Below are positions 1 to 64,000 of a stretch of 64,000 nucleotides of DNA, piece after piece. A program made the position numbers and the translations under genes. Source of the DNA: Kribbella italica (GTDB lineage: Bacteria; Actinomycetota; Actinomycetes; Propionibacteriales; Kribbellaceae); NCBI RefSeq assembly GCF_014205135.1, contig NZ_JACHMY010000001.1, positions 4,898,001 through 4,962,000 on the forward strand, read 5' to 3'. Numbering within the stretch: the stretch's first letter is position 1; each line of letters starts with the position of its first letter. The notes under the pieces are model-generated. The model was given only the letters and a program-made list of their open reading frames with translations. It was not told the DNA's origin and made no database searches.

Positions 1-103
1 CGCCCACGGCGAGGTCCTGGTCTATGTTGCGGCCGCCGTCCGGGTCGGCGGTGGGCGTGCCTGGGACGGAAGTGACGGTGTCCTCGAGGCGGATCGGGTC
101 CAC
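1..103 (-). CDS. Possible 5' end of a protein running off the left edge
   Basis: A GTG codon at 103-101 opens a frame that stays free of stops to the window edge (34 codons, beginning MDPIRLEDTVTSVPG). The residue mix looks protein-like, and the frame runs divergently from the DNA glycosylase gene next to it. I see no clear ribosome binding site, and too little is present to name a family. This could equally be chance in GC-rich DNA. Confidence 0.25.
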   Translation of the reverse strand, partial: MDPIRLEDTVTSVPGTPTADPDGGRNIDQDLAVG

Positions 104-120
104 CCGGGAGAGGTTCTACG

Positions 121-696
121 ATGGTCCCCATGGGCTTCCAGATCGCCAACGAACCCGAGGCCGACCGTGTCCTCGACCAGTACCCGTTCGCCGTGCTCGT
201 CGGGATGATGCTGGACCAGCAGTACGGCATGGAGCACGCGTTCCGCGGGGGCTGGAAGGTGCTGAGCCGGTTCGGCAACCTCGATCCGGCCGCGATCGCC
301 GCTGCTGAGCCCGACGAGTTCAAGGCGCTCTGCAGTACGCCGCCCGCGATCCACCGCTTCCCGGGCTCCATGTCCGCGCGCCTCCAGGAACTGGCGGCTC
401 TGGTCGAGTCCAAGTACGACGGCGACGTCACCCGTCTGTGGACCGAGCCCGACACCGGCAAGGAACTGCTCAAACGAGTCCAGGAGCTCCCAGGCTTCGG
501 TAAGCAGAAGGCCCAGATCTTTGTGGCCCTGCTCGCCAAGCAACTCGGCGTCAAGCCGCAGGGCTGGGAGGCCGCCGCGGGCGACTACGCCCTCGACGGC
601 TACCGCTCGGTCGCCGACGTCATCGACGCCGACTCCCTGCTGAAGGTCCGCGAGTACAAGCAGGCCAAGAAGGCCGCCGCCAAAGCCGCTGGCTGA
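121..696 (+). CDS. HhH-GPD-type base-excision DNA repair protein
   Basis: This 191-residue protein resembles the short actinobacterial HhH-GPD DNA glycosylase-like family, which is expected to excise damaged bases. The helix-hairpin-helix shows as LPGFGKQKA at about residues 123-131. A conserved LDQQ stretch lies near residues 31-34. The C-terminus is lysine/alanine rich (KQAKKAAAKAAG), plausibly a non-specific DNA-binding tail. The start at 121 is favoured because GGGAGAGG sits 7 bases upstream; ATG 130 is the alternative. No iron-sulfur cysteine cluster is visible. The exact substrate is not predictable, and a second, unrelated alkylation-repair operon lies at 12-14 kb. Confidence 0.82.
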   Translation: MVPMGFQIANEPEADRVLDQYPFAVLVGMMLDQQYGMEHAFRGGWKVLSRFGNLDPAAIAAAEPDEFKALCSTPPAIHRFPGSMSARLQELAALVESKYDGDVTRLWTEPDTGKELLKRVQELPGFGKQKAQIFVALLAKQLGVKPQGWEAAAGDYALDGYRSVADVIDADSLLKVREYKQAKKAAAKAAG

Positions 697-712
697 TCTG
701 CTCGTACGTCGC

Positions 713-1099
713 TCACCCGAGTTCGCCGATCCTCGCACCGGTGCGCCCTGACTTCGGGCACACCCACCCGGGCCCGTCGTCGGTGAGTCGAGCCTCCAGC
801 GGGTGCGATCCCGGATGCTCCGCGCACTCAGGCCAGGTAGCGGACCGTCCCAGACCCCACAGCTCCTCCAGGATGAACTCCTGCACCTGGTCTGCCACAT
901 GCACCACCCGCTCGGCGTCCCCGAACCAGCGTGGCGCCATCAGCCCGGTCCGCCCAGGCGCGGCTGCCGACATCATCCATACCGATTCGTAGTCGTACGA
1001 GTTGTCCACCGGCTCGTCCAGGACCCGCAGCGTCAACCCACCCGTCCGCTCCAGGTCCCGAACCACCAGCCCCAACGCATCCGCCAGAGAAATCTCCAC
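713..1099 (-). CDS. Hypothetical protein, 128 aa
   Basis: I do not recognise this family. The 128-residue product starts at GTG 1099 and is soluble-looking, with no membrane segment or signal peptide. It is tryptophan rich around the middle (SVWMM, PRWF, ELWGLG) and has two cysteines near the end of the fold (WPEC, WVCP). It lies 15 bases after the iron-siderophore permease on the same strand and could be co-transcribed, but nothing in it points to iron metabolism. The frame is well isolated between confident genes, which supports coding. Confidence 0.6.
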   Translation of the reverse strand: MEISLADALGLVVRDLERTGGLTLRVLDEPVDNSYDYESVWMMSAAAPGRTGLMAPRWFGDAERVVHVADQVQEFILEELWGLGRSATWPECAEHPGSHPLEARLTDDGPGWVCPKSGRTGARIGELG

Positions 1100-1114
1100 G
1101 CCGTCACTCTAGGT

Positions 1115-3205
1115 TCAGAGCTTCGTCGTACGGGTCCGCCACAGCAGGTACACGAAGTACGGCGCGCCGATCATCGCGGTGAGCAGACCGGCCGGGATCT
1201 GGGCGGGAGCCAGCAGCGTGCGCCCCAGGCTGTCGGCGACCGAGACCAGCACGGCGCCCAGCAGAGCAGCCACGGGAAGCAGACGCGAGTGGCGCCCGCC
1301 GACCAGAGCCCGGGCAGCATGCGGAGCGACCAGGCCCACGAAGCCGACGACACCGATGGCCGAGACCGCGGCCGAGGTGAGCAGCGCGGAGGCTGCCAAC
1401 GCCAGCAAACGCGTGCGTTCGAGGCGTACGCCGAGGATGCGCGGTACGTCGTCGTCCAGCGACAGCAGGTCGAGTTCGCGCCGGGCCAGTACGACGACCG
1501 GAGTCAGCACGAGGAGCGCCGCGGTGACCGGGATGACCTGCGGCAGCGTCCGTCCGTACGTACTGCCGGAGAGCCACGTCATCGCCATCGTGATGTTCCA
1601 CGGGTTGGTGTAGACGATGACGAAGGTGATGATCGCGGTCGTCGCCGAGCTGACGCCGACCCCGATCAGCACCAGCCGGTCCGAACTGAGCCCACCCCTC
1701 CAGGAGACCAGGTAGACCAGCGCGAAGGTGCCCAGCGCGGCCGCGGAGGCGACGCCGGACAGGAGCCAGATGCCGGCCGCGGGCGCCAGCATCAGCGTGA
1801 CGACGGCACCGACGCCGGCACCGCCGGTGATGCCGAGAATGCCCGGCTCAGCAAGGGGATTGCGGCACACGGCCTGAACGGTCGCGCCGGCGATCGCCAG
1901 CGCCGCACCACACAACACGGCCGACAGCACCCGCGGGAAGCGCTGGTCCAGGACGTACGTGATCGCCCGCCCGGACTGCCCGTTGACCCAGTTCGCGATG
2001 TCGCCGGTCCGAAGGAACGCGTCCCCGGCCAGCATCGCGAACACCAGCGCACCGACCAGCAGTACACCGAGCACACCCACGACGATCCAGAACGTCCGCA
2101 GGCTCCGCAGCCCGGACGACGCGCCGGACGGCGTACGGCTCGGTCCTGAGTCGCGGTAGCGCCGCGCCAGCCACACCAGCACGATCGCGCCGACGAGCAT
2201 CGTCATGATGCCGGTCGGAATCTCCACGCCGGCCTGCCCACCGAGCACAGCCCGCAGTACGACGTCCGCCGCGAGCACCACGAGGATGCCCGACAGCCCG
2301 GACAGCGGCAGCAGCACGCGGTGCCGCATCAGCCCCGGCACCAACGGCGCCACCAGCCGAACGAGCACCGGCGCCACCAGCCCCACGAACCCGACCGGCC
2401 CGGCCACCGTCACAGCGGCCGCGGACAGCATCACCGTGACGAGCGTGATGAGCACCCGCGTACGCCGTACGCGCACGCCGAGGACCGCCGCGGTGTCGTC
2501 GCCCAGCGAGAGGATGTCGAGCCGCGACGCGAGCCACAACGCCGCGACCAGACTGATCGCGACGATCGGCGCCATCTGACCGACGGCGTCGAGATCGGTC
2601 TGGACGAGCGTCCCGCTCCCCCACGCGAAGGTCCCGACCGTCTCCTCGCGCCGCAGCAGCATCAGCAACGTCGTCACGCCGGACAACGCCATCGCCACCG
2701 CGGATCCGGCGAGGATCAACCGGGTCGGGCCCGACGTCCCACCAGCCGACAACGCCAGCACCAGTACGGCGGCCGCCAGCCCGCCCGCGAACGCGACCCC
2801 GCCCGCCGGCAGCACCGGCAGGTTGATCCCGAACGCGGCGACGACCACGACGGCCAGGTACGCGCCCGCGTTGACGCCGAGCGTGTCCGGCGACGCGAGC
2901 GGGTTGCGCGCGAGCGACTGCAGCCCCGCGCCGGCGACGCCGAGCGCGAGGCCGACCAGTACGCCGGCGAGCAGCCGCGGCAGCCGCGACGCGACCAGGA
3001 TGTTGGCCGAGTTGTCGGTGCCCTGGCCGATCACCAGCCGGAGCAGGTCCCCGGCGCCGACCGACGAGGTCCCCTGCGTCAGGTGTACGCCGGCCAGGAC
3101 GACGACCGCGGCCAGGGTGATCACGAACACCCCGGCGACGCGGATCCGCCGTACCGGCTGGAGGGCCTCGGCGACCTGGGGCCGCTCGGCGGTGACCTGG
3201 GTCAA
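1115..3205 (-). CDS. Iron-siderophore ABC transporter, fused double FecCD permease
   Basis: This is a 696-residue integral membrane protein made of two FecCD/BtuC-type permease halves in one chain (about residues 20-345 and 365-690), as in FhuB. Each half has the leucine/alanine-rich helices and the family segment that reads NPLASPDTLG in the first half and NPLAEPGILG in the second. One polypeptide therefore replaces the usual permease dimer and should carry the ferri-siderophore across the membrane. The start is a TTG that overlaps the stop of the binding-protein gene as TTGA, which implies translational coupling. It is the last clear member of the IdeR-box-controlled operon. The siderophore imported cannot be read from sequence. 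Confidence 0.95.
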   Translation of the reverse strand: MTQVTAERPQVAEALQPVRRIRVAGVFVITLAAVVVLAGVHLTQGTSSVGAGDLLRLVIGQGTDNSANILVASRLPRLLAGVLVGLALGVAGAGLQSLARNPLASPDTLGVNAGAYLAVVVVAAFGINLPVLPAGGVAFAGGLAAAVLVLALSAGGTSGPTRLILAGSAVAMALSGVTTLLMLLRREETVGTFAWGSGTLVQTDLDAVGQMAPIVAISLVAALWLASRLDILSLGDDTAAVLGVRVRRTRVLITLVTVMLSAAAVTVAGPVGFVGLVAPVLVRLVAPLVPGLMRHRVLLPLSGLSGILVVLAADVVLRAVLGGQAGVEIPTGIMTMLVGAIVLVWLARRYRDSGPSRTPSGASSGLRSLRTFWIVVGVLGVLLVGALVFAMLAGDAFLRTGDIANWVNGQSGRAITYVLDQRFPRVLSAVLCGAALAIAGATVQAVCRNPLAEPGILGITGGAGVGAVVTLMLAPAAGIWLLSGVASAAALGTFALVYLVSWRGGLSSDRLVLIGVGVSSATTAIITFVIVYTNPWNITMAMTWLSGSTYGRTLPQVIPVTAALLVLTPVVVLARRELDLLSLDDDVPRILGVRLERTRLLALAASALLTSAAVSAIGVVGFVGLVAPHAARALVGGRHSRLLPVAALLGAVLVSVADSLGRTLLAPAQIPAGLLTAMIGAPYFVYLLWRTRTTKL

Positions 3206-4173
3206 GAGGTGACTGCCTGCACCGTGGCGTCGATGAACTGCTCGGTCGACTTCGGTCCGCCGAACATCCAGATCCCGTCGGACAGGCGGTGCACGCTGCC
3301 GGCCTTCACGAACGGCAGGTTCTTCCAGATCGCGTTCTTCGACAGGTCGCCGCCGAACACGTCACCGCCGTCGGCCGTCGAGGCGATGTACAGGAAGCTG
3401 CCGTCGCCGAGCTTGGTCAGGCCCTCGATGTCGGTCTGCGCCAGGCCGTAGTCGGGGTCGCCCGCGCCGGTCCAGTTGTTCTTCAGGCCGAGCTCGCCGG
3501 CGACCGCACCGAGCAGCGAGCCGCTGGTGAACATCCGGATCGAGATCGTGCTGCCTTCCTTGTACCCGTCGGCCATCGTGAAGCCCTCGCCGGCCTTGCC
3601 CGCGTCGGCGATCTTCTTCTTGCCATCGGCAACGGCCTGGTCGAACGCGGCGTTCGCCTCGGTGGCCTCCTTCGACTTGCCGATCGCGGCGCCGACCAGC
3701 TCCAGGTTCTTCTTCATCTGCGGGATCGCGTTCTTCGCGTCCGCACCCCGGACGACGAGCACCGGCGCGGCCTTCTCCAGCTGCGTGATCGTGTTCGCGG
3801 CCTCGTCGGTGGTGGTGATGATCAGATCGGGGTTCAGGGCAACGATCGCGTCGACACTGGCCTCGCCGCGGGTACCGACGTCCTTGACCCCGGCATCGAG
3901 TTTCGCCGCGGTCACCCAGGTGGTGTAGCCCTTCACGTCGGCGACGCCGACCGGCTGGACGCCGAGGGTGATCAGGTTCTCGATCACGCCCCACTCCAGG
4001 CCGACGACCTTGGTCGCGGGCTTGGGCAGATCGACCTTCTTGTTGCGCGCGTCGGTGACGGAGACCGGCTGGGCGGCGGCGGACTCGTTCGCCTGCGGCT
4101 CGGTCGGCTCGCTGGTGCCGCAGGCGGTCAGCGCGAGCAGGAGGCTCGCGGCCAGGACGGTGACTCTTCTCAT
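3202..4173 (-). CDS. Iron-siderophore ABC transporter substrate-binding lipoprotein
   Basis: This 323-residue FecB/FhuD-like periplasmic-type binding protein is tethered to the membrane as a lipoprotein. The N-terminus is a lipoprotein signal ending in the lipobox LTAC, with the lipid-accepting cysteine at residue 18, followed by a Ser/Thr/Glu-rich linker. The body has the two-lobe family look, including the segment NPDLIITTTDEAA. It captures ferri-siderophore outside the cell and delivers it to the double permease, whose gene overlaps this one by 4 bases. The ATPase gene ends 7 bases upstream. Length is normal for the family. Confidence 0.95.
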   Translation of the reverse strand: MRRVTVLAASLLLALTACGTSEPTEPQANESAAAQPVSVTDARNKKVDLPKPATKVVGLEWGVIENLITLGVQPVGVADVKGYTTWVTAAKLDAGVKDVGTRGEASVDAIVALNPDLIITTTDEAANTITQLEKAAPVLVVRGADAKNAIPQMKKNLELVGAAIGKSKEATEANAAFDQAVADGKKKIADAGKAGEGFTMADGYKEGSTISIRMFTSGSLLGAVAGELGLKNNWTGAGDPDYGLAQTDIEGLTKLGDGSFLYIASTADGGDVFGGDLSKNAIWKNLPFVKAGSVHRLSDGIWMFGGPKSTEQFIDATVQAVTS

Positions 4174-4180
4174 CGGGTCC

Positions 4181-5017
4181 TCAGATGTCTTGAAGGCAGT
4201 GGTTTTGAAGGACGTGCCGGTGCAGGTGCCTGCCGACCGGCTGGGTGCTGATCCGCCCGGTGACCGGGTCGGTGCTGACGTCGATCCGGATCCCGTAGGT
4301 CTCGGTCAACGCGTCCGCCTGCAGGACCTCGCCCGGCGTACCGGTGGACCGGACCCGCCCTTGGTCGAGCAGGACGATCCGGTCGGCCACGTCGGCCGCC
4401 TGGTTCAGGTCGTGCAGTACGACGCCGACGGCAACGCCGTGCTCGTCGGCCAGGTCGCGCATCAGGTCGAGGATCTCGATCTGGTAGCGCAGGTCGAGGA
4501 AGGTGGTCGGCTCGTCGAGCAGCAGGACGCCGGTGTCCTGCGCCAGACAGGTGGCCAGCCAGACGCGCTGCAGCTCACCACCGGACAGTTCGTCGACGGC
4601 CCGCTCGGCCATGCTCGTGACGCCGGTGACGTCCATCGCGTGCTCGATCGCGGCGTTGCCGTCCGGGTCGTCGTTGCGCCAGCGCCCGCGGTACGGGTGC
4701 CGGCCGTAGCCGACCACGTCCCGCACGCTCACGCCGTTCGGCGTCGGGCGCGACTGCGAGAGCAAGGTCACCTTCCGTGCGAAGTCCTTCTGCGACAGCG
4801 CCAGCGCGTCCTCGCCGTCGGCGAAGCACACGGTCCCCGCGTCCGGCTTGTGCAACCGCGCCATCGCCCGCAGCAGCGTCGACTTCCCGCTCCCGTTGGG
4901 CCCGACCAGCGCGGTCACCCCCGCCGGCTCGATCCCCAGCCCGGCCTCGTCCACGACCAACCGCCCGTGGTACCCCAGCCGCAACCCGGCGCCCGTCAGC
5001 CCCACCGACTCTCGCAT
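4181..5017 (-). CDS. Iron-siderophore ABC transporter ATP-binding protein (FecE/FhuC-like)
   Basis: This 278-residue ATPase energises the neighbouring siderophore importer. Walker A is GPNGSGKST (residues 39-47), the ABC signature LSGGE is at 144-148, and Walker B LLLDEP is at 165-170, followed by the switch histidine region (VVLHDLNQ). It is the first gene of the three-gene operon. The ATG at 5017 lies 6 bases from a -10-like hexamer with no Shine-Dalgarno site between, so the transcript may be leaderless. An IdeR-type iron box overlaps this promoter. Family assignment is secure; the substrate is inferred from the operon. Confidence 0.94.
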   Translation of the reverse strand: MRESVGLTGAGLRLGYHGRLVVDEAGLGIEPAGVTALVGPNGSGKSTLLRAMARLHKPDAGTVCFADGEDALALSQKDFARKVTLLSQSRPTPNGVSVRDVVGYGRHPYRGRWRNDDPDGNAAIEHAMDVTGVTSMAERAVDELSGGELQRVWLATCLAQDTGVLLLDEPTTFLDLRYQIEILDLMRDLADEHGVAVGVVLHDLNQAADVADRIVLLDQGRVRSTGTPGEVLQADALTETYGIRIDVSTDPVTGRISTQPVGRHLHRHVLQNHCLQDI

Positions 5018-5021
5018 GGCC

Positions 5022-5040
5022 GCAGGATAGCCTTACCTAA
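5022..5040 (-). promoter_or_regulatory. IdeR/DmdR iron box in front of the siderophore importer
   Basis: Read on the minus strand, TTAGGTAAGGCTATCCTGC matches the 19-bp actinobacterial iron box (consensus TTAGGTTAGGCTAACCTAA) at 15 of 19 positions. It covers the predicted -10 element, so iron-loaded IdeR bound here should block transcription. A DtxR/IdeR-family gene is present in the window at 31.0-31.7 kb. Confidence 0.82.
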
Positions 5041-5053
5041 CCACCCATGTCAG
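5024..5053 (-). promoter_or_regulatory. Candidate promoter of the siderophore importer operon
   Basis: On the minus strand CTGACA (5053-5048) and TATCCT (5029-5024) are separated by 18 bases, close to the vegetative sigma consensus. TATCCT is followed after 6 bases by the ATG of the ATPase gene, so transcription would begin at or next to the start codon. Confidence 0.5.
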
Positions 5054-5115
5054 CTTCGCAGACGGTGATCATCCCTTCACAGCAAGGCGCGTCGACTGAC
5101 GGCCACCGATCATCC

Positions 5116-5744
5116 TCAGCCGACGAACGCGATCGCGTTGCCGTCCAGGTCGCGCACGATGAAGTCGGTGCCACCCCACGCCTGTTTGGTCAGCTTCTGC
5201 ACGATCTCGGCCTCAGCGGCCAGATACTCCGTGTAGAGCTCGCGGACGTCCGGCGTCTCGACGAACGCCATGATGAGCCCTTCCCGTTCCACGACACCGG
5301 CCGCGAACACCGGCTCGTGCACCAGCTTCAGGTGCAAGGTCGCGCCGTCGCGCGACACCGATCCGTAGAACGGCGGGTTGCCGTGCAAGAAGCCGATCCG
5401 GAAGCCGAGCCGGTCCCGGTAGAACGTGGCCGAGGCGTCGACGTCGGCGACGTACAACACCGGCTTGGCACTCGCGACTGCCGTGTCCTGAGACTCCGGC
5501 TGCTCACTGGTCGGCGGCGCCGCTTCCGTCCTCGCCTTGAGTTCGGCCCAGCTGGCGCAGCCCGCTTCGAGGGCGATGATCTCCTGGGCTTCGGTCAGGG
5601 GAACTTCAGCGCGAGTGCTTCGCGGTCGGACAACGTGCGATACCGCGCGAGCTGCCGGATGCGGCCGCCGATCGAGAAGTTCCCGTCGCGGTGCCAGCGA
5701 ACGAGCAGTTTCGCCTGCTTCTTGTACGTTTCGAGCTTGGGCAT
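5116..5744 (-). pseudogene. VOC (glyoxalase/bleomycin-resistance) family protein with a single-base frameshift
   Basis: The C-terminal part (5460-5116, VLYVADVDASATFYRDRLGF onward) is a normal VOC-fold domain with the paired beta-alpha-beta pattern. It has no proper start of its own. Upstream, an ATG at 5744 opens a second frame (MPKLETYKKQAKLLVRWHRD) that ends at a TGA at 5597-5595 right after a run of four C. Reading on in the -1 frame from 5598 gives LTEAQEIIALEAGCASWAEL and continues unbroken into the VOC domain. I recall the same N-terminal extension preceding VOC domains in other actinobacteria. The simplest reading is one gene of about 210 codons that lost one C, either genuinely or through an assembly error. 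If the sequence is correct, only two fragments are made. Confidence 0.7.
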
Positions 5745-5897
5745 GGCGCTCCCTCTTCGTTCATGAAGTAGGTGGGCCTCGCCCTTTCGGCTGCTGTGCC
5801 GTTGCGCCCTACGACCGGGTTCGAACCCGCGCCTGCGACGCCGAGATTATCACAACGCCCTTTGCCGGCCAGGAGAAACCAGAGCACGTTTGCCCTT

Positions 5898-8464
<2,567 letters not shown>

Positions 8465-8497
8465 CACGACCACCTCCTGATGCGGCCAGCGTACCTA

Positions 8498-8585
8498 TGC
8501 AACTGATTGCAGTGCACCTGATTGCATCACAGGTCACAGCGAGGGAACACCCCGTACGGGAGAATGGTTGCTGGAACTGATTGCT
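8498..8585. promoter_or_regulatory. Repeated TGCAACTGATTGCA operator-like sites between padR and khtT
   Basis: TGCAACTGATTGCA at 8498-8511 has perfect TGCAA/TTGCA arms. TGCACCTGATTGCA follows at 8513-8526, exactly 15 bases on. A third copy with two mismatches, TGGAACTGATTGCT, lies at 8572-8585. They fill the space between the divergent padR and khtT genes and are the best candidates for binding sites of the PadR protein or another local regulator. Confidence 0.55.
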
Positions 8586-8608
8586 GTTTTCGAGCCGAAG
8601 GACTTCCG

Positions 8609-9091
8609 ATGGACCACGCCCACCCGACCCGGACCACGCTGCCCGGCATCGGCACCCGCTACGACCTCGTCACCGAGGGCGGCAAGCACGTGTCGATCGT
8701 CGTCCACGAGGACGGGCGCCGGTTCCTGGGCTTTCACGATCCCGACGACGACGACAACTGCACGAACTCGGTCCCCCTGGACCCGGCCGAGGCCGGCGCG
8801 CTGGCCCAACTGCTGGTCCCGACGCCGATCGACCCGCTGCGCAACGACCTCGAGATCGACCTGGTCACCGAGCAGATCCCGATCACCAGCCGTTCGCCGT
8901 ACTCGGGCCGGACGCTCGGCGACACCCAGGCCCGGTCGCTGACCGGCGCCTCGATCGTGGCCGTCCTGCGGCGGACCGGCGCGACGCCGTCGCCGGCCCC
9001 GGACTTCCGGTTCACGATCGGCGACACGCTGGTCGTGGTCGGTACCCGCGAAGGTGTGGACGCTGTCGCCGACCTGATCTCGGGAGGCTGA
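8609..9091 (+). CDS. khtT: TrkA-C domain regulatory subunit of a K+/H+ antiporter (KhtT-like)
   Basis: This 160-residue cytoplasmic protein has an N-terminal domain (LPGIGTRYDLVTEGG), a linker, and a C-terminal TrkA-C/RCK-C ligand-binding domain (SIVAVLRR, then FTIGDTLVVVGTREGVDAV). In Bacillus, KhtT binds the CPA2 antiporter KhtU and gates it in response to nucleotide and pH. The antiporter gene here starts one base after this stop, the same pairing. ATG 8609 is chosen over upstream starts because GAAGGA lies 6 bases before it and the family begins near this point. The operator-like repeats upstream could regulate it as well. Confidence 0.85.
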   Translation: MDHAHPTRTTLPGIGTRYDLVTEGGKHVSIVVHEDGRRFLGFHDPDDDDNCTNSVPLDPAEAGALAQLLVPTPIDPLRNDLEIDLVTEQIPITSRSPYSGRTLGDTQARSLTGASIVAVLRRTGATPSPAPDFRFTIGDTLVVVGTREGVDAVADLISGG

Positions 9092-9092
9092 C

Positions 9093-10322
9093 GTGCACGA
9101 CATGACGATGCTGCTGATCGAGCTCGGCGCGGTGATCCTTGCCCTGGGCATCCTCGGCCGGATCGCCGGCCGGGTCGGCTTCTCGCCGATCCCGCTGTAC
9201 CTGCTGGCCGGGCTCGCCTTCGGGCACGGCGGGCTGCTGCCGCTCGACGCGAGCGAGGAGTTCGTTGCCACCGGCGCCGAGATCGGCGTCATCCTGCTGC
9301 TGTTGCTGCTCGGGCTGGAGTACACGGCGGCCGACCTGGTCAGCACGCTGAAGACGCAGTACCTGTCCGGTGTCGTCGACTTCGTCCTGAACGCTCTGCC
9401 GGGTGCGGCCGTTGCCTTGATGCTCGGTTGGGGTCCGGTCGCGGCGGTCGCGCTGGCCGGTGTCACCTGGATCTCGTCGTCGGGCGTGATCGCGAAGGTG
9501 GTCGGGGATCTCGGGCGGTTGGGTAACCGCGAGACGCCCGTGATCCTCGGGATCCTGGTGCTCGAGGACCTGTCGATGGCGGTCTACCTGCCGATCCTGA
9601 CCGCGCTGCTGGCCGGCGTCGGGCTGGCCGGTGGGAGCATCACGCTGCTGATCTCGCTGGGCACGGTGAGCATCGTGCTGTTCGTCGCCCTCCGGTACGG
9701 GCGGGTGATCAGCCGGGCCGTCTCGTCGGACAACCCGGAGATGCTGCTGCTCGTTGTCCTCGGTCTGACACTGCTGGTCGCGGGCATCGCGGCGAAGCTG
9801 CAGGTGTCGGCGGCGGTCGGCGCGTTCCTGGTCGGGATCGCGTTGTCGGGCGAGGTCGCGCACGGTGCGCGGAACCTGCTGAGCCCGTTGCGGGATCTGT
9901 TCGCGGCGGTGTTCTTCGTGTTCTTCGGACTGAGCACGGATCCGGCCGACATCCCGCCGGTGCTCGGCGTCGCGCTGGCGCTCGCGGTGTTCACTGGACT
10001 GACGAAGATTCTCACCGGCTGGTACGCCGCCAGGCGCGCGGGGATCAAGCCGGCCGGGCGGTGGCGCGCCGGTGGGACGCTGGTCGCGCGCGGGGAGTTC
10101 TCGATCGTGATCGCGGGGTTGGCCGTTGGCGTCGAGCCGCGGCTGGGGCCGCTGGCGACGGCGTACGTGCTGATCCTGGTGATCATCGGGCCGATCGCCG
10201 CGCGGTACACGGAGCCGGTCGCGAAGAAGTTGTCGGGGCTGCGCAAGACCGCTCCCCCGGCACTCCCCGCCGGCGGACCCGCCGAGGAGCGCCTCGACGA
10301 CCCGGCCAACACCGGGAGCTGA
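9093..10322 (+). CDS. khtU: Cation:proton antiporter, CPA2 family (KhtU-like)
   Basis: This 409-residue membrane protein has about 12 hydrophobic helices and the Na+/H+ exchanger fold. Typical CPA2 stretches are visible: GLEYTAADL near residue 75, the helix containing SSSGVIAKV, LEDLSMAVYLPI, and the late conserved block RGEFSIVIAGLA. With KhtT it should exchange K+ (or another cation) for H+ and so help pH or electrophile-stress homeostasis. The start is GTG 9093, one base after the khtT stop. The tail after the last helix is short and proline/alanine rich, with no RCK domain of its own, which fits the need for a separate KhtT subunit. Confidence 0.9.
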   Translation: MHDMTMLLIELGAVILALGILGRIAGRVGFSPIPLYLLAGLAFGHGGLLPLDASEEFVATGAEIGVILLLLLLGLEYTAADLVSTLKTQYLSGVVDFVLNALPGAAVALMLGWGPVAAVALAGVTWISSSGVIAKVVGDLGRLGNRETPVILGILVLEDLSMAVYLPILTALLAGVGLAGGSITLLISLGTVSIVLFVALRYGRVISRAVSSDNPEMLLLVVLGLTLLVAGIAAKLQVSAAVGAFLVGIALSGEVAHGARNLLSPLRDLFAAVFFVFFGLSTDPADIPPVLGVALALAVFTGLTKILTGWYAARRAGIKPAGRWRAGGTLVARGEFSIVIAGLAVGVEPRLGPLATAYVLILVIIGPIAARYTEPVAKKLSGLRKTAPPALPAGGPAEERLDDPANTGS

Positions 10323-10419
10323 ACGCCCACCACTCACTAACCCCACGGCCGCGGTCGTCGCTCACGCTCAGAGCAAGGCGATCGCGGCGGCTTCGCGGAG
10401 GTTAGTGAGTGGTGGGCGT
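10323..10419. repeat. Inverted-repeat element, copy 1 (20-bp perfect arms)
   Basis: ACGCCCACCACTCACTAACC at 10323-10342 recurs as its exact reverse complement at 10400-10419, with 57 bases between. It lies between convergent genes, and its right arm supplies the stop codon and last residues (TPTTH) of the YdeI-family gene. A second, slightly diverged copy lies at 56117-56203. The wide spacing and absence of a T-run argue against an ordinary terminator; a small non-autonomous repeat family is more likely. Confidence 0.7.
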
Positions 10420-11010
10420 CCGGTGGTTGGCTCGCTGGTTGACCTCGGCGAGCTCGACCGTCTGCTGGATTCGCCGGGTGCGCGTCTCGGGGCGCTTGGC
10501 GAGGGCGATCCACTCGAGGATGACGCGCTTGGACGACGGCGGGAACTTCGCGAAGTGCCGGCCTGCTTGCTCGTTCCGGTCGAGCTCCGTCTGGAGGTCG
10601 GCCGGGACGATCAGGTCCTGGGCCTCGGCGAGCACGTCCCACACTCCGGTCTTCTGGGCCCGCTCGATCACGGCGATCCCTGCCGGCGCCATCAGCCCAT
10701 CGGCCGTCAGCCGGGCGACACGCTCGCGGTTCACCTTGCTCCAGGTGCTGCGCGGGTTCCGCGGGGTGAAGCACTGGTACGTCGTGGAGTCGTCGCGCCG
10801 GATCGTCTTGCTGTCCACCCACCCGAAGCACAACGCGTGCTCGACCGCCGCGACGTAATCCACGACGTCCTCGGCGCCTCGGCCCACCACCAGCCACACG
10901 GCCCGCTCGGTCTCCCCGTTGGCCGCGAGCCAGGCGCGCCACTCCGCCACATCCGCCGGCCGGACCGCCAACGCGTCCGACATCTCCGTCTTCGCCACCG
11001 TGCTGCTCAT
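10402..11010 (-). CDS. YdeI/OmpD-associated family protein
   Basis: This 202-residue cytoplasmic protein has the YdeI-type layout: an N-terminal DUF-like domain (EWRAWLAANGETERAVWLVV, then CFGWVDSKTIRRDD, YQCFTPRNPRSTWSK) and a C-terminal YdeI helix pair (KFPPSSKRVILEWIALAKRPETR). In other bacteria this family is linked to envelope or peptide stress, but no reaction is known. ATG 11010 is chosen because of the upstream GAGAGGA site and because residues before it are not family-like. The last residues are encoded by the inverted-repeat element. A long palindrome just upstream probably controls it. Confidence 0.82.
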   Translation of the reverse strand: MSSTVAKTEMSDALAVRPADVAEWRAWLAANGETERAVWLVVGRGAEDVVDYVAAVEHALCFGWVDSKTIRRDDSTTYQCFTPRNPRSTWSKVNRERVARLTADGLMAPAGIAVIERAQKTGVWDVLAEAQDLIVPADLQTELDRNEQAGRHFAKFPPSSKRVILEWIALAKRPETRTRRIQQTVELAEVNQRANHRTPTTH

Positions 11011-11054
11011 CTCCGGGGTCCTCTCGCTTGCCGTCTGATCCCACTCTCCCGCAG

Positions 11055-11081
11055 ATAAGTGCTCACCCAATGAGCACTTAT
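11055..11081. promoter_or_regulatory. 27-bp perfect palindrome between divergent genes
   Basis: ATAAGTGCTCA, a CCCAA spacer, then TGAGCACTTAT form 11-bp perfect arms. The site lies between the divergent YdeI-family gene (start 11010) and the hypothetical gene at 11102, just before the latter's GGAGGA. It is far enough from any stop codon to be an operator rather than a terminator. The cognate regulator is not adjacent. Confidence 0.6.
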
Positions 11082-11101
11082 TGTGGAGGATGATCGGGTT
11101 C

Positions 11102-11743
11102 ATGGACGAGACACCGGACATCGAGCAGTACTCCGACGAGAGCCGCGCGGCGCTCCGCCTGCGTACCGACGAGTTGATCGAGGGCCTGCGCGCGCACGCC
11201 GAGGTGCTGGTCGGTCTGCGCGGCGGTAGCGCCGAGCGGGAGGACCTGTTCACCGAGAACGAAGCGCTCGGGAAACTGCTCGGTGCGTGGGACGACGCCG
11301 TGCTCGACCACACCGGGACCGTGGTGCCGTCCGGCGGGTACGACGACGACGTTCTCGCTGACGAGGAGGACGAGGAGGACGGCGGCCCCGTCGGCGTGCT
11401 GACGCTGGTGACGCGGGTCGATCTGGGCGTGCGCGACACCGCCGAGTTGCTGAACGCCGGGCGGGCGGCGCACCGGCGGCTTCAGCCGGAGGAGAGCGAG
11501 GCGGACGCGCTCGTCGCGATCGGCGACGAGGCGCAGGCGGTGTACGCGCTGCTGCACGAGGCGGGTGAGCCGTGGCTCGAGCTGCCGGGGACCGGCCTGC
11601 TGGCGGCGACCCGTCTCTACGTCGAACCGGAGGACTACGCGATTCCGGGCGACGAGGACGAGGACGGCTTCTCCCCCGAGGCAATCGTCGAGGAGGTCGC
11701 CGTCCCCGAAGGAACGCTGTTGTTCAGCGAGTCCTGGGGCTAG
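11102..11743 (+). CDS. Hypothetical acidic protein, 213 aa
   Basis: I do not recognise this family. The protein is soluble and strongly acidic, with a low-complexity run ([11 protein letters not shown]) near residue 90 and another acidic patch (GDEDEDG) near the end. The first half is helical with regular heptad-like leucines ([20 protein letters not shown]). No signal peptide, membrane helix or metal motif is evident. ATG 11102 fits the GGAGGA at 11085-11090 better than the ATG at 11090, which overlaps that site. Its TAG stop shares the four bases CTAG with the stop of ogt on the other strand. Confidence 0.65.
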
Positions 11744-12225
11744 AACAGGGCGTCGCCGCGTTCCAGGTCGAGGAGTTGCTGTTTGCGGGGCAGGCCGCCG
11801 CCGTACCCGGTGAGACTGCCGGACGCGCCGATCACCCGGTGGCACGGGACGATGATGCTGATCGGGTTCTTGCCGTTGGCCAGGCCGACGGCTCGCGACG
11901 CGGTCAGTGGCTTGCCGAGGGCAACGGCCAGTTCGCCGTACGTCGTGGTGGTGCCGTACGGGATGGCGAGCAGGCCGGTCCAGACCTCTTGCTGGAATGG
12001 CGTTCCGGCCGGCGCGAGCGGGACGTCGAAGGTGGTGCGCTCGCCGGCGAAGTACTCCGCCAGCTGGTCGACGACCTTGGGCAGGATCGAGTCGTCGCGG
12101 GCGCCGAAGGCTTCGATGGGCGGGCGGTGGCGGTGCTGCTCCATGTAGAGGCCGGTCAGTTCGTCGTCGGGTGAGCCGACGAGGGTGAGATCGCCGATCG
12201 GGCTCTCGAGTACGGCGTACGGCAT
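11740..12225 (-). CDS. ogt: Methylated-DNA--protein-cysteine methyltransferase
   Basis: This 161-residue suicide repair protein transfers the methyl group from O6-methylguanine to its own cysteine. The active site PCHRV lies near residue 126. The helix-turn-helix region ([20 protein letters not shown]) and the glycine-rich C-terminal loop ([18 protein letters not shown]) are typical. It is the last gene of an alkylation-repair operon: the GNAT gene ends one base before it, and the Ada-AlkA fusion heads the set. The fused Ada-type domain upstream lacks this O6 transferase module, so the operon splits Ada functions between two proteins. Confidence 0.95.
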
Positions 12226-12226
12226 G

Positions 12227-12763
12227 TCAGGGGCGGGCGATGCGGTAGAGGACGTGACGCCGCAGGCGGTGGCCGGGCTCCAGTCGTGAGTGGTCGAAGT
12301 CGTCCGCCTCGTCGTGCGTCATGCCGATGCGTTGCATGACGCGCTGGGACGGCAGGTTGGTGGTCGCGGTGAACGAGACGATCTCGTCCAGCCCGAGCGG
12401 TCCGAACCCGTACGCCAGTGCGGCCCGGGCCCCCTCGGTCGCATAGCCGTTGCCCCAGGCATCCTTCGAGAGCCGCCAGCCGATCTCGACGGCCGGGGTG
12501 AAGGGCGCCTCGAAACTCGCGACCGACAGCCCGGTGAAGCCGATGAACCGGCCCGTCTCGAGCACCTCCACCGCCCACCAGCCGAACCCTCGCTCGACGA
12601 CGGCCCGGGCGGTCCGGTCGACCATCTCGTCGCTCTGCTCGCGGGTCAGCATCGCCGGGAAGTGCTCCATCACCGCCGGGTCCGCGTTCAGGGCCGCGAA
12701 CGGCTCCTTGTCGGCCTCGGTCCACTGGCGCAGCAGCAGCCGCTCGGTCCGCAACTCGGTCAT
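12227..12763 (-). CDS. GNAT family N-acetyltransferase (RimJ/RimL-like)
   Basis: This 178-residue acetyltransferase belongs to the Acetyltransf_3 (RimJ/RimL-like) branch. It begins [13 protein letters not shown], has the central strand FIGFTGLSV, then the acetyl-CoA motif region [14 protein letters not shown] and the late VMQRIGM segment. It should acetylate an amine on a small molecule or protein; the substrate is unknown. The start at ATG 12763 leaves a one-base gap after the alkA stop, and its own stop is one base before ogt, so it is firmly within the repair operon. Whether it has a repair role is unproven. Confidence 0.88.
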
Positions 12764-12764
12764 C

Positions 12765-14237
<1,473 letters not shown>

Positions 14238-14408
14238 CTCCCCAGCATCGCTGGTCGCGCCGACAACTCCTAGCGGTTTTGCGCCATCAAGGTGACCGGT
14301 CGGGTAGCAGGAAAACGACGGCAGGATCCGGCGGCGCGAACCCGCCAGCTTCTGGGTGCCGCGGCGGCTGAACTGGAGGGGAAGCGACGGACAACCAGGA
14401 AGTTGATG

Positions 14409-15152
14409 ATGATGAACGACCTTACGGGCAAGCTGGTACTCGTGACCGGCGGGAGCCGTGGCATCGGCGCCGCTTCCGCGATCGCGCTGGCAGTGGCGGG
14501 TGCCGATGTGGCGATCACCTACCAGAGCGCGGCCGACGAGGCGGCGCAGGTGGTGAAGCAGATCGAGGCGGCTGGGCGGCGGGGGTTCGCGTTCCAGGCG
14601 GATGCTGCCGACGCGACTGCCGTGGAGGAGACGGTCGCACGGGCGGTCGACGCGCTGGGTGGGCTCGATGTGCTGGTCAACAACGCCGGCGTCGGGTCGA
14701 GCGGGATGATCTCGGACGTCGCGTTGGAGGAGGTCGACCGGGTTCTCGCGGTGAACGTGCGTGGGGCGTACGTCGCTGCGCGGGCGGCCGCTGCGCGGTT
14801 GTCGGACGGTGGGCGGATGATCCACGTCGGCAGCACGATCGCTTCACGGAACGCGGGACCGGGGATGACGCTGTACGCGCTGAGCAAGTCGGCGGTGGTC
14901 GGGATGAGCAAGGGACTCGCGCGGGACCTCGGTCCGCGGGGGATCACGTCGAACGTCGTACAGCCCGGGCCGACCGACACGGCGATGAACCCGGCCGACG
15001 GCCCGTACGCCGAGGCGCAGCGCGGCGCGCTCGCCCTCGACCGCTTCGGGACGACCGACGAGGTGGCGGCGCTGATCGTCTACCTCGCCGGGCCGACCGC
15101 GGCGTACATCACGGGCACCGAGCTGACGATCGACGGCGGCCACGCCGCCTGA
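14409..15152 (+). CDS. SDR family NAD(P)-dependent oxidoreductase (3-oxoacyl-ACP reductase-like)
   Basis: This 247-residue classical short-chain dehydrogenase has the cofactor motif TGGSRGIG near the start, NNAG in the middle, catalytic serine in HVGSTIAS, YALSK with the Tyr-x3-Lys pair, and a C-terminal YITGTELTIDGG as in FabG-like enzymes. Three consecutive ATG codons lie at 14406, 14409 and 14412; 14409 gives the best 6-base spacing from AGGAAG. It is divergent from the alkA operon, sharing a 170-base region in which I see no palindrome. The substrate is unknown. Confidence 0.9.
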   Translation: MMNDLTGKLVLVTGGSRGIGAASAIALAVAGADVAITYQSAADEAAQVVKQIEAAGRRGFAFQADAADATAVEETVARAVDALGGLDVLVNNAGVGSSGMISDVALEEVDRVLAVNVRGAYVAARAAAARLSDGGRMIHVGSTIASRNAGPGMTLYALSKSAVVGMSKGLARDLGPRGITSNVVQPGPTDTAMNPADGPYAEAQRGALALDRFGTTDEVAALIVYLAGPTAAYITGTELTIDGGHAA

Positions 15153-15199
15153 GTGGGCGGGGCGGCGCCACTGTCGGTGGGGGCCTCTACGGTGACCGG

Positions 15200-15985
15200 A
15201 TGAAGTTCTCGGTGACGTTCGGGGCTGTGGGTGACGGGCGGGATCCGCGCGGGCTGGCGGAGCTCGCCCGGATCGCCGAGGAGTCGGGGTGGGACGGGGT
15301 GTTCCTGGAGGACTATCTCGCGTACCAGGGCGACACCTCGCTGCCGACGTACGACCCGTGGATCTGTCTGGCGGCGATGGCGTGTGCGACAAGCTCGGTG
15401 CGGTTGGGTACGACGGTGACGCCGCTGCCGCGGCGGCGGCCGTGGAAGGTCGCGGCCGAGGCGGTGGCGCTGGATCACCTGTCAGGTGGGCGGATGATCC
15501 TCGGCGTCGGGATCGGGGATCCGGCGGATCCGTTCCTCGACGGGGTGAGCGATCCGCGCGTGCTGGCGGAGATGCTCGACGAGGGCCTGGCGGTGATCGA
15601 CGCGCTGTGGTCCGGCGAGCCTGTTCACCACCAGGGAAAGCACTACCAGCTCGACGGCGCCCAACTGACCGCGCGCCCGCTCCAGCACCCCCGCATCCCG
15701 ATCTGGATCGGCGGCAACCTGCTCGTCCCCGCCGTACGCCGACGAATCCTCCGGTGGGACGGCTCCTGTGCCTACAAAGGCCCGACCACGGCCTCCCTTC
15801 CGATCCTCCCCGAGGACGTCAGCGCCCTGAGAGCCGAACGAGGCAACGACTTCGACCTCAAAGTCAGCGGCGGCGACCCGAGCGCCTTCGCCGCAGCCGG
15901 CGCCACTTGGTGGGGCCGCTGGATCGCCCCCGGCCCTCGCGCCGAAGCCGAACAGATCCTCCGAGCCGGCCCGCCGAAGCTCTGA
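15200..15985 (+). CDS. LLM class F420/flavin-dependent oxidoreductase
   Basis: This 261-residue protein has the bacterial luciferase-like fold. Features are the N-terminal strand KFSVTFGAV, the WDGVFLEDYL motif, the PLPRRRPWKVAAEAVALDHLS block and the GRMILGVGIGD cofactor-region signature. In actinomycetes such proteins usually use coenzyme F420 or FMN to oxidise or reduce small organics. It is somewhat short for the family. A P-loop kinase gene starts one base after the stop, so the two are co-transcribed. Substrate unknown. Confidence 0.88.
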   Translation: MKFSVTFGAVGDGRDPRGLAELARIAEESGWDGVFLEDYLAYQGDTSLPTYDPWICLAAMACATSSVRLGTTVTPLPRRRPWKVAAEAVALDHLSGGRMILGVGIGDPADPFLDGVSDPRVLAEMLDEGLAVIDALWSGEPVHHQGKHYQLDGAQLTARPLQHPRIPIWIGGNLLVPAVRRRILRWDGSCAYKGPTTASLPILPEDVSALRAERGNDFDLKVSGGDPSAFAAAGATWWGRWIAPGPRAEAEQILRAGPPKL

Positions 15986-15986
15986 C

Positions 15987-16517
15987 ATGCCCGACCTGAT
16001 CATCCTCCGAGGCAACTCCGCCTCCGGAAAGTCCACCCTCGCCCTGGAGCTCCAGCGCGCCCTCGGCCCCGGTACGGCGAACGTCGGCCAGGACCACCTC
16101 CGCCGGGTGATCCTCCGCGAGCACGACGTCCCCGACGGCGACAACATCACCTTCATCGCCGACGCCGTGCGTTCCTGCCTCCGCCTCGGCTACACCACGA
16201 TCCTCGAAGGCATCCTCTACTCCCCGCACTACGGCACGATGCTGCGCAGGTTGCTTGCGGAGCACCCGGGTACGACCCACGTCTTCTACCTGGACGTTCC
16301 GCTGGACGAGACGCTGCGGCGGCACGAGCTGAAACCGATGACGGTCCCCGCGAGCAAGCTGCGCGAGTGGTACCACCGGCTCGACCTGCTGGGTGTCGAG
16401 GGCGAGATCACCGTCGACGGGTCGCCCGGCTTACCAGAGGTCCTCGCCGTACTGCTCGACGGGATCGGCCCGGTCACCGCTCCGCAACAAGCCCTCGACC
16501 CGGACCGCTTCGTCTAG
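15987..16517 (+). CDS. P-loop AAA/kinase-like protein
   Basis: This 176-residue nucleotide-binding protein has Walker A GNSASGKST (residues 9-17), an internal HDVPDGDNITFIADAV segment, and the LID-like stretch DVPLDETLRRHELKP. It resembles the small zeta-toxin/AAA_33 kinases often annotated as ATP-binding proteins. No partner antitoxin is adjacent, so a phosphotransferase acting on a metabolite or antibiotic is as likely as a toxin role. It directly follows the LLM oxidoreductase with a one-base gap. Confidence 0.82.
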   Translation: MPDLIILRGNSASGKSTLALELQRALGPGTANVGQDHLRRVILREHDVPDGDNITFIADAVRSCLRLGYTTILEGILYSPHYGTMLRRLLAEHPGTTHVFYLDVPLDETLRRHELKPMTVPASKLREWYHRLDLLGVEGEITVDGSPGLPEVLAVLLDGIGPVTAPQQALDPDRFV

Positions 16518-16524
16518 CTGAAGG

Positions 16525-17265
16525 TCAGCCCTGGGCGGTCGGGCGGATGCTGAGCTCGCCGATCTCGACGTCGTCAGGCTGCTCGACGGCGAAGGCGATC
16601 GCGCGGGCGACAGCCTCCGGAGGCAGGGCGGACTCCCGCATGTTGTCACGGATCCGTTCGCGGATAGTTGCATCCGGCATCGAGTCCGCGAGGTTGGTGC
16701 GCACGTACCCCGGTGAGATCGCGGTAGTGCGCAGGACGCCGTCGGTGGACTCCTGGCGCAGGCCCTCGAGCAGCGTACGGACGGCGTTCTTCGTCGCCGC
16801 GTAGACCGCCATCGTGGGGGTGATCTTCAGGCCGGCGGTCGAGACGGTCGTCACCAGATGGCCTCGGCCCTGTTCGCGGAACACCGGCAGCGCGGCGGCG
16901 ATGCCGTTCAGGACACCGCGGAGGTTGACGTCGATCATCGCCGTCCAGCCGTCGGTGTCGAGGTCGGCGACCTGGCTGATCGGGGCGATCCCGGCGTTGC
17001 TCACCAGGACGTCGAGCCGGCCGAACCCGTCGACCGTCGTACCGACCAGCCGGTGCAGGTCCTCGGCCCGCGTGACATCGACCGGACAGCTGAGCGCGTG
17101 ACCGCCCGCGTCCCGGATCTCCTGCGCGATCGTGTCGATGCGATCGGTACGCCGGGCCGCGAGCACGACCGCGGCGCCGCGGCCGGCGAGCAGCCGGGCA
17201 GTCGCTTCGCCGATGCCGCTGCTCGCGCCGGTGATGGCCACGACGGTGCCGTCGAGGGTGGACAT
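16525..17265 (-). CDS. SDR family oxidoreductase
   Basis: This 246-residue short-chain dehydrogenase has TGASSGIG at residues 12-19, SNAGIA (variant of NNAG), catalytic serine in TTVSTAG and YAATKNAV with the Tyr-x3-Lys pair, and ends with a tail typical of the YdfG/sepiapterin-like branch. It is divergent from a TetR gene across two copies of a perfect GGACACGTGTCC palindrome, the classic layout of a repressor and its target enzyme. The redox substrate is unknown, but it is likely the ligand source for that TetR. Confidence 0.9.
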   Translation of the reverse strand: MSTLDGTVVAITGASSGIGEATARLLAGRGAAVVLAARRTDRIDTIAQEIRDAGGHALSCPVDVTRAEDLHRLVGTTVDGFGRLDVLVSNAGIAPISQVADLDTDGWTAMIDVNLRGVLNGIAAALPVFREQGRGHLVTTVSTAGLKITPTMAVYAATKNAVRTLLEGLRQESTDGVLRTTAISPGYVRTNLADSMPDATIRERIRDNMRESALPPEAVARAIAFAVEQPDDVEIGELSIRPTAQG

Positions 17266-17285
17266 TCAGGACCTCCCGATAGAGT

Positions 17286-17328
17286 GGACACGTGTCCGTT
17301 TCTTCTCCAGCGTAGCGGACACGTGTCC
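17286..17328. promoter_or_regulatory. Twin TetR operators, GGACACGTGTCC
   Basis: GGACACGTGTCC occurs at 17286-17297 and again at 17317-17328, both followed by GTTT on the plus strand. Start-to-start spacing is 31 bases, about three helical turns. The pair sits between the divergent SDR and TetR genes and should let one dimer set control both. Confidence 0.78.
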
Positions 17329-17358
17329 GTTTACAACCCGAACCGCCAGGAGCCGTGT

Positions 17359-17913
17359 GTGAGCACCACCCCGCGCCGGTCCGACGCCACCGCGAACCGG
17401 GCCCGGATCATCGAGGTCGCCCGGGCCGCGCTCGCGGAGTCCGACGACGTCCGGCTGAACGCGATCGCCAAGCGCGCCGGGATCGGCCAGGGCACGCTCT
17501 ACCGGCACTTCCCGACCCGCGAAGCGCTGCTCGCCGAGGTCTATCGGCGTGACGTGGACGAACTCGTGTCCGCCGCGCCGGCACTGCTGGCCGAGCGCGA
17601 ACCGGTGAGCGCACTGGCCGCTTGGCTCGACCGGGTGGTCGACTACGCCGAGGTCAAGCGCGGAGTCCTGGCCGCGCTCGAATCAGCCGCCTCCCAGGAC
17701 CTCTTCAACCACAGTCAAGGCCCGATCGCCGACGCCCTCACCGTGCTGCTCGACGCCGGCAAGAGGTCCGGGGACTTCCGCCAGGACGTCGACGCCCGGG
17801 ACGTCATCCTGCTCATCGCCTACCTCAGCCGCCTCGACCAGGAGGAGTGGGACGCTCGCGCCCGCCCGCTGATGCGCATCGTGCTCGACGGGGTTCGTCA
17901 CAGAGAGCAGTAG
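17359..17913 (+). CDS. TetR family transcriptional regulator
   Basis: This 184-residue repressor has the TetR helix-turn-helix LNAIAKRAGIGQGTLYRHFPTREALLAEVY near residues 35-64 and a helical ligand/dimer domain behind it. GTG 17359 follows AGGAG by 7 bases and gives the usual short N-terminal arm. It faces the SDR gene across two GGACACGTGTCC sites and most likely represses both. The effector is unknown. Confidence 0.9.
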   Translation: MSTTPRRSDATANRARIIEVARAALAESDDVRLNAIAKRAGIGQGTLYRHFPTREALLAEVYRRDVDELVSAAPALLAEREPVSALAAWLDRVVDYAEVKRGVLAALESAASQDLFNHSQGPIADALTVLLDAGKRSGDFRQDVDARDVILLIAYLSRLDQEEWDARARPLMRIVLDGVRHREQ

Positions 17914-17964
17914 GCGCTCCGACTGTTGACAACGCAGCTTGCCGGGGGTGAGACTGCGGGGGAA

Positions 17965-17978
17965 TTTTAACGTTCAAA
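17965..17978. promoter_or_regulatory. LacI-type operator upstream of lacI-family gene
   Basis: TTTTAACGTTCAAA is centred on the CG dinucleotide typical of LacI-family sites (AACGTT core) and is palindromic at 12 of 14 positions. It lies 24 bases before the GTG start of the LacI-family gene, so it probably mediates autoregulation. Confidence 0.6.
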
Positions 17979-18001
17979 CGCCCGGCTGGTGAGGGGGTTC
18001 G

Positions 18002-19012
18002 GTGGCTACGCTCAAGCAGGTCGCGGCACATGCCGATGTTTCCGTGCAGACCGTTTCCAATGCGCTGAACGCTCCGCACCGGTTGCGGCCGGACACCCTC
18101 GAGCGCGTGACCCGGTCGATCGAGTTGCTCAACTACCGGCCCAATCGTAACGCCCGATCGTTGCGGACCAGTGCGGTCGAGCTGATCGGGTACTGCGTGC
18201 CCAGCTGGCACGGTGGGCAGGCGCACCTGGTGATGGACCAGTTCCTGCACGCGTTGTGCGCGGCGGCAGAGACGACCGGGCGGCACATCTTGTTGTTCAC
18301 GGCACCGGCCGGTGCGGACGGGATGTCGGTGTACGACGACCTGCACGCGCGGCGGCTGGTCGACGGGTTCGTGCTGTCGCAGACCGAGACGCACGATCCG
18401 CGGCACGGGTGGTTGAAGGACCAGCGGATCCCGTTCGTGTCGTTCGGGCGGGTGTGGAAGGAGTCGACCCAGCCCGGGCCGTACGTCGATGTCGACGGTG
18501 CCGGTGGGTGCGCGATGGCGACACGGCACCTGTACGACGGTGGGCGGCGGCGGATCGGGTTCCTCGGGTGGCCGCGGTCGTCGGGGCTGGCGGAGGACCG
18601 GCTCGCCGGATGGCGTGATGCCTGCGTCGAGCTGGGGCTGCCGGTGGACGGACTCGCGGTGCACTGCGTCGAGGACACCTTCGACGAGGGTGCGCGGGGT
18701 GCCGCTTCGTTGCTCGACGCACCCGAACCGGTCGACGCGATTGTTGCCTTGAGCGACGTACTGGCCCTGGGCGCGCTGCGCGAGCTCAACCGGCGCGGGC
18801 TGGCCGCCGGGACCGAGGTCGCGCTGACCGGGTTCGACGACTCGCCGCTGGCGTCGGTCGTCTCGCCGGCGCTGACCACGTTGCGCCAGCCGATCGACCT
18901 GATCGCCAACGAACTGATCGACATCCTGACCGGCCCGGACCTGTCCGAGGAGCCGGTCGAACGCCTGCTGCAACCCGAACTGATCGTCAGGGGCAGCTCA
19001 GCCCCCGGCTGA
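18002..19012 (+). CDS. LacI family transcriptional regulator
   Basis: This 336-residue regulator has an N-terminal LacI helix-turn-helix (TLKQVAAHADVSVQTVSNAL) with hinge helix, then a periplasmic-binding-protein-like sugar domain (about 60-335) with the GFDDSPLASVVSPALTTLRQ segment. GTG 18002 is preceded by a GAGGGGG site. It lies 43 bases upstream of a secreted glycosidase on the same strand and is its likely sugar-responsive controller. The operator-like TTTTAACGTTCAAA upstream supports autoregulation. Confidence 0.92.
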   Translation: MATLKQVAAHADVSVQTVSNALNAPHRLRPDTLERVTRSIELLNYRPNRNARSLRTSAVELIGYCVPSWHGGQAHLVMDQFLHALCAAAETTGRHILLFTAPAGADGMSVYDDLHARRLVDGFVLSQTETHDPRHGWLKDQRIPFVSFGRVWKESTQPGPYVDVDGAGGCAMATRHLYDGGRRRIGFLGWPRSSGLAEDRLAGWRDACVELGLPVDGLAVHCVEDTFDEGARGAASLLDAPEPVDAIVALSDVLALGALRELNRRGLAAGTEVALTGFDDSPLASVVSPALTTLRQPIDLIANELIDILTGPDLSEEPVERLLQPELIVRGSSAPG

Positions 19013-19055
19013 TGACGCGGCGCGCGAGAGTGCCGCGAGAAGGAGGAATCCTGTC

Positions 19056-21776
19056 ATGACACCCCGCCCGACAACCTCCCAACCACCCGGTCGCCGCCGA
19101 ACCCGTACGGCGGGCGCCGGACTGATCGCCGCAGCTCTCCTGGTGACTGTGGCGACGCAAGCCTCTGGCGCACCACCCACCGCAGACCCCGCGCTCTCCG
19201 CGCTGCGCGCGGAGAGCGCGGGGAAGGGGACGGGTGGGCCTGGCGCCCCCGACGCCACCGCAAGCGGGGCGGAGAGCCGCGCTGGCGCGCAGGGCGCCAC
19301 CGGTGCTGAACTCTCTGAAACCACTCGGCTTTCCGACCGGCGGTCTCTGGTGGTTGGGGATCGGGCCTACGCGATGGGAGATGAGACCGGTCTTTACCCC
19401 GCGACCGGTTGGCACACGCGGGGGGAGATGGGTGGGATCTGGTCTCAGCCCATCAAGCTTCTGGACGGGATCTGGTTCGGGGTGGACGGGGGCTGGCTCG
19501 GGAAGCAAGTACCGGCGAGCAAGTACACCAGCGGCCACGGCTACCAGCGGATCGACTACGGCAACGGGGTTCAGCGGACGGACTTCGTGCCGGACGGGGT
19601 CCGGGCGACCGTGGTCGGGCTCACCTTCAAGGCGAAGCAGGCCAAGACCGTCAAGCTCGATGTCGACGCGCACTCCGAGCTGATGCCGGCTTACCCGTGG
19701 GGTGGGACCACGCCCAGCGCCGGGCAGGCGAACCTCCAGGACACCGGCTCGTACGGCGACGGGGTGCTGAGGTTCCGCGATCAGGGGACCTCGCCCATCA
19801 CCAACGCGACCAAGCACGACTACAACGCGGTCGTCGGCTCGTCGCTGCGTCCGACCGGGCACGCACTGGGCGCCGATCATCGCGGCCCGCAGGACCCGAC
19901 GGTCGTGTGCCCGATGGACGGCACTCCCCCGGCGCACTGTGACGACTCGGCGGTCGGCAAGGGCACCGGCGGGCGCCTGACGTACAGCGTGAAGCTGAAG
20001 GCCAACCAGGAGACCACGGTCTGGTTCGCCGTGGCCGGGTCGGACGAAGGGAAGCCGGCCGCCGAGCGCGAGTACCGGAAGGCGATCGGCAACCCCGAGA
20101 AGTTGCTGAAGGCAAAGACCAACGCGCGGGAGCAGATCGCCCGGCAGTCCGCGGTCGACCTGCCCGGCGACAAGCTGCTGCAGCAGAGCGTCGAGTGGAG
20201 CAAGCAGAACCTCGCCGACTCCGTGCAGGAGGCCCGCGACCTGCAGATCCGCGACGTCAACGAAGGCAAGGACTACCCGAAGCCGGCCGGCACGGTCGAC
20301 AGCGCCCGCTGGTTCGGCGCCGGGTTCCCCGACTACCCGTGGATCTTCGCGACCGACGGCGAGTACACGTCGTACGCCGCGGTCGCGGCCGGTCAGTTCG
20401 ACACGGCCAAGGAGCACCTCGAGTCCCTGCAGGAGATCAGCGATCTGCTGAACAACCGCAGCGGCAAGGTCGCGCACGAGATCGTGCCGACCGGCGACGT
20501 CTACTTCGGCTCCAACCAGAGCGCGGGCAACACCGACGAGACGGTGAAGTTCCCGAGCATCGTCGCGCTGCTGTGGCGCTGGACCGGCGACGACCGGTTC
20601 CGCGACCGGCTGTACGACTTCAGCGTACGCAACCTGAAGTACGTGTACCGCGAGCTCGACAAGGACAACGACGGCTGGCTCGAAGGACTGGCCAACGTCG
20701 AGCGCAACGGCATGGGCTCCGAGAAGCTGGACAGCACGGTGTACCTGGCCCGCGGACTGCGTGACCTCGCCGATCTCGCCGCTTCGAAGCGCGACCGGCA
20801 GACCCAGCGGTGGGCGACCGCGAAGGCCGACGACCTGGAGAAGCGCTTCGAGACCCAGTGGTGGGTCCAGCAGGCCTTCGGGTACGCCGACTCGGTCGAC
20901 GACCCGGCGGATCCCGCGAACGACAACAAGCCGATCTTCCAGCGGCACTGGACCGGCGTCACCCCGATGGAGGCCGTGCTCACCCGCCCCGGCAAGCCGG
21001 ACGCTCCCCTGGCCTCGCCCGAGCACGCGAAGATCGCGCTCGACCAGCGCGAGAAGGCCTGCTACACCGGCGAGTTCGGCCTGTTCCACACCGGCACCGG
21101 CCCGACCGCGGACGCGGCCGGCAACCCCGGCGCCTCGTGCGACAGCGTGGTCTCGGCGGTGAAGAGCGAGCGCGCGATCTTCTCGCTCAACACCTCCATC
21201 ATGGCCGTTGCCGAGGGCAACTTCGGGCGGCTGGGCCAGAACCAGCAGCAGGTCTACACCACCGGCAACGCCCGGATCCAGCTCGACCCGAAGGTCTGGG
21301 AGACCCCCGGAGCGATGCCGGAGATCGCCCCGTCACCGGACGCGCCGGCGAACATCGACCGGCCGTTCACCGACCGCTCGATGGCACTGCAGGCGTGGGG
21401 CGCGTACGGCGTACTCTGGCCGGTCGTGCACCAGCAGCTCGGTGTCGACCCGGATCTCGGTCACGGCCAACTGGCCGTCGTACCGCAGATCCCGGGCGGT
21501 CAGCACAAGGTGGCCGGGAGCAACATCAAGGTCGGTCGCGGTGCGGTCGACGTGTCCGCACGCCTTGAAAACAAGGAGTTGCGGACCGACGTGAAGGTCA
21601 AGGGCGTGCGCGCCGCCGTGACGATCGGTGCGGTGCTGCCGGCCGGGGCGAAGGTGGCGAAGGTTTCGGTCGACGGCCGGAGCACTTCGTACCAGTTGGT
21701 GACGACCAGTCGCGGGACCGAGGTTCACACCGCGGCGCGTGGATCCTCGACCAGTGTGAGGATCACGCTGAAGTAG
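19056..21776 (+). CDS. Secreted (alpha/alpha)6-barrel glycosidase, glycogen-debranching-like
   Basis: This 906-residue exported protein starts with a twin-arginine-like, Arg-rich signal region (RRRTRTAGAGLIAAALLVT) and a low-complexity linker (about 35-85). A beta-rich N-terminal domain and a helical catalytic barrel follow. Barrel landmarks are YPWIFATDGEYT, DNDGWLEGLANVERNGMGSE and the TDRSMALQAWGAYGVLWP stretch, with acidic residues placed as in six-hairpin glycosidases. It should cleave an alpha-linked glycan outside the cell; the linkage is not predictable. ATG 19056 has AAGGAGGA 10 bases upstream. The LacI gene just before it and a strong hairpin after it define a two-gene unit. A 17-bp stem lies inside the linker-coding region. 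Confidence 0.82.
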   Translation: MTPRPTTSQPPGRRRTRTAGAGLIAAALLVTVATQASGAPPTADPALSALRAESAGKGTGGPGAPDATASGAESRAGAQGATGAELSETTRLSDRRSLVVGDRAYAMGDETGLYPATGWHTRGEMGGIWSQPIKLLDGIWFGVDGGWLGKQVPASKYTSGHGYQRIDYGNGVQRTDFVPDGVRATVVGLTFKAKQAKTVKLDVDAHSELMPAYPWGGTTPSAGQANLQDTGSYGDGVLRFRDQGTSPITNATKHDYNAVVGSSLRPTGHALGADHRGPQDPTVVCPMDGTPPAHCDDSAVGKGTGGRLTYSVKLKANQETTVWFAVAGSDEGKPAAEREYRKAIGNPEKLLKAKTNAREQIARQSAVDLPGDKLLQQSVEWSKQNLADSVQEARDLQIRDVNEGKDYPKPAGTVDSARWFGAGFPDYPWIFATDGEYTSYAAVAAGQFDTAKEHLESLQEISDLLNNRSGKVAHEIVPTGDVYFGSNQSAGNTDETVKFPSIVALLWRWTGDDRFRDRLYDFSVRNLKYVYRELDKDNDGWLEGLANVERNGMGSEKLDSTVYLARGLRDLADLAASKRDRQTQRWATAKADDLEKRFETQWWVQQAFGYADSVDDPADPANDNKPIFQRHWTGVTPMEAVLTRPGKPDAPLASPEHAKIALDQREKACYTGEFGLFHTGTGPTADAAGNPGASCDSVVSAVKSERAIFSLNTSIMAVAEGNFGRLGQNQQQVYTTGNARIQLDPKVWETPGAMPEIAPSPDAPANIDRPFTDRSMALQAWGAYGVLWPVVHQQLGVDPDLGHGQLAVVPQIPGGQHKVAGSNIKVGRGAVDVSARLENKELRTDVKVKGVRAAVTIGAVLPAGAKVAKVSVDGRSTSYQLVTTSRGTEVHTAARGSSTSVRITLK
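19187..19223. repeat. 17-bp perfect hairpin inside the glycosidase linker-coding region
   Basis: CCCCGCGCTCTCCGCGC at 19187-19203 pairs exactly with 19207-19223 across a three-base loop. It encodes part of the Ala/Ser/Gly-rich linker just after the signal sequence. A stem this strong about 130 bases into a message could slow ribosomes or polymerase. Confidence 0.7.
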
Positions 21777-21790
21777 CGAGCGGACGAAGC

Positions 21791-21827
21791 GCTGGGCCCC
21801 TCAGAGTATGAGTCGGAGGGGCCCAGC
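21791..21827 (+). terminator. GC-rich hairpin terminator after the glycosidase
   Basis: GCTGGGCCCCTC and GAGGGGCCCAGC form a perfect 12-bp stem with a 13-base loop, starting 14 bases after the stop codon. There is no T-run, which is common for actinomycete hairpin terminators. Confidence 0.8.
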
Positions 21828-22032
21828 ACAGCTGAAGGGACAGTGACGTCTCCAGCTTCCCGAAGCAGGCCGTTGCGCCCGGCAGACCCCGTCACCGGTC
21901 TACTCGGTGGGGATCCCCACCGCAAGGGGGCTCGGTTTCCCTTCGACCCGCCGTCCCGGTTGGAACAGCGTGTCGTCTGTTCTACCGCCGGGAGCCCGTG
22001 CCACACAAGCCTTTCCCGAAAGGTCATGCGTG

Positions 22033-22098
22033 TCGTCCACAGTGTGTGCTCGCCCGTCCACAGAAACCGTCGCGGTTATGCACACCCCCTGTGCATAA
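22033..22098. other. Cluster of DnaA-box-like 9-mers between convergent genes
   Basis: The 323-base gap between the glycosidase and the ABC permease contains TCGTCCACA (22033-22041), CCGTCCACA (22054-22062), TTATGCACA (22076-22084) and its inverse TGTGCATAA (22090-22098). The first two fit the actinomycete DnaA-box pattern YYGTCCACA. The second two differ from TTATCCACA by one base and form a palindrome with a CCCCC spacer. Apart from the terminator and this cluster I see nothing in the gap. Confidence 0.45.
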
Positions 22099-22099
22099 G

Positions 22100-22831
22100 T
22101 CACTCCCAGCGGAAGAAGCGGGCGGCCACCGCGACACTGGCGACGATCGCGACCAGCAGAGCGATCAGGCTGACCGTGCCCGGCCACTGCCCGGACCACG
22201 CGTCCTGCATGCTGGTCATCCCGGCGCCCATCGGCGTGACGTCACGCAGCCAGCGGATCGACTCCGGCATCAGGTCGCCGGGCGTCCAGACGCCGGCGAA
22301 GAACATGCTCGGGAAGAGCAGCAGGTTGCCGACGATGCTCGCCGCCTTCGCGGTCGGAATCAGTCCGGCGATCAACAGTCCGATGCTCAACTGAGCGACC
22401 GAGTAGAGCAGCGCGGCGACCACGAAGGGCAACGGCGCACTCGGCAGCGCGGCGTCGAAGAACAGCGCTCCGGCGCCGAGGATCAGCACGATCACCAGCG
22501 CCGCGGCGACCAGGTGCAGCAGCAGTTGCGCGACCAGGAGCTTGACCGGCTTGACCGGCGTGGTCGACATCCGCCGCAGGACGCCCTTCTCTCGGTAGGC
22601 GGCCAGGATCATCGGCAGCGTCGCGAACCCGAGCAGGCCGATGCCGATCCCGATCGCCATCGTGGGCAGGAAGCTGACCGGGATCCCGTCCTCGGCGGTC
22701 GGGTCGTCACCACCGATCAGCGAGAAGATCGTCAGCAGCCCGAGCGGCAGCACGAAGACGAAGAACAGGCTCGCCCAGTCGCGAACGAACAGCTTGGTCT
22801 CGATCCGGGTCAGGGTCAGGGTCTGGCTCAT
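22100..22831 (-). CDS. ABC-2 type transporter permease
   Basis: This 243-residue membrane protein has six predicted helices in the ABC-2 pattern. It starts with an amphipathic MSQTLTLTRIETKLFVRDW segment, has a conserved loop REKGVLRRMSTTPVKPV, and ends with LLFPSMFFAGVWTPGDLMP and a last helix. With the ATPase encoded immediately upstream (stop and start share one base) it should form a drug- or lipid-type exporter. It is the final gene of the GntR-led operon that starts near 25.85 kb. Confidence 0.93.
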   Translation of the reverse strand: MSQTLTLTRIETKLFVRDWASLFFVFVLPLGLLTIFSLIGGDDPTAEDGIPVSFLPTMAIGIGIGLLGFATLPMILAAYREKGVLRRMSTTPVKPVKLLVAQLLLHLVAAALVIVLILGAGALFFDAALPSAPLPFVVAALLYSVAQLSIGLLIAGLIPTAKAASIVGNLLLFPSMFFAGVWTPGDLMPESIRWLRDVTPMGAGMTSMQDAWSGQWPGTVSLIALLVAIVASVAVAARFFRWE

Positions 22832-23766
22832 CAGTTCGCTCCTTCGAAGTTCTTGCCGGCGAGCAGCAGGAAGGCGTCGTCCAGCGTGGTCTGTTCGGTG
22901 TGCAGGTCGATCGGGGCCAGGCCGCGGGCGGCCAGTTCGGTGACCACGGCCACCAGGACGTCGTCGTTGCCGGTGACAACGAACCGGTCGTGGTCGACGG
23001 CGACGGTCTTGACCGCGGGCAGCGAGGTCAGCACGGTGTCGTCGGCCAGCGGCGCGGGCAGCCGGAAGCTGATCCGCTGCTCGGAGCGGGCCGCCTCGAC
23101 CAGGCCGGCCGGGGTGTCCAGGGCGACCACGCGACCGCCGTCGATGATGGCGATCCGGTCGCAGAGGTGCTCGGCCTCCTCCATGAAGTGCGTGACCAGG
23201 ATGATCGTCACGCCGGTGTCGCGGATCTTGCGGACCAGCTCCCAGGTGTCGCGCCGGGCCTGCGGGTCGAGGCCGGTGGTGAGCTCGTCGAGGATCGCGA
23301 CCTTCGGGTTGCCGACCAGCGCGAGCGCGATCGACAGCCGCTGCTTCTGGCCGCCGGACAGTTTGGCGAAGGCGGTGTTCTGCACCTTCGTCAGGCCGAG
23401 CTCCGCGAGCAGCTCCTCCGGGTCCCGCGGTGCCGGGTAGAACGACGCGTACAGCTCGAGCGCCTCGCGGGCCTTGATCTTGTCGGGCAGCTCGCTCGAC
23501 TGCAGCTGGACGCCGATCAGCGAGGTGATCTCACCGCGGCTGGTGTGCGGGTCGAGGCCGGCGACGCGGACGCTGCCGCCGTCGGGAGTCCGCAGCCCGG
23601 CGATCGACTCGACCGTGGTGGTCTTGCCGGCGCCGTTCGGGCCGAGGATGCCGAAGATCTCACCGGGGTGGACGGTCAGCGACACGTCGTCGACGGCGAC
23701 GGTCGCGCCGTACGTCTTGCGCAGGTTCTTCACGACGACCAGGTCGTCGAGGGTGTTTTCGGGCAT
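22831..23766 (-). CDS. ABC transporter ATP-binding protein (DrrA/CcmA-like)
   Basis: This 311-residue export-type ATPase has Walker A GPNGAGKTT near residue 40, Q-loop IGVQLQSSELP, signature LSGGQKQRLS and Walker B VAILDELTTGLD. The C-terminal extension (about 230-311) resembles the regulatory tail seen in drug-export ATPases. In Walker B the usual DEP reads DEL, an uncommon but tolerated change. It pairs with the permease whose gene overlaps its stop, and follows a first ATPase/permease pair in the same operon. Confidence 0.93.
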   Translation of the reverse strand: MPENTLDDLVVVKNLRKTYGATVAVDDVSLTVHPGEIFGILGPNGAGKTTTVESIAGLRTPDGGSVRVAGLDPHTSRGEITSLIGVQLQSSELPDKIKAREALELYASFYPAPRDPEELLAELGLTKVQNTAFAKLSGGQKQRLSIALALVGNPKVAILDELTTGLDPQARRDTWELVRKIRDTGVTIILVTHFMEEAEHLCDRIAIIDGGRVVALDTPAGLVEAARSEQRISFRLPAPLADDTVLTSLPAVKTVAVDHDRFVVTGNDDVLVAVVTELAARGLAPIDLHTEQTTLDDAFLLLAGKNFEGAN

Positions 23767-23818
23767 GGCGAAGCCTTCCGTCGGACAGGTGGAGGTGAAG
23801 TGAAGGGTGGAGCGGGGA

Positions 23819-24589
23819 TCAGCCCTTGGTCGGCCGGACGCCGAACGAGCGGATCATCAGGTAGCCGAAGTACAGGCCCAGGGCGCTGACCGCCAGGACA
23901 CCCGGTACGGCGACCGCGAGCGACGGCCGGTGGTAGCCGGTGTCGGCGATCGCCTCGGCCAGCCACTGGGCAACCAGCAGGAACTCCGCCGCCGCGGCCG
24001 GGACCAAGGTCACCGGCAGCAGCAGGAGACCCTTCCAGACACCGAAGCGCAGGAAGCTGATGCCGGTCAGCCAGCCGGCGACCTCGTGCGACAGGACCAG
24101 CAGGAAGAACTCGAGGAAGATCAGTCCGACCTGCGAGGTCTTGGTGAACAGGTGCGGGTTGGCCAGGGCCTGCGTCCAGCCCTGCCAGGCGTAGATCACG
24201 TGCTCGATCTGGTAGATGACCACCCAGAGCACCGCCGTGCCGGCCGCCGCGCCGGCCAGGAAGATGCTCGCCGCCACCGAGAACATCCGGCGGGTGATGC
24301 CGAGCGAGACCATCAGCGTGAAGAACGCCGGGCCCACGGTGATGCCCACCGCCAGCGAGAAGTACTTCGGCGACTGGGTGCCGTAGTCCCAGATCGAGTG
24401 GCTGTCGCCGTCGCTGACCACCTGGACGAACAGGCCGACCACCAGGAACGCCAGAACCATGATGATCCAGTAGCCGCCCAGCATCGGGGTCATGCCGACC
24501 CGCATCGCGTGCAGCACCCGCAGCAGCCGCTGTCCCGAGGTGACGCCGTTCGGCAAGGTCGCGGCCGGGCTGGTCGTGGTGGCGGTCAT
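23819..24589 (-). CDS. ABC transporter permease-like membrane protein
   Basis: This 256-residue protein has about six hydrophobic segments (for example WIIMVLAFLVVGLFVQVV, FFTLMVSLGI, LIFLEFFLLVLSHEVAGWL). It shows no clear sequence signature, but its start overlaps the stop of the upstream ATPase as ATGA, which marks it as that ATPase's membrane partner. The N-terminal 25 residues are Ser/Thr-rich and cytoplasmic. The substrate is unknown; YtrA-type systems elsewhere respond to cell-wall antibiotics. Confidence 0.82.
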   Translation of the reverse strand: MTATTTSPAATLPNGVTSGQRLLRVLHAMRVGMTPMLGGYWIIMVLAFLVVGLFVQVVSDGDSHSIWDYGTQSPKYFSLAVGITVGPAFFTLMVSLGITRRMFSVAASIFLAGAAAGTAVLWVVIYQIEHVIYAWQGWTQALANPHLFTKTSQVGLIFLEFFLLVLSHEVAGWLTGISFLRFGVWKGLLLLPVTLVPAAAAEFLLVAQWLAEAIADTGYHRPSLAVAVPGVLAVSALGLYFGYLMIRSFGVRPTKG

Positions 24590-25494
24590 CGGTTCCCCTC
24601 CTTCGGGGACGGTGCGGTCAGGTGGACGAACAGTTCCTGCAGGCCGACCGGGCCGACCTCGAGCCCGGCCGAGCGGGCCTTGGCCAGCAGGGCGTCGTCG
24701 AGGTCGCCGAGCACGGTCACCGACTTGGTCCCGCCGAGCCGCTGCTGGGCCAGTACGGCGAGGCCGGCGGTCAGCTCGTCGACAGCGGCCGCCGGTCCGA
24801 CCAGGGAGGCTCCCCGGCCGCGCAGCGCATCCACCGGCGACTGGGTGACGAGCTTGCCCTGGTCGAGAATGACGACCTCTTCGAGCAGGGCGCTGACCTC
24901 GCTGACCAGGTGAGTGGACAGCAGGATCGTGCGCGGCACCTCGGTGTAGTCGGCCAGCAGTACGTCGTAGAACAGCTCGCGGGACGGGACGTCCATCCCC
25001 AGGTAGCTCTCGTCGAAGATCGTCAGCGGCGCCCGGCCGGCCATCCCGAGGATCACCCCCAGAGCGGACCGCTTGCCCCGGGAGAGCTTCTGGACCTTCT
25101 TACCGGTCGGCACCTCGAACTTGTCGAGCAGCTCACCGGCGAGATCCTGGTCCCAGTACGGCCGCAGGCTCGCGGCGTACTCGAGGACCCGCTTGACCGG
25201 CGCCTGGTCGTACAGGTCGCCGGACTCCCGGATCAGGCAGATCCGGCTGGTCACGACCGCGTCCTCGTACGGCGTACGCGCCGCTCCGAGGTCGCCGCCG
25301 CCGATCAGGACCCGGCCCTCGTCGGGTTTGCGGAAGCCGGCCAGGAGGGCGGCCAGCGTGCTCTTGCCGGATCCGTTGCGGCCCAGCAGGCCGTGGATCT
25401 TGCCCGGCGCCAGCCGGAGGTCGAGTCCGTCGACGGCGGGGACGCCGCCGAACCGGACGGTCAGGTTCTCGGTCCGCACTTCCAGGGCGTTCAC
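24586..25494 (-). CDS. ABC transporter ATP-binding protein with a degenerate signature
   Basis: This 302-residue ATPase resembles the BcrA/YtrB type. Walker A is GRNGSGKST near residue 36. The signature reads LSRGKRSALG instead of LSGGQ, and Walker B is LTIFDESYLGMD (DES for DEP). The H-loop LLSTHLVSEV is intact. The C-terminal 70 residues form an extra domain. Its GTG start overlaps the GntR stop as GTGA. The altered signature suggests slow or regulated ATP hydrolysis, or reliance on a partner subunit for full catalysis. Confidence 0.88.
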   Translation of the reverse strand: MNALEVRTENLTVRFGGVPAVDGLDLRLAPGKIHGLLGRNGSGKSTLAALLAGFRKPDEGRVLIGGGDLGAARTPYEDAVVTSRICLIRESGDLYDQAPVKRVLEYAASLRPYWDQDLAGELLDKFEVPTGKKVQKLSRGKRSALGVILGMAGRAPLTIFDESYLGMDVPSRELFYDVLLADYTEVPRTILLSTHLVSEVSALLEEVVILDQGKLVTQSPVDALRGRGASLVGPAAAVDELTAGLAVLAQQRLGGTKSVTVLGDLDDALLAKARSAGLEVGPVGLQELFVHLTAPSPKEGNR

Positions 25495-25847
25495 TGCTCC
25501 TCCTTCTGGATGTGCTGGACGATCTCGGTGAGCGGGACGCCGATCGCCTTGGCCTCGGCGATCATCGGGTCGACCACGCCGGAGAAGAACGCCTCCCGGC
25601 GGCCGCCACGCAGCAGGTCGCGGGCGTTCGGACTGACGAACATCCCGATCCCGCGCTTCTTGTAGAGCACGCCCTCGTCGACCAGCTGGGCGAAGCCCTT
25701 GGCGGCGGTGGCGGGGTTGATCCGGTAGAAGGCGGCGTACTGGTTCGTCGACATGACCTGCTCGTCCTCGGCGAGAGCACCCGTGACGATGTCGTTCTTG
25801 ATCTGCTCCGCGATCTGGAGATAGATCGGGCTGCGATCGTCGAACAT
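25491..25847 (-). CDS. GntR family regulator, YtrA subfamily
   Basis: This 118-residue protein has a GntR winged helix (PIYLQIAEQIKNDIVTGAL, then RINPATAAKGFAQLVDEGVLYKKRGIGMFV) and only a short helical tail for dimerisation, the YtrA hallmark. It heads the five-gene ABC operon running to 22.1 kb with overlapping start/stop junctions. A GGTTCATTA-N6-TAATGAACC palindrome lies 57 bases upstream and is its probable operator. Such regulators are typically self-limiting repressors relieved by cell-envelope stress. Confidence 0.92.
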   Translation of the reverse strand: MFDDRSPIYLQIAEQIKNDIVTGALAEDEQVMSTNQYAAFYRINPATAAKGFAQLVDEGVLYKKRGIGMFVSPNARDLLRGGRREAFFSGVVDPMIAEAKAIGVPLTEIVQHIQKEEQ

Positions 25848-25903
25848 CGTGGTCGCCTCTTCTTTCTCCGGGTCGTGGCGTCGTCAGGGTAGCGTGGTTC
25901 GTA

Positions 25904-25927
25904 GGTTCATTACTTGACTAATGAACC
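25904..25927. promoter_or_regulatory. YtrA-type operator
   Basis: GGTTCATTA and TAATGAACC are perfect 9-bp arms around a 6-base spacer, upstream of the GntR-led ABC operon and just beyond the end of the GOLPH3-like gene. Its size and symmetry fit a YtrA-subfamily dimer. Confidence 0.75.
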
Positions 25928-25965
25928 GTAGCACCGACGAACCCCCGGACGTCAAGCCCCTTCTG

Positions 25966-26658
25966 CTAGCCGGCCCCGCCGGATGCCGCGTTCTGCGCCT
26001 GGATCGCCTTCCGCAGGGCCGGGGCGGGCGGACCCGCCAGGACGGCGAGCTGGGCGAGGCGGTCCTTGTGCTGCTTGCGCTGCGCCCGGGACAGCACATG
26101 CTTGAGCTCGCCGGTGGACGCCAGTACGACGAGTGCCGCGTCGCGCGGGTCGACGCGGCTGACCAGGCGGGCGGGCCACAGCGTGTCCGTCGCCGACTGC
26201 AGCAGCTGCCGGCGGACGAGGGGCTGGCGGAGGGAGATCCGCTCGGCGGGGAAGAGACCGAAGCGGCGATAGTGCTCGACCTTGATCAGGTGACGGCGCT
26301 CGAGCTCGTCGCGAACCATCGGCACGGCCTGGCGGGCCTTGCGCTCGACCCAGTACTTCCAGCGCTTGCGCCCGCCGGACTCGATCTGGGTGAGGACGTG
26401 GGCGGCGAGCGGATCGGCCGTCGCTCCGTGGGTGGCGACCGCCCGGCCGTCCTGGTCGGCGAGGCGGCCGTCGAGGTGGAGGTCGATCAGGGCTGCGGCG
26501 CGGAGCATCAGGCCGAGGCGGGACTTGTTGGTGAGCTTGGCGGTGGTCGGGTTGAACGCCAACAGATAAAGGCGTTCCGGGAGGGCGGGGTGCGTGCTCT
26601 TGTCGGTGGCAACTACTTGCTGTGGACGCTCCGGCTTACGGATCGAACGAGCGTTCAT
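25966..26658 (-). CDS. GPP34 (GOLPH3-like) family protein
   Basis: This 230-residue protein belongs to the GPP34/GOLPH3 family, whose eukaryotic member binds phosphatidylinositol-4-phosphate on Golgi membranes. Recognisable parts are LPERLYLLAFN near the start, the KSRLGLMLRAAALIDLHLDGR helix pair and the late helical bundle (VVLASTGELKHVLSR). A bacterial function is not established; a role at membrane lipid patches is an inference. ATG 26658 has AAGGAGGA upstream and overlaps the stop of the ribbon-helix-helix gene as ATGA. It is the third gene of an SPFH/RHH/GPP34 operon. Confidence 0.88.
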   Translation of the reverse strand: MNARSIRKPERPQQVVATDKSTHPALPERLYLLAFNPTTAKLTNKSRLGLMLRAAALIDLHLDGRLADQDGRAVATHGATADPLAAHVLTQIESGGRKRWKYWVERKARQAVPMVRDELERRHLIKVEHYRRFGLFPAERISLRQPLVRRQLLQSATDTLWPARLVSRVDPRDAALVVLASTGELKHVLSRAQRKQHKDRLAQLAVLAGPPAPALRKAIQAQNAASGGAG

Positions 26659-26858
26659 GATTCCTCCTTGCGGGGGCGGCCTGGGCGGCGCATGGTGCCG
26701 ACGTCTCCGGGCAGCCGGCCGGCGTCGGCGAGTGCGCGCCGGAGCAGGAACTCGATCTGGGCGTTGGTGCTGCGCAGCTCGTCGGAGGCCCAACGAGCCA
26801 GCGCGTCGTGCACCACAGGATCCAGCCGGAGCAGGATCTTCTTGCGTTCGGTCGCCAT
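26655..26858 (-). CDS. Small ribbon-helix-helix (Arc/CopG-like) DNA-binding protein
   Basis: This 67-residue basic protein opens with MATERKKILLRLDPVVHDAL, the beta-strand and first helix of a ribbon-helix-helix, and continues with a second helix (NAQIEFLLRRALADAG). A Pro/Arg-rich tail follows. It probably binds DNA as a dimer and may autoregulate its operon. It lies 5 bases after the SPFH gene and overlaps the GPP34 gene by 4 bases. No toxin-like partner is adjacent, so an antitoxin role is unlikely. Confidence 0.82.
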   Translation of the reverse strand: MATERKKILLRLDPVVHDALARWASDELRSTNAQIEFLLRRALADAGRLPGDVGTMRRPGRPRKEES

Positions 26859-26863
26859 CGGGA

Positions 26864-27781
26864 CTACTGGTACAGCGAGCCGGTGTTCACGACCGGCTGG
26901 GCATCACGGTCGCCGCACAGCACCACCAGCAGGTTGCTGACCATGGTCGCCTTGCGCTCCTCGTCGAGGTCGACCACGTTGTTCTCCGACAGCCGGTCCA
27001 GCGCGAGCTCGACCATGCCGACCGCGCCCTCGACGATCCGGGCCCGGGCCGCCACGATCGCGCCGGCCTGCTGGCGGCGCAGCATCGCCTGGGCGATCTC
27101 CGGCGCGTACGCCAGGTGGGTGATCCGGGACTCGATCACGTGCACGCCGGCCGCCTGGACGCGGACGCCGATCTCGGTCGACAAGGTCTCGGTGATCTCG
27201 TCGGTGCTGTCGCGCAGCGACAGGCCGCCTTCCTCGGTGTGCACGTCGTACGGGTAGGAGTTGGCGATGTGCCGGACCGCGGTCTCGGTCTGGATCGCGA
27301 CGAACTCGACGAAGTCGTCCACCTCGAACAGCGCCTGCGCGGTGTCCTCGACCTGCCAGACCACCACCGCGGCGATCTCGATCGGGTTGCCGTCGGCATC
27401 GTTGACCTTGGCAACGGCCGTCTCGTGGTTGCGGATCCGGGTCGAGACCGGCTGCCGGACCGAGATCGGGTTCACCCAGCGCAGGCCGTCGGTGCGGATC
27501 GTCCCGGCGTACCGGCCGAGGATCTGCAGCACTCGCGCCCGGCCGGGCGACACCGGTGTCAGGCCGGCGGCCAGGATCACGCCGGCCACGAACAGCACGG
27601 AGGACACGATGATCAGTGCCAGGTTCTCTCCGCTGATCCCCACGATGAAGAGCACCACCGCGGCGATCACCAGCACGAGCGAGAGGCCGAGGACCGGCCA
27701 GCCGTTCAGGTCGCGTGCTGAGCGTTCGGTCACCTTGGGCTTGGGCATTTCCACCATCACGTCGACGTCAGCAGTCATCAT
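26864..27781 (-). CDS. SPFH/Band 7 (stomatin-prohibitin-like) membrane protein
   Basis: This 305-residue protein has two adjacent hydrophobic segments (VLGLSLVLVIAAVVLFIVGI and ALIIVSSVLFVAGVILAAG) followed by a complete Band 7 domain (PVSPGRARVLQILGRYAGTI through GVRVQAAGVHVIESRITHL). It ends with the helical AEIAQAMLRRQQA-like oligomerisation region. Such proteins form rings that organise membrane microdomains. ATG 27781 lies 6 bases after GGAGGAG. It heads the operon with a ribbon-helix-helix protein and GPP34. The upstream palindrome TGATATCA (27822-27829) may be an operator. Confidence 0.9.
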   Translation of the reverse strand: MMTADVDVMVEMPKPKVTERSARDLNGWPVLGLSLVLVIAAVVLFIVGISGENLALIIVSSVLFVAGVILAAGLTPVSPGRARVLQILGRYAGTIRTDGLRWVNPISVRQPVSTRIRNHETAVAKVNDADGNPIEIAAVVVWQVEDTAQALFEVDDFVEFVAIQTETAVRHIANSYPYDVHTEEGGLSLRDSTDEITETLSTEIGVRVQAAGVHVIESRITHLAYAPEIAQAMLRRQQAGAIVAARARIVEGAVGMVELALDRLSENNVVDLDEERKATMVSNLLVVLCGDRDAQPVVNTGSLYQ

Positions 27782-27860
27782 CCACACTCCTCCGGGGTTC
27801 GATGTCTCGAAGGTAGCATAGTGATATCAGTTTTTGGAAGGGGGCTGGTGGGGGGTGGTG

Positions 27861-27962
27861 GGGAATGGGTCTAAGGGAAGGACAGGGAAGGAAAGGAGGG
27901 GAGGGCGGGGGGGGAATGGGTCAAAGGGAAAGACAGGGAAGGAAAGGAGGGGAGGGCGGGGG
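27861..27962 (+). repeat. 51-bp purine-rich tandem duplication (G-tract DNA)
   Basis: A 51-base unit beginning GGGAATGGGT at 27861 repeats from 27912 with few changes. The plus strand is almost pure G and A with many GGG/GGGG runs, so it could fold into G-quadruplexes; the minus strand is matching C-rich. It lies in the 260-base gap between the SPFH promoter and the end of pabC. Both strands show open frames here, but they are low-complexity artefacts. Confidence 0.8.
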
Positions 27963-28041
27963 GATGGGGGAGAAGGTGGAGGGGGTCGGGGGCTGGTATT
28001 TGGTGGGCTTCGGGGGGTAGCCGGGGGTGGCTGATGGGCTG

Positions 28042-28746
28042 TCAGTTGATGGGGCGGGCCAGGGCGGTGAGGGCTTGTTGCCAGTTGGTGGCTGCGGAGG
28101 CGGGGAGCGGGTCGATCGGGCCGTCGTGCCAGGCGTGGACGGGGCGGATGCCGTGGAGGGCGTTGAGGAGCCAGAGCTCGTCGACCTCGGCGAGGTCCTC
28201 GGGGCGGCGGGCGGTCTCGGCGACCTCGACGCCTCGAGCGATCGCCAGGTCCCGGACCAGGTGGGCGGTGACCGACGGGAGGAACGGGCGGTCGGACGGC
28301 GGGAAGTGGAGGGTGTCGCCTTCCCACCAGGCAAGGGCGGAGTACGCCGCTTCGACGGCGATGCCGTCGGGGTCCATCAGGAGGACCTCGTCGGCGCCGC
28401 AGTCGGCGGCGGCCTCGGCCTTCAGGGCGCCGAGCGCTTCGAGGTCGGGGCCTTTGACCAACGGCTGGGTCCGCGGATCGGCGCCGCTGTGGACGGCGAT
28501 CCGGATGCGGCCGCCCTGGGTAGGGGCCGGACGCAACTGAACGGCCAGTCCCGCCGCGGACAGCTCGAAGCGGGGGAACCACCGGCCGAAGGCGGGGAAC
28601 CGGCCGACCTGGTCGTCGAAGAACGCTCCCGCCCCGGACTCCCCCAGCGCGGCACACGACGTGGCGAACCGCTCGCGGTGCAGGTCCAGTCCCCGGACCT
28701 GCCCGTTGTGCACGAGAAACGAATCGGCGACCAGCACGGAGTTCAC
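28042..28746 (-). CDS. pabC: 4-amino-4-deoxychorismate lyase / class IV aminotransferase
   Basis: This 234-residue fold-type IV PLP enzyme should release 4-aminobenzoate from aminodeoxychorismate for folate synthesis. The N-terminus (NSVLVADSFLVHNGQVRGLDLH) and the PLP-site stretch ADEVLLMDPDG fit the family. The active-site lysine is plausibly in the VKGPDLEALG region. The start is GTG 28746, overlapping the pabB stop as GTGA. A much longer open frame exists upstream in this frame, but it runs antiparallel through the pabB code and is not real. Other class IV aminotransferases are possible, but the pabB coupling decides it. Confidence 0.86.
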   Translation of the reverse strand: MNSVLVADSFLVHNGQVRGLDLHRERFATSCAALGESGAGAFFDDQVGRFPAFGRWFPRFELSAAGLAVQLRPAPTQGGRIRIAVHSGADPRTQPLVKGPDLEALGALKAEAAADCGADEVLLMDPDGIAVEAAYSALAWWEGDTLHFPPSDRPFLPSVTAHLVRDLAIARGVEVAETARRPEDLAEVDELWLLNALHGIRPVHAWHDGPIDPLPASAATNWQQALTALARPIN

Positions 28747-30101
28747 CCCGACCTTCCCAGCGTTGCGGCGGCTTTCAGCACCATCTCGTCGTACTCGTCG
28801 GCCGGATCGGAGTCGAGCACGATCGCCCCGCCCGCGCCGATCACGGTCTCGTGCGGGGTCAGGACGGCGGTCCGGATCACCACGCTCAGGTCGGCCCGCC
28901 CGTCGACGGTCAGGTAACCGAGCGCGCCGGAGTACACCCCGCGCGCACTCGACTCCAGCCCGTCGAGGATCTCCATCGTGCGGATCTTCGGTGCCCCGGT
29001 CATCGATCCCGGCGGGAAGCAGGCCCGTACGGCGGCCACCGCGTCCACGCCGTCGCGCAGCTTGCCGCGGACGGTGGTGACGAGCTGGTGCACGGTTTGG
29101 TAGCTCTCGACAACCATCAGCTGCGGGACCTGGACCGTGCCCGGTTCGCTGACCCGGCCGAGGTCGTTGCGGATCAGGTCGACGATCATCAGGTTCTCGG
29201 CGCGGGTCTTCTCGTCCTCGGCCAGCGCCTTCGCGACCAGCTTGTCGTACGCCGGGTCGTCCGACCGGGGCGCGGTGCCCTTGATCGGCCGGCACTCGGC
29301 CCACCCGTCGCCGTCGACCGCGAGGAACCGCTCCGGCGACGAACTGGCGATCGCGAGCTCGCCGTACCGGAGGAAGGCCGAGTACGGCGCCGGGTTGGTC
29401 GCGCGCTGCCACAGGTAGAAGTCGAGCGGCTCGGGGACGGGTGGGAGGCGGACGCGGTTGGTCAGGCAGACCTCGTAGGTCTCGCCGGCCTCGAGCGCGG
29501 CCATGCAGGCGTCGATCCCGGCCAGGTACGTCGCGCGGTCCTGCTCCAGGTGCTGCTCGACGTCGAGCAGCGAGATCGCCGGTGGGTCGACCCAGCCCAT
29601 CCACCACGAGGCCGCGGCCGATGAAGCCTGATCGAGCCAGGCCACAGCGGCGGCGTCGTCCGGCGCGTGGACCGCAACCAGGTACGAGCGATCCCGGTCG
29701 TGGTCGATGACGACGAACCGGTTGGCCCAGATCCACAGGGCGTCCGGAGTCTGCGCTTCGTACGCCGCGACGCCGCCGGTCAGCGACTTGAGCTCGTAGC
29801 CGAAATACCCGACGTACCCACCGTTGAAGACCTGGGAAAGCTCGGCCGGGCCGTCGGTCAGGCGGTCGGCGAGGCGGGCCTGCAGCTCGGCGAAGACGTC
29901 CCCGTCGGCGACGTCCCGGACGATCACCTCGGCGTCCGGCCCGGCGCTCGTCCCGAGCACGGAGATCCGCCGCGGCGACCGGTCGGTGAGGCTGCCGTCG
30001 AGCCAGAACGCGACCGGCTCGGCGGCGAACAGCTCCCGGTAGACCGACTCGCCACCGAAAGCGTGATCGACCGAGCGAACGGACCAGGTCAGAGCGGGCA
30101 C
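28743..30101 (-). CDS. pabB: Aminodeoxychorismate synthase component I
   Basis: This 452-residue chorismate-binding enzyme has an N-terminal domain (about 1-190) and the catalytic domain with YEVCLTNR, IKGTAPR, AENLMIVDLIRNDLGRVS and GSMTGAPKIRTMEILDGLE. It aminates chorismate with ammonia from a PabA glutaminase (not encoded here) to give aminodeoxychorismate, which PabC converts to 4-aminobenzoate. The PIKGTA motif, with its lysine, separates PabB from anthranilate synthase. GTG start at 30101; the stop overlaps pabC. Confidence 0.93.
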   Translation of the reverse strand: MPALTWSVRSVDHAFGGESVYRELFAAEPVAFWLDGSLTDRSPRRISVLGTSAGPDAEVIVRDVADGDVFAELQARLADRLTDGPAELSQVFNGGYVGYFGYELKSLTGGVAAYEAQTPDALWIWANRFVVIDHDRDRSYLVAVHAPDDAAAVAWLDQASSAAASWWMGWVDPPAISLLDVEQHLEQDRATYLAGIDACMAALEAGETYEVCLTNRVRLPPVPEPLDFYLWQRATNPAPYSAFLRYGELAIASSSPERFLAVDGDGWAECRPIKGTAPRSDDPAYDKLVAKALAEDEKTRAENLMIVDLIRNDLGRVSEPGTVQVPQLMVVESYQTVHQLVTTVRGKLRDGVDAVAAVRACFPPGSMTGAPKIRTMEILDGLESSARGVYSGALGYLTVDGRADLSVVIRTAVLTPHETVIGAGGAIVLDSDPADEYDEMVLKAAATLGRSG

Positions 30102-30143
30102 AGCAGAACGGTACCTACTGGTCAGGCCCAGCAGTGAGTGGTC

Positions 30144-30917
30144 TCAGCCGAGAGCCAGCGTGGTCCGCATCGCGGTGATGCGGCGGATCGGGATCGCGAT
30201 CTCGAGACCGTCCCGGTCGTGGGCGCGCTGGGCCATCCAGGCCGCGGTCTGCTCGCGCCGCTTCTGCGACGTACCGGGCAGGTAGAGCGCGCCGACCATC
30301 CGCCGGGCGTCGTCGATGCTGCGGACCGTGTAGACGTACCGCTCGCGCTGGCTCTCCATCACGATGAAGCCGGCCTCGCGCAGTTGCTCCTTCAGCCCGG
30401 TGATCTCCCCGCCGGCCGGGAACTGCGGCCGCGACCGCAGCCGGGTCGTCAGTCCGGTCAGCGTCCGCAGGTCACCGCGGCGCAGCGGCCGCACCGCCGG
30501 GATCGTCGCGGCGAGCACTCCCCCACGCCGCAGCACGCGCGCAGCCTCGGCCAGTACGTCGGGCAGCGGCTGCAGCACCATCAGGCCCATCGAGCAGGTG
30601 ACGACGTCGAAGGCCTCGTTCGCGAACGGCAGGTGCAGCGCGTCCGCCTGCACCTTCGGACCGGGTGCGCCGTCGAGCTGGATCGCGTTGCTGTCGACGC
30701 CCACCACCCAGCGCCCGTACAGCTCACGGGCGACCGGGCCGTTGCCGCAGGCGAGGTCCAGGACCCGCCTGGCCTCCCCCGACACAGCGCGGACGAGCCA
30801 GCGGTACGGCGTGTGGTCGCCTGCTACCGCCCGGGACAGCAGGGCTTCCGTACTGCCCGGGGTGGCGGAGTGGAACTCCCGCAGATACCCGGGCCAGTCG
30901 ATCTGGTTCTCTGACAT
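30144..30917 (-). CDS. Class I SAM-dependent methyltransferase
   Basis: This 257-residue Methyltransf_11-type enzyme has SAM motif I VLDLACGNGPVAREL (near residue 55), acidic loop GVDSNAIQL, motif II region DALHLPFANEAFDVVTCSMGLM and VLRRGGVL. It methylates a small molecule or lipid; the substrate cannot be inferred. It starts with ATG 30917 and stands alone between pabB and ideR with no operon partner. Confidence 0.9.
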   Translation of the reverse strand: MSENQIDWPGYLREFHSATPGSTEALLSRAVAGDHTPYRWLVRAVSGEARRVLDLACGNGPVARELYGRWVVGVDSNAIQLDGAPGPKVQADALHLPFANEAFDVVTCSMGLMVLQPLPDVLAEAARVLRRGGVLAATIPAVRPLRRGDLRTLTGLTTRLRSRPQFPAGGEITGLKEQLREAGFIVMESQRERYVYTVRSIDDARRMVGALYLPGTSQKRREQTAAWMAQRAHDRDGLEIAIPIRRITAMRTTLALG

Positions 30918-31004
30918 CGCGGACAGACGTTACCCCGTGGCCACAGCCTGTACATCATCGAGCGCAGGCAGTGGCCACTTTCTTGACACGGAACTGACCA
31001 GAAC

Positions 31005-31718
31005 TCAGACCAGCGAGACGAAGATGTGCCCCGCGGTCTCGTCGCTGATCACACCGCCGGCGTCCCGGCTGCCGACCAGGACACCCTCGGCGTCCAGCAT
31101 CGAGTCGACCTCGCGGCCCGGCAGCGCGCCGGCCCGGCGCAGCACGGCCATCGCGAAGTCGTCGGTCTGCACCGGCTCGGCGATCCGCCGGACCAGCACC
31201 CGGACGGCCGCACCGGTCGCCTGGTCGAGCACCTTGTCCAGCGGCTCGACGCCGTCGCGGAACTCGCCGATCGGCGTCGCGAGGCTCTCCTTGTGCAGCT
31301 CCTCCAGGCCCGGGATCGGGTTGCCGTACGGCGACTCGGTCGGGTTGTCGAGGATCTTCATCAGCCGGAGCTCGACGGCGTCGCTCATCACGTGCTCCCA
31401 GCGGCAGGCCTCGGCGTGCACGTCCTCCCACTCGAGGCCGATCACGTCGACCAGCAGCCGCTCGGCCAGCCGGTGCTTGCGCATCACCCGGGTGGCCTGC
31501 ATGCGGCCCACGTCGGTGAGCTCCAGGTGCCGGTCGCCCTCGACCGTGACCAGACCGTCGCGCTCCATCCGCGCCACCGTCTGGCTGACCGTTGGTCCGG
31601 ACTGGTGCAGGCGCTCGGCGATCCGCGCGCGCAGGGGCAGGATGCCCTCTTCTTCCAGCTCGTAGATGGTCCGCAGGTACATCTCGGTGGTATCGATCAG
31701 CTCGCTCACGACAACCAT
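31005..31718 (-). CDS. ideR: Iron-dependent repressor IdeR/DmdR (DtxR family)
   Basis: This 237-residue repressor has an N-terminal winged helix ([47 protein letters not shown]) and a metal/dimer domain with [17 protein letters not shown]-terminal SH3-like domain (about 150-237) completes the IdeR type rather than the shorter MntR. With Fe2+ it should shut off iron uptake, including the importer at 1-5 kb. ATG 31718 is annotated; GTG 31709 (SELIDTTEM) matches the usual family start about as well. An iron-box-like sequence lies just upstream, which suggests autoregulation. Confidence 0.93.
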
Positions 31719-31728
31719 TCTCGCCTAC

Positions 31729-31747
31729 CCAGGCAAGCCTTACCCAA
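31729..31747 (-). promoter_or_regulatory. Weak iron-box-like sequence upstream of ideR
   Basis: TTGGGTAAGGCTTGCCTGG (minus strand) matches the 19-bp iron box at 13 of 19 positions and lies 10 bases before the ATG of ideR. It is weaker than the importer's box, which fits mild autoregulation. Confidence 0.5.
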
Positions 31748-31817
31748 TCGGCGGGCGGATCCGGTCATTGAAGGTTCAAGCTCACTTCAAAGTTGTTCAT
31801 CGGCAAGACTGGCCCTG

Positions 31818-33131
31818 ATGACTGCATTGATGTGGTTCAGGCGTGATCTGAGGCTGACGGACAACCCGGCTCTGCTGGAGGCGGTGCGGGCCGGGAACGG
31901 GCAGGTGTGTGGGCTCTTCGTGCTCGACGCGGCCCTCTGGGACGCGGCCGGTGATCCGCGACGCGACCACCTGATCAGCTCGCTGAAGAGCCTGCGGGAC
32001 TCGATGGACGGCAAGCTCGTGGTCCGGCGTGGCGATCCGGCGAAGATCGTTCCCGACCTGGCGGCCGATCTCGGCGCGGACAGTGTGCACATCGCTGCGG
32101 ACTACGGCCCGTACGGCGGACGCCGCGACGACGCGGTGGAGAAGGCGCTCGACTGTCCGCTGGTGACCACCGGTTCGGCGTACGCGATCGCACCCGGACG
32201 AGTGCTGAACGGGTCCGGCCGGTCGTACCAGGTGTTCACGCCGTACTTCCGCGCCTGGCTCGAGCACGGCTGGCGGCAGCCCGTCGACGCACCGGACGAC
32301 GTCGAGTGGATCGGCAAACAGGGCGACGCGCTGCCGAAGAGCGAGCCGGTGGACGACGCCGGTGAGCGAGCGGCGCGCGCGCACTGGCAGAACTGGCTGG
32401 AGACCGTCGCGGACTACGACGACGAGCGCGACCGGCCCGACCTGGACAGCACGTCGCGGATGTCGGTCCCGCTGAAGTACGGCGAAGTCCATCCCCGCAC
32501 GATGCTCGCCGATCTCGCCCGCCTGCGCAGCAAGGGCGCCGAGGCGTACCGGCGCGAGCTGGCGTGGCGCGAGTTCTGCGCCGATCTGCTGCACCGGAAC
32601 CCGCACGCGGCGTGGAAGCCGCTGCGGTCCGAGTTCGAGAAGATGGACTACGACGAGCCGGACGACGCGTTCACCGCGTGGTGCGAAGGGAAGACCGGCT
32701 ACCCGGTCGTCGACGCGGGGATGCGCCAGTTGGCCGAGTCCGGCTTCATGCACAACCGGATCCGGATGGTCGTCGCTTCCTTCCTGGTCAAGGATCTGCA
32801 CGTCCACTGGAAGTACGGCGCGCGGTGGTTCATGAAGACGCTGCGGGACGGCGACCTGGCCTCGAACAGCCTGAACTGGCAGTGGGTCGCCGGCTGCGGC
32901 GCCGACGCGTCGCCGTACTTCCGGATCTTCAACCCGATCACGCAGGGCAAGAAGTTCGACCCCGACGGCGCCTACGTCCGCCGCTGGGTTCCGGAGCTGG
33001 CCGGCCTCGACGGCAAGAAGGTCCACGAGCCCTGGCTGCTGCCCGACCCGCCCGAGGACTACCCGGCGCCGATCGTCGACCACGCCGAGGCCCGGCAGGA
33101 GTCCCTGCGCCGCTACGCCGCGATCAAGTAG
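31818..33131 (+). CDS. phr: Deoxyribodipyrimidine photolyase (cryptochrome/photolyase family)
   Basis: This 437-residue light-driven repair enzyme has an antenna-binding Rossmann domain (MTALMWFRRDLRLTDNPAL at the N-terminus) and a C-terminal FAD domain with WREFCADLLHRNP, TGYPVVDAGMRQL, FMHNRIRMVVASFLVKDL and the ASNSLNWQWVAG to DASPYFRIFNP block. It splits cyclobutane pyrimidine dimers using blue light. ATG 31818 gives the standard family N-terminus; the frame is open much further upstream, but that part is antisense to ideR. It stands as a single gene divergent from ideR. Confidence 0.95.
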   Translation: MTALMWFRRDLRLTDNPALLEAVRAGNGQVCGLFVLDAALWDAAGDPRRDHLISSLKSLRDSMDGKLVVRRGDPAKIVPDLAADLGADSVHIAADYGPYGGRRDDAVEKALDCPLVTTGSAYAIAPGRVLNGSGRSYQVFTPYFRAWLEHGWRQPVDAPDDVEWIGKQGDALPKSEPVDDAGERAARAHWQNWLETVADYDDERDRPDLDSTSRMSVPLKYGEVHPRTMLADLARLRSKGAEAYRRELAWREFCADLLHRNPHAAWKPLRSEFEKMDYDEPDDAFTAWCEGKTGYPVVDAGMRQLAESGFMHNRIRMVVASFLVKDLHVHWKYGARWFMKTLRDGDLASNSLNWQWVAGCGADASPYFRIFNPITQGKKFDPDGAYVRRWVPELAGLDGKKVHEPWLLPDPPEDYPAPIVDHAEARQESLRRYAAIK

Positions 33132-33142
33132 CCGACCAGGCC

Positions 33143-33173
33143 TTGACCGCGGGATCTTCTCTGCCCCTATAGT
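33143..33173 (+). promoter_or_regulatory. Promoter of the GntR/ABC operon with CTAG half-sites
   Basis: TTGACC (33143-33148) and TATAGT (33168-33173) are separated by 19 bases. Just downstream CTAGGTAACTAG (33175-33186) carries two CTAG half-sites 4 bases apart, a likely binding site for the GntR protein encoded next. Confidence 0.6.
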
Positions 33174-33202
33174 ACTAGGTAACTAGATCAATGGGGTGAC
33201 AG

Positions 33203-33595
33203 ATGATTGAGTTCCACCTGGACGGGCGGTCGGGGGTCTCGCCGTACCAGCAGGTCGTGCAGCAGGTCCGCAACGCGTTGCGGCTCGGCCTGCTGCGCGA
33301 AGGCGATCAGCTGCCGACCGTGAAGGACGTGGTGGCGAGCCTCGCCATCAACCCGAACACGGTGCTGAAGGCCTACCGCGAGCTGGAGCACGAAGGGCTG
33401 GTGGCGGCGCGGCCGGGACGCGGGACGTTCGTGACCCGGACGCTGACCGACCACAGTCTCGCCGCGCACGGACCGCTGCGCGCGGACCTGCGGCGATGGT
33501 TGTCCAAGGCCCGTAAAGCGGGACTGGACGACGAGAGCATCGAGGCGCTGTTCAAGGCGACGTTTCGGTCCGCCGCTCAGGAGGACATAGCATGA
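33203..33595 (+). CDS. GntR family regulator, YtrA subfamily
   Basis: This 130-residue protein has the winged helix (PYQQVVQQVRNALRLGLLREGDQLPTVKDVV, NPNTVLKAYRELEHEGLVAARPGRGTFV) and a short C-terminal helix, as in the YtrA subfamily. Its stop overlaps the ATG of the ABC ATPase as ATGA. It is the second YtrA-type regulator/ABC exporter set in the window, after that at 22-26 kb. The promoter just upstream carries paired CTAG half-sites. Confidence 0.92.
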   Translation: MIEFHLDGRSGVSPYQQVVQQVRNALRLGLLREGDQLPTVKDVVASLAINPNTVLKAYRELEHEGLVAARPGRGTFVTRTLTDHSLAAHGPLRADLRRWLSKARKAGLDDESIEALFKATFRSAAQEDIA

Positions 33596-34488
33596 CCGCC
33601 GCCCTCCGAGCCCAGGGACTGGGCAAGAAGTACGGCCGGCGCTGGGCGCTGACCGACTGCACGCTCGACCTCCCGGCCGGCCGCGTCGTCGGCCTGGTCG
33701 GCCCGAACGGCGCCGGCAAGAGCACCCTGCTGAACCTGGCCGTCGGCATGCTGACGCCGACCAGCGGCAGCATCGAGGTCCTGGACGCACCGGCCGGCGG
33801 GCCGCAGCTCGCGAAGATCGGGTTCGTCGCGCAGGACACCCCGACGTACAGCAGGTTGTCGGTCGCCGACCACCTCAAGCTCGGCGCGCATCTCAACCCG
33901 GGCTGGGACGATTCCCTGGCCCAGGCAAGGATCCAGCGCCTCGGTCTCGACCCGAAGCAACGCGCCGGCCGGCTGTCCGGCGGTCAGCGCGCGCAGCTCG
34001 CGCTGACGCTGGGCGTCGCGAAACGGCCCGAGCTGCTGATCCTGGACGAGCCCGTCGCGGCGCTCGACCCGCTCGCCCGGCGCGAGTTCCTCCAGGACCT
34101 GATGGAGGCCGTCACCGAGCAGGAGCTGAGCGTCGTCCTGTCCTCGCACCTGGTCTCCGACGTCGAACGGTCCTGCGACTACCTGGTCGTCCTGGTCGAC
34201 TCGCGGGTCCAGATCAGCGGTGACATCGAGACGCTGCTGGCGACGCACTACCGGCTGGTCGGCCCGCGGCGCGACGAGAAGTCGATGCCACAGAACCAGT
34301 ACGTGATCTCGGCCAGCCACACCGACCGCCAGTCCACGTTCCTGATCCGTACCGACGAGCCGGTGCTCGACCCGGCCTGGTCGGTCTCGCAGCTCACGCT
34401 CGAGGACGTCGTGCTCGCCTACATGGGCCGCTCGGCGTCGACGAAGCCCAAGTCCAACGACCGGCCTGTCCTGGAGGTGCAGCGATGA
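33592..34488 (+). CDS. ABC transporter ATP-binding protein
   Basis: This 298-residue export-type ATPase has Walker A GPNGAGKST near residue 43, Q-loop FVAQDTP, signature LSGGQRAQLAL, Walker B LLILDEPVAALD and H-loop LSSHLVSDV. A C-terminal extension of about 80 residues follows the nucleotide domain. It overlaps both neighbours by 4 bases, which places it firmly between the GntR gene and the membrane subunit. The likely role is export or antibiotic sensing; the substrate is unknown. Confidence 0.94.
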   Translation: MTAALRAQGLGKKYGRRWALTDCTLDLPAGRVVGLVGPNGAGKSTLLNLAVGMLTPTSGSIEVLDAPAGGPQLAKIGFVAQDTPTYSRLSVADHLKLGAHLNPGWDDSLAQARIQRLGLDPKQRAGRLSGGQRAQLALTLGVAKRPELLILDEPVAALDPLARREFLQDLMEAVTEQELSVVLSSHLVSDVERSCDYLVVLVDSRVQISGDIETLLATHYRLVGPRRDEKSMPQNQYVISASHTDRQSTFLIRTDEPVLDPAWSVSQLTLEDVVLAYMGRSASTKPKSNDRPVLEVQR

Positions 34489-35537
34489 TCTGGCTGACCT
34501 GGCGGCAGTTCCGCCTGCAGGCGCTGGTGGTCGTCGGCGCGATCGTGCTGCTCGGCGTCTTCCTGGCCGTGACCGGCCCCGGCCTGCTGGACACGTACAA
34601 GCTCCGGCCGGAGGAGTTCCTCAAGCAGATCCAGTTCGACCGGATCAACCAGTACCTGTACGTCGCCGGACAGGCGCTCGTGTACGCCGCTCCCCCGGTG
34701 ATCGGCGCCTTCTGGGGCGCGCCCCTGATCGCCCGCGAGCTGGAGGCGGGAACGCACCGGCTGGTCTGGAACCAGAGCATCACCCGGACCCGCTGGCTGG
34801 TCACGAAGCTGGCCGTCACCGGACTCGGCGCGATGGTCGTCACCGGCCTGCTCAGCCTCGCGGTGACCTGGTGGTCCGACCCGATCGACGACGCGATCGA
34901 CTCGGGTCAGGCGGCCGGAATCTTCAACGTGCCCCGCCTGCTGCCCGCGGTCTTCGGCGCGCGAGGGGTCGTGCCGATCGGCTACGCGGCGTTCGCCTTC
35001 GCGCTCGGGGTCGCCGTCGGGCTGCTCGTCCGGCGCAGTGTGGTCGCGATCGCGATCACCCTGGCCGGCGTGATCGCGCTCCAGATCCTGACGCCGATCC
35101 TGATCCGGCCGCACCTGATGACGCCGGTCGACACGACCGTCGTGGTGACCGCCGAGAACATGCGGGGGCTCCAGCTGTCCGGTCCGGAGGTGAACCCGAC
35201 CGTGCTGCGGGTCGAGGCGAAGCTCCCGGGCGAGGGCAACTGGAAGCTGTCCGAGAACACGGTGAACTCGGCCGGCCAGGTCCAGAAGACCTTGCCGGGC
35301 TACGTCGCCGAGTGCGGCCCGCCCCGGCCGAACGCGACCGCCGAGGAGACCAGGAACCAGCAGCCGATGAGCGCCTGCTTCCAGCGGCTGGCCGACGACG
35401 GGTACAAGCAGCAGATCAGCTACCACCCGCCCAACCACTTCTGGGGTCTGCAGTGGCGGGAGTTCGGCCTGTTCCTGCTGCTCGCGCTCGGCCTGACCGG
35501 CTTCTCCTTCTGGAGGATCCGGCGTGACCTGACCTAG
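34485..35537 (+). CDS. ABC-2-like transporter membrane subunit
   Basis: This 350-residue membrane protein begins MIWLTWRQFRLQALVV with a first helix, then a large loop (about 35-60), and helices such as VYAAPPVIGAFWGAPLIAREL and VGLLVRRSVVAIAITLAGVIAL. A sizeable extracellular domain (about 210-320) precedes the last helix (FGLFLLLALGLTGFSFW). The conserved GTHRLVWNQSITRTRW loop is typical of actinomycete YtrA-operon permeases. Its stop TAG shares CTAG with the stop of the aldolase gene on the other strand. Confidence 0.88.
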   Translation: MIWLTWRQFRLQALVVVGAIVLLGVFLAVTGPGLLDTYKLRPEEFLKQIQFDRINQYLYVAGQALVYAAPPVIGAFWGAPLIARELEAGTHRLVWNQSITRTRWLVTKLAVTGLGAMVVTGLLSLAVTWWSDPIDDAIDSGQAAGIFNVPRLLPAVFGARGVVPIGYAAFAFALGVAVGLLVRRSVVAIAITLAGVIALQILTPILIRPHLMTPVDTTVVVTAENMRGLQLSGPEVNPTVLRVEAKLPGEGNWKLSENTVNSAGQVQKTLPGYVAECGPPRPNATAEETRNQQPMSACFQRLADDGYKQQISYHPPNHFWGLQWREFGLFLLLALGLTGFSFWRIRRDLT

Positions 35538-36370
35538 ACGGCCTTCAGGACCGTCAGCAAGCGAGCGACCTCGGCTCCGACCGCACTGCGGGCGGGGCCG
35601 AGGTACTTGCGGGTGTCGACGAGCTTCGGCTGCTCGGCCAGGATCTCGCGGACGACCCCGGTGAAGACGTTGTTCAGGTGGGTCGCGATGTTGACCTTCG
35701 TCATCCCGGCCTCGACCGCGCGGGTCAGGTCGCCGTCCGCGACGCCCGACGAACCGTGCAGCACCAGAGGAACCGGTACGGCGGCCCGCAGCTCACCGAT
35801 CAGCGCGAAGTCCAGCTCCGCGGTCCGCTCGGTCATCGCGTGCGACGACCCGACCGCCACCGCGAGCGCGTCGACACCGGTCGCCTCGGCGAAGGCGAGC
35901 GCCTCGTCCGGCCGCGTCCGCGCGCCCGGCGCGTGCACGCCGTCCTTGCCGCCGACCTCACCGATCTCGGCCTCGACGAACACCCCGTGCTCGTGGCAGA
36001 ACGCCGTCACCTCGCTGGTCGCGGCGACGTTGTCGGCGTACTCGAGCTTGGACGCGTCGAACATCACCGACGTGAAGCCGAGCGACACCGCCTCGGTGAC
36101 CAGGTCGCGGTCCATCGCGTGGTCGAGGTGCACGACGACCGGCACGCTCGCCGCGGCCGCGGCGGCCAGGGTGGCGACCCCGATCGGCTTGAGCGCGCCG
36201 TGGTACTTCACGGCGTTCTCGCTGATCTGCAGGATCACCGGCGCACCGACCTGCTCGGCCCCGGCGATCAGCGCGGTCGCGTGCTCCAGCTGGATCACGT
36301 TGAACGCGCCGACTCCACGGCCTGCTTGGGCCGCGGCCAGCACGACCTCGGCTCCGGACACCAACGGCAT
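35534..36370 (-). CDS. Class II fructose/tagatose-bisphosphate aldolase family protein
   Basis: This 278-residue zinc aldolase of the KbaY/GatY/FbaA family carries the metal and catalytic segments VVVHLDHAMD (Asp and first His), GVFVEAEIGEVGGKDG, LVLHGSSGVADGD (late His) and KVNIATHLN. It splits a ketohexose 1,6-bisphosphate into dihydroxyacetone phosphate and glyceraldehyde 3-phosphate. The operon context with a PfkB kinase and an amino-sugar deacetylase makes tagatose-1,6-bisphosphate the more interesting candidate; fructose-1,6-bisphosphate is possible. The gene is the last in the operon, 9 bases after the kinase. Confidence 0.9.
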   Translation of the reverse strand: MPLVSGAEVVLAAAQAGRGVGAFNVIQLEHATALIAGAEQVGAPVILQISENAVKYHGALKPIGVATLAAAAAASVPVVVHLDHAMDRDLVTEAVSLGFTSVMFDASKLEYADNVAATSEVTAFCHEHGVFVEAEIGEVGGKDGVHAPGARTRPDEALAFAEATGVDALAVAVGSSHAMTERTAELDFALIGELRAAVPVPLVLHGSSGVADGDLTRAVEAGMTKVNIATHLNNVFTGVVREILAEQPKLVDTRKYLGPARSAVGAEVARLLTVLKAV

Positions 36371-36379
36371 GAGCTTCTC

Positions 36380-37288
36380 CTATCGGACGACGACCCGCGG
36401 CTGCCACCGCTGGTACGCCGCGAGGTCGAGGTCACCGGCGACCGGTGTGAGGACGGCGGCGGCCGACGCGGCCACCGCGGACTGGAGGACCGTCGGCCAG
36501 TCGGGCTGGGCCGACTCGGCGATCGCGGCGGCGACGACGGCGGTGCACGCATCCCCTGCACCAGTGGGGTTTCCGGCCACGCGCTCGACCGGGTCCGCCC
36601 GCCAGACACCGGTCCGGCTCGCGGCGACCATGCCGCGCGGGCCGTCGGTGATCACGGCGGCGGTGGCTCCGAAGTCGACCAGCCGGCGGGCGCCGTCCTC
36701 TACGGACATGTCGTCGCCGAGGGCTTCGCGCAGCTCGGCCGCGTTCGAGCGAACGACCGCGCCCGCCTCGGCCGCCGCGAGCAGGGCCTTGCCGCCGGTG
36801 TCGATGACCGTCCGTACGTCGCGTTGCCAGGCGAGCGTGGCCAGCTCGGAGTACGCGTTGGCCGGCAGCCCCGGCGGAAGGCTGCCCGAGCACGCCAGTA
36901 CGCCGAGGCGCTGCCACGGCATCCGCTCGGTCAGCGCCCGCCACTCGTCGGCGGCGACCGACGGCCCGGACTCGTTGAAGATCGTGGCGTCGCCGTCGAC
37001 ACCGTTGACAATGGCAACGGTCCGCCGGGTCTCGCCCTTGATCGGCGTGAGCAGCGAGGTCAGCCCGGCGTCGAAGAGTTCCTCGGCGACCTGCTCCCCG
37101 GTGACTCCACCGACGAAGCCGAGCACCAGCACCTGGTGGCCGAGCGCCGCGGCGACGCGGGCCACGTTCACACCCTTGCCTCCGGCCCGCATCCGGACGT
37201 CGCCGACGCGGTGGCTGCCGCCGACCACGAGCTCGTCGACGGCGTACGTGACGTCGAGCGCGAGGTTGAGGGTGACGGTCCCGATCAT
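36380..37288 (-). CDS. PfkB family sugar kinase (1-phosphofructokinase / tagatose-6-phosphate kinase type)
   Basis: This 302-residue PfkB kinase of the hexose-phosphate branch begins MIGTVTLNLALDVTYAVDEL, has MRAGGKGVNVARVAAALG (substrate lid and GG motif), TVIDTGGKAL, and the catalytic NPTGAGDACTA motif with the Asp base. It phosphorylates a sugar phosphate at C1, making the bisphosphate for the adjacent aldolase. ATG 37288 overlaps the nagA stop as ATGA; the longer frame upstream is antisense. Whether it prefers tagatose-6-P or fructose-6-P/1-P cannot be read here. Confidence 0.9.
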   Translation of the reverse strand: MIGTVTLNLALDVTYAVDELVVGGSHRVGDVRMRAGGKGVNVARVAAALGHQVLVLGFVGGVTGEQVAEELFDAGLTSLLTPIKGETRRTVAIVNGVDGDATIFNESGPSVAADEWRALTERMPWQRLGVLACSGSLPPGLPANAYSELATLAWQRDVRTVIDTGGKALLAAAEAGAVVRSNAAELREALGDDMSVEDGARRLVDFGATAAVITDGPRGMVAASRTGVWRADPVERVAGNPTGAGDACTAVVAAAIAESAQPDWPTVLQSAVAASAAAVLTPVAGDLDLAAYQRWQPRVVVR

Positions 37289-38472
37289 GCGGTCTCGCCG
37301 GCCGCGCCGGCGTCGGCGGGCCGGGAAGCGTCCGCGGGCTCGCGGTTGAGCCACTCACCGCGACGCATCACCTTCTGGACGGCGTAGTCGTCGTCGAGCA
37401 CGACCAGGTCGGCGTTCTTGCCGGTCTCGATCCCGCCGACGTTGTACCAGCCGAACGCCTCGGCCGGCGTCGTCGACGCCATCCGCGACGCGTCCACCAG
37501 CGAGACCCCGGCGTTCACGGCGTTGTGGTAGGCAACGTCCATCGTCAGCGTACTGCCCGCGATCGAGTGCGCGCCGTGCGCCAGCGTGGCCAGCCCGTCC
37601 TTCACGTCGACCTCGAGGCTGCCCAGCTGGTAGCGCCCGTTGGGCATGCCGGTGGCGACCATCGCGTCGGTGATCAGCGCGATCCGGTTCACCCCGGCCG
37701 CGGCCAGCGCGACGCGGACCACCTGCGGATCCAGGTGCATGCCGTCGTTGATCACCTCGAGCAGCAGCCGCGGATCGTTGAGCGCGGCACCGACCGGTCC
37801 GGGGTCGCGGTGGTGGAACGGCCGCATCCCGTTGAACAGGTGGGTCGCGACCGTCGCCCCGGCGTCCGCCCCGGCGATCATCTGCTCGTACGTCGCGTCG
37901 GTGTGCCCGAGCGCGGCGACCACACCGGCGTCGACGACCTGGCGGATCGCGTCCAGCCCGTGCTCCAGCTCCGGCGCGATCGTCACCATCTTCACCGCGT
38001 CGCTGAGCACCTTGGCGACGTCACCCTCGACCGGGTCGCGCAGCAGGGTCGGCTCGTGCGCGCCGCAACGCGCCGCGGACAGGAACGGGCCCTCCAGGTG
38101 AACGCCCGCGATCACGCCGTCGGTGACCAGGTCGGCCAGGCAGGCGGTCTGCGACACGAGCTCGTCGAGCGGGCCGGTGACCAGGCTGGCCATCGTCGTC
38201 GTGGTCCCGTGCCCGGCGTGGTAGGCGGCGACCTTGCGCGCCTGCTCCGGATCGGTCGTCGAGTACGTCGAGCCGCCACCACCGTGGGTGTGGATGTCGA
38301 CGAACCCCGGCACGACCGTGGTGTCGCCGAGGTCCTGCGGCCGCAGCCCGTCGGCCGGCATCCCCTCGGACCGGCGGCCGAAGGCGAGGATGTCGCCGTC
38401 CTCGATCTGGATCCAGGCACTCTCCAGGACGTCGTCCGGCGTCACCAGCCGGCCCACCTTGTACGTCGTCAT
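37285..38472 (-). CDS. nagA: N-acetylglucosamine/galactosamine-6-phosphate deacetylase
   Basis: This 395-residue amidohydrolase-superfamily enzyme has the metal motif HTHGGGG (H61, H63), the metal-binding glutamate in GVHLEGPF, histidines in LGHTDA and THLFNGM, and the catalytic Asp in ITDAM. It removes the acetyl group from an N-acetylhexosamine 6-phosphate. Neighbours are a ROK sugar kinase upstream and a PfkB kinase plus aldolase downstream, all overlapping or nearly so. No glucosamine-6-P deaminase (NagB) or AgaS isomerase lies in the cluster, so the next step is encoded elsewhere. AgaA (galactosamine) is an alternative name. Confidence 0.92.
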   Translation of the reverse strand: MTTYKVGRLVTPDDVLESAWIQIEDGDILAFGRRSEGMPADGLRPQDLGDTTVVPGFVDIHTHGGGGSTYSTTDPEQARKVAAYHAGHGTTTTMASLVTGPLDELVSQTACLADLVTDGVIAGVHLEGPFLSAARCGAHEPTLLRDPVEGDVAKVLSDAVKMVTIAPELEHGLDAIRQVVDAGVVAALGHTDATYEQMIAGADAGATVATHLFNGMRPFHHRDPGPVGAALNDPRLLLEVINDGMHLDPQVVRVALAAAGVNRIALITDAMVATGMPNGRYQLGSLEVDVKDGLATLAHGAHSIAGSTLTMDVAYHNAVNAGVSLVDASRMASTTPAEAFGWYNVGGIETGKNADLVVLDDDYAVQKVMRRGEWLNREPADASRPADAGAAGETA

Positions 38473-39422
38473 TCGGTCGGTTCTCCGCTCTCGTCCACAG
38501 TCACACGGTCCCAGGCCAGCAGCGCGGCACCGAGGCAGCCGGCCTCTTCACCGAGCTCCGCGGCGACGATCTCCGGCTCGCGCTGGAACGTCAGCCGCTC
38601 GTGCACCCCGGCCCGCAGCGGCGCGAGCAGGGTCTCGCCCGCTCCGACCAGCCCGCCGCCGATCGCGATCCGGGTCGGCGCCACCAGTGTCGTGTAGAGC
38701 ACGAGCGCGTCGATCAGCGCGGCCTGCGCCTCCGCCCACACGATCGCGGCGTCGGCGTCGCCATCGGCCAGGAGCTCCAGGACCTCGCGGGCCCCGTCGA
38801 CGACGCGACCCGTGCGCGCGCCGTACCGGCGAGCGAGGGCGGCCGCCGAGGCGACCGTCTCCAGGCAGCCGTACTGGCCGCAGGCGCACAGCTCGGCGGC
38901 CTCGCCGTGCACGAACCGGGTGTGGCCGAGCTCACCGGCGTACCCGTCGCCGCTGACCAGGGAGCCGTCGACGACCATCGCGGCGGCAATGCCGGTGCCG
39001 AGCGGGAGGAAGAGCGAGTTCGTGGTGCCTCGGAGGGCGCCCTGGCGCAGCTCGGCGTAGCCGCCGGCGCGGACGTCGTGGGCGAGGTGCACCTGGTGGT
39101 CGGGCCCGAGCGCGGCCTGGATCTCGGCGCGGACCGGGGTGTTCACCCAGAGCAGGTTCTCGGCGCTGACCGTGCCGTGCCCGGCGTCGATGATGCCCGG
39201 TACGACGACGCCGACCGCGCGCACGTGGTGCCCGTCGGCGGCGGCCTTCTGGCTCAGCTCGACGACGGTTTCCAGCAGCGCGTCGAGCACGGCACGAGCA
39301 CCAGCGTCCCGGGGTGTCGTCCTGGTCTCCCGGTGCAGCACGGCACCGTCGGCGGCGACCAGGCCACACTTCATCCGGGTTCCACCGAGATCGACGGCAA
39401 CCACGACTTCACAGGGCTCCAC
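38469..39422 (-). CDS. ROK family sugar kinase
   Basis: This 317-residue protein has the ATP phosphate loop DLGGTRMKCG (11-20), GELGH at about 163-167, and the ROK zinc motif CACGQYGCLE (C179, C181, C186 with His167). It has no N-terminal DNA-binding domain, so it is a kinase rather than a NagC-type repressor. It should phosphorylate an N-acetylhexosamine for the deacetylase whose start it overlaps (ATGA). GTG 39422 is preceded by a CATAAT -10-like box only 8 bases away and no ribosome site, pointing to a leaderless message. Confidence 0.92.
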   Translation of the reverse strand: MEPCEVVVAVDLGGTRMKCGLVAADGAVLHRETRTTPRDAGARAVLDALLETVVELSQKAAADGHHVRAVGVVVPGIIDAGHGTVSAENLLWVNTPVRAEIQAALGPDHQVHLAHDVRAGGYAELRQGALRGTTNSLFLPLGTGIAAAMVVDGSLVSGDGYAGELGHTRFVHGEAAELCACGQYGCLETVASAAALARRYGARTGRVVDGAREVLELLADGDADAAIVWAEAQAALIDALVLYTTLVAPTRIAIGGGLVGAGETLLAPLRAGVHERLTFQREPEIVAAELGEEAGCLGAALLAWDRVTVDESGEPTE

Positions 39423-39430
39423 GGAGCGCC

Positions 39431-39458
39431 ATTATGCAGCGTTACCCAGGGGTTCGAA
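39431..39458 (-). promoter_or_regulatory. Candidate leaderless promoter of the amino-sugar operon
   Basis: Minus strand: CATAAT at 39436-39431, with TTCGAA 16 bases upstream (39458-39453) as a weak -35. The GTG start of the kinase follows CATAAT after 8 bases. A partial DasR-like half-site (AGTGGTCC) lies further upstream near 39490-39500, but a full dre site is not present. Confidence 0.3.
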
Positions 39459-39527
39459 CATCCGTGAGCAGTTGATGGACAGTATTCGCCGGACCACTTG
39501 GCCTACTGGCCCGCCGCTTTCCAGCGC

Positions 39528-39545
39528 TACGACGGGCCCGTCGTA
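39528..39545. terminator. 18-bp GC-rich palindrome after the tetR gene
   Basis: TACGACGGGCCCGTCGTA lies 5 bases beyond the tetR stop and is perfectly self-complementary. It may end tetR transcription or serve as a protein site; without a loop or T-run neither is certain. Confidence 0.35.
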
Positions 39546-39549
39546 CGGG

Positions 39550-40179
39550 TCAGGCGCGCAGGCCGCGGTCGAAGGCGGCCACCAGGAAGGCGATCAGGTT
39601 CTCGGCCAACCTACTGGCGTCGTCGACGTCCTCGGTGCCCGGGGCCCGCGACAGCGCCTGCGACTGGTGCAGCGCGAGCAGACCGAGCATGTTGACGTAG
39701 CCGAACGCGACCGACTCCGGCGCCGCGCGCGGCAGCGCCTGCTGCAGGGCCGCCAGGTAGCGGGCCTCGACCGGGTCCGCCTCCGCGGCGTACAGCTCCC
39801 GGATCCGCCGGCTCGGGTCGAACGCGACCCGCCCGATGAACCGGGCCACGATCGCGCCGCGCTCCCCCCGGCGCAGGACGAGGTCCAGCCCGGGTTCGAT
39901 GAAGGCCCGGATCAGCTGCTCGGCGGACGGCTGCCCGGTCGCCTCCAGCTGGTCGAGCCGGCGACGCCGTTCGGTGTTGACCGGTGCCATCGCGCGCGCC
40001 ACCGCGGCCCGCAGCAGGGCCTCCTTCGAGCCGAAGTGGTAGTTCACCGCCGCGATGTTCGCCGCCGCGGCGACCGTGATCGCGCGCAGTGACGTTCCTT
40101 CGTAGCCGCCCTCGCCGAACCGCTGCTCGGCGATGTTGAGCAACCGTTCCCGGGTCGATTCCACGGGTGGTGTGTCCAC
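39550..40179 (-). CDS. TetR family transcriptional regulator
   Basis: This 209-residue repressor has the helix-turn-helix TSLRAITVAAAANIAAVNYHFGSKEALLRAAV and a helical domain resembling the TetR_C type used by CerR/NemR-like regulators. GTG 40179 follows AAGGAGAA by about 6 bases; the frame upstream of it is not family-like. It is divergent from a hotdog-like protein gene, and the TTCAAACG-GA-CGTTTGAA palindrome between them is the obvious operator. Confidence 0.9.
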   Translation of the reverse strand: MDTPPVESTRERLLNIAEQRFGEGGYEGTSLRAITVAAAANIAAVNYHFGSKEALLRAAVARAMAPVNTERRRRLDQLEATGQPSAEQLIRAFIEPGLDLVLRRGERGAIVARFIGRVAFDPSRRIRELYAAEADPVEARYLAALQQALPRAAPESVAFGYVNMLGLLALHQSQALSRAPGTEDVDDASRLAENLIAFLVAAFDRGLRA

Positions 40180-40256
40180 AGAGTTCTCCTTCCCCCCGGC
40201 CACCGCTCGCCCAGGCACCCCACCTGCTCACGCGCCGTAGCCTGCAGTCAGCATAG

Positions 40257-40274
40257 TTCAAACGGACGTTTGAA
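40257..40274. promoter_or_regulatory. TetR operator TTCAAACG-GA-CGTTTGAA
   Basis: Perfect 8-bp arms flank a 2-base centre. The site lies between the divergent tetR (start 40179) and the gene at 40406. The rest of this 226-base gap shows nothing else clear. Confidence 0.75.
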
Positions 40275-40405
40275 TGAGAGTGGTCGGACCAGTAAATCTT
40301 CCCGAACGCGGGAAAACCCTTCACTTTGCAGATCCACGGGCCGGATTCGGGCCGTTCCGGGACCGCCCGTCCCACAGATCGGACATCCGATTAAGGTCGG
40401 TGGGC

Positions 40406-41137
40406 ATGAGTGCGCACGAGGTGCTGCGGATCGAACGGCGGTTCCGGGGGCCGGACAAGTCCGCGAACGGCGGCTACACGGCCGGTCTGGTCGGGACCCG
40501 CCTGGGCGCGTCCGACGACACCGTCCCGCAGGTGACCCTGCGGATGCCGCCGCCGCTCAAGACCGACCTCGACCTGACCGTCTCCGAGGACAGCGCGTTC
40601 CTGCGCGCACCTGGCGACACCGTGGTCGCGGAGGCGGAGCTCGTGCCCGCCGACGTCCTCGGCGACGCGGTGATCGACCCGGTCCAGTACGACGAAGCGC
40701 TCGCCGCCGAAGCGTCGTACCGGGGTCTGCAGAACCACCCCTTCCCTGGTTGCTACGCCTGCGGCCCGGACAACAAACACGGCCTGCACCTGCGGCCCGG
40801 ACTGCTCGGCGACGCCCGGACCGCCTGCACCTGGACGCCCGCGGCCGAGCTGGCCGGCAAGCGTGACCTGGTCGCGCCGGTCCATCTGTGGGCGGCGCTC
40901 GACTGCCCCGGCGGCTGGAGCATCGACCTGGACGGGCGGCCCTCGGTGCTCGGCCAGATGACCGCCTGCGTCGACGCCCGGCCGCAGGTCGACGAGCCCT
41001 GCGTGATCATGGGCCGCAACCTCGGCGAGTCCGGCCGCAAGACCTTCACCGCCACCACGCTGTACGACTCCGACGGCCGCATCCTGGCCCGCGCCCGGCA
41101 CACCTGGATCGCCGTCGACCCGAGCCTGTTCAACTAG
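40406..41137 (+). CDS. Thioesterase/hotdog-superfamily-like protein
   Basis: This 243-residue protein resembles uncharacterised actinobacterial hotdog-fold, acyl-CoA thioesterase-like proteins. The N-terminal half (RRFRGPDKSANGGYTAGLVG) and the C-terminal half (GCYACGPDNKHGLHLRP, then VHLWAALDCPGGW) look like two related hotdog repeats. The CYACGP segment with two cysteines is characteristic. ATG 40406 is used because the upstream frame passes through the operator. It is the likely target of the divergent TetR. The substrate is unknown and the assignment is by general resemblance. Confidence 0.65.
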   Translation: MSAHEVLRIERRFRGPDKSANGGYTAGLVGTRLGASDDTVPQVTLRMPPPLKTDLDLTVSEDSAFLRAPGDTVVAEAELVPADVLGDAVIDPVQYDEALAAEASYRGLQNHPFPGCYACGPDNKHGLHLRPGLLGDARTACTWTPAAELAGKRDLVAPVHLWAALDCPGGWSIDLDGRPSVLGQMTACVDARPQVDEPCVIMGRNLGESGRKTFTATTLYDSDGRILARARHTWIAVDPSLFN

Positions 41138-42031
41138 CGGTCAGCACGAAGTTCGGTGAGACCTGCCAGGCGAGCGGGCGGCCGGCGTACGTGAAGCGGG
41201 GCCGCGAACGACGCGACCACCCGCGGCCGGGTCAGCGTCGTCACCGACTTGCTGATCGCTCCCAGCCCGAGGCCGCCGTCAGCGAAGCGATCCGGTACGA
41301 CGACCCGGTACTCCCTGGTCCCCCACGCAACCGGCGCGAACCGGAACGCACCGGCGATCTGGACCGTACCGACGACGTACCAGGGCGACGCCGCGTTCGC
41401 CCGTGCCTGCAGCGCGACCGGCCGGGGCTGCTGACCGACAGGCCCCGGCGAGCAGCCGTCCAGGTCGCACCTGCGCCCGGTCCGCACGAACGATCCGCTG
41501 ATCACCGTCGCCTGCCCGTACGTCGTACTGGCCGGGATCGTGACGCTGGGCAGTGCTCCGCCGTCGATGTCGAGGCTGGTCCACGCCGGTGCGCCGGACC
41601 ACTCGTTGTAGTCCCGGACGCCGACGTTGATCGGTGGTGCGTCCGGCGTGGTGAAGGTCGCTGTGGTCGCCGGTCCGGTCTGGGAGACGGCGGTCCACTC
41701 GACGTAGTTCGGCTTGCTCGCGAACACCTGGTAGCGGTGCGGACCTACCGGGAGGTCGAGCGCGTCACCCGGGTTCGGGTCGACCGGGTCGGGCCCGGAG
41801 TGCCAGGTCATCGTGAAGGTCTTGCTGCCCGGTACGGCGGCCAACTGGTCGATCGCGATCACCCCGCGCTGCAGGGTGTCGAAGGGCGCGGACAGCGCGG
41901 CCGGGCTGGTGGTCGAGGCTCCGGACGAGGTGACGTACACCGACATCCGCACCGACGTGCTCGCGAGGAACTCGGAGACCGGTCGTCGACTGGTTCGGCG
42001 CACCCGCCACTGTCAGCGCGACTCTGCGCAC
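41134..42031 (-). pseudogene. Decayed or frameshifted Thr/Ala-rich beta-sandwich-like protein
   Basis: The frame 42003-41134 encodes a Ser/Thr/Pro-rich, beta-strand-rich protein (TMTWHSGPDPVDPNPG, PINVGVRDYNEWSG, REYRVVVPDRFADGG) that looks like a cell-surface Ig-like or bacterial repeat domain, but it lacks a signal peptide. A GTG at 42031 with GGGAGGTGG before it opens another frame (MRRVALTVAGAPNQSTT) that would join smoothly if one G near 41986 were removed. At the other end the annotated tail is Arg-rich (LHVRRPPARLAG), while the next frame reads RFTYAGRPLAWQVSPNFVLTAS, far more protein-like, and stops at 41130. Two frame problems in one short gene suggest a decaying fragment or base-call errors. 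Confidence 0.55.
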
Positions 42032-42129
42032 AGGACCCACCTCCCACTGATTACCGGTTACGAACTAGATGCGGGCGGGCAGGCGGAAGTTACCGATCGG
42101 CGCCGCGGACGGGTGATATGCAAGGGAGC

Positions 42130-43548
42130 ATGGAGACGACGGACTACGACCTGATCGTGCTGGGCGCCGGAGCTGTCGGCGAGAACGTGGCGGACCGCGC
42201 CGTGCAGGGTGGGCTGACGGTCGCGCTGGTCGAGAGCGAGCTGGTCGGCGGCGAGTGCTCTTACTGGGCCTGCATGCCGTCGAAGGCGCTGCTCCGGCCG
42301 GGCCAGGCGTTGCGCGCCGCGCAGAACGTCGCGGGCGCGGCCCAGGCCGTGACCGGCAAGCTCGACGTCCAGGCCGTGCTCGACCGGCGGAACTCGTTCG
42401 CGAGCAACTGGGACGACGCCGGGCAGGTCAAGTGGGTCGAGGGCGCCGGCATCACGCTGGTCCGCGGCCACGCGCGGTTCAGCGGGCCGAAGCAGGTCAC
42501 GGTCACCGGACCGGACGGCGGTACGACGGTGCTCACGGCCCGGCACGCGGTCACGGTCGCGACCGGCTCCGACCCGGTGATCCCGGGCATCGAGGGTCTG
42601 GCCGAGGCGAACCCGTGGGCCAGCCGCGAGATCACCAGCGCGAAGTCGGTACCGGGCCGGCTGGTGATCATCGGCGGCGGAACGGTCGCGGTCGAGATGG
42701 CCACGGCGTACGCCGGGTTCGGCTCCGAGGTGACGGTGATCGTGCGCGGGAAGGTGCTGTCGCAGCTGGAGCCGTTCGCGGGCGAGCTGGTCGTGGAGTC
42801 GCTGCGGGAGTTCGGCGCGACCGTGCTGCTCGACACCGCGACCACCACGGTCACCCGCTCCGGCGGCACGGTGTCGGTGGAGACCGCGGACGGGCAGACG
42901 ATCGAGGCCGACGAGATCGTCGTCGCGACCGGCCGCAAGCCGCGGACCGACGACCTGGGCCTCGACACGATCGGCCTGACGCCCGGCGACTGGCTGCCGA
43001 CCGACGACACGATGCTGGTCGAGGGGTTCGACTGGCTCTACGCGGTCGGCGACGTGACGAACCGGGCGCTGCTGACGCACCAGGGCAAGTACCAGGCCCG
43101 CGCGGCCGGTGACGTGATCGCCGCTCGCGCGAACGGCAAGCCGGTGGCGGACAAGCCGTGGGGCACGCACGTCGCGACGGCCGACCACGAGGCCGTGCCG
43201 CAGGTGACGTTCACCGATCCCGAGGTCGCCTCGATCGGGCACACCGAGAAGACCGCCCGCGAGGCCGGCTACAACACGCGGACCGTCGACTACGAGCTCG
43301 GCAACGTGGCCGGCGCGAGCGTCCGGCAGGACGGGTACAAAGGCAAGGCACGGATGATCGTGGACGAGGACCGCAAGGTGATCCTCGGTGTCACGTTCGT
43401 CGGGCCCGAGGTCAGCGACCTGCTGCAGGCCGCGACGCTCGCGGTGGTCGGCGAGATCCCGCTGGACCGGCTGTGGCACGCCGTCCCGGCGTACCCGACG
43501 GTGAACGAGATCTGGCTGCGCCTGCTGGAGACCTACGGCCGTCCCTAG
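42130..43548 (+). CDS. FAD-dependent pyridine nucleotide-disulfide oxidoreductase (lipoamide dehydrogenase/mercuric reductase-like)
   Basis: This 472-residue flavoprotein has FAD motif LIVLGAGAVGENVADRA, the redox disulfide motif GGECSYWACMPSKALLRP (Cys-x4-Cys as in the family, but SYWA instead of the usual LNVG), and a second nucleotide site VIIGGGTVAVEMA. It also has the FAD-closing WLYAVGDVT and C-terminal interface LWHAVPAYPTVNEIW with the catalytic His. It should pass electrons from NAD(P)H to a disulfide or metal/quinone substrate. ATG 42130 is annotated; ATG 42118 is possible since the AAGGGAG site is very close to 42130. No dehydrogenase-complex genes are nearby. Confidence 0.9.
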   Translation: METTDYDLIVLGAGAVGENVADRAVQGGLTVALVESELVGGECSYWACMPSKALLRPGQALRAAQNVAGAAQAVTGKLDVQAVLDRRNSFASNWDDAGQVKWVEGAGITLVRGHARFSGPKQVTVTGPDGGTTVLTARHAVTVATGSDPVIPGIEGLAEANPWASREITSAKSVPGRLVIIGGGTVAVEMATAYAGFGSEVTVIVRGKVLSQLEPFAGELVVESLREFGATVLLDTATTTVTRSGGTVSVETADGQTIEADEIVVATGRKPRTDDLGLDTIGLTPGDWLPTDDTMLVEGFDWLYAVGDVTNRALLTHQGKYQARAAGDVIAARANGKPVADKPWGTHVATADHEAVPQVTFTDPEVASIGHTEKTAREAGYNTRTVDYELGNVAGASVRQDGYKGKARMIVDEDRKVILGVTFVGPEVSDLLQAATLAVVGEIPLDRLWHAVPAYPTVNEIWLRLLETYGRP

Positions 43549-44168
43549 CGGGTGCGGGCGGCGTGGGCCCGGACCTTGGCGCGGTTGCCGCAGGTCGCCA
43601 TCGAGCACCAGCGACGGCGACCGCGGGCGTCGAGGAAGAGCCAGCCGCAGGCGTCGCCCGGGCAGCGCCGGACGTGGACGCGCGACGAGCCGGTGAGCAG
43701 GTCGGCGGCCAGCAGGGCCAGGTGGTCCAGCGGGAGGTTGAGATCCTCCGGGAGGTCCCAGTTCGCGCTGAGGCCGTGCAGGGTCGGCATCGGCAGCAGC
43801 CGCCGGTGCGCGGTGGCGCGGGCGATCACCCGCTCCACCGCGGCGAACGACGACGTCGCGGTGGAGTCGGTCAGTACGTCGTACAGGTCGGCCCTGAACT
43901 CCAGCGCCGCCTCGAACCGCCGGGCCGCGTCGGTCGGGCGGCCGGCGGCCTGCTCGATCAGCCGGAAGACTCCGGCGTCGGAGAGCAGGCCGACGTACCC
44001 GGTCCAGATCACCAGCGTCTCGAAGCTGGTCAGCCACTCCGTGCGGGCCGGCCCGCGGTCGGTCCAGTCCGACCGGGTGTTGAGGAAGTCCAGGACGGGA
44101 TCCGCGCCGACCGGTTTCGGCAGCACGACGCCCTGGACGAGCTCGAGGTGGGACGGCAGCGCGGACAT
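43545..44168 (-). CDS. CGNR zinc finger / ABATE domain protein
   Basis: This 207-residue regulator-like protein of the actinobacterial ABATE-CGNR family has an N-terminal domain (DPVLDFLNTRSDW, then TAWLTSFETL-like helices). The C-terminal treble-clef zinc finger (CPGDACGWLFLDARGRRRWCSMATCGNRAKVRAH) has cysteines at about 171, 176, 190 and 195. It probably binds nucleic acid and controls transcription. Its stop shares CTAG with the neighbouring FAD enzyme on the opposite strand. It ends just after the SPFH-like operon begins, with no obvious partner. Confidence 0.9.
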   Translation of the reverse strand: MSALPSHLELVQGVVLPKPVGADPVLDFLNTRSDWTDRGPARTEWLTSFETLVIWTGYVGLLSDAGVFRLIEQAAGRPTDAARRFEAALEFRADLYDVLTDSTATSSFAAVERVIARATAHRRLLPMPTLHGLSANWDLPEDLNLPLDHLALLAADLLTGSSRVHVRRCPGDACGWLFLDARGRRRWCSMATCGNRAKVRAHAARTR

Positions 44169-44172
44169 CGGG

Positions 44173-45123
44173 TCAGCGCGGGGTGGTCGTGGTCGGCGTC
44201 GGCACCGGGAGGCTGATGTTGCCGTTCTGCGGGATCACCATGAACTGGATCTTGCCCGACTCGATCGCCGTTTTCAGCAGGTAACCGTTCGATCCGAGCA
44301 TCGCGACCTGCTGCCGGACCGACTGCAGCTCGACGTTGACCTGCTGGTTCTTCTGCTCCTGGGCCTGCTTGGCCAGCTCGGCGCGCTGCTTGGCCTCGAG
44401 CCCGTCGATGATGCCCTTGTCCAGCGGGTTCGGCTTCTGGATCGTGAACGACAGCTCGCCGCACGCGTTGTTGCCGGTGTACGACGGGCCGCAGAAGTAA
44501 TCGCCACCGACAGCGGCCGGCAGCAGCCGGGTGAACTCCTTGGCCGCCGCGGTCTGGAAGGCGGACTTCTTCGCCTCGTTGTTGTAGAGCTCGGCCCAGT
44601 TGTAGTTCGTCCCGACCGCGGCCAGCGCCCGGTCGATCTGCGGGCGGAAGTAGGACTGCAGCATGTCGTTCCAGCCGCGGTCCTCGTACGCCTCGGTCTT
44701 CAGGCCGATCCGCTCGTGGAACGACTGCAGCACGGCCTCCTGGCGGTTCAGCGTGAAGTAGACCTGGACCCGGACGCCGAGCCGGACGTTGTCCTTGCTG
44801 ACCACCGTCACCTCGTCGGCGTTGTCGGTGTCGGCTCCGGCGCCGCCGATAATGTACGAGCGCTGGTCGATCGGGTAGCTGTAGACCGTGTCACCGGGAC
44901 CGATCAGCTTGTTCGTCGCGCCCGGCGGGATGATCGACTTGAACTTCTTGTCCTCGACCACGCCGCCGCCGTAGTGCAGGCCGATCTTGTTCGCGTCGGT
45001 GTCGGCGAAGTTGAACAGGTTGGCCAGCACGATGATCAGCAGCACGAGGACGACGCCTCCGCCGATCAGCTTGCCCGCGACGCCGCCCTTCTTCGCGACG
45101 GTGGTGGTCCCCAGCTTGGCCAT
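44173..45123 (-). CDS. SPFH/Band 7 family membrane protein
   Basis: This 316-residue protein has one N-terminal membrane helix (LIGGGVVLVLLIIVLANLF), then a Band 7 domain (KIGLHYGGGVVEDKKFKSIIPPGATNKLIGPGD through YEDRGWNDMLQSYFRPQIDRAL). A coiled-coil region rich in Gln/Glu (AKQRAELAKQAQEQKNQQ) and a Pro/Thr tail complete it. It should assemble into membrane-associated rings facing the cell exterior or membrane surface. It is the second SPFH protein in the window and differs clearly from the one at 27 kb. Its ATG overlaps the stop of a small membrane protein (ATGA), a likely partner. Confidence 0.86.
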   Translation of the reverse strand: MAKLGTTTVAKKGGVAGKLIGGGVVLVLLIIVLANLFNFADTDANKIGLHYGGGVVEDKKFKSIIPPGATNKLIGPGDTVYSYPIDQRSYIIGGAGADTDNADEVTVVSKDNVRLGVRVQVYFTLNRQEAVLQSFHERIGLKTEAYEDRGWNDMLQSYFRPQIDRALAAVGTNYNWAELYNNEAKKSAFQTAAAKEFTRLLPAAVGGDYFCGPSYTGNNACGELSFTIQKPNPLDKGIIDGLEAKQRAELAKQAQEQKNQQVNVELQSVRQQVAMLGSNGYLLKTAIESGKIQFMVIPQNGNISLPVPTPTTTTPR

Positions 45124-45416
45124 CAGGTGTCGAGCTCCTTGCGTTCGGTCAGCCGCCGGATGTCGGCGAGCGTCAGGTCTGCGGTGACCGCGACATCGCG
45201 CGGCACCGACGGGTGGGAGCTGAGCGTACGCAGGCCCTGCTCCGCCGCCGCGACCGCCTTCTCGAGGGTCCGGACCTCCTGCACCAGCGCCTTGGTCTCG
45301 CCGGTCAGCTCGATCACGGACCGCTCCGCGAGGGTGGCCCGGCGGTACGACGACCAGGCGAACCAGGCGGTTCCGACGAGCAGGATCAGTACCGGCAGTC
45401 CGAGCCTGAGAACCAT
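45123..45416 (-). CDS. Small single-pass membrane protein with coiled coil
   Basis: This 97-residue protein of unknown family has an N-terminal helix (LGLPVLILLVGTAWFAW) followed by about 50 residues of heptad-like sequence (LTGETKALVQEVRTLEKAVAAAEQG) and a helical tail (ADLTLADIRRLTERKELDT). It is translationally coupled to the SPFH gene, so the two products probably interact at the membrane. The starting region faces a divergent promoter for the small-RNA candidate at 45.44 kb. Confidence 0.7.
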   Translation of the reverse strand: MVLRLGLPVLILLVGTAWFAWSSYRRATLAERSVIELTGETKALVQEVRTLEKAVAAAEQGLRTLSSHPSVPRDVAVTADLTLADIRRLTERKELDT

Positions 45417-45440
45417 GCCTTATGGGATCACGAAAACTGG

Positions 45441-45469
45441 TTGAACGGTGCTCTTTCGCGACGTAGGTT
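45441..45469 (+). promoter_or_regulatory. Strong vegetative-type promoter upstream of a small RNA/short ORF
   Basis: TTGAAC (45441-45446) and TAGGTT (45464-45469) are 17 bases apart. No long plus-strand gene follows until 46480, and tetR lies between on the other strand, so the promoter must serve the short transcript described next. Confidence 0.55.
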
Positions 45470-45475
45470 CTCAGT

Positions 45476-45681
45476 ACACGCGAAGGGAGGTGGTCCTTGC
45501 ATGATGTGCAACCGGACTCGTGAGGTGGCGGCGGTCTGACCGTCAACCACTAGCAGCACGTGGGCTATGTGGTCAGGCAATTCAACGCCTGCCACCGGAT
45601 CCGCAGGCAGCCAGGAAAGTCCGCCTGGCCCATCGCTCGGCCACCCGGTCGTGTCGCTGGAAGTGTCTGCGGGTCTTTTTT
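45476..45681 (+). ncRNA. Candidate structured small RNA
   Basis: Between a good promoter and a run of six T (45676-45681) lies about 200 bases of structure-prone sequence. A 9-bp stem with one bulged T joins 45569-45578 to 45587-45595 around an 8-base loop. CAGGC/GCCTG (45604-45608 with 45623-45627) forms another, and ACCCG/CGGGT (45643-45647 with 45670-45674) precedes the T-run as a weak terminator. The RNA overlaps the end of tetR on the opposite strand. A 12-codon ORF with a good ribosome site sits at its 5' end. I do not recognise a known family. Confidence 0.4.
45501..45539 (+). CDS. Possible 12-residue leader peptide MMCNRTREVAAV
   Basis: An ATG at 45501 follows AAGGGAGG (45483-45490) by 10 bases and opens a 12-codon frame ending in TGA. 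The promoter lies just upstream and a strong RNA hairpin follows, as in attenuators and dual-function small RNAs, but no larger gene lies downstream on this strand. Very short ORFs arise by chance, so this rests on the combined promoter/ribosome-site/hairpin layout. Confidence 0.35.
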   Translation: MMCNRTREVAAV

Positions 45682-46384
45682 ATTCTGCCGGCGGGCAGTC
45701 GAGCCCCAGCGCTTCGCCGATCTCCCGCAGCTGCGCGTCGAAGTACGCGCCCGCGTCGTCCAGGGCCCAGTGCAGCTGGCCGAAGACCTCCATGCAGATC
45801 AGGCCGTAGAGCCTGGTCCAGTAGGTCAGCGACAGGTAGACCGCGCCCGGGGGCATCCCGTCGAAGAACTCCGACTTCTGGCACAGCTGCTCGACCAGCT
45901 CGGGGCCGAGCAGCTCCTCGGACGGACTGGGGAACGGCTGCTGCCGGTAGACCTTCGCGACCAGGTCCTTGAACACGGCCCCGAACCGCATCGCCGCCTG
46001 ATGGCTCGGCGTCAGCTCGTGGTCGTCGGCGCCCGGGTTGGGGACCGGCGCTCCGAACAGCAGCCCGAACTCGGCCGGGTGCTCGAGCGCCCAGGTCCGG
46101 AGTCCGCCCGCGACCAGGAACAGCTGCTCGCCCAGGTCGCCGCTCGTGTCGCGTTCGGCGATCAGGTACGCCGTCAGTTCGTCGTACAGGTCGGCGACGA
46201 CGGCGGAGATCAGGTCCTCGTGGCCGGCGAAGTAGCGGTAGAGGGCCGGCGCGCTGATGCCGAGCTCACGCGCGACCGCGCGCAGGCCGACCGCGCTCGC
46301 GCCGCCGGCGACCAGGAGCTTGCGGGCCGCCGCCTTGATCTCGGCGACCGTCGCGGCGCGCCGGCGATCCCGTCTCGTGTCCAC
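45680..46384 (-). CDS. TetR family transcriptional regulator
   Basis: This 234-residue repressor has the helix-turn-helix VGLRAVARELGISAPALYRYFAGHEDLISAVV and a TetR_C-type helical domain with FGLLFGAPVPNP, as seen in regulators of MMPL-type exporters. GTG 46384 follows GGAAGG by 5 bases. It is divergent from an MMPL transporter gene across a 33-bp perfect palindrome and is almost certainly that gene's repressor. Its 3' end overlaps the T-run of the small-RNA candidate. Confidence 0.9.
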   Translation of the reverse strand: MDTRRDRRRAATVAEIKAAARKLLVAGGASAVGLRAVARELGISAPALYRYFAGHEDLISAVVADLYDELTAYLIAERDTSGDLGEQLFLVAGGLRTWALEHPAEFGLLFGAPVPNPGADDHELTPSHQAAMRFGAVFKDLVAKVYRQQPFPSPSEELLGPELVEQLCQKSEFFDGMPPGAVYLSLTYWTRLYGLICMEVFGQLHWALDDAGAYFDAQLREIGEALGLDCPPAE

Positions 46385-46405
46385 ACTCACCTTCCTTGAC
46401 AACAC

Positions 46406-46438
46406 GGTGAACACCGTTAACAGTTAACGGTGTTCACC
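46406..46438. promoter_or_regulatory. 33-bp perfect palindromic TetR operator
   Basis: GGTGAACACCGTTAAC, a central A, then GTTAACGGTGTTCACC: 16-bp arms with no mismatch. It lies between the divergent tetR and MMPL genes and is long enough for two dimers of the adjacent TetR. Confidence 0.85.
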
Positions 46439-46479
46439 ATCGCGACCACTGTTCAATGTACGCCCTCGGGAGGGGTCCT

Positions 46480-48645
46480 GTGTTCGAGACGCTCGGACGG
46501 TTCACGTATCGGCGCCGCCGCCTGATCCTCGCCCTGACCGGGGTGTTCGTGCTGGCCGCCCTGGTCTGGGGCACCGGCGTCTTCGGCGCGCTGGCCAACG
46601 GCGGGTTCGAGGCCCCGAACACCGAGGCCGCCCGGGCGGTGAAGACCATCGAGCAGACCGTCGGGCGGACCGGGACCGACGTGATCGTGCTCTACCGGAG
46701 TTCTGAGCTGACGGTGGCCGATCCGGCGTACCGGGAGAGCGTCGAGAAGCACCTGAACGGGTTGCCGCGCGAGGACGTGGTCAGCAGTGCGACGTACTGG
46801 TCGACTCGCTCGCCGGCCTTTGTGGCTTCGGACCAACGCACGACGTACGCCGTACTGACGCTGGCCGGGGCGGATCCCGAGCGGCGGCTGGAGTCGTTCC
46901 ACACGATCGCCGACGCGGTCCGGACGGCACCGGCCGGGCTGGAGGTGCAGGTCGGCGGCGAGACCGCGGTCTTCGACGAGGTGAACACGCAGACCGAGCA
47001 CGACATCGTCCAGGCCGAGACCATCTCGCTGCCGATCGTGCTGGTGCTGCTCGTAGTGGTCTTCGGCGGCCTGGTCGCGGCGAGCCTGCCGCTGTTCGTC
47101 GGCGGGCTGTCGATCCTCGGCGCGTTCGTCGTACTGCGCGGGCTGAGCCTGGTCACCGACGTGTCGGTGTTCTCGATCAACATCGTGACGATGATCGGCT
47201 TCGGGCTCGCGATCGACTACGCGTTGTTCGTGGTGACGCGGTTCCGCGAGCAGCTCGCGGCCGGCGACGACGTCGAGGCCGCGCTGGTCCGGACGATGGG
47301 CACGGCCGGGCGGACGGTCGCGTTCTCCGGGATCACCGTGGGAGTGGCGATCTCGAGCCTGGTGCTGTTCCCGGTGATGTTCCTGCGCTCGATGGCGTAC
47401 GGCGGCGCGGCGGCCGTCGCGGTCGCGATGCTGGCCGCGCTCACCGCGTTGCCTGCTCTGCTCGGCGTACTCGGGCACCGGGTCAACAAGCTGCGGCTGC
47501 CGGTCTTCCGTCGTCGTTTTAGTGGATCGGATCACGGCGCCTGGTACCGGCTGGCCCAGAACGTGATGCGGCGTCCCGTTCGGTACGTCGTGGTGCTGGT
47601 GCCGTTGATGCTGGTGCTCGGGATTCCCTTCCTGCAGGCGCAACTGGGCGGGGTGGATCACCGGGCGCTGCCGGACGGGGCGTCGAGCCGCGAGGTGACG
47701 GAGACGCTGCAGAGCGACTTCGCGGGGGCGGGCGGGTCCGACGTACTGGTGGCTGTGCGGTTCGCGTCGCCGCCGGCTGATCCTGCTTCGGCTCTGGCCG
47801 GGTACGTGGCCTCGTTGCAGCGGGTCGATGCTGTGGAGAGCGTCCGGGTCGGCGGGTACGCGGACGGGGTCGCGTCGGTGGTCGTGCACACGCACTACAC
47901 GGCGCAGGAGTTGCCGGCGCGGGACGTGGTCCACGGGGTTCGTGCTGTGGCCGCGCCGGCCGGGACCTCGGTGGAGGTCGGTGGGGAGACGGCCGCGCTG
48001 GTGGATCTGCTCGACGTACTGGCCGAACGGGCGCCGTGGATGGCCGGGTTCATCGTGCTGGTCACGTTCGTGCTGCTGTTCGTTGCCTTCGGCTCCTTGG
48101 TGCTGCCGGCCAAGGCGCTGCTGATGAACGTGCTGTCGCTGTCGGCGTCGTTCGGGGCGATGGTCTGGATCTTCCAGGACGGCAACCTGTCGGGGCTGCT
48201 CGACTTCACCCCGGCCGGGTTCCTCGACGCGACCAACCCGGTGCTGCTGTTCGCCGTACTGTTCGGGTTGTCGATGGACTACGAGGTGTTCCTGCTCAGC
48301 CGGATCCGCGAGGAGTACGACCGGACCGGCGACAACACGCAGGCGGTCGCGCTCGGGCTGCAGCGAACCGGCGGGATCATCACGAGCGCCGCGTTGCTGC
48401 TGATCATCGTGGTCGGGGCGTTCGCGACGTCGGGCATCGTGTTCGTGAAGATGATCGGCGTCGGGCTGGTGATCGCGATCCTGCTGGACGCTACCGTCGT
48501 ACGGGCGTTGCTGGTGCCGGCGACGATGCGCCTGCTGGGCAAGGCGAACTGGTGGGCGCCGGCACCGCTGGCAAGGTGGTGGCAGCGCCACGGCTTCCGG
48601 GAGGAAGCCGTCGAGCCGGTTCATCTGGAGTTCGCCAACCAGTAG
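46480..48645 (+). CDS. MMPL family RND-type transporter
   Basis: This 721-residue inner-membrane exporter has two similar halves, each with one helix, a large extracytoplasmic loop and five more helices. The first half shows IGFGLAIDYALFVVTRFREQL and the second LFGLSMDYEVFLLSRIREEYD, the paired MMPL signature segments that carry proton-relay Asp residues. The C-terminus is cytoplasmic and short, without the long tail of mycobacterial MmpL proteins. It should export a lipid or drug using proton motive force. GTG 46480 follows GGGAGGGG. It is repressed by the divergent TetR. Confidence 0.93.
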   Translation: MFETLGRFTYRRRRLILALTGVFVLAALVWGTGVFGALANGGFEAPNTEAARAVKTIEQTVGRTGTDVIVLYRSSELTVADPAYRESVEKHLNGLPREDVVSSATYWSTRSPAFVASDQRTTYAVLTLAGADPERRLESFHTIADAVRTAPAGLEVQVGGETAVFDEVNTQTEHDIVQAETISLPIVLVLLVVVFGGLVAASLPLFVGGLSILGAFVVLRGLSLVTDVSVFSINIVTMIGFGLAIDYALFVVTRFREQLAAGDDVEAALVRTMGTAGRTVAFSGITVGVAISSLVLFPVMFLRSMAYGGAAAVAVAMLAALTALPALLGVLGHRVNKLRLPVFRRRFSGSDHGAWYRLAQNVMRRPVRYVVVLVPLMLVLGIPFLQAQLGGVDHRALPDGASSREVTETLQSDFAGAGGSDVLVAVRFASPPADPASALAGYVASLQRVDAVESVRVGGYADGVASVVVHTHYTAQELPARDVVHGVRAVAAPAGTSVEVGGETAALVDLLDVLAERAPWMAGFIVLVTFVLLFVAFGSLVLPAKALLMNVLSLSASFGAMVWIFQDGNLSGLLDFTPAGFLDATNPVLLFAVLFGLSMDYEVFLLSRIREEYDRTGDNTQAVALGLQRTGGIITSAALLLIIVVGAFATSGIVFVKMIGVGLVIAILLDATVVRALLVPATMRLLGKANWWAPAPLARWWQRHGFREEAVEPVHLEFANQ

Positions 48646-48667
48646 TCGGCCAAGCAGGAAGCTGGCG

Positions 48668-48696
48668 TTGACGCAACGTAGTGGAGCGATTACTTT
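48668..48696 (+). promoter_or_regulatory. Promoter of the cutinase-like gene
   Basis: TTGACG (48668-48673) and TACTTT (48691-48696) are 17 bases apart, followed by a 64-base leader with AAGGAG 5 bases before the GTG start. Confidence 0.55.
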
Positions 48697-48760
48697 GGCG
48701 GCCTGAGCTGCTGAGCCACGTTGGTTCGGCCGGTTCCCCGCCCCCTCTCAAGGAGTTGCC

Positions 48761-49630
48761 GTGCGCGGTTTTCGTCGACGTCCGCTGCAGATCCTCCTGG
48801 CGACGCTGTTCGCCACCGCCGTACTGACCCCAGCCACCAGCCAGGCCGCCGCCAACCCGTACGAGCGTGGTCCGGCCCCGACCACCGCGAGTGTCGAAGC
48901 ACCGCAAGGACCTTTCGCCACCGCGCGGGTGACCGTCCCGGCGTCGGCTGTCCGGGGCTTCGGTGGCGGAACCATCTACTACCCGACCAGCACCAGCGAA
49001 GGGACCTTCGGAGCGGTTGCCATCTCGCCCGGCTTCACCGCGACCCAGTCGAGTGTCGCCTGGCTCGGACCACGGCTGGCCTCGCAGGGGTTCGTGATCA
49101 TCACCATCGACACCTTGTCCCGCTACGACTCGCCGGCCAGTCGCGGTGACCAGTTGCTGGCCGCGCTGGACTACCTCACCACCAGCAGCTCGGTCCGCAC
49201 CCGGATCGACGCCTCCCGGCTCGGTGCGATGGGCCACTCGATGGGCGGCGGCGGCTCGCTCGAAGCGGCCAAGGACCGGCCCGCGCTCCAGGCGATCGTC
49301 CCGCTGGCCGGCTACAACACGACGAAGAACTGGTCCCAGGTCTCCGTGCCGACTCTGGTGGTGGGCGCCGAGAGCGACACCATCGCGCCGGTCAGCAGCC
49401 ACTCCGAGCCGTTCTACACCAGCCTGCCGGCCACGCTGGACAAGGCCTACCTGGAGCTGAACAACGCCAGCCACTCCGCACCGACGTCGCCCAACACGAC
49501 GGTCGCGAAGTACAGCATTTCCTGGCTGAAGCGCTTCATCGACAACGACACCCGCTACGAGCAGTTCATCTGCCCCGGGCCGGGCCCGAGCACCGCAGTC
49601 GAGGAATACCGCTCGACCTGCCCGTTCTGA
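48761..49630 (+). CDS. Secreted polyester hydrolase of the cutinase/PETase family
   Basis: This 289-residue exported enzyme closely resembles actinomycete cutinases such as TfCut2. A signal peptide (about 1-30) is followed by the alpha/beta hydrolase fold. The catalytic triad is Ser160 in GHSMGGGGS, Asp206 in AESDTIAP and His238 in NNASHSAP. The oxyanion hole uses Phe92 (GFT) and Met161. Cys271 and Cys287 should form the C-terminal disulfide. The substrate-clamp tryptophan of known polyester hydrolases is replaced by Tyr185 (PLAGYN), and the residue after the catalytic His is Ser239, as in Ideonella PETase, rather than Phe. Natural substrate is probably cutin or another polyester. Confidence 0.93.
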   Translation: MRGFRRRPLQILLATLFATAVLTPATSQAAANPYERGPAPTTASVEAPQGPFATARVTVPASAVRGFGGGTIYYPTSTSEGTFGAVAISPGFTATQSSVAWLGPRLASQGFVIITIDTLSRYDSPASRGDQLLAALDYLTTSSSVRTRIDASRLGAMGHSMGGGGSLEAAKDRPALQAIVPLAGYNTTKNWSQVSVPTLVVGAESDTIAPVSSHSEPFYTSLPATLDKAYLELNNASHSAPTSPNTTVAKYSISWLKRFIDNDTRYEQFICPGPGPSTAVEEYRSTCPF

Positions 49631-49642
49631 TCCCTTTGGAGC

Positions 49643-50266
49643 TCAGGGCTGGAGGCGGACGAGCTTCCAGTCCTGGCCCTCGCGGCGGTAGGCCAGCCGG
49701 TCGTGCAGGCGACCGGTCCGGCCTTGCCAGAACTCGAAGGCGGTCGGCTCGATCCGGTAGCCGCCCCAGAAGTACGGCGTGGCGATCTCGGTGCCCTCGG
49801 GCCACTGCCGTTCGTACGACGTGTACTGCAGGTCCAGCTCCTCGCGGGACTCGACCGGCTGGGACTGCTGCGAGGCCCAGGCACCCAGCTGCGAGCCGCG
49901 CGGGCGGCTGGCGAAGTACGCGTCGACCTCTTCGGTGGGGAGCTTGGTCGCGGTGCCCTCGACGCGGACCTGGCGTTCCATCGCGTGCCACGGGAAGACG
50001 AGCGCGCACGCCGGGTTGGCGGCGAGGTCGTCGGCCTTGCGGGACTGCTGGTTGGTGTAGAAGGCGAAGCCGCGCTCGTCCAGGCCCTTCAGCAGCACGG
50101 TCCGGGCCGAGGGTCTGCCGTCGGCGTCGACGGTGGCGAGCACCATCGCGTTGGGCTCGGTCAGCCCGGCCTCGGTCGCCTGCGCGAGCCAGAGCCCGAA
50201 CTGCTTGATCGGATCGGCGTCGACCTGGTCCTCAAGCAGTTCACCGAGGCCGTAGGTCTGCCGCAT
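49643..50266 (-). CDS. pdxH: Pyridoxamine/pyridoxine 5'-phosphate oxidase
   Basis: This 207-residue FMN enzyme converts pyridoxamine or pyridoxine 5'-phosphate to pyridoxal 5'-phosphate. Landmarks are NAMVLATVDADGRPSARTVLLKGLDERGF, FYTNQQSRKADDL, the ERQVRVEG strand and the C-terminal EFWQGRTGRLHDRLAYRRE with terminal LVRLQP. ATG 50266 (MRQTYGLGELLED) fits the family start; GTG 50281 would add five residues. The longer upstream frame crosses the neighbouring membrane-protein gene and is not real. Confidence 0.93.
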   Translation of the reverse strand: MRQTYGLGELLEDQVDADPIKQFGLWLAQATEAGLTEPNAMVLATVDADGRPSARTVLLKGLDERGFAFYTNQQSRKADDLAANPACALVFPWHAMERQVRVEGTATKLPTEEVDAYFASRPRGSQLGAWASQQSQPVESREELDLQYTSYERQWPEGTEIATPYFWGGYRIEPTAFEFWQGRTGRLHDRLAYRREGQDWKLVRLQP

Positions 50267-50291
50267 CTCTGCTAGGTCCACACAGCTGAGA

Positions 50292-50918
50292 CTAGTGCGG
50301 GCGGTCCTGGGAGCCGGGGAAGGTCTGGCCTGGCTGCTGCTGGCCCGGGTGCTGGCCTGGCTGCTGGCCCGGGTGGTACTGGCTCGGCGGCTGCTGGCCT
50401 GGGTGGTACTGACCGGGCTGGTACTGGGCCGGCTGGTACTGGCCCGGGTGGAGCCCCGGCTGCGCTTGGCTGTCCCGGTACGCCAGCGGCATCTCCCGCT
50501 TCGCGTCGACCACCATCCGCCGTACGCCGGCCACCAGCAGCAGGACTCCGAACACCACCAGCACGCCATCCAGCAGCAGAACGCTCCCGCGCACCGGCTG
50601 CCCCGGCAGCTCGAACAACTGCATCAGGTCGATCGCCGTTCCGATCGGCAGGACCTGGACGGTCACCCCGGCGACCGTCATCAGCAGGCCCGCGCCGGCC
50701 ATCACGCCTGAGCCGAATGACCGGATCGACATCAGCCCGCCCAGCACCAGTCCGATGGCGACCAGCGCCAGCAGCCAGGCCAGCGTCTCGGACTGAGTGG
50801 ACTCGATCTGCTGCACCCGCCGGAGGTAGACCTCGGTCCCGGTGTGGGAGGCCAGCGCCACCGTCAGCCAGCCGAGCACGACCCCGGTCACCACACCGAT
50901 CATTGCCTTGGCAGTCAT
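50292..50918 (-). CDS. Four-helix membrane protein with Pro/Gln/Tyr repeat tail
   Basis: This 208-residue protein has four hydrophobic segments in the first 140 residues (for example MIGVVTGVVLGWLTVALA and AWLLALVAIGLVLGGLM) and a cytoplasmic low-complexity tail of about 55 residues built from YQPGQ/YHPGQ-like units. I do not know its family. The tail resembles disordered proline/glutamine tails of actinomycete membrane proteins and probably mediates loose protein contacts. It is convergent to nothing and lies 25 bases after pdxH begins, on the same strand. Confidence 0.75.
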   Translation of the reverse strand: MTAKAMIGVVTGVVLGWLTVALASHTGTEVYLRRVQQIESTQSETLAWLLALVAIGLVLGGLMSIRSFGSGVMAGAGLLMTVAGVTVQVLPIGTAIDLMQLFELPGQPVRGSVLLLDGVLVVFGVLLLVAGVRRMVVDAKREMPLAYRDSQAQPGLHPGQYQPAQYQPGQYHPGQQPPSQYHPGQQPGQHPGQQQPGQTFPGSQDRPH

Positions 50919-51019
50919 CTTTCGAGCCTAAGCGCCGAACCGGTCACAGATCTGTCCGTGCGGCGAGGCGGCGAACTATGCTGCCGGAGCGCCTCACGAG
51001 ACAAGGGAGTCACAGGCTG

Positions 51020-52132
51020 ATGTCAGATCCGAAGACCGAAGTCCAGCACGGCCTCGAGGGAGTCGTCGCGTTCGACACTCAGATCGCCGAGCCGGACAAG
51101 GAAGGGTCGGCACTGCGTTACCGCGGCGTCGACATCGAGGATCTGGTCGGCCGGGTGCCGTTCGAGAACGTCTGGGGCCTGCTGGTCGACGGCGCCTTCA
51201 CGCCCGGTCTGCCGCCGGCCGAGCCGTTCCCGCTGCCGGTGCACACCGGCGACGTCCGCGTCGACGTCCAGTCCGCGCTGGCGATGCTGGCTCCTGCCTG
51301 GGGCCTGCGGCCGCTGTACGACATCGACGACGTCCAGGCCCGCGACGACCTGTCCCGCGCCGCGGTGATGGCGCTGTCGTACGTCGCCCAGGCCGCCCGC
51401 GGCACCGGCCAGCCGATGGTCCCGCAGCGCGAGGTCGACAAGGCCACCACGATCACCGAGCGGTTCATGATCCGCTGGCGCGGCGAGCCCGACCCCAAGC
51501 ACGTCAAGGCGGTCGACGCGTACTGGACGTCCGCCGCCGAGCACGGCATGAACGCCTCGACCTTCACCGCCCGCGTGATCGCGTCCACTGGTGCGGACGT
51601 GGCCGCGGCACTGTCCGGTGCGGTTGGCGCGATGTCCGGCCCGCTGCACGGCGGCGCGCCGGCCCGCGTGCTGACGATGATCGAGGGCGTCGAGAAGAGC
51701 GGCGACGCCCGCGCGTACGTGAAGGGCCTGCTGGACGACGGCGAACGCCTGATGGGCTTCGGCCACCGCGTCTACCGCGCCGAGGACCCGCGCGCCCGCG
51801 TCCTGCGCCGTACGGCGCGCGAGCTCGACGCTCCCCGCTACGAGGTCGCCGAGGCACTGGAGAAGGCCGCCCTCGCCGAACTGCGCGAACGCCGCCCGGA
51901 CCGCGTACTCGAGACGAACGTGGAGTTCTGGGCCGCGATCGTGCTCGACTTCGCCGAGGTGCCGCCGCACATGTTCACGTCGATGTTCACCTGCGCACGG
52001 ACCGCGGGCTGGAGCGCGCACGTGCTCGAGCAGAAGCGCACCGGCCGCCTGATCCGCCCGTCCGCGATCTACTCCGGCCCGGCCACCCGCCCGGCCACGG
52101 AGATCGAAGGCTGGAAGACCAGCTGGGCCTGA
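51020..52132 (+). CDS. citA: Citrate synthase 2 / 2-methylcitrate synthase family
   Basis: This 370-residue enzyme of the short actinobacterial citrate synthase type condenses oxaloacetate with acetyl-CoA. The active-site histidines and Asp lie in SAAEHGMNASTFTARV, SGPLHGGAPARV, MGFGHRVYRAEDPRA, and the late TGRLIRPSAIYSGP arginine region. ATG 51020 follows AAGGGAG; the longer open frame upstream is antisense to the membrane-protein gene. It is somewhat shorter than GltA, which matches CitA-type enzymes; activity as methylcitrate synthase cannot be excluded. Confidence 0.92.
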   Translation: MSDPKTEVQHGLEGVVAFDTQIAEPDKEGSALRYRGVDIEDLVGRVPFENVWGLLVDGAFTPGLPPAEPFPLPVHTGDVRVDVQSALAMLAPAWGLRPLYDIDDVQARDDLSRAAVMALSYVAQAARGTGQPMVPQREVDKATTITERFMIRWRGEPDPKHVKAVDAYWTSAAEHGMNASTFTARVIASTGADVAAALSGAVGAMSGPLHGGAPARVLTMIEGVEKSGDARAYVKGLLDDGERLMGFGHRVYRAEDPRARVLRRTARELDAPRYEVAEALEKAALAELRERRPDRVLETNVEFWAAIVLDFAEVPPHMFTSMFTCARTAGWSAHVLEQKRTGRLIRPSAIYSGPATRPATEIEGWKTSWA

Positions 52133-52271
52133 GGACCGCGCCGACATTCGCGCCTAGGTCGGGCTGCTCTCGACCTGTCCTGTGGATAACTTCGGGCCTC
52201 ACCACTCCCCCGCTTGTATCATCAACAAGGAAGAACAGGGCGGCGGGCGGCGGCGCAGTCCCCCGGCCTCA

Positions 52272-52379
52272 GACAGTCGTTCAACGCACCGGTCGGTCAT
52301 CGCACCGGACAGTCGTTCAACGCACCGGTCGGTCGTCGCACCGGACAGTCGCTCAACGCACCGGTCGGTCGTCGCTGGG
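52272..52379. repeat. Three 36-bp tandem repeats at the araC 3' end
   Basis: A 36-base unit starting GACAGTCGTTCAACGCACCG occurs at 52272-52307, 52308-52343 and 52344-52379 (the last diverging at its end). The third copy contains the stop of the AraC gene. On the minus strand each unit reads TDRCVERLSGAT in one frame, an apparent coding pattern that is probably incidental. Confidence 0.85.
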
Positions 52380-53213
52380 CGATCGGCCGGTGCGTTGTTT
52401 GTACTGGCGGCTGAAGTACGGAACATCCGTGTAGCCCAGGGCCGCGGCGGTCTGGGTGACGGTCATCCCGCTCTCGGCCAGCAGCTGGTGGGCGCGGTCG
52501 ATGCGGGCCTGGATCAGGAACTGCGCCGGCGCTCTCCCGTACTGCGCCACGAACCGGCGAGTGAACTGCGCCCGCGACAGCGCGGCGTCCCGCGCCATCC
52601 CCGCCACCGACCAGTCCCGCCCGGGATCCTGCCGGATCGCCTGCGCCACGTCGTCGATCGCCTGGTCCGTCGTGGTGCGCCCGGTGTCGTGCGCGGCTTC
52701 CCAGACGATCGCGAGTAGTTGCCCCAGGCAAAGTTCGGCCTGCCGGTGACCCAGCGCGTCCTGCCGCCGGTACGCCGCGTCTGCCGCCTTGGCCAGCGCC
52801 CCGAGCAGCACGCGGTCCTGCACCTCACCCCACCGCGCCGCCGGCACGACGTCCGCCGTACGCCAAGCCGGTCGCCGTGCCGGCACGACGTCCGCCGTAC
52901 GCCATGCCGGTCGCCGCTCCCCCGCTCGCCAGTCGCCGGACTCCGGCTCGAAGTGCATGCCGAAGACCAGCAACCGGCGCTTGGGATCGTGACCCGCTGT
53001 CGGCGCATCCCCCGGCGCGAACACCGCGCAACTGCCCGGCGCCAACTCCTGGACCCGTCCGTCCAGCTCCAGCCGGCCGATCCCGTCCAGCACGCACCAC
53101 AGCAGGTGGTCGCCGAGCGGCGGTGACACCCACGTCCAGCCCGGCTCGCACCGCCAGAAGGTCGGCGGCGAGAGCAGTCGCACGCCGCTGCTGATCCCGA
53201 TCGGTTGCGCCAA
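52353..53213 (-). CDS. AraC family transcriptional regulator
   Basis: This 286-residue regulator has an N-terminal cupin-like sensor domain (DHLLWCVLDGIGRLELDGRVQELAPGSCAVFAPGD) and a C-terminal pair of helix-turn-helices (WSVAGMARDAALSRAQFTRRF and VTQTAAALGYTDVPYFSRQYKQRTGRSPSD). TTG 53213 is the start, preceded by AGAGGA at 7 bases. The linker contains a 13-residue tandem duplication (RPAWRTADVVPAR). It is divergent from a phytanoyl-CoA dioxygenase-family gene and probably activates it. Its last codons lie in a 36-bp repeat. Confidence 0.9.
   Translation of the reverse strand: MAQPIGISSGVRLLSPPTFWRCEPGWTWVSPPLGDHLLWCVLDGIGRLELDGRVQELAPGSCAVFAPGDAPTAGHDPKRRLLVFGMHFEPESGDWRAGERRPAWRTADVVPARRPAWRTADVVPAARWGEVQDRVLLGALAKAADAAYRRQDALGHRQAELCLGQLLAIVWEAAHDTGRTTTDQAIDDVAQAIRQDPGRDWSVAGMARDAALSRAQFTRRFVAQYGRAPAQFLIQARIDRAHQLLAESGMTVTQTAAALGYTDVPYFSRQYKQRTGRSPSDDRPVR
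52840..52917 (-). repeat. 39-bp in-frame tandem duplication within araC
   Basis: A 39-base unit beginning GCCGGCACGACGTCCGCCGT at 52840 is repeated at 52879 with few changes, duplicating 13 residues in the linker between the sensor and DNA-binding domains. Confidence 0.82.
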
Positions 53214-53292
53214 AAGTTCATCCTCTTGCGTCGTTCGTGCATCGCTGTTCGCGTTGCCGGCTTACAGACTAGAGGCAACCGAGGAGGCTGGG

Positions 53293-54126
53293 ATGAGCGT
53301 TTCGTCCAAGGAAGAGTTCGACCGCGACGGGTACACGCTGGTGCGCGGGCTGTTCAGCGCGGACGAGGCCGAGCGGCTGCGCGAGCACTACATGGTGCTG
53401 CGCACACGCGACCGGTACGCCAACGACCTGGTCGGGGTCGCGGCCGGAGCCCGCGACCCGCTCAAGCGGTACCCGCGGATGGCGCAGATGCACCGCTGGG
53501 ACGACGTGTCGCTGCAGTGGCTGATCGACGCGCGGCTCGACGAGGTGATGACCGGGCTGCTCGGGCGGTCGCCGTACGCCGTCCAGACGATGCTCTACTT
53601 CAAGCCGGCTGGGTCGCGCGGGCAGGCGCTGCACCAGGACAACTTCTACCTGAAGGCCGAGCCGGGGACGTGCGTGGCCGCGTGGATGGCGCTCGATCGT
53701 GTCGACGTCGCGAATGGGTGTCTCCAGGTCGTTCCCGGCAGTCACCGCTGGCCGATCCTGTGCACCGAGAAGGCCGACACTAAGGTCAGCTTCACCGACG
53801 TCACCGTGCCGCTGCCCGCGCCGGACGCCGCCGTACCGGTGGAGATGGAGCCCGGCGACGTGCTGTTCTTCCACGGCGCGCTGGTCCACGGCAGCGCGCC
53901 GAACGTCACCGAGGACCGTTTCCGGCGCGCGCTGATCGGCCACTACATCCAGGGCGAGGCCGAGCAGGTCGCGGAGTACTACCACCCGGCGCTGCGGATG
54001 GACGGTACGGCGCTCGACCTCGGTGTCTCCGTGGGCGGCGGCGCGTGCGGCGAGTGGGTGGAGACGGCGGACGGGCCGGTCGCCGTACTGACGGGGACGG
54101 AGTCGTTCTTCCGCAAGCACGAGTAG
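53293..54126 (+). CDS. Phytanoyl-CoA dioxygenase (PhyH) family non-heme iron oxygenase
   Basis: This 277-residue 2-oxoglutarate/Fe(II) oxygenase has the iron-binding HQD at 114-116, a second histidine His199 in FFHGALVHGSAPN, and the 2-oxoglutarate arginine around 211-212 in FRRALIGHYIQ. It hydroxylates an aliphatic substrate, possibly an acyl group or osmolyte precursor. ATG 53293 follows GAGGAGG. The divergent AraC-type regulator is its likely controller. The substrate is unknown. Confidence 0.9.
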   Translation: MSVSSKEEFDRDGYTLVRGLFSADEAERLREHYMVLRTRDRYANDLVGVAAGARDPLKRYPRMAQMHRWDDVSLQWLIDARLDEVMTGLLGRSPYAVQTMLYFKPAGSRGQALHQDNFYLKAEPGTCVAAWMALDRVDVANGCLQVVPGSHRWPILCTEKADTKVSFTDVTVPLPAPDAAVPVEMEPGDVLFFHGALVHGSAPNVTEDRFRRALIGHYIQGEAEQVAEYYHPALRMDGTALDLGVSVGGGACGEWVETADGPVAVLTGTESFFRKHE

Positions 54127-54127
54127 G

Positions 54128-54598
54128 TCAGGGGCGGAGGTGCTTGTCCTGGTCCCGCTCGTGGCGCAGGTAGAGCCCGGCGGCCGTCGACACGCTGGTG
54201 AACAGCCACGCCGCGACACCGGCGTCGTCGGCCACCCCGATGATCGGCAGCAGCTCAGGCAGTACGTCGATCGGCGACACCAGGTAGAGCACAGCGAAAC
54301 CCCACAACGCCATCCGGCTGGTCGGCAGCCCCGGGTACTCCCCGCGCCGGGCCGCTCCGATCAGCCGAGGCAGGGCCTTCGCCCGCTCGAACACGTCGCC
54401 CACCGGCTCCGGCTCTCCGCGCTCGCGCCTGCGCCGGCGTACGACCTTCTTCCGCCAGACCCCCAGCGCGGCCGCAGCCGCTCCCACCACCAGCAGGCCG
54501 ATCCCGAGCCCCACCGCCGGCACCCCGGCGACATCCCCGTCCCTGAAGACGAGCGTCACCAGCCCGATCAACGCCAGCAGTCCACCGAAGAACACCAT
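54128..54598 (-). CDS. DUF1232 (YkvA-like) membrane protein
   Basis: This 156-residue protein has two N-terminal helices (MVFFGGLLALIGLVTLVF and GLGIGLLVVGAAAAALGVW) and a basic cytoplasmic loop (KKVVRRRRRERG). The DUF1232 core follows, with YLVSPIDVLPELLPIIGVADDAG, the family's signature. The function of DUF1232 is not established. It is 1 base from the PhyH stop on the opposite strand. Confidence 0.85.
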   Translation of the reverse strand: MVFFGGLLALIGLVTLVFRDGDVAGVPAVGLGIGLLVVGAAAAALGVWRKKVVRRRRRERGEPEPVGDVFERAKALPRLIGAARRGEYPGLPTSRMALWGFAVLYLVSPIDVLPELLPIIGVADDAGVAAWLFTSVSTAAGLYLRHERDQDKHLRP

Positions 54599-54694
54599 CC
54601 ACCAACTCTAGAGGCGCACGCTCCCACCCACCGGTTCTTCCGTGTCCGGGATCTGGGGCGGGTGGAGCGGCGTGTCGGCGGTGTGGAAGACTGA

Positions 54695-55876
<1,182 letters not shown>

Positions 55877-55887
55877 GCCACCTGTCT

Positions 55888-55919
55888 CGAAGCCCCCGGC
55901 CACCTGGTCGGGGGCTTCG
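55888..55919 (+). terminator. Hairpin terminator after serC
   Basis: CGAAGCCCCCG and CGGGGGCTTCG form an 11-bp perfect stem with a 10-base loop, 11 bases after the serC stop. It has no T-run, like the other GC-rich terminator in this window. Confidence 0.8.
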
Positions 55920-56116
55920 CGCTTTCCCCTTGCCAGGACAGTCGGCCCAGCTGCTCGAGCCGGCGGCAGGTGGGACGTCGCGCAGACAGCAGGCAGGCCA
56001 AGCGCGGCAGCCCGCAGCGCCAGACCATCCCCTGCGCCCAGCACCACCACCGGGCGCCGCCGGCCCACACCCCAAGCGCCAGGGCTCCCGGCGCGTACCC
56101 ACGCAGCCCGAACCTG

Positions 56117-56203
56117 CACCACTCACTAACCCCCGCAACCGAGCACCGGCCACGCTCAAACCTCCCGCCGCAGCCCCTTTCTGACAAGGTTACTGAGTGG
56201 TGG
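56117..56203. repeat. Inverted-repeat element, copy 2
   Basis: CACCACTCACTAACC (56117-56131) faces its near-exact reverse complement GGTTACTGAGTGGTG (56188-56202) across 56 bases. Arms and spacing match copy 1 at 10.3 kb (57-base interior), and both interiors contain CACGCTCA. The stretch between this element and the serC terminator (55920-56110) shows no gene. Confidence 0.65.
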
Positions 56204-56250
56204 AGATCCGCTGGGCCCTCGCAAACATCGGCCCGGTACCGCGGATGCAC

Positions 56251-56785
56251 GCCCGGGAACCGGCAGGTCAGCGCCCGGGAACCGGCGGGCCTGTGCCCGG
56301 GAATCGGCGGGTCCCTGCCCGGAAACCGGCAGGTCCGTGCCGGAAACCAGCGCGCCCGTGCACGGGAATCGGCGGGGTCCTTGCCCGGGAACCGGTGGGC
56401 CGACGCCCGGGTGTCCCCGCCCGGGAACTGGCGGGCCGTGTCCGGGAATCGGCGGGCCCGTGCCCGGGAACCCGCGGGCCCATGCCCAGGAGCCGGCGGG
56501 CCGTGCCCGCACGCGATGGATCTCCGTCCGGGAACCGGTGGGCCGACGCCCGGGTGTCCCCGCCCGGGAACTGGCGGGCCGTGTCCGGGAATCGGCGGGC
56601 CCGTGCCCGGAATCCCGCGGGCCCATGCCCAGGAGCCGGCGGGCCGTGCCCGCACGCGATGGATCTCCGTCCGGGAACCGGTGGGCCGACGCCCGCATGC
56701 AATGGATGCACGTCCGGGAAGCCCGGGTGTCCCCGCCCGGCATCCGGCGGGTCCCCGGCCCGGGAACTGGCGGGTACACCGGGCA
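56251..56785. repeat. Minisatellite of about 22-bp units in 143-bp higher-order repeats
   Basis: Variants of GGGAACCGGCGGGCCTGTGC recur every 21-24 bases across this stretch. A larger period of 143 bases is visible: the marker GGGAACCGGTGGGCCGACGC occurs at 56387, 56530 and 56673, the third copy cut short. Open frames on both strands are Pro/Gly/Arg-rich artefacts of the repeat. No gene is seen from 56204 to 56964. Confidence 0.85.
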
Positions 56786-56964
56786 GGCCCCGGCCGACTC
56801 TCGCAGCTGGTTCCGCCGGTCCCCTCGCCCTTCGCATTTGATGGGTCAACCCGCGAAATGGTGGGCGATGGTCAACGCGGATGTGGGCAAGGCGGCGGGG
56901 AATCGCAGGGGCGCGCGGGTCGTGAGGCTGTCGTCTGCGGGGTGTCGTGCGGGGCCTGGGTGGG

Positions 56965-57606
56965 TCAGGCGGCGATGTACGACGTGATGATGGTGATCGC
57001 TACGGCGAGGACGAGGGTGTTGAAGAGGAACGCCAGGACACCGTGGGCTAGCACCTGGCGGCGCATGCGGGGTTTGGTGACGGTGATGTCGGTGGTGCCG
57101 AAGGTGGTGCCGACGGCGACCGCGAAGTAGGCGAAGTCGACCAAGGCCGGCTCCTCGTCGCCTGGGAAATCCAGGCCGCCGTCCTCGGCGTACAGACTCA
57201 CGTAGGCAACGGCGAAGCCGGACTGCAGCGACAGCCAGCTGCTCAGGACGGCGACAACACAGATCCCGAGCACCAGCCCTGACGGCACCCCCAGATCCCG
57301 CGCCTGCGGCATCGCGTAGACGGTCGCGATCAGGGCGAACGCCGCGGCCGCCTGCGAGAGTTGCTCCGGCGGCGACGCGAACAGCCGATCGGTCAACCTC
57401 CGTCGCCGCGAAGCCAGCGCGATCGCCCGCAGCCGCGCCGCGTCGGCTCCGCGGTACGCGTACCAGGTGAGCAGCAGATACCCGCAGGCGTAGAAGTCCC
57501 AGGCGGCCAGCACCCTCACCAAGGTGTCCCCCGGCACCAGCACGCACAAGAACGCCAACGGCGTCGACAACAACTGCCGAGAGGACTCACGATTCCACCA
57601 GCGCAT
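56965..57606 (-). CDS. DUF1345 family integral membrane protein
   Basis: This 213-residue protein has five hydrophobic segments and the DUF1345 core (LVDFAYFAVAVGTTFGTTDITVTKPRMRRQVLAHGVLAFLFNTLVLAVAI). ATG 57606 follows GGGAGG at about 8 bases; an upstream extension of the frame runs through repeat DNA and is not real. Function is unknown. The C-terminal helix pair resembles two-helix potassium-channel folds in arrangement, which is speculative. The gene is isolated between two minisatellite blocks. Confidence 0.85.
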   Translation of the reverse strand: MRWWNRESSRQLLSTPLAFLCVLVPGDTLVRVLAAWDFYACGYLLLTWYAYRGADAARLRAIALASRRRRLTDRLFASPPEQLSQAAAAFALIATVYAMPQARDLGVPSGLVLGICVVAVLSSWLSLQSGFAVAYVSLYAEDGGLDFPGDEEPALVDFAYFAVAVGTTFGTTDITVTKPRMRRQVLAHGVLAFLFNTLVLAVAITIITSYIAA

Positions 57607-57639
57607 GCTGCATCCTCCCAGCCCCGCGGTGAGCACGCT

Positions 57640-58800
57640 TGTGCGGGCGGCGCGCGGGGAGGCGAGGCGGCGCGCTACGCGGGCGGCGAGTGGTCGAGGA
57701 GCAAGTGTGCCGAACACCAGTGGCGACGGAGGTCCGCAGGGGCACCGGCGGGAGCGCGGGTCACCGGCGTGGGGCGGTCGTCGGGCGTGGGTGGTCACTG
57801 GCATCGGCGCGGGCGGTCGTCTGCGTGGGTGGCGTCGGCCGGCGCGGGCGGTCGTCGGCGCGGGGCGCTCATCGGCGCGGGCGCTCATCGGCGCGGGCGC
57901 TCGTCGGGCGTGGGTGGTCGTCGGGCGTGGGTGGTCGTCGGGCGTGGGTGGTCGTCGGCGCGGGTGGTCGTCGGGTGTGGGTGGTCACCGGCGTAGGTGG
58001 TCACTGGCGTAGGTGGCGTCTGCGTGGGTGGCGTCGGCCGGAGCGGGCGCTCGTCGGCGCGGGCGCTCGTCGGCGCGGGCGCTCGTCGGCGCGGGTGGTC
58101 ACCGGCGTGGGCGGTTTTCTGCGTGGGGTCGTCACCGGCATCGGCGTGAGGGGGCACGGGCGCGGGCGGGTCATGGTGATGCGCGGTTGTGTGGGTGGTG
58201 AGCGGAGGGACGAGGTGGCGCACGCAGTGCGCGGGCGGCGGGTGGGAGGGCAGGGTGTGCCGAAGCGCCAGGGGCAACGGAGGTCGGCACGGGCACCGGC
58301 GGGCGCGCGGGTCACCGGCCGGGGTGGTCGTCTGCGTGAGTGGTCGTCTGCGTGAGTGGTCGTCTGCGTGAGTGGTCGTCTGCGTGAGTGGTCACCGGCG
58401 TGAGTGGTCACCGGCGTGGGCGGTCGTCTGCGTGGGTGGTCGTCGGGCGTGGGTGGTCACCGGCGTGGGCGGTCGTCTGCGTAGGGGCGTCTGCGTGGGG
58501 GGTGGTCACCGGCGTCGGCGTGAGGGGCACCGGCGCGGGCGGGGTCGTGGTGAGCGCGCGGTTGTGTGGGTGGCGAGCGGAGAGGCGAGGTGGCGCACGC
58601 AGTGTGCGGGCGGCGGGTGGGAGGGCAGGTATGCCGAAGCGCCAGGGGCGACGTAGGTCGGCGCGGGGCACCGGCGGTCGCGGCCCACCGGTATCGAGTG
58701 GTCACGGCATGGGGGTGAGCGGGCATAGGCACCGGCATGGGGTGGTCACCGGTGTCGGGGTAGTCAGCGGTGTGCAGCCGGTCGCTCGTGTGGGACGGTC
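57640..58800. repeat. Composite minisatellite: 16-bp arrays plus a triplicated 120-150 bp module
   Basis: Short units close to TGGTCGTCTGCGTGAG repeat in arrays; from 58325 to about 58470 they run almost perfectly at 16 bases, while the stretch from 57780 to 58140 mixes 16- and 17-base variants. Between arrays lies a module containing GAGGTGGCGCACGCAGTG and CCGAAGCGCCAGGGGC, seen at about 58190-58320 and 58560-58690, with a diverged relative at 57640-57765. The period is not a multiple of three, so open frames here are artefacts. From 58801 to 59124 I see only further GC-rich sequence with a short GGTGCGGCGTGCCGGTGGT duplication (59079-59118) and no gene. Confidence 0.85.
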
Positions 58801-59124
58801 ACCGGCGTGAGCTGTGTGGCTGTGGGGGGACGCCGTGGGCGCCCGCGAGGGGTGGTTGGCGCGCTGCGCGGGAGGGGGCGGGTCGGGGTGGGCGCCCTGC
58901 GCGAGTAGCGGTGACGGCCGGGTCGCCCCGGATCGGCACCGGGCCACTGGGCGTTTGCACGCTGTGCGGCACGGGCTGGTCGCGGTGTGCGGGCGGTGGG
59001 CCGGGACGGAGGGTGGCGCGCCGGGACTGCCGAAGGCTGCCGAGGAATGCCGGGGGCTGGCGAGGGCAGGCGGCGGCTGGTGCGGCGTGCCGGTGGTTGG
59101 TGCGGCGTGCCGGTGGTCAGTAGA

Positions 59125-60243
59125 TCAGGCGGCTCGGCGGCGGCCGTGGGGGTCTGGTGGGGGTTGGCCGGTGAGGCGGGCGTTTTCGGCCATGCGGTCT
59201 AGGCGTTCGCGGCGGCCTGGGGGGAAGGTGAGGAAGGTGATGACGATGGCGAAGACGGCGGCGCCGATGAGGATCCAGCGGAGGTTGTGGGAACTCTTGG
59301 GGGCGCCGGAGTCTGCTGCGTCGGCGGCGGGGGTGGGGGTTGCTTTGGGGGTGGTGGGGGTGGCGGCGGGTTTGCGGGTGGGGACGGCGACCTCGTAGAT
59401 GGTCGAGGTTTTGCTGCCGATGATGATGGCGTTGCCGGAGTCGCTGAGGGCGATCGACTCGCCTTGGGCGGTGGGGGTGGTGGCGCGGGCGATGACGTTG
59501 GGTTCGTCGGACCACTCGACGGTGGCGACGTCGGTCAGGCTGCGCAGGACGGCGGTGCTGCCGTCGGGGAGGAAGGTGCCGTCGGTGACGCCGGCGGGGG
59601 CGTCGGCGATCTTGCTCAGTTCGTTGGTGCCTTCGCGGGAGGCCTGCTCGGGGCCGGCGTAGATGCCGGCCTTGCCGGAGCTGACCTTGGTGACGAAGAA
59701 CAGGCGCCGCGACTCGGGGTCGATCAGCAGTGTCTCGGCGTCGTGCGCGCCGTCGGGGTACTCGAAGTCGTAGCGGTGGAACTTCACGCTCTCGCTGTCC
59801 TCGAGGCTGCTCGGCTCGGGGATCGTGTAGACCTCGATCATCGAGCGGCTCTTCTTGTTGTCGCCGATGTCGGCGACGTAGATCGTGCCGCTCTTGTCGA
59901 CCGCGATCGCCTCGACGTCCTTGACCGGCGCCTTCAGGCCGAGCACCGCCTGGACCTTGCCCTCGTTGTCGATGCCGATCACCTCCGGCGACTCGCCGGA
60001 GTCGTTGACCGTCCACCAGATGCCCTCGTAGTTCTGGCTCCTGGCCAGACCTGAGGACTGGTCCACCCGGTCGTCCTTGATCGAGAACCGCTTCTTCGGC
60101 GCGGGCGGTGGATCCGCCGCCCGCTCGGCCTGGATCACCAGACCTTGGTCAGGAGTACCAACTGCTCCCGCCGGGAGAGCCGTTCCGGTCAGGCTGAGCA
60201 GGCTCGCCGCCGTCACGGTCAGGACTGTGCGCAGCAAACTCAC
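59125..60243 (-). CDS. Membrane-anchored beta-propeller-like surface protein
   Basis: This 372-residue exported protein has a signal peptide (LLRTVLTVTAASLLSLTGTALPAGA), a body of repeated strands with DVEAIAVDKSGTIYVADIGDN and GAHDAETLLIDPESRRLFFVTK, a Pro/Thr/Ala linker (about 285-325), and a C-terminal helix (WILIGAAVFAIVITFLTF) with a basic tail. The repeated Asp/Gly motifs resemble calcium-binding propeller or phytase-like folds, but no catalytic set is clear. GTG 60243 overlaps the stop of the upstream methyltransferase (GTGA). Confidence 0.75.
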   Translation of the reverse strand: MSLLRTVLTVTAASLLSLTGTALPAGAVGTPDQGLVIQAERAADPPPAPKKRFSIKDDRVDQSSGLARSQNYEGIWWTVNDSGESPEVIGIDNEGKVQAVLGLKAPVKDVEAIAVDKSGTIYVADIGDNKKSRSMIEVYTIPEPSSLEDSESVKFHRYDFEYPDGAHDAETLLIDPESRRLFFVTKVSSGKAGIYAGPEQASREGTNELSKIADAPAGVTDGTFLPDGSTAVLRSLTDVATVEWSDEPNVIARATTPTAQGESIALSDSGNAIIIGSKTSTIYEVAVPTRKPAATPTTPKATPTPAADAADSGAPKSSHNLRWILIGAAVFAIVITFLTFPPGRRERLDRMAENARLTGQPPPDPHGRRRAA

Positions 60244-61505
60244 GACACCGCCTCGCGGTCGAGATCCTGGACCAGCGTCGCCAGGCGGGGCGTGACCTGC
60301 CACGCGCCGACGAGCTCCTCGTACTCCGCCCGGACCTCAGGTCCCGCGGTCGCTCCGGTCCGGGCGGCGCGCAGCAGCAGGTTCCGCGGCGTGTGCTCAC
60401 TGTCCACGAACTGCACCACCTCCACCCGGTAGCCGACCTGTCGCAGCACCGCCGCACGCAACGAGTCCGTCAGCATGTCGGCGAGCCGCTCCCGAACGAT
60501 GCCATATCTCGTCATCAAGGCATAAGGCGCCGGTGGTACGACGCTCTTCAGCTGCTTTTGGATGTCGTGGTGACAGCAAGGTGCCGCGAGAACCAGCGGC
60601 GCCTCCCAGCCGACCGCCCGGGCGAGCGCGTCGTCGGTCGCCGTGTCGCAGGCGTGCAGCGCCAGTACGACGTCCGGCCGGACCTCCAGCTGCGCGTCGG
60701 CGATGGTCGCGTCGACGAACCGCAGGTGCTCCTGCCAGCCGAGTGCCGCGACCCGCTTGGTGTTGCGGGCACGGGCCGCCGGGTTGTGGTCGATCCCGGT
60801 CATCCGCACGTCGTGGCCGGCTGCCGTCAGCAGGTGGTACGCCGCGAGCGTGAGGTAGGCGTTGCCGCAGCCCAGGTCGACCACCTCCATCGGCCGACCG
60901 GTCGCGATCCGGCCCGCCGCGATCGCCTCGTCGAGGGCCGGCGCGAGCAGCTTGCAGAACTCCTCGATCTGCTTGTACTTCGACTGCCGCGACGGCTTGA
61001 CCTTGCCGTGGTGATCGCTGATCCCGAGCTCGACCAGGAACGGCGCGGCCGGGTCCAGCACCCGCTGCTTGGTCCGGTCGTGGTCGGTCCACTGCTCGCG
61101 ACTGTCCTGCTCGCGGTGCAGCAGCAGCTTGCCCTTCTTGGTGTACCGCAGGCGCAGCGTCTCGCCGGTCGTCTCGACGTGCCAGTTCCCGTACGGCGCG
61201 CGCAGCAGCTCGTCGACCACCTGCCCCGCCTCCGCGCTGTCGGCGGGTGCGTTGCGGGTGTGCGACTGCCGCTCGTCGAACTCGGTGACCTGCAGGTGAC
61301 GACCGGACTTGAGGTCGACGTACCGCAGCTCGACGCGGTGGTACGCCGGTGCCTCCGCACCCCGCCGCCGCCCGGATCCGATCGCGCGGACGAGGGTCTG
61401 CTGGGCGAGCAGAGCACCCCGGATCGCCCCCAGTGGCCCGGACTCTTCGTCCGTGGCCTCCGGGTCCATGTCCGGGGTCGAGACCGGCTCCAGCTCGGTA
61501 CGCAT
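60240..61505 (-). CDS. SAM-dependent methyltransferase, METTL25/Methyltransf_32-like
   Basis: This 421-residue protein has an N-terminal domain (about 1-180, with VELRYVDLKSGRHLQVTEFDERQ) and a C-terminal SAM domain with MEVVDLGCGNAYLTLAAYHLL, GIDHNPAARARNT, and the Cys/His cluster ALHACDTATDD...APCCHHDIQKQL typical of the METTL25-like family. In eukaryotes some members modify ribosomal proteins; the bacterial substrate is unknown. ATG 61505 follows GGAGA. Its stop overlaps the GTG of the propeller protein. Confidence 0.88.
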   Translation of the reverse strand: MRTELEPVSTPDMDPEATDEESGPLGAIRGALLAQQTLVRAIGSGRRRGAEAPAYHRVELRYVDLKSGRHLQVTEFDERQSHTRNAPADSAEAGQVVDELLRAPYGNWHVETTGETLRLRYTKKGKLLLHREQDSREQWTDHDRTKQRVLDPAAPFLVELGISDHHGKVKPSRQSKYKQIEEFCKLLAPALDEAIAAGRIATGRPMEVVDLGCGNAYLTLAAYHLLTAAGHDVRMTGIDHNPAARARNTKRVAALGWQEHLRFVDATIADAQLEVRPDVVLALHACDTATDDALARAVGWEAPLVLAAPCCHHDIQKQLKSVVPPAPYALMTRYGIVRERLADMLTDSLRAAVLRQVGYRVEVVQFVDSEHTPRNLLLRAARTGATAGPEVRAEYEELVGAWQVTPRLATLVQDLDREAVS

Positions 61506-61577
61506 CGGGCCATTGTCTCCGACCACTTCCTTCCGTCACAAAAGGGTCTCGCTCGGCCACTGTCCGGAGGGTTGTCG

Positions 61578-61943
61578 TCAGGCGAACTTCTCGTCCTCGC
61601 CGAGCAGGCCGAGGGCTCTCAGCCGGGTGATGATCCCGCCTGGTTGGCGGCCAAGAGCGGCCACGAGCTCTTCCAGCGTGGACTTTTCGTGCCACAGCTT
61701 GGCGAGGAGCTGCTCCTGGTCCTCGGTCCAGACGCGGAAGGCGTTCGGATGAGCCTTGCGGGCCTCCTCGATCTTGCGAGTCATCGAGCGGGCGCTGATC
61801 ACCTCCAGTGAGCGGATCCGGAGCTGGCGGTGGCGGCCGACCTCCTCGCCCTCGCGCCAGAAGACGACCACCCCGTCGTCGAAGGTCATCAGGTCGGCGG
61901 GGACGTCGCAGTAGTCGGCGTCCTCGAGCATCACGCGCAGCAT
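61578..61943 (-). CDS. Small protein with C-terminal Myb/HTH-like domain, function unknown
   Basis: This 121-residue protein has a short beta-rich N-terminal half (MLRVMLEDADYCDVPADLMTF, then VVVFWREGEEVGRHRQL) and a helical half beginning FRVWTEDQEQLLAKLWHEKSTLEELVAALGRQPGGIITRLRALGLL. The latter resembles a SANT/GcrA-like helix-turn-helix, so DNA binding is plausible. I do not know a named family. ATG 61943 follows GGAGG at 7 bases; the longer upstream frame is antisense to the ArsR gene. It is divergent from ArsR across a long palindrome. Confidence 0.72.
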   Translation of the reverse strand: MLRVMLEDADYCDVPADLMTFDDGVVVFWREGEEVGRHRQLRIRSLEVISARSMTRKIEEARKAHPNAFRVWTEDQEQLLAKLWHEKSTLEELVAALGRQPGGIITRLRALGLLGEDEKFA

Positions 61944-62040
61944 GGTTCTACCTCCAGGTGTTGGTTGCTCGCTCTCGTGAACAAGGTGCCGCGCGAGAGG
62001 CGATCCGATGACGCAACTTCGAGAGCTGTGGACAACAACC

Positions 62041-62071
62041 GCAAAGCTAGTTTGCAAAATAGCTTTGCAAA
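62041..62071. promoter_or_regulatory. Nested palindromic operator before the ArsR/MFS operon
   Basis: A 28-base near-perfect palindrome (62041-62068) has GCAAAGCTA/TAGCTTTGC outer arms around TTTGCAAA, with one mismatched pair. A second TTTGCAAA (62064-62071) overlaps its right arm. It ends 28 bases before the ArsR start and is the likely ArsR site. Confidence 0.75.
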
Positions 62072-62099
62072 GATGATTTGTAGTTCTAGAGTCAGCATC

Positions 62100-62663
62100 A
62101 TGAGTGACGACAACGTCCAGCTGGACGGCCGGGTCCTGCGGGCCCTGGCGCACCCGATGCGCAACCGCATCGTCGGCCTGTTGCGGATCCACGGCCCGCA
62201 GACCGCCACCACGCTGGCCGGGCGGCTCGGGGTCAACACCGGCGCCACCAGCTACCACCTGCGCCAGCTCGCCGAGGCCGGGCTGGTGGAGGACGACGAG
62301 AGCCGCGGCAACGCCCGGGACCGGTGGTGGAAGGCGTCGCACCAGAGCACCGAGTTCGACGCCGCCGCACTGCTGCAGACCGAGCCGGAGCTCACGATGG
62401 GCTTCCTGCACGGCGTCGGCCAGACCTACGCCGAGAACATGTTCCGCGCGATCAACGGCTGGCAGACGCTGGAGCCGGAGTGGCGCGAGGCGACGATGCT
62501 GTCCGACTGGGCCTTCCACCTGACGCCGGACCAGGCCAAGGCCCTCAACGGCGAGCTGCTGGCCGTGTTCGAGAAGTACCGGACGGACCTGACCCAGCCG
62601 GCTCCGGAGGGCACCGAGAAGGTCACCGTCCAGATCCAGACCTTCCCCTGGGAGCAGCAATGA
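62100..62663 (+). CDS. ArsR/HTH_20 family transcriptional regulator
   Basis: This 187-residue winged-helix regulator reads LRALAHPMRNRIVGLLRIHGPQTATTLAGRLGVNTGATSYHLRQLAEAGLVEDDESRGNARDRWWKA in the DNA-binding part. A helical C-terminal domain (about 90-187) follows. This is the ArsR subfamily that pairs with MFS exporters in actinomycetes; the metal-binding cysteines of true arsenic sensors are absent. ATG 62100 follows the palindromic operator. The stop overlaps the MFS start as ATGA. Confidence 0.9.
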   Translation: MSDDNVQLDGRVLRALAHPMRNRIVGLLRIHGPQTATTLAGRLGVNTGATSYHLRQLAEAGLVEDDESRGNARDRWWKASHQSTEFDAAALLQTEPELTMGFLHGVGQTYAENMFRAINGWQTLEPEWREATMLSDWAFHLTPDQAKALNGELLAVFEKYRTDLTQPAPEGTEKVTVQIQTFPWEQQ

Positions 62664-63997
62664 GCACCCAGCAAGCCAGTACGCCGTACAGGGCGCCGCT
62701 GATCGCGTTCCTGATCGCCAACGTGGTGTCGGTCTGCGGCACGCGCGTGAGCACGATCGCGATCCCCTGGTTCGTGCTGATGAGTACGGGGTCGCCGGTC
62801 AAGACCGGTGTGGTCGCGCTGGCGGAGATGCTGCCGCTGGTGCTCAGCAAAGCGCTCGGCGGGCCGCTGATCGATCGGATCGGGCCGAAGCGGGTCAGCG
62901 TCACCACGGACACCGCCAGCCTGGTGGTCGTTGCACTCATCCCGTTGCTGCATCACCTGCAGGCGTTGAGCTTCCCGGTCCTGCTGGTCCTGGTCGCGGT
63001 CGCGGGTGCGCTGCGAGGGCCGGGCGATGCTGCGAAGGGAACGCTGATCCCGGACATCGCGGCGGCGGCCAAGACTCCGCTGGAGCGGGTGACCGGGCTG
63101 GAGAGTACGACGGAGCGGCTCGCGGGGTTCATCGCGTTCGCGGTGGCGGGGGCGTTGATCGCGCTGGTCGGGGAGGCGAACGCGCTGATCATCGACGCGC
63201 TGTCGTTCGGGCTGTGTGCGTTGCTGATCCAGCGCTGGATCCCTGGCAGGCATGCGGACCAGGACCAGAGCCAGAGCACCACGAGTGAAGGAGCCGAAGG
63301 TCAGGCCGTCGAGGGCCGGTACTTGGAGCGTTTGCGGGAGGGCTGGCAGTTCCTGAGGGGCGACAAGTTGCTGCTGTCCCTGATCATCATGATCGCGATC
63401 ACGAACCTGCTCGACGCAGCCTTCTCGGTGGTGCTGCTGCCCGTCTGGATCAGGGACCACGGCTACGGCCCCGAGCACTTCAGCCTGGTGCTCGCCGTCT
63501 TCAGCCTGTCGGCCACCCTCTTCGCCCTGGTCGCGGCGGCGGTCGGCGAGCGGGTCCCGCGCAAGCTGGTCTTCACCGCGGCGTTCCTGATCTGCGGCGC
63601 CCCGCGTTTCCTCGTGATGGCGTTCGACAGTCCGCTGTGGAGCCTGATGGTGGTCTGCGCGATCGCCGGAGTCGGCGCCGGCTTCATCAACCCGGTGCTC
63701 GGCGCACTGTTCATCGAGCGGATCCCCCGCCCGCTCCTGGGCCGGGTCAACTCGCTCGGCGACGCCCTGGCCTGGACCGGCGTACCGCTGGGCGGTGTGG
63801 TCGCAGGAGCAGCCATCGCCGGCATCGGCATGGCTCCGGCGCTGCTCGCCGCCGGTGCCGTCTACTTCGCCGCCACCACGTCACCACTCGTCTTCGGCCG
63901 CGGCGAGAACTGGGGCGGGCGGCAACGGCACGCTAGTCCGAGTTCGGATCCTCCGGAAACAAAGGACCGTCAGGTGGCAGCTGCTTCATCGCAGTAG
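62660..63997 (+). CDS. MFS transporter (putative drug exporter)
   Basis: This 445-residue protein has 11-12 membrane helices in the MFS_3/enterobactin-exporter-like pattern. The cytoplasmic loop motif LSKALGGPLIDRIGPKRVSVTTD follows helix 2, and a long charged loop (about 185-230, GRHADQDQSQSTTSEGAEGQ) lies between the two six-helix halves. The second half has the ERIPRPLLGRVNSLGDALAW segment. It is translationally coupled to the ArsR gene and should be de-repressed by a small ligand it exports. It reaches its own stop near the window edge. Confidence 0.92.
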   Translation: MSTQQASTPYRAPLIAFLIANVVSVCGTRVSTIAIPWFVLMSTGSPVKTGVVALAEMLPLVLSKALGGPLIDRIGPKRVSVTTDTASLVVVALIPLLHHLQALSFPVLLVLVAVAGALRGPGDAAKGTLIPDIAAAAKTPLERVTGLESTTERLAGFIAFAVAGALIALVGEANALIIDALSFGLCALLIQRWIPGRHADQDQSQSTTSEGAEGQAVEGRYLERLREGWQFLRGDKLLLSLIIMIAITNLLDAAFSVVLLPVWIRDHGYGPEHFSLVLAVFSLSATLFALVAAAVGERVPRKLVFTAAFLICGAPRFLVMAFDSPLWSLMVVCAIAGVGAGFINPVLGALFIERIPRPLLGRVNSLGDALAWTGVPLGGVVAGAAIAGIGMAPALLAAGAVYFAATTSPLVFGRGENWGGRQRHASPSSDPPETKDRQVAAASSQ

Positions 63998-64000
63998 TCT

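Follow-up and report, generated by a model that had tools for sequence, protein, structure and literature searches.

Rfam family RF02471 (Ms_IGR-5, 'Actinobacteria sRNA') is listed as a non-coding sRNA with a consensus structure that begins with a helix 1. Ms_IGR-5 was reportedly named as an M. smegmatis sRNA by Li et al. in 2013 (RNA 19:74). In S. avermitilis the RNA is found among sRNA transcription units for which start points and end points were linked (PMC8780764). For S. lividans it carries the mark of RNA-seq validation (PMC8079986), and in M. smegmatis IGR-5 overlaps ncMSMEG15794c according to a passage of PMC10454040. Ribosome reads are present on the RNA in M. abscessus and M. smegmatis (PMC4974804), with the authors' own warning that RNP contamination can yield ribosome reads on sRNAs. 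No function, other name or independent report of RF02471 was found in the open-licence literature. The candidate name scr4389 appears among Rfam sRNAs in an extract of PMC8388888 that does not tie it to the RF02471 RNA, and the terms sRNA and Rv0812 are absent from an extract of PMC9094748, which concerns translation in M. tuberculosis. As far as this literature shows (the 2013 naming paper and supplementary files lie outside its scope), the family is known and the open reading frame (ORF), the 16S rRNA match and the pseudoknot given below are apparently undescribed, as no description of them was found.

Several other systems resemble the RNA in part. The dual-function sRNAs SgrS/SgrT and SR1 are also small RNAs with an embedded ORF (as presented in a section of PMC11133741), but in the RF02471 peptide the residues that are free to vary are not conserved. 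In leader-peptide attenuators (trp or cysteine type) the translation of a tiny ORF competes with downstream stems; RF02471, in contrast, has no regulated gene downstream and its peptides, examined by eye, have no enrichment of codons for one amino acid. The tmRNA is likewise a structured RNA with a short ORF and a pseudoknot, but the RF02471 ORF has its own Shine-Dalgarno (SD) sequence and start codon, and tmRNA was rejected as an identity since ARAGORN reported 0 tRNA or tmRNA genes in 45400-45750. Synthesis of a pRNA releases RNA polymerase from 6S RNA. A possible likeness to 6S RNA and to mycobacterial Ms1 (for Ms1, a passage of PMC10454040) is that of an RNA occupying a core machine, with the difference that the RF02471 RNA would act on the ribosome, by mRNA mimicry. 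Finally, cryo-EM in S. aureus has found an SD-anti-SD helix extended towards the start codon and accommodated by the ribosome (part of PMC13009471); the RF02471 match differs in being 15-16 nt long, in lying in a free-standing sRNA of another phylum and in being known from its sequence.

Family membership, occurrence and genomic setting

The window is the whole stretch of 64,000 nucleotides of Kribbella italica DNA that was analysed. Searching all 64 kb of it with cmscan gave RF02471 as the sole match at the gathering threshold. The match lies at 45476-45648 with 48.3 bits (E 8.6e-8 over 64 kb), and a local search extended it to 45682 (49.7 bits, E 2e-10 on the local stretch). These covariance-model scores exceed the gathering cut-off of 45 bits and make the window RNA a member of the family, with which it has sequence, length and helices P3 and P4 in common. 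Where the Rfam entry has helix 1, however, the window RNA has an ORF, predicted helices P0 and P1 and a predicted pseudoknot. The RNA is about 205 bases long, its ends being inferred as in Table 1, and has a fold z-score of -2.63, 1 of 200 shuffled sequences being equally stable.

The family occurs once in the window's genome and once per genome in 38/38 genomes of the genus (own genome included). It was present in 36 of 39 genomes sampled from relatives, again with the own genome included, and a draw across the phylum under stricter filters gave matches at E ≤0.001 in 70/396 genomes, 35 of the 70 being above the cut-off. A strict sequence motif of the 5' part was found in 174 of 296 genomes of the class, with 0 for the reversed control among the matches listed. 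The motif was absent from the other 122/296, which include all listed genomes of the families f100 and f106 (small genomes) and f11; this suggests that RF02471 has been lost from some lineages or has diverged too far for the motif. Scanning named genomes with a pattern returned at least 120 loci, and the genera among the matches listed include Streptomyces, Mycobacterium, Nocardia, Gordonia, Amycolatopsis, Micromonospora, Geodermatophilus, Parafrankia, Cellulomonas, Brachybacterium and Nocardioides.

The ORF was examined in 181 loci: 60 found with Rfam, the window itself and 120 found with the pattern (L063-L182). L001 and L032 were left out as duplicates of the window locus. The search pattern imposes GGAGGTGRTYY and GRCNYGTGAGGTGRC on the 120 loci, so constancy of the core motifs there is partly by construction, and the Rfam-found rows alone served for a recount of the fold and the 16S match. 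The ORF counts are pooled over the Rfam-found and pattern-found loci; the start codon, the frame and the stop are left free by the pattern. Redundancy filters reduced the 181 loci to 158 and then to 82 diverse members, which make up alignment A1. Three loci (L150, L172 and L177) stop short of the loop, and counts for Pk and P0 use 155 of the 158.

Table 1. Coordinates of the RNA, its parts and its neighbour in the window.
Feature	Coordinates	Strand	Basis
Predicted promoter: -35-like TTGAAC (45441-45446), 17-nt spacer, -10 TAGGTT (45464-45469)	45441-45469	+	-10 conservation
RNA, member of RF02471 (Ms_IGR-5)	45476-45682	+	ends inferred: 5' from -10, 3' from P3 and T6
P0, 5' strand CACG, pairs with 45519-45522	45477-45480	+	covariation
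SD block GAAGGGAGGTGGTCC, 15-nt contiguous complement (with G-U) to the 16S rRNA 3' tail	45482-45496	+	sequence complementarity
12-codon ORF MMCNRTREVAAV, ATG to TGA	45501-45539	+	frame, start and stop kept in 180/181 loci
Pk, 5' strand CGGACT inside the ORF, pairs with 45618-45623	45513-45518	+	covariation alignment
P0, 3' strand CGTG inside the ORF	45519-45522	+	covariation, RNAalifold
P1, 5' strand GGTGGCGGCG inside the ORF, pairs with 45586-45596 (T45590 bulged)	45524-45533	+	covariation, RNAalifold, energy fold
P2, 5' strand, holds the stop codon, pairs with 45570-45578	45534-45542	+	covariation, energy fold
P2, 3' strand	45570-45578	+	covariation, energy fold
7-nt bulge AAUUCAA between P2 and P1 (AAUnCCA in many relatives; A1 columns 205-211)	45579-45585	+	
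P1, 3' strand CGCCTGCCACC	45586-45596	+	covariation, energy fold
P3, 5' strand, pairs with 45664-45676	45597-45609	+	covariation, RNAalifold
P4 hairpin, loop AAAGTCCG (45616-45623) with Pk 3' strand AGTCCG	45610-45629	+	covariation, energy fold
P3, 3' strand, then T6; terminator-like	45664-45681	+	covariation
tetR, convergent neighbour	45680-46414	-	

A -10 element of the form TAnnnT stands directly before a conserved CAC in 81 of the 82 diverse relatives, compared with 6% of shuffled upstream sequences, and sits 7-8 nt before the CAC in 78 of the 82. The -35 element is weak, with 2-5 of 6 matches to TTGACA among these members. The conserved position of the -10 element places the 5' end of the RNA at helix P0. 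Generic scans of 45300-45800 for sigma-70 promoters and for terminators gave no hit, so the predicted promoter and terminator rest on conservation and on the T6 run at 45676-45681. The promoter motifs, ribosome site, ORF, hairpin, T6 run and 263-base gap described by the first-pass annotation are all present where it had placed them.

The RNA lies in a 263-bp gap between a minus-strand ORF starting at 45416 and tetR, whose final few bases are all that it overlaps; the next large plus-strand gene is at 46456. From crude ORF calls the neighbours of RF02471 differ between lineages. According to Pfam, at one representative locus each, the window has SPFH/Band_7 and TetR, Mycobacterium has Aminotran_4 and a THAP4-like heme-binding protein, Streptomyces has a PAS protein and PNPOx, and Amycolatopsis has Fpg-like and GNAT proteins. 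Of 170 loci, 109 have their first downstream gene on the opposite strand and 61 have it on the same strand, where it belongs to many families. A TetR cluster adjoins the RNA in 20/20 parsed loci of the window's genus and in 0/150 other loci with a called downstream gene.

The tiny ORF, the competing stems and the terminator-like P3 could be read as an attenuator or leader, or as an antisense regulator of the convergent neighbour (tetR here) that acts through read-through of the terminator; the frequent opposite-strand neighbour and the constant presence of tetR in the genus agree with this. This reading is nevertheless highly improbable, given the varied same-strand neighbours, the lack of a TetR neighbour outside the genus and the mapping of the RNA as an sRNA transcription unit in S. 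avermitilis (PMC8780764). As the neighbours vary with lineage, RF02471 is not a leader, and the leader or attenuator was rejected for want of a conserved same-strand gene downstream. The first-pass annotation had itself argued that the RNA does not lead a visible operon, and this holds, there being no downstream gene to lead. Its suggestion of an antisense regulator of the tetR 3' end fails as a role for the family, since the variable neighbours mean that control of tetR cannot be general. A link between the RNA and tetR within the genus is possible because the TetR-family gene converges on the RNA in every parsed locus there, and a genus-specific side effect on tetR is possible. The RF02471 RNA is free-standing.

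Covariation and a proposed pseudoknotted fold

In the 82-member alignment, P0 pairs 5'-CACG with CGUG, Pk pairs GGAC and its flanks with the GUCC loop of P4, and P1 pairs GGUGRCUGCC of the ORF with GGCAGYCACC. Paired cells amount to 89.4% against 79.9% in shuffled alignments, cells with double changes number 345 against 121, and 0 of 500 shuffles reach the observed value on any of five measures; the shuffles do not correct for the relatedness of the members. Sliding the partners by 1-3 columns leaves at most 43.2% paired. When the 31 rows not fetched by motif were taken by themselves, every helix exceeded all 300 shuffles in both pairing and double changes. Compensatory changes include CTTC:GAAG, CGTA:TACG and CGCA:TGCG in P0, GGTGACCATC:GATGGTCACC in P1 and, identified by eye, GGAT with ATCC (L004) and TCGACC with GGTCGA (L059) in Pk.

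Agreement is not uniform over the fold. By columns, P2 is only 73.4% paired and the outermost pair of Pk only 48.1%, and one pair of P0 is broken in 14/155 loci (CACA with CGTG). No P3 was found in L062 and L068, both of which are outside A1. RNAalifold, run unguided, returns P0, P1 and P3 and does not return P2. The single-sequence energy fold of the window holds P1, P2, P3 and P4 and prefers a hairpin at the start codon to Pk. This is the bulged hairpin of the first-pass annotation, which stands in the single-sequence fold as GGUCC...GGACU around the start codon and falls in the comparison: it was rejected as it has no covariation, with no double change in the 82 relatives.

The Rfam structure line already contains helices P3 and P4 and lacks P0, P1 and the pseudoknot. 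Helix 1 of Rfam pairs the SD sequence (gGugGu) with the 3' half of the ORF (gCugCc). In the 82 members this helix is 91.9% pairable with 0 double changes and no excess over shuffles, and it was rejected for lack of covariation. This is a failure of the published structure across the whole family, and not of membership by homology. The covariation shows support for a pseudoknotted fold, predicted from the alignments, that replaces helix 1 and pairs most of codon 5 through the stop codon in Pk, P0, P1 and P2, with the SD sequence, the start codon and codons 2-4 contained in the loop closed by P0. The 7-nt bulge between P2 and P1 may be a binding site for protein or RNA.

Conservation of the 12-codon ORF

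An in-frame ATG (88 loci), TTG (74) or GTG (18) is found 7-11 nt after GGAGGTG (45486-45492 in the window) in 180 of the 181 loci, and at 8-10 nt in nearly all of them. In the interval of 7-11 nt, the two remaining frames have a start triplet in 5 loci and in 0 loci. The ORF of these 180 loci has 12 codons in 175, 13 in three and 11 in two, and ends in TAG (137), TAA (23) or TGA (20). A stop occurs within nine codons in 0, 125 and 178 of the 180 loci for frames 0, 1 and 2 respectively. The distance from the start codon to a conserved GAG codon is 21 nt in 176/180 loci and 18 or 24 nt in the other four; unlike this, the distance from the SD sequence to the GAG is variable (26, 29, 30, 31 or 32 nt). 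The sole exception is L062, with no ATG, GTG or TTG in frame. The 5' part of L062 retains the SD block, P0 in the changed form CGCA:TGCG and the stop codon.

The amino acids behave differently in the two halves of the ORF. Codons 2-4 are A/U-rich at seven of their nine positions, and 13 of 64 single-nucleotide differences within them are synonymous where a fraction of 0.18 is expected, i.e. there is no synonymous excess. Peptide residues 6-10 are near-constant (T, R or C, E, V, A or T). This constancy is explained by nucleotide constraint because the stretch is paired in Pk, P0 and P1.

A classical dual-function sRNA, combining a base-pairing RNA with a functional 12-residue peptide ending in TREVAxx, would account for the near-constant residues. 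It is quite unlikely, as the nucleotide constraint on that stretch suffices and the codons free of pairing behave as described. A functional peptide was therefore rejected, and with it goes, in its usual sense, the dual function offered by the first-pass annotation, which had proposed a check for conservation of the peptide with synonymous changes. Its view of a small RNA with a real tiny ORF is borne out by membership of RF02471 and by the frame kept in 180/181 loci; its own condition for refutation, a lack of conserved hairpins or peptide in close relatives, does not refute it, as the stems and the frame are kept and the free residues of the peptide are not. Across these loci the ORF is shown to be conserved as translation, as far as the pattern of substitutions can tell, and not as a peptide: start, frame and stop appear selected and the free amino acids unconstrained. 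Both this conservation and the ribosome reads in two mycobacteria (PMC4974804) speak for the predicted translation of the ORF.

The opposite possibility is that the ORF is an accident of a structural RNA whose SD block serves only for pairing with 16S rRNA or for binding a protein, translation being irrelevant. The structure does account for the half of the ORF that is constant, a usual start is missing from L062, and ribosome reads on non-coding RNAs can be artefacts (PMC4974804). We give an accident only a small probability, however: an in-frame start is present in all loci but one using three different start codons, length changes inside the ORF occur only by three, three different stops are always in place, and the frame used is free of stops where the other frames are rich in them.

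The 16S rRNA match and a proposed translational switch

The 16S tail GGATCACCTCCTTTCT occurs three times in the window's genome, and the copy that was checked ends an Rfam SSU match. Among the 61 Rfam-found loci, window included, 37 have a contiguous complement to the tail of 16 nt, 23 have one of 15 nt and a single locus has one of 12 nt. The 120 pattern-found loci gave 16 nt in 105, 15 nt in 14 and 12 nt in one, partly by construction. The 20 distinct Rfam-found blocks depart from the perfect complement 48 times. Wobble preserves pairing in 42 of these cases, and of the six that abolish it, five fall at the last base of the 16S tail. The predicted SD-16S hybrids of 158 loci have energies between -22.7 and -30.5 kcal/mol. 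For comparison, the sequences upstream of 1026 predicted neighbouring genes have a longest 16S complement of mostly 4-8 nt; three have 15-16 nt and may overlap the RF02471 RNA. No second site with a 16S complement of at least 12 nt was found in the 64-kb window.

Genome-wide, the 13-base motif AGGGAGGTGRTYY is not enriched (2 matches, 2 in the reversed control), and GRRRGGAGGTGRTYY has 7 matches in the 8.9-Mb genome against 2 in the reversed control. Three of the seven are the complement of the 16S tails, one is the window RNA and three are inside open frames of at least 321 codons with gene-like codon bias. With these counts, the case for 16S pairing rests on conservation and not on rarity.

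Judged by sequence, the RNA has what a 6S-like decoy would need as an mRNA mimic, namely a complement of the 16S tail and a suitably spaced start codon. Such a decoy, a ribosomal counterpart of 6S RNA, would capture the 30S subunit through essentially the whole 16S tail and so buffer or slow initiation; it would be released only when translation of the 12-codon, partly arbitrary ORF unzips the RNA's own pseudoknot, as pRNA synthesis does on 6S RNA. The maintained 15-16-nt complement (60/61 Rfam-found loci) with its mostly wobble-only changes, the strength of the predicted hybrids, the very short ORF with a non-conserved free part, the TTG starts in 74/180 loci and the ribosome reads in two mycobacteria (PMC4974804) are consistent with a decoy. 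However, it would require copy numbers near those of 30S subunits and does not alone account for the placing of codons 5-12 in covarying helices. We consider it unlikely, if somewhat less so than a functional peptide or an accidental ORF.

The best explanation, we infer, is an RNA that switches between being folded and being translated, because the reading frame is conserved and so is the fold with which it competes. With slightly better than even confidence we propose that RF02471 is an actinobacterial sRNA, stand-alone and single-copy, whose own translation gates it through 30S capture, with fold and translation mutually exclusive. The 30S subunit would be captured at the open SD sequence and start codon, and the elongating ribosome would have to melt Pk, P0, P1 and P2 before reaching the stop codon. 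As the ribosome must melt these helices to finish, the RNA would alternate between two states, one folded and untranslated, the other open and occupied by a ribosome. The balance between the states would be set by the initiation capacity of the cell and would decide whether the sRNA acts, the peptide being a by-product. The sRNA might act by way of strands released from P1, P2 and the P4 loop, or else by way of its stability or processing. One idea is that the freed P1 strand AGYCACC, which resembles the anti-SD sequence UCACC, could pair with the RNA's own SD sequence.

For the family, P0, P1 and Pk revise the 5' half of the published RF02471 consensus structure. A selected 12-codon ORF, a near-full 16S match and a fold that locks the ORF turn an orphan sRNA, with a range covering Streptomyces, mycobacteria, relatives of Frankia and many other actinobacteria, into a testable hypothesis of translation sensing or ribosome buffering.
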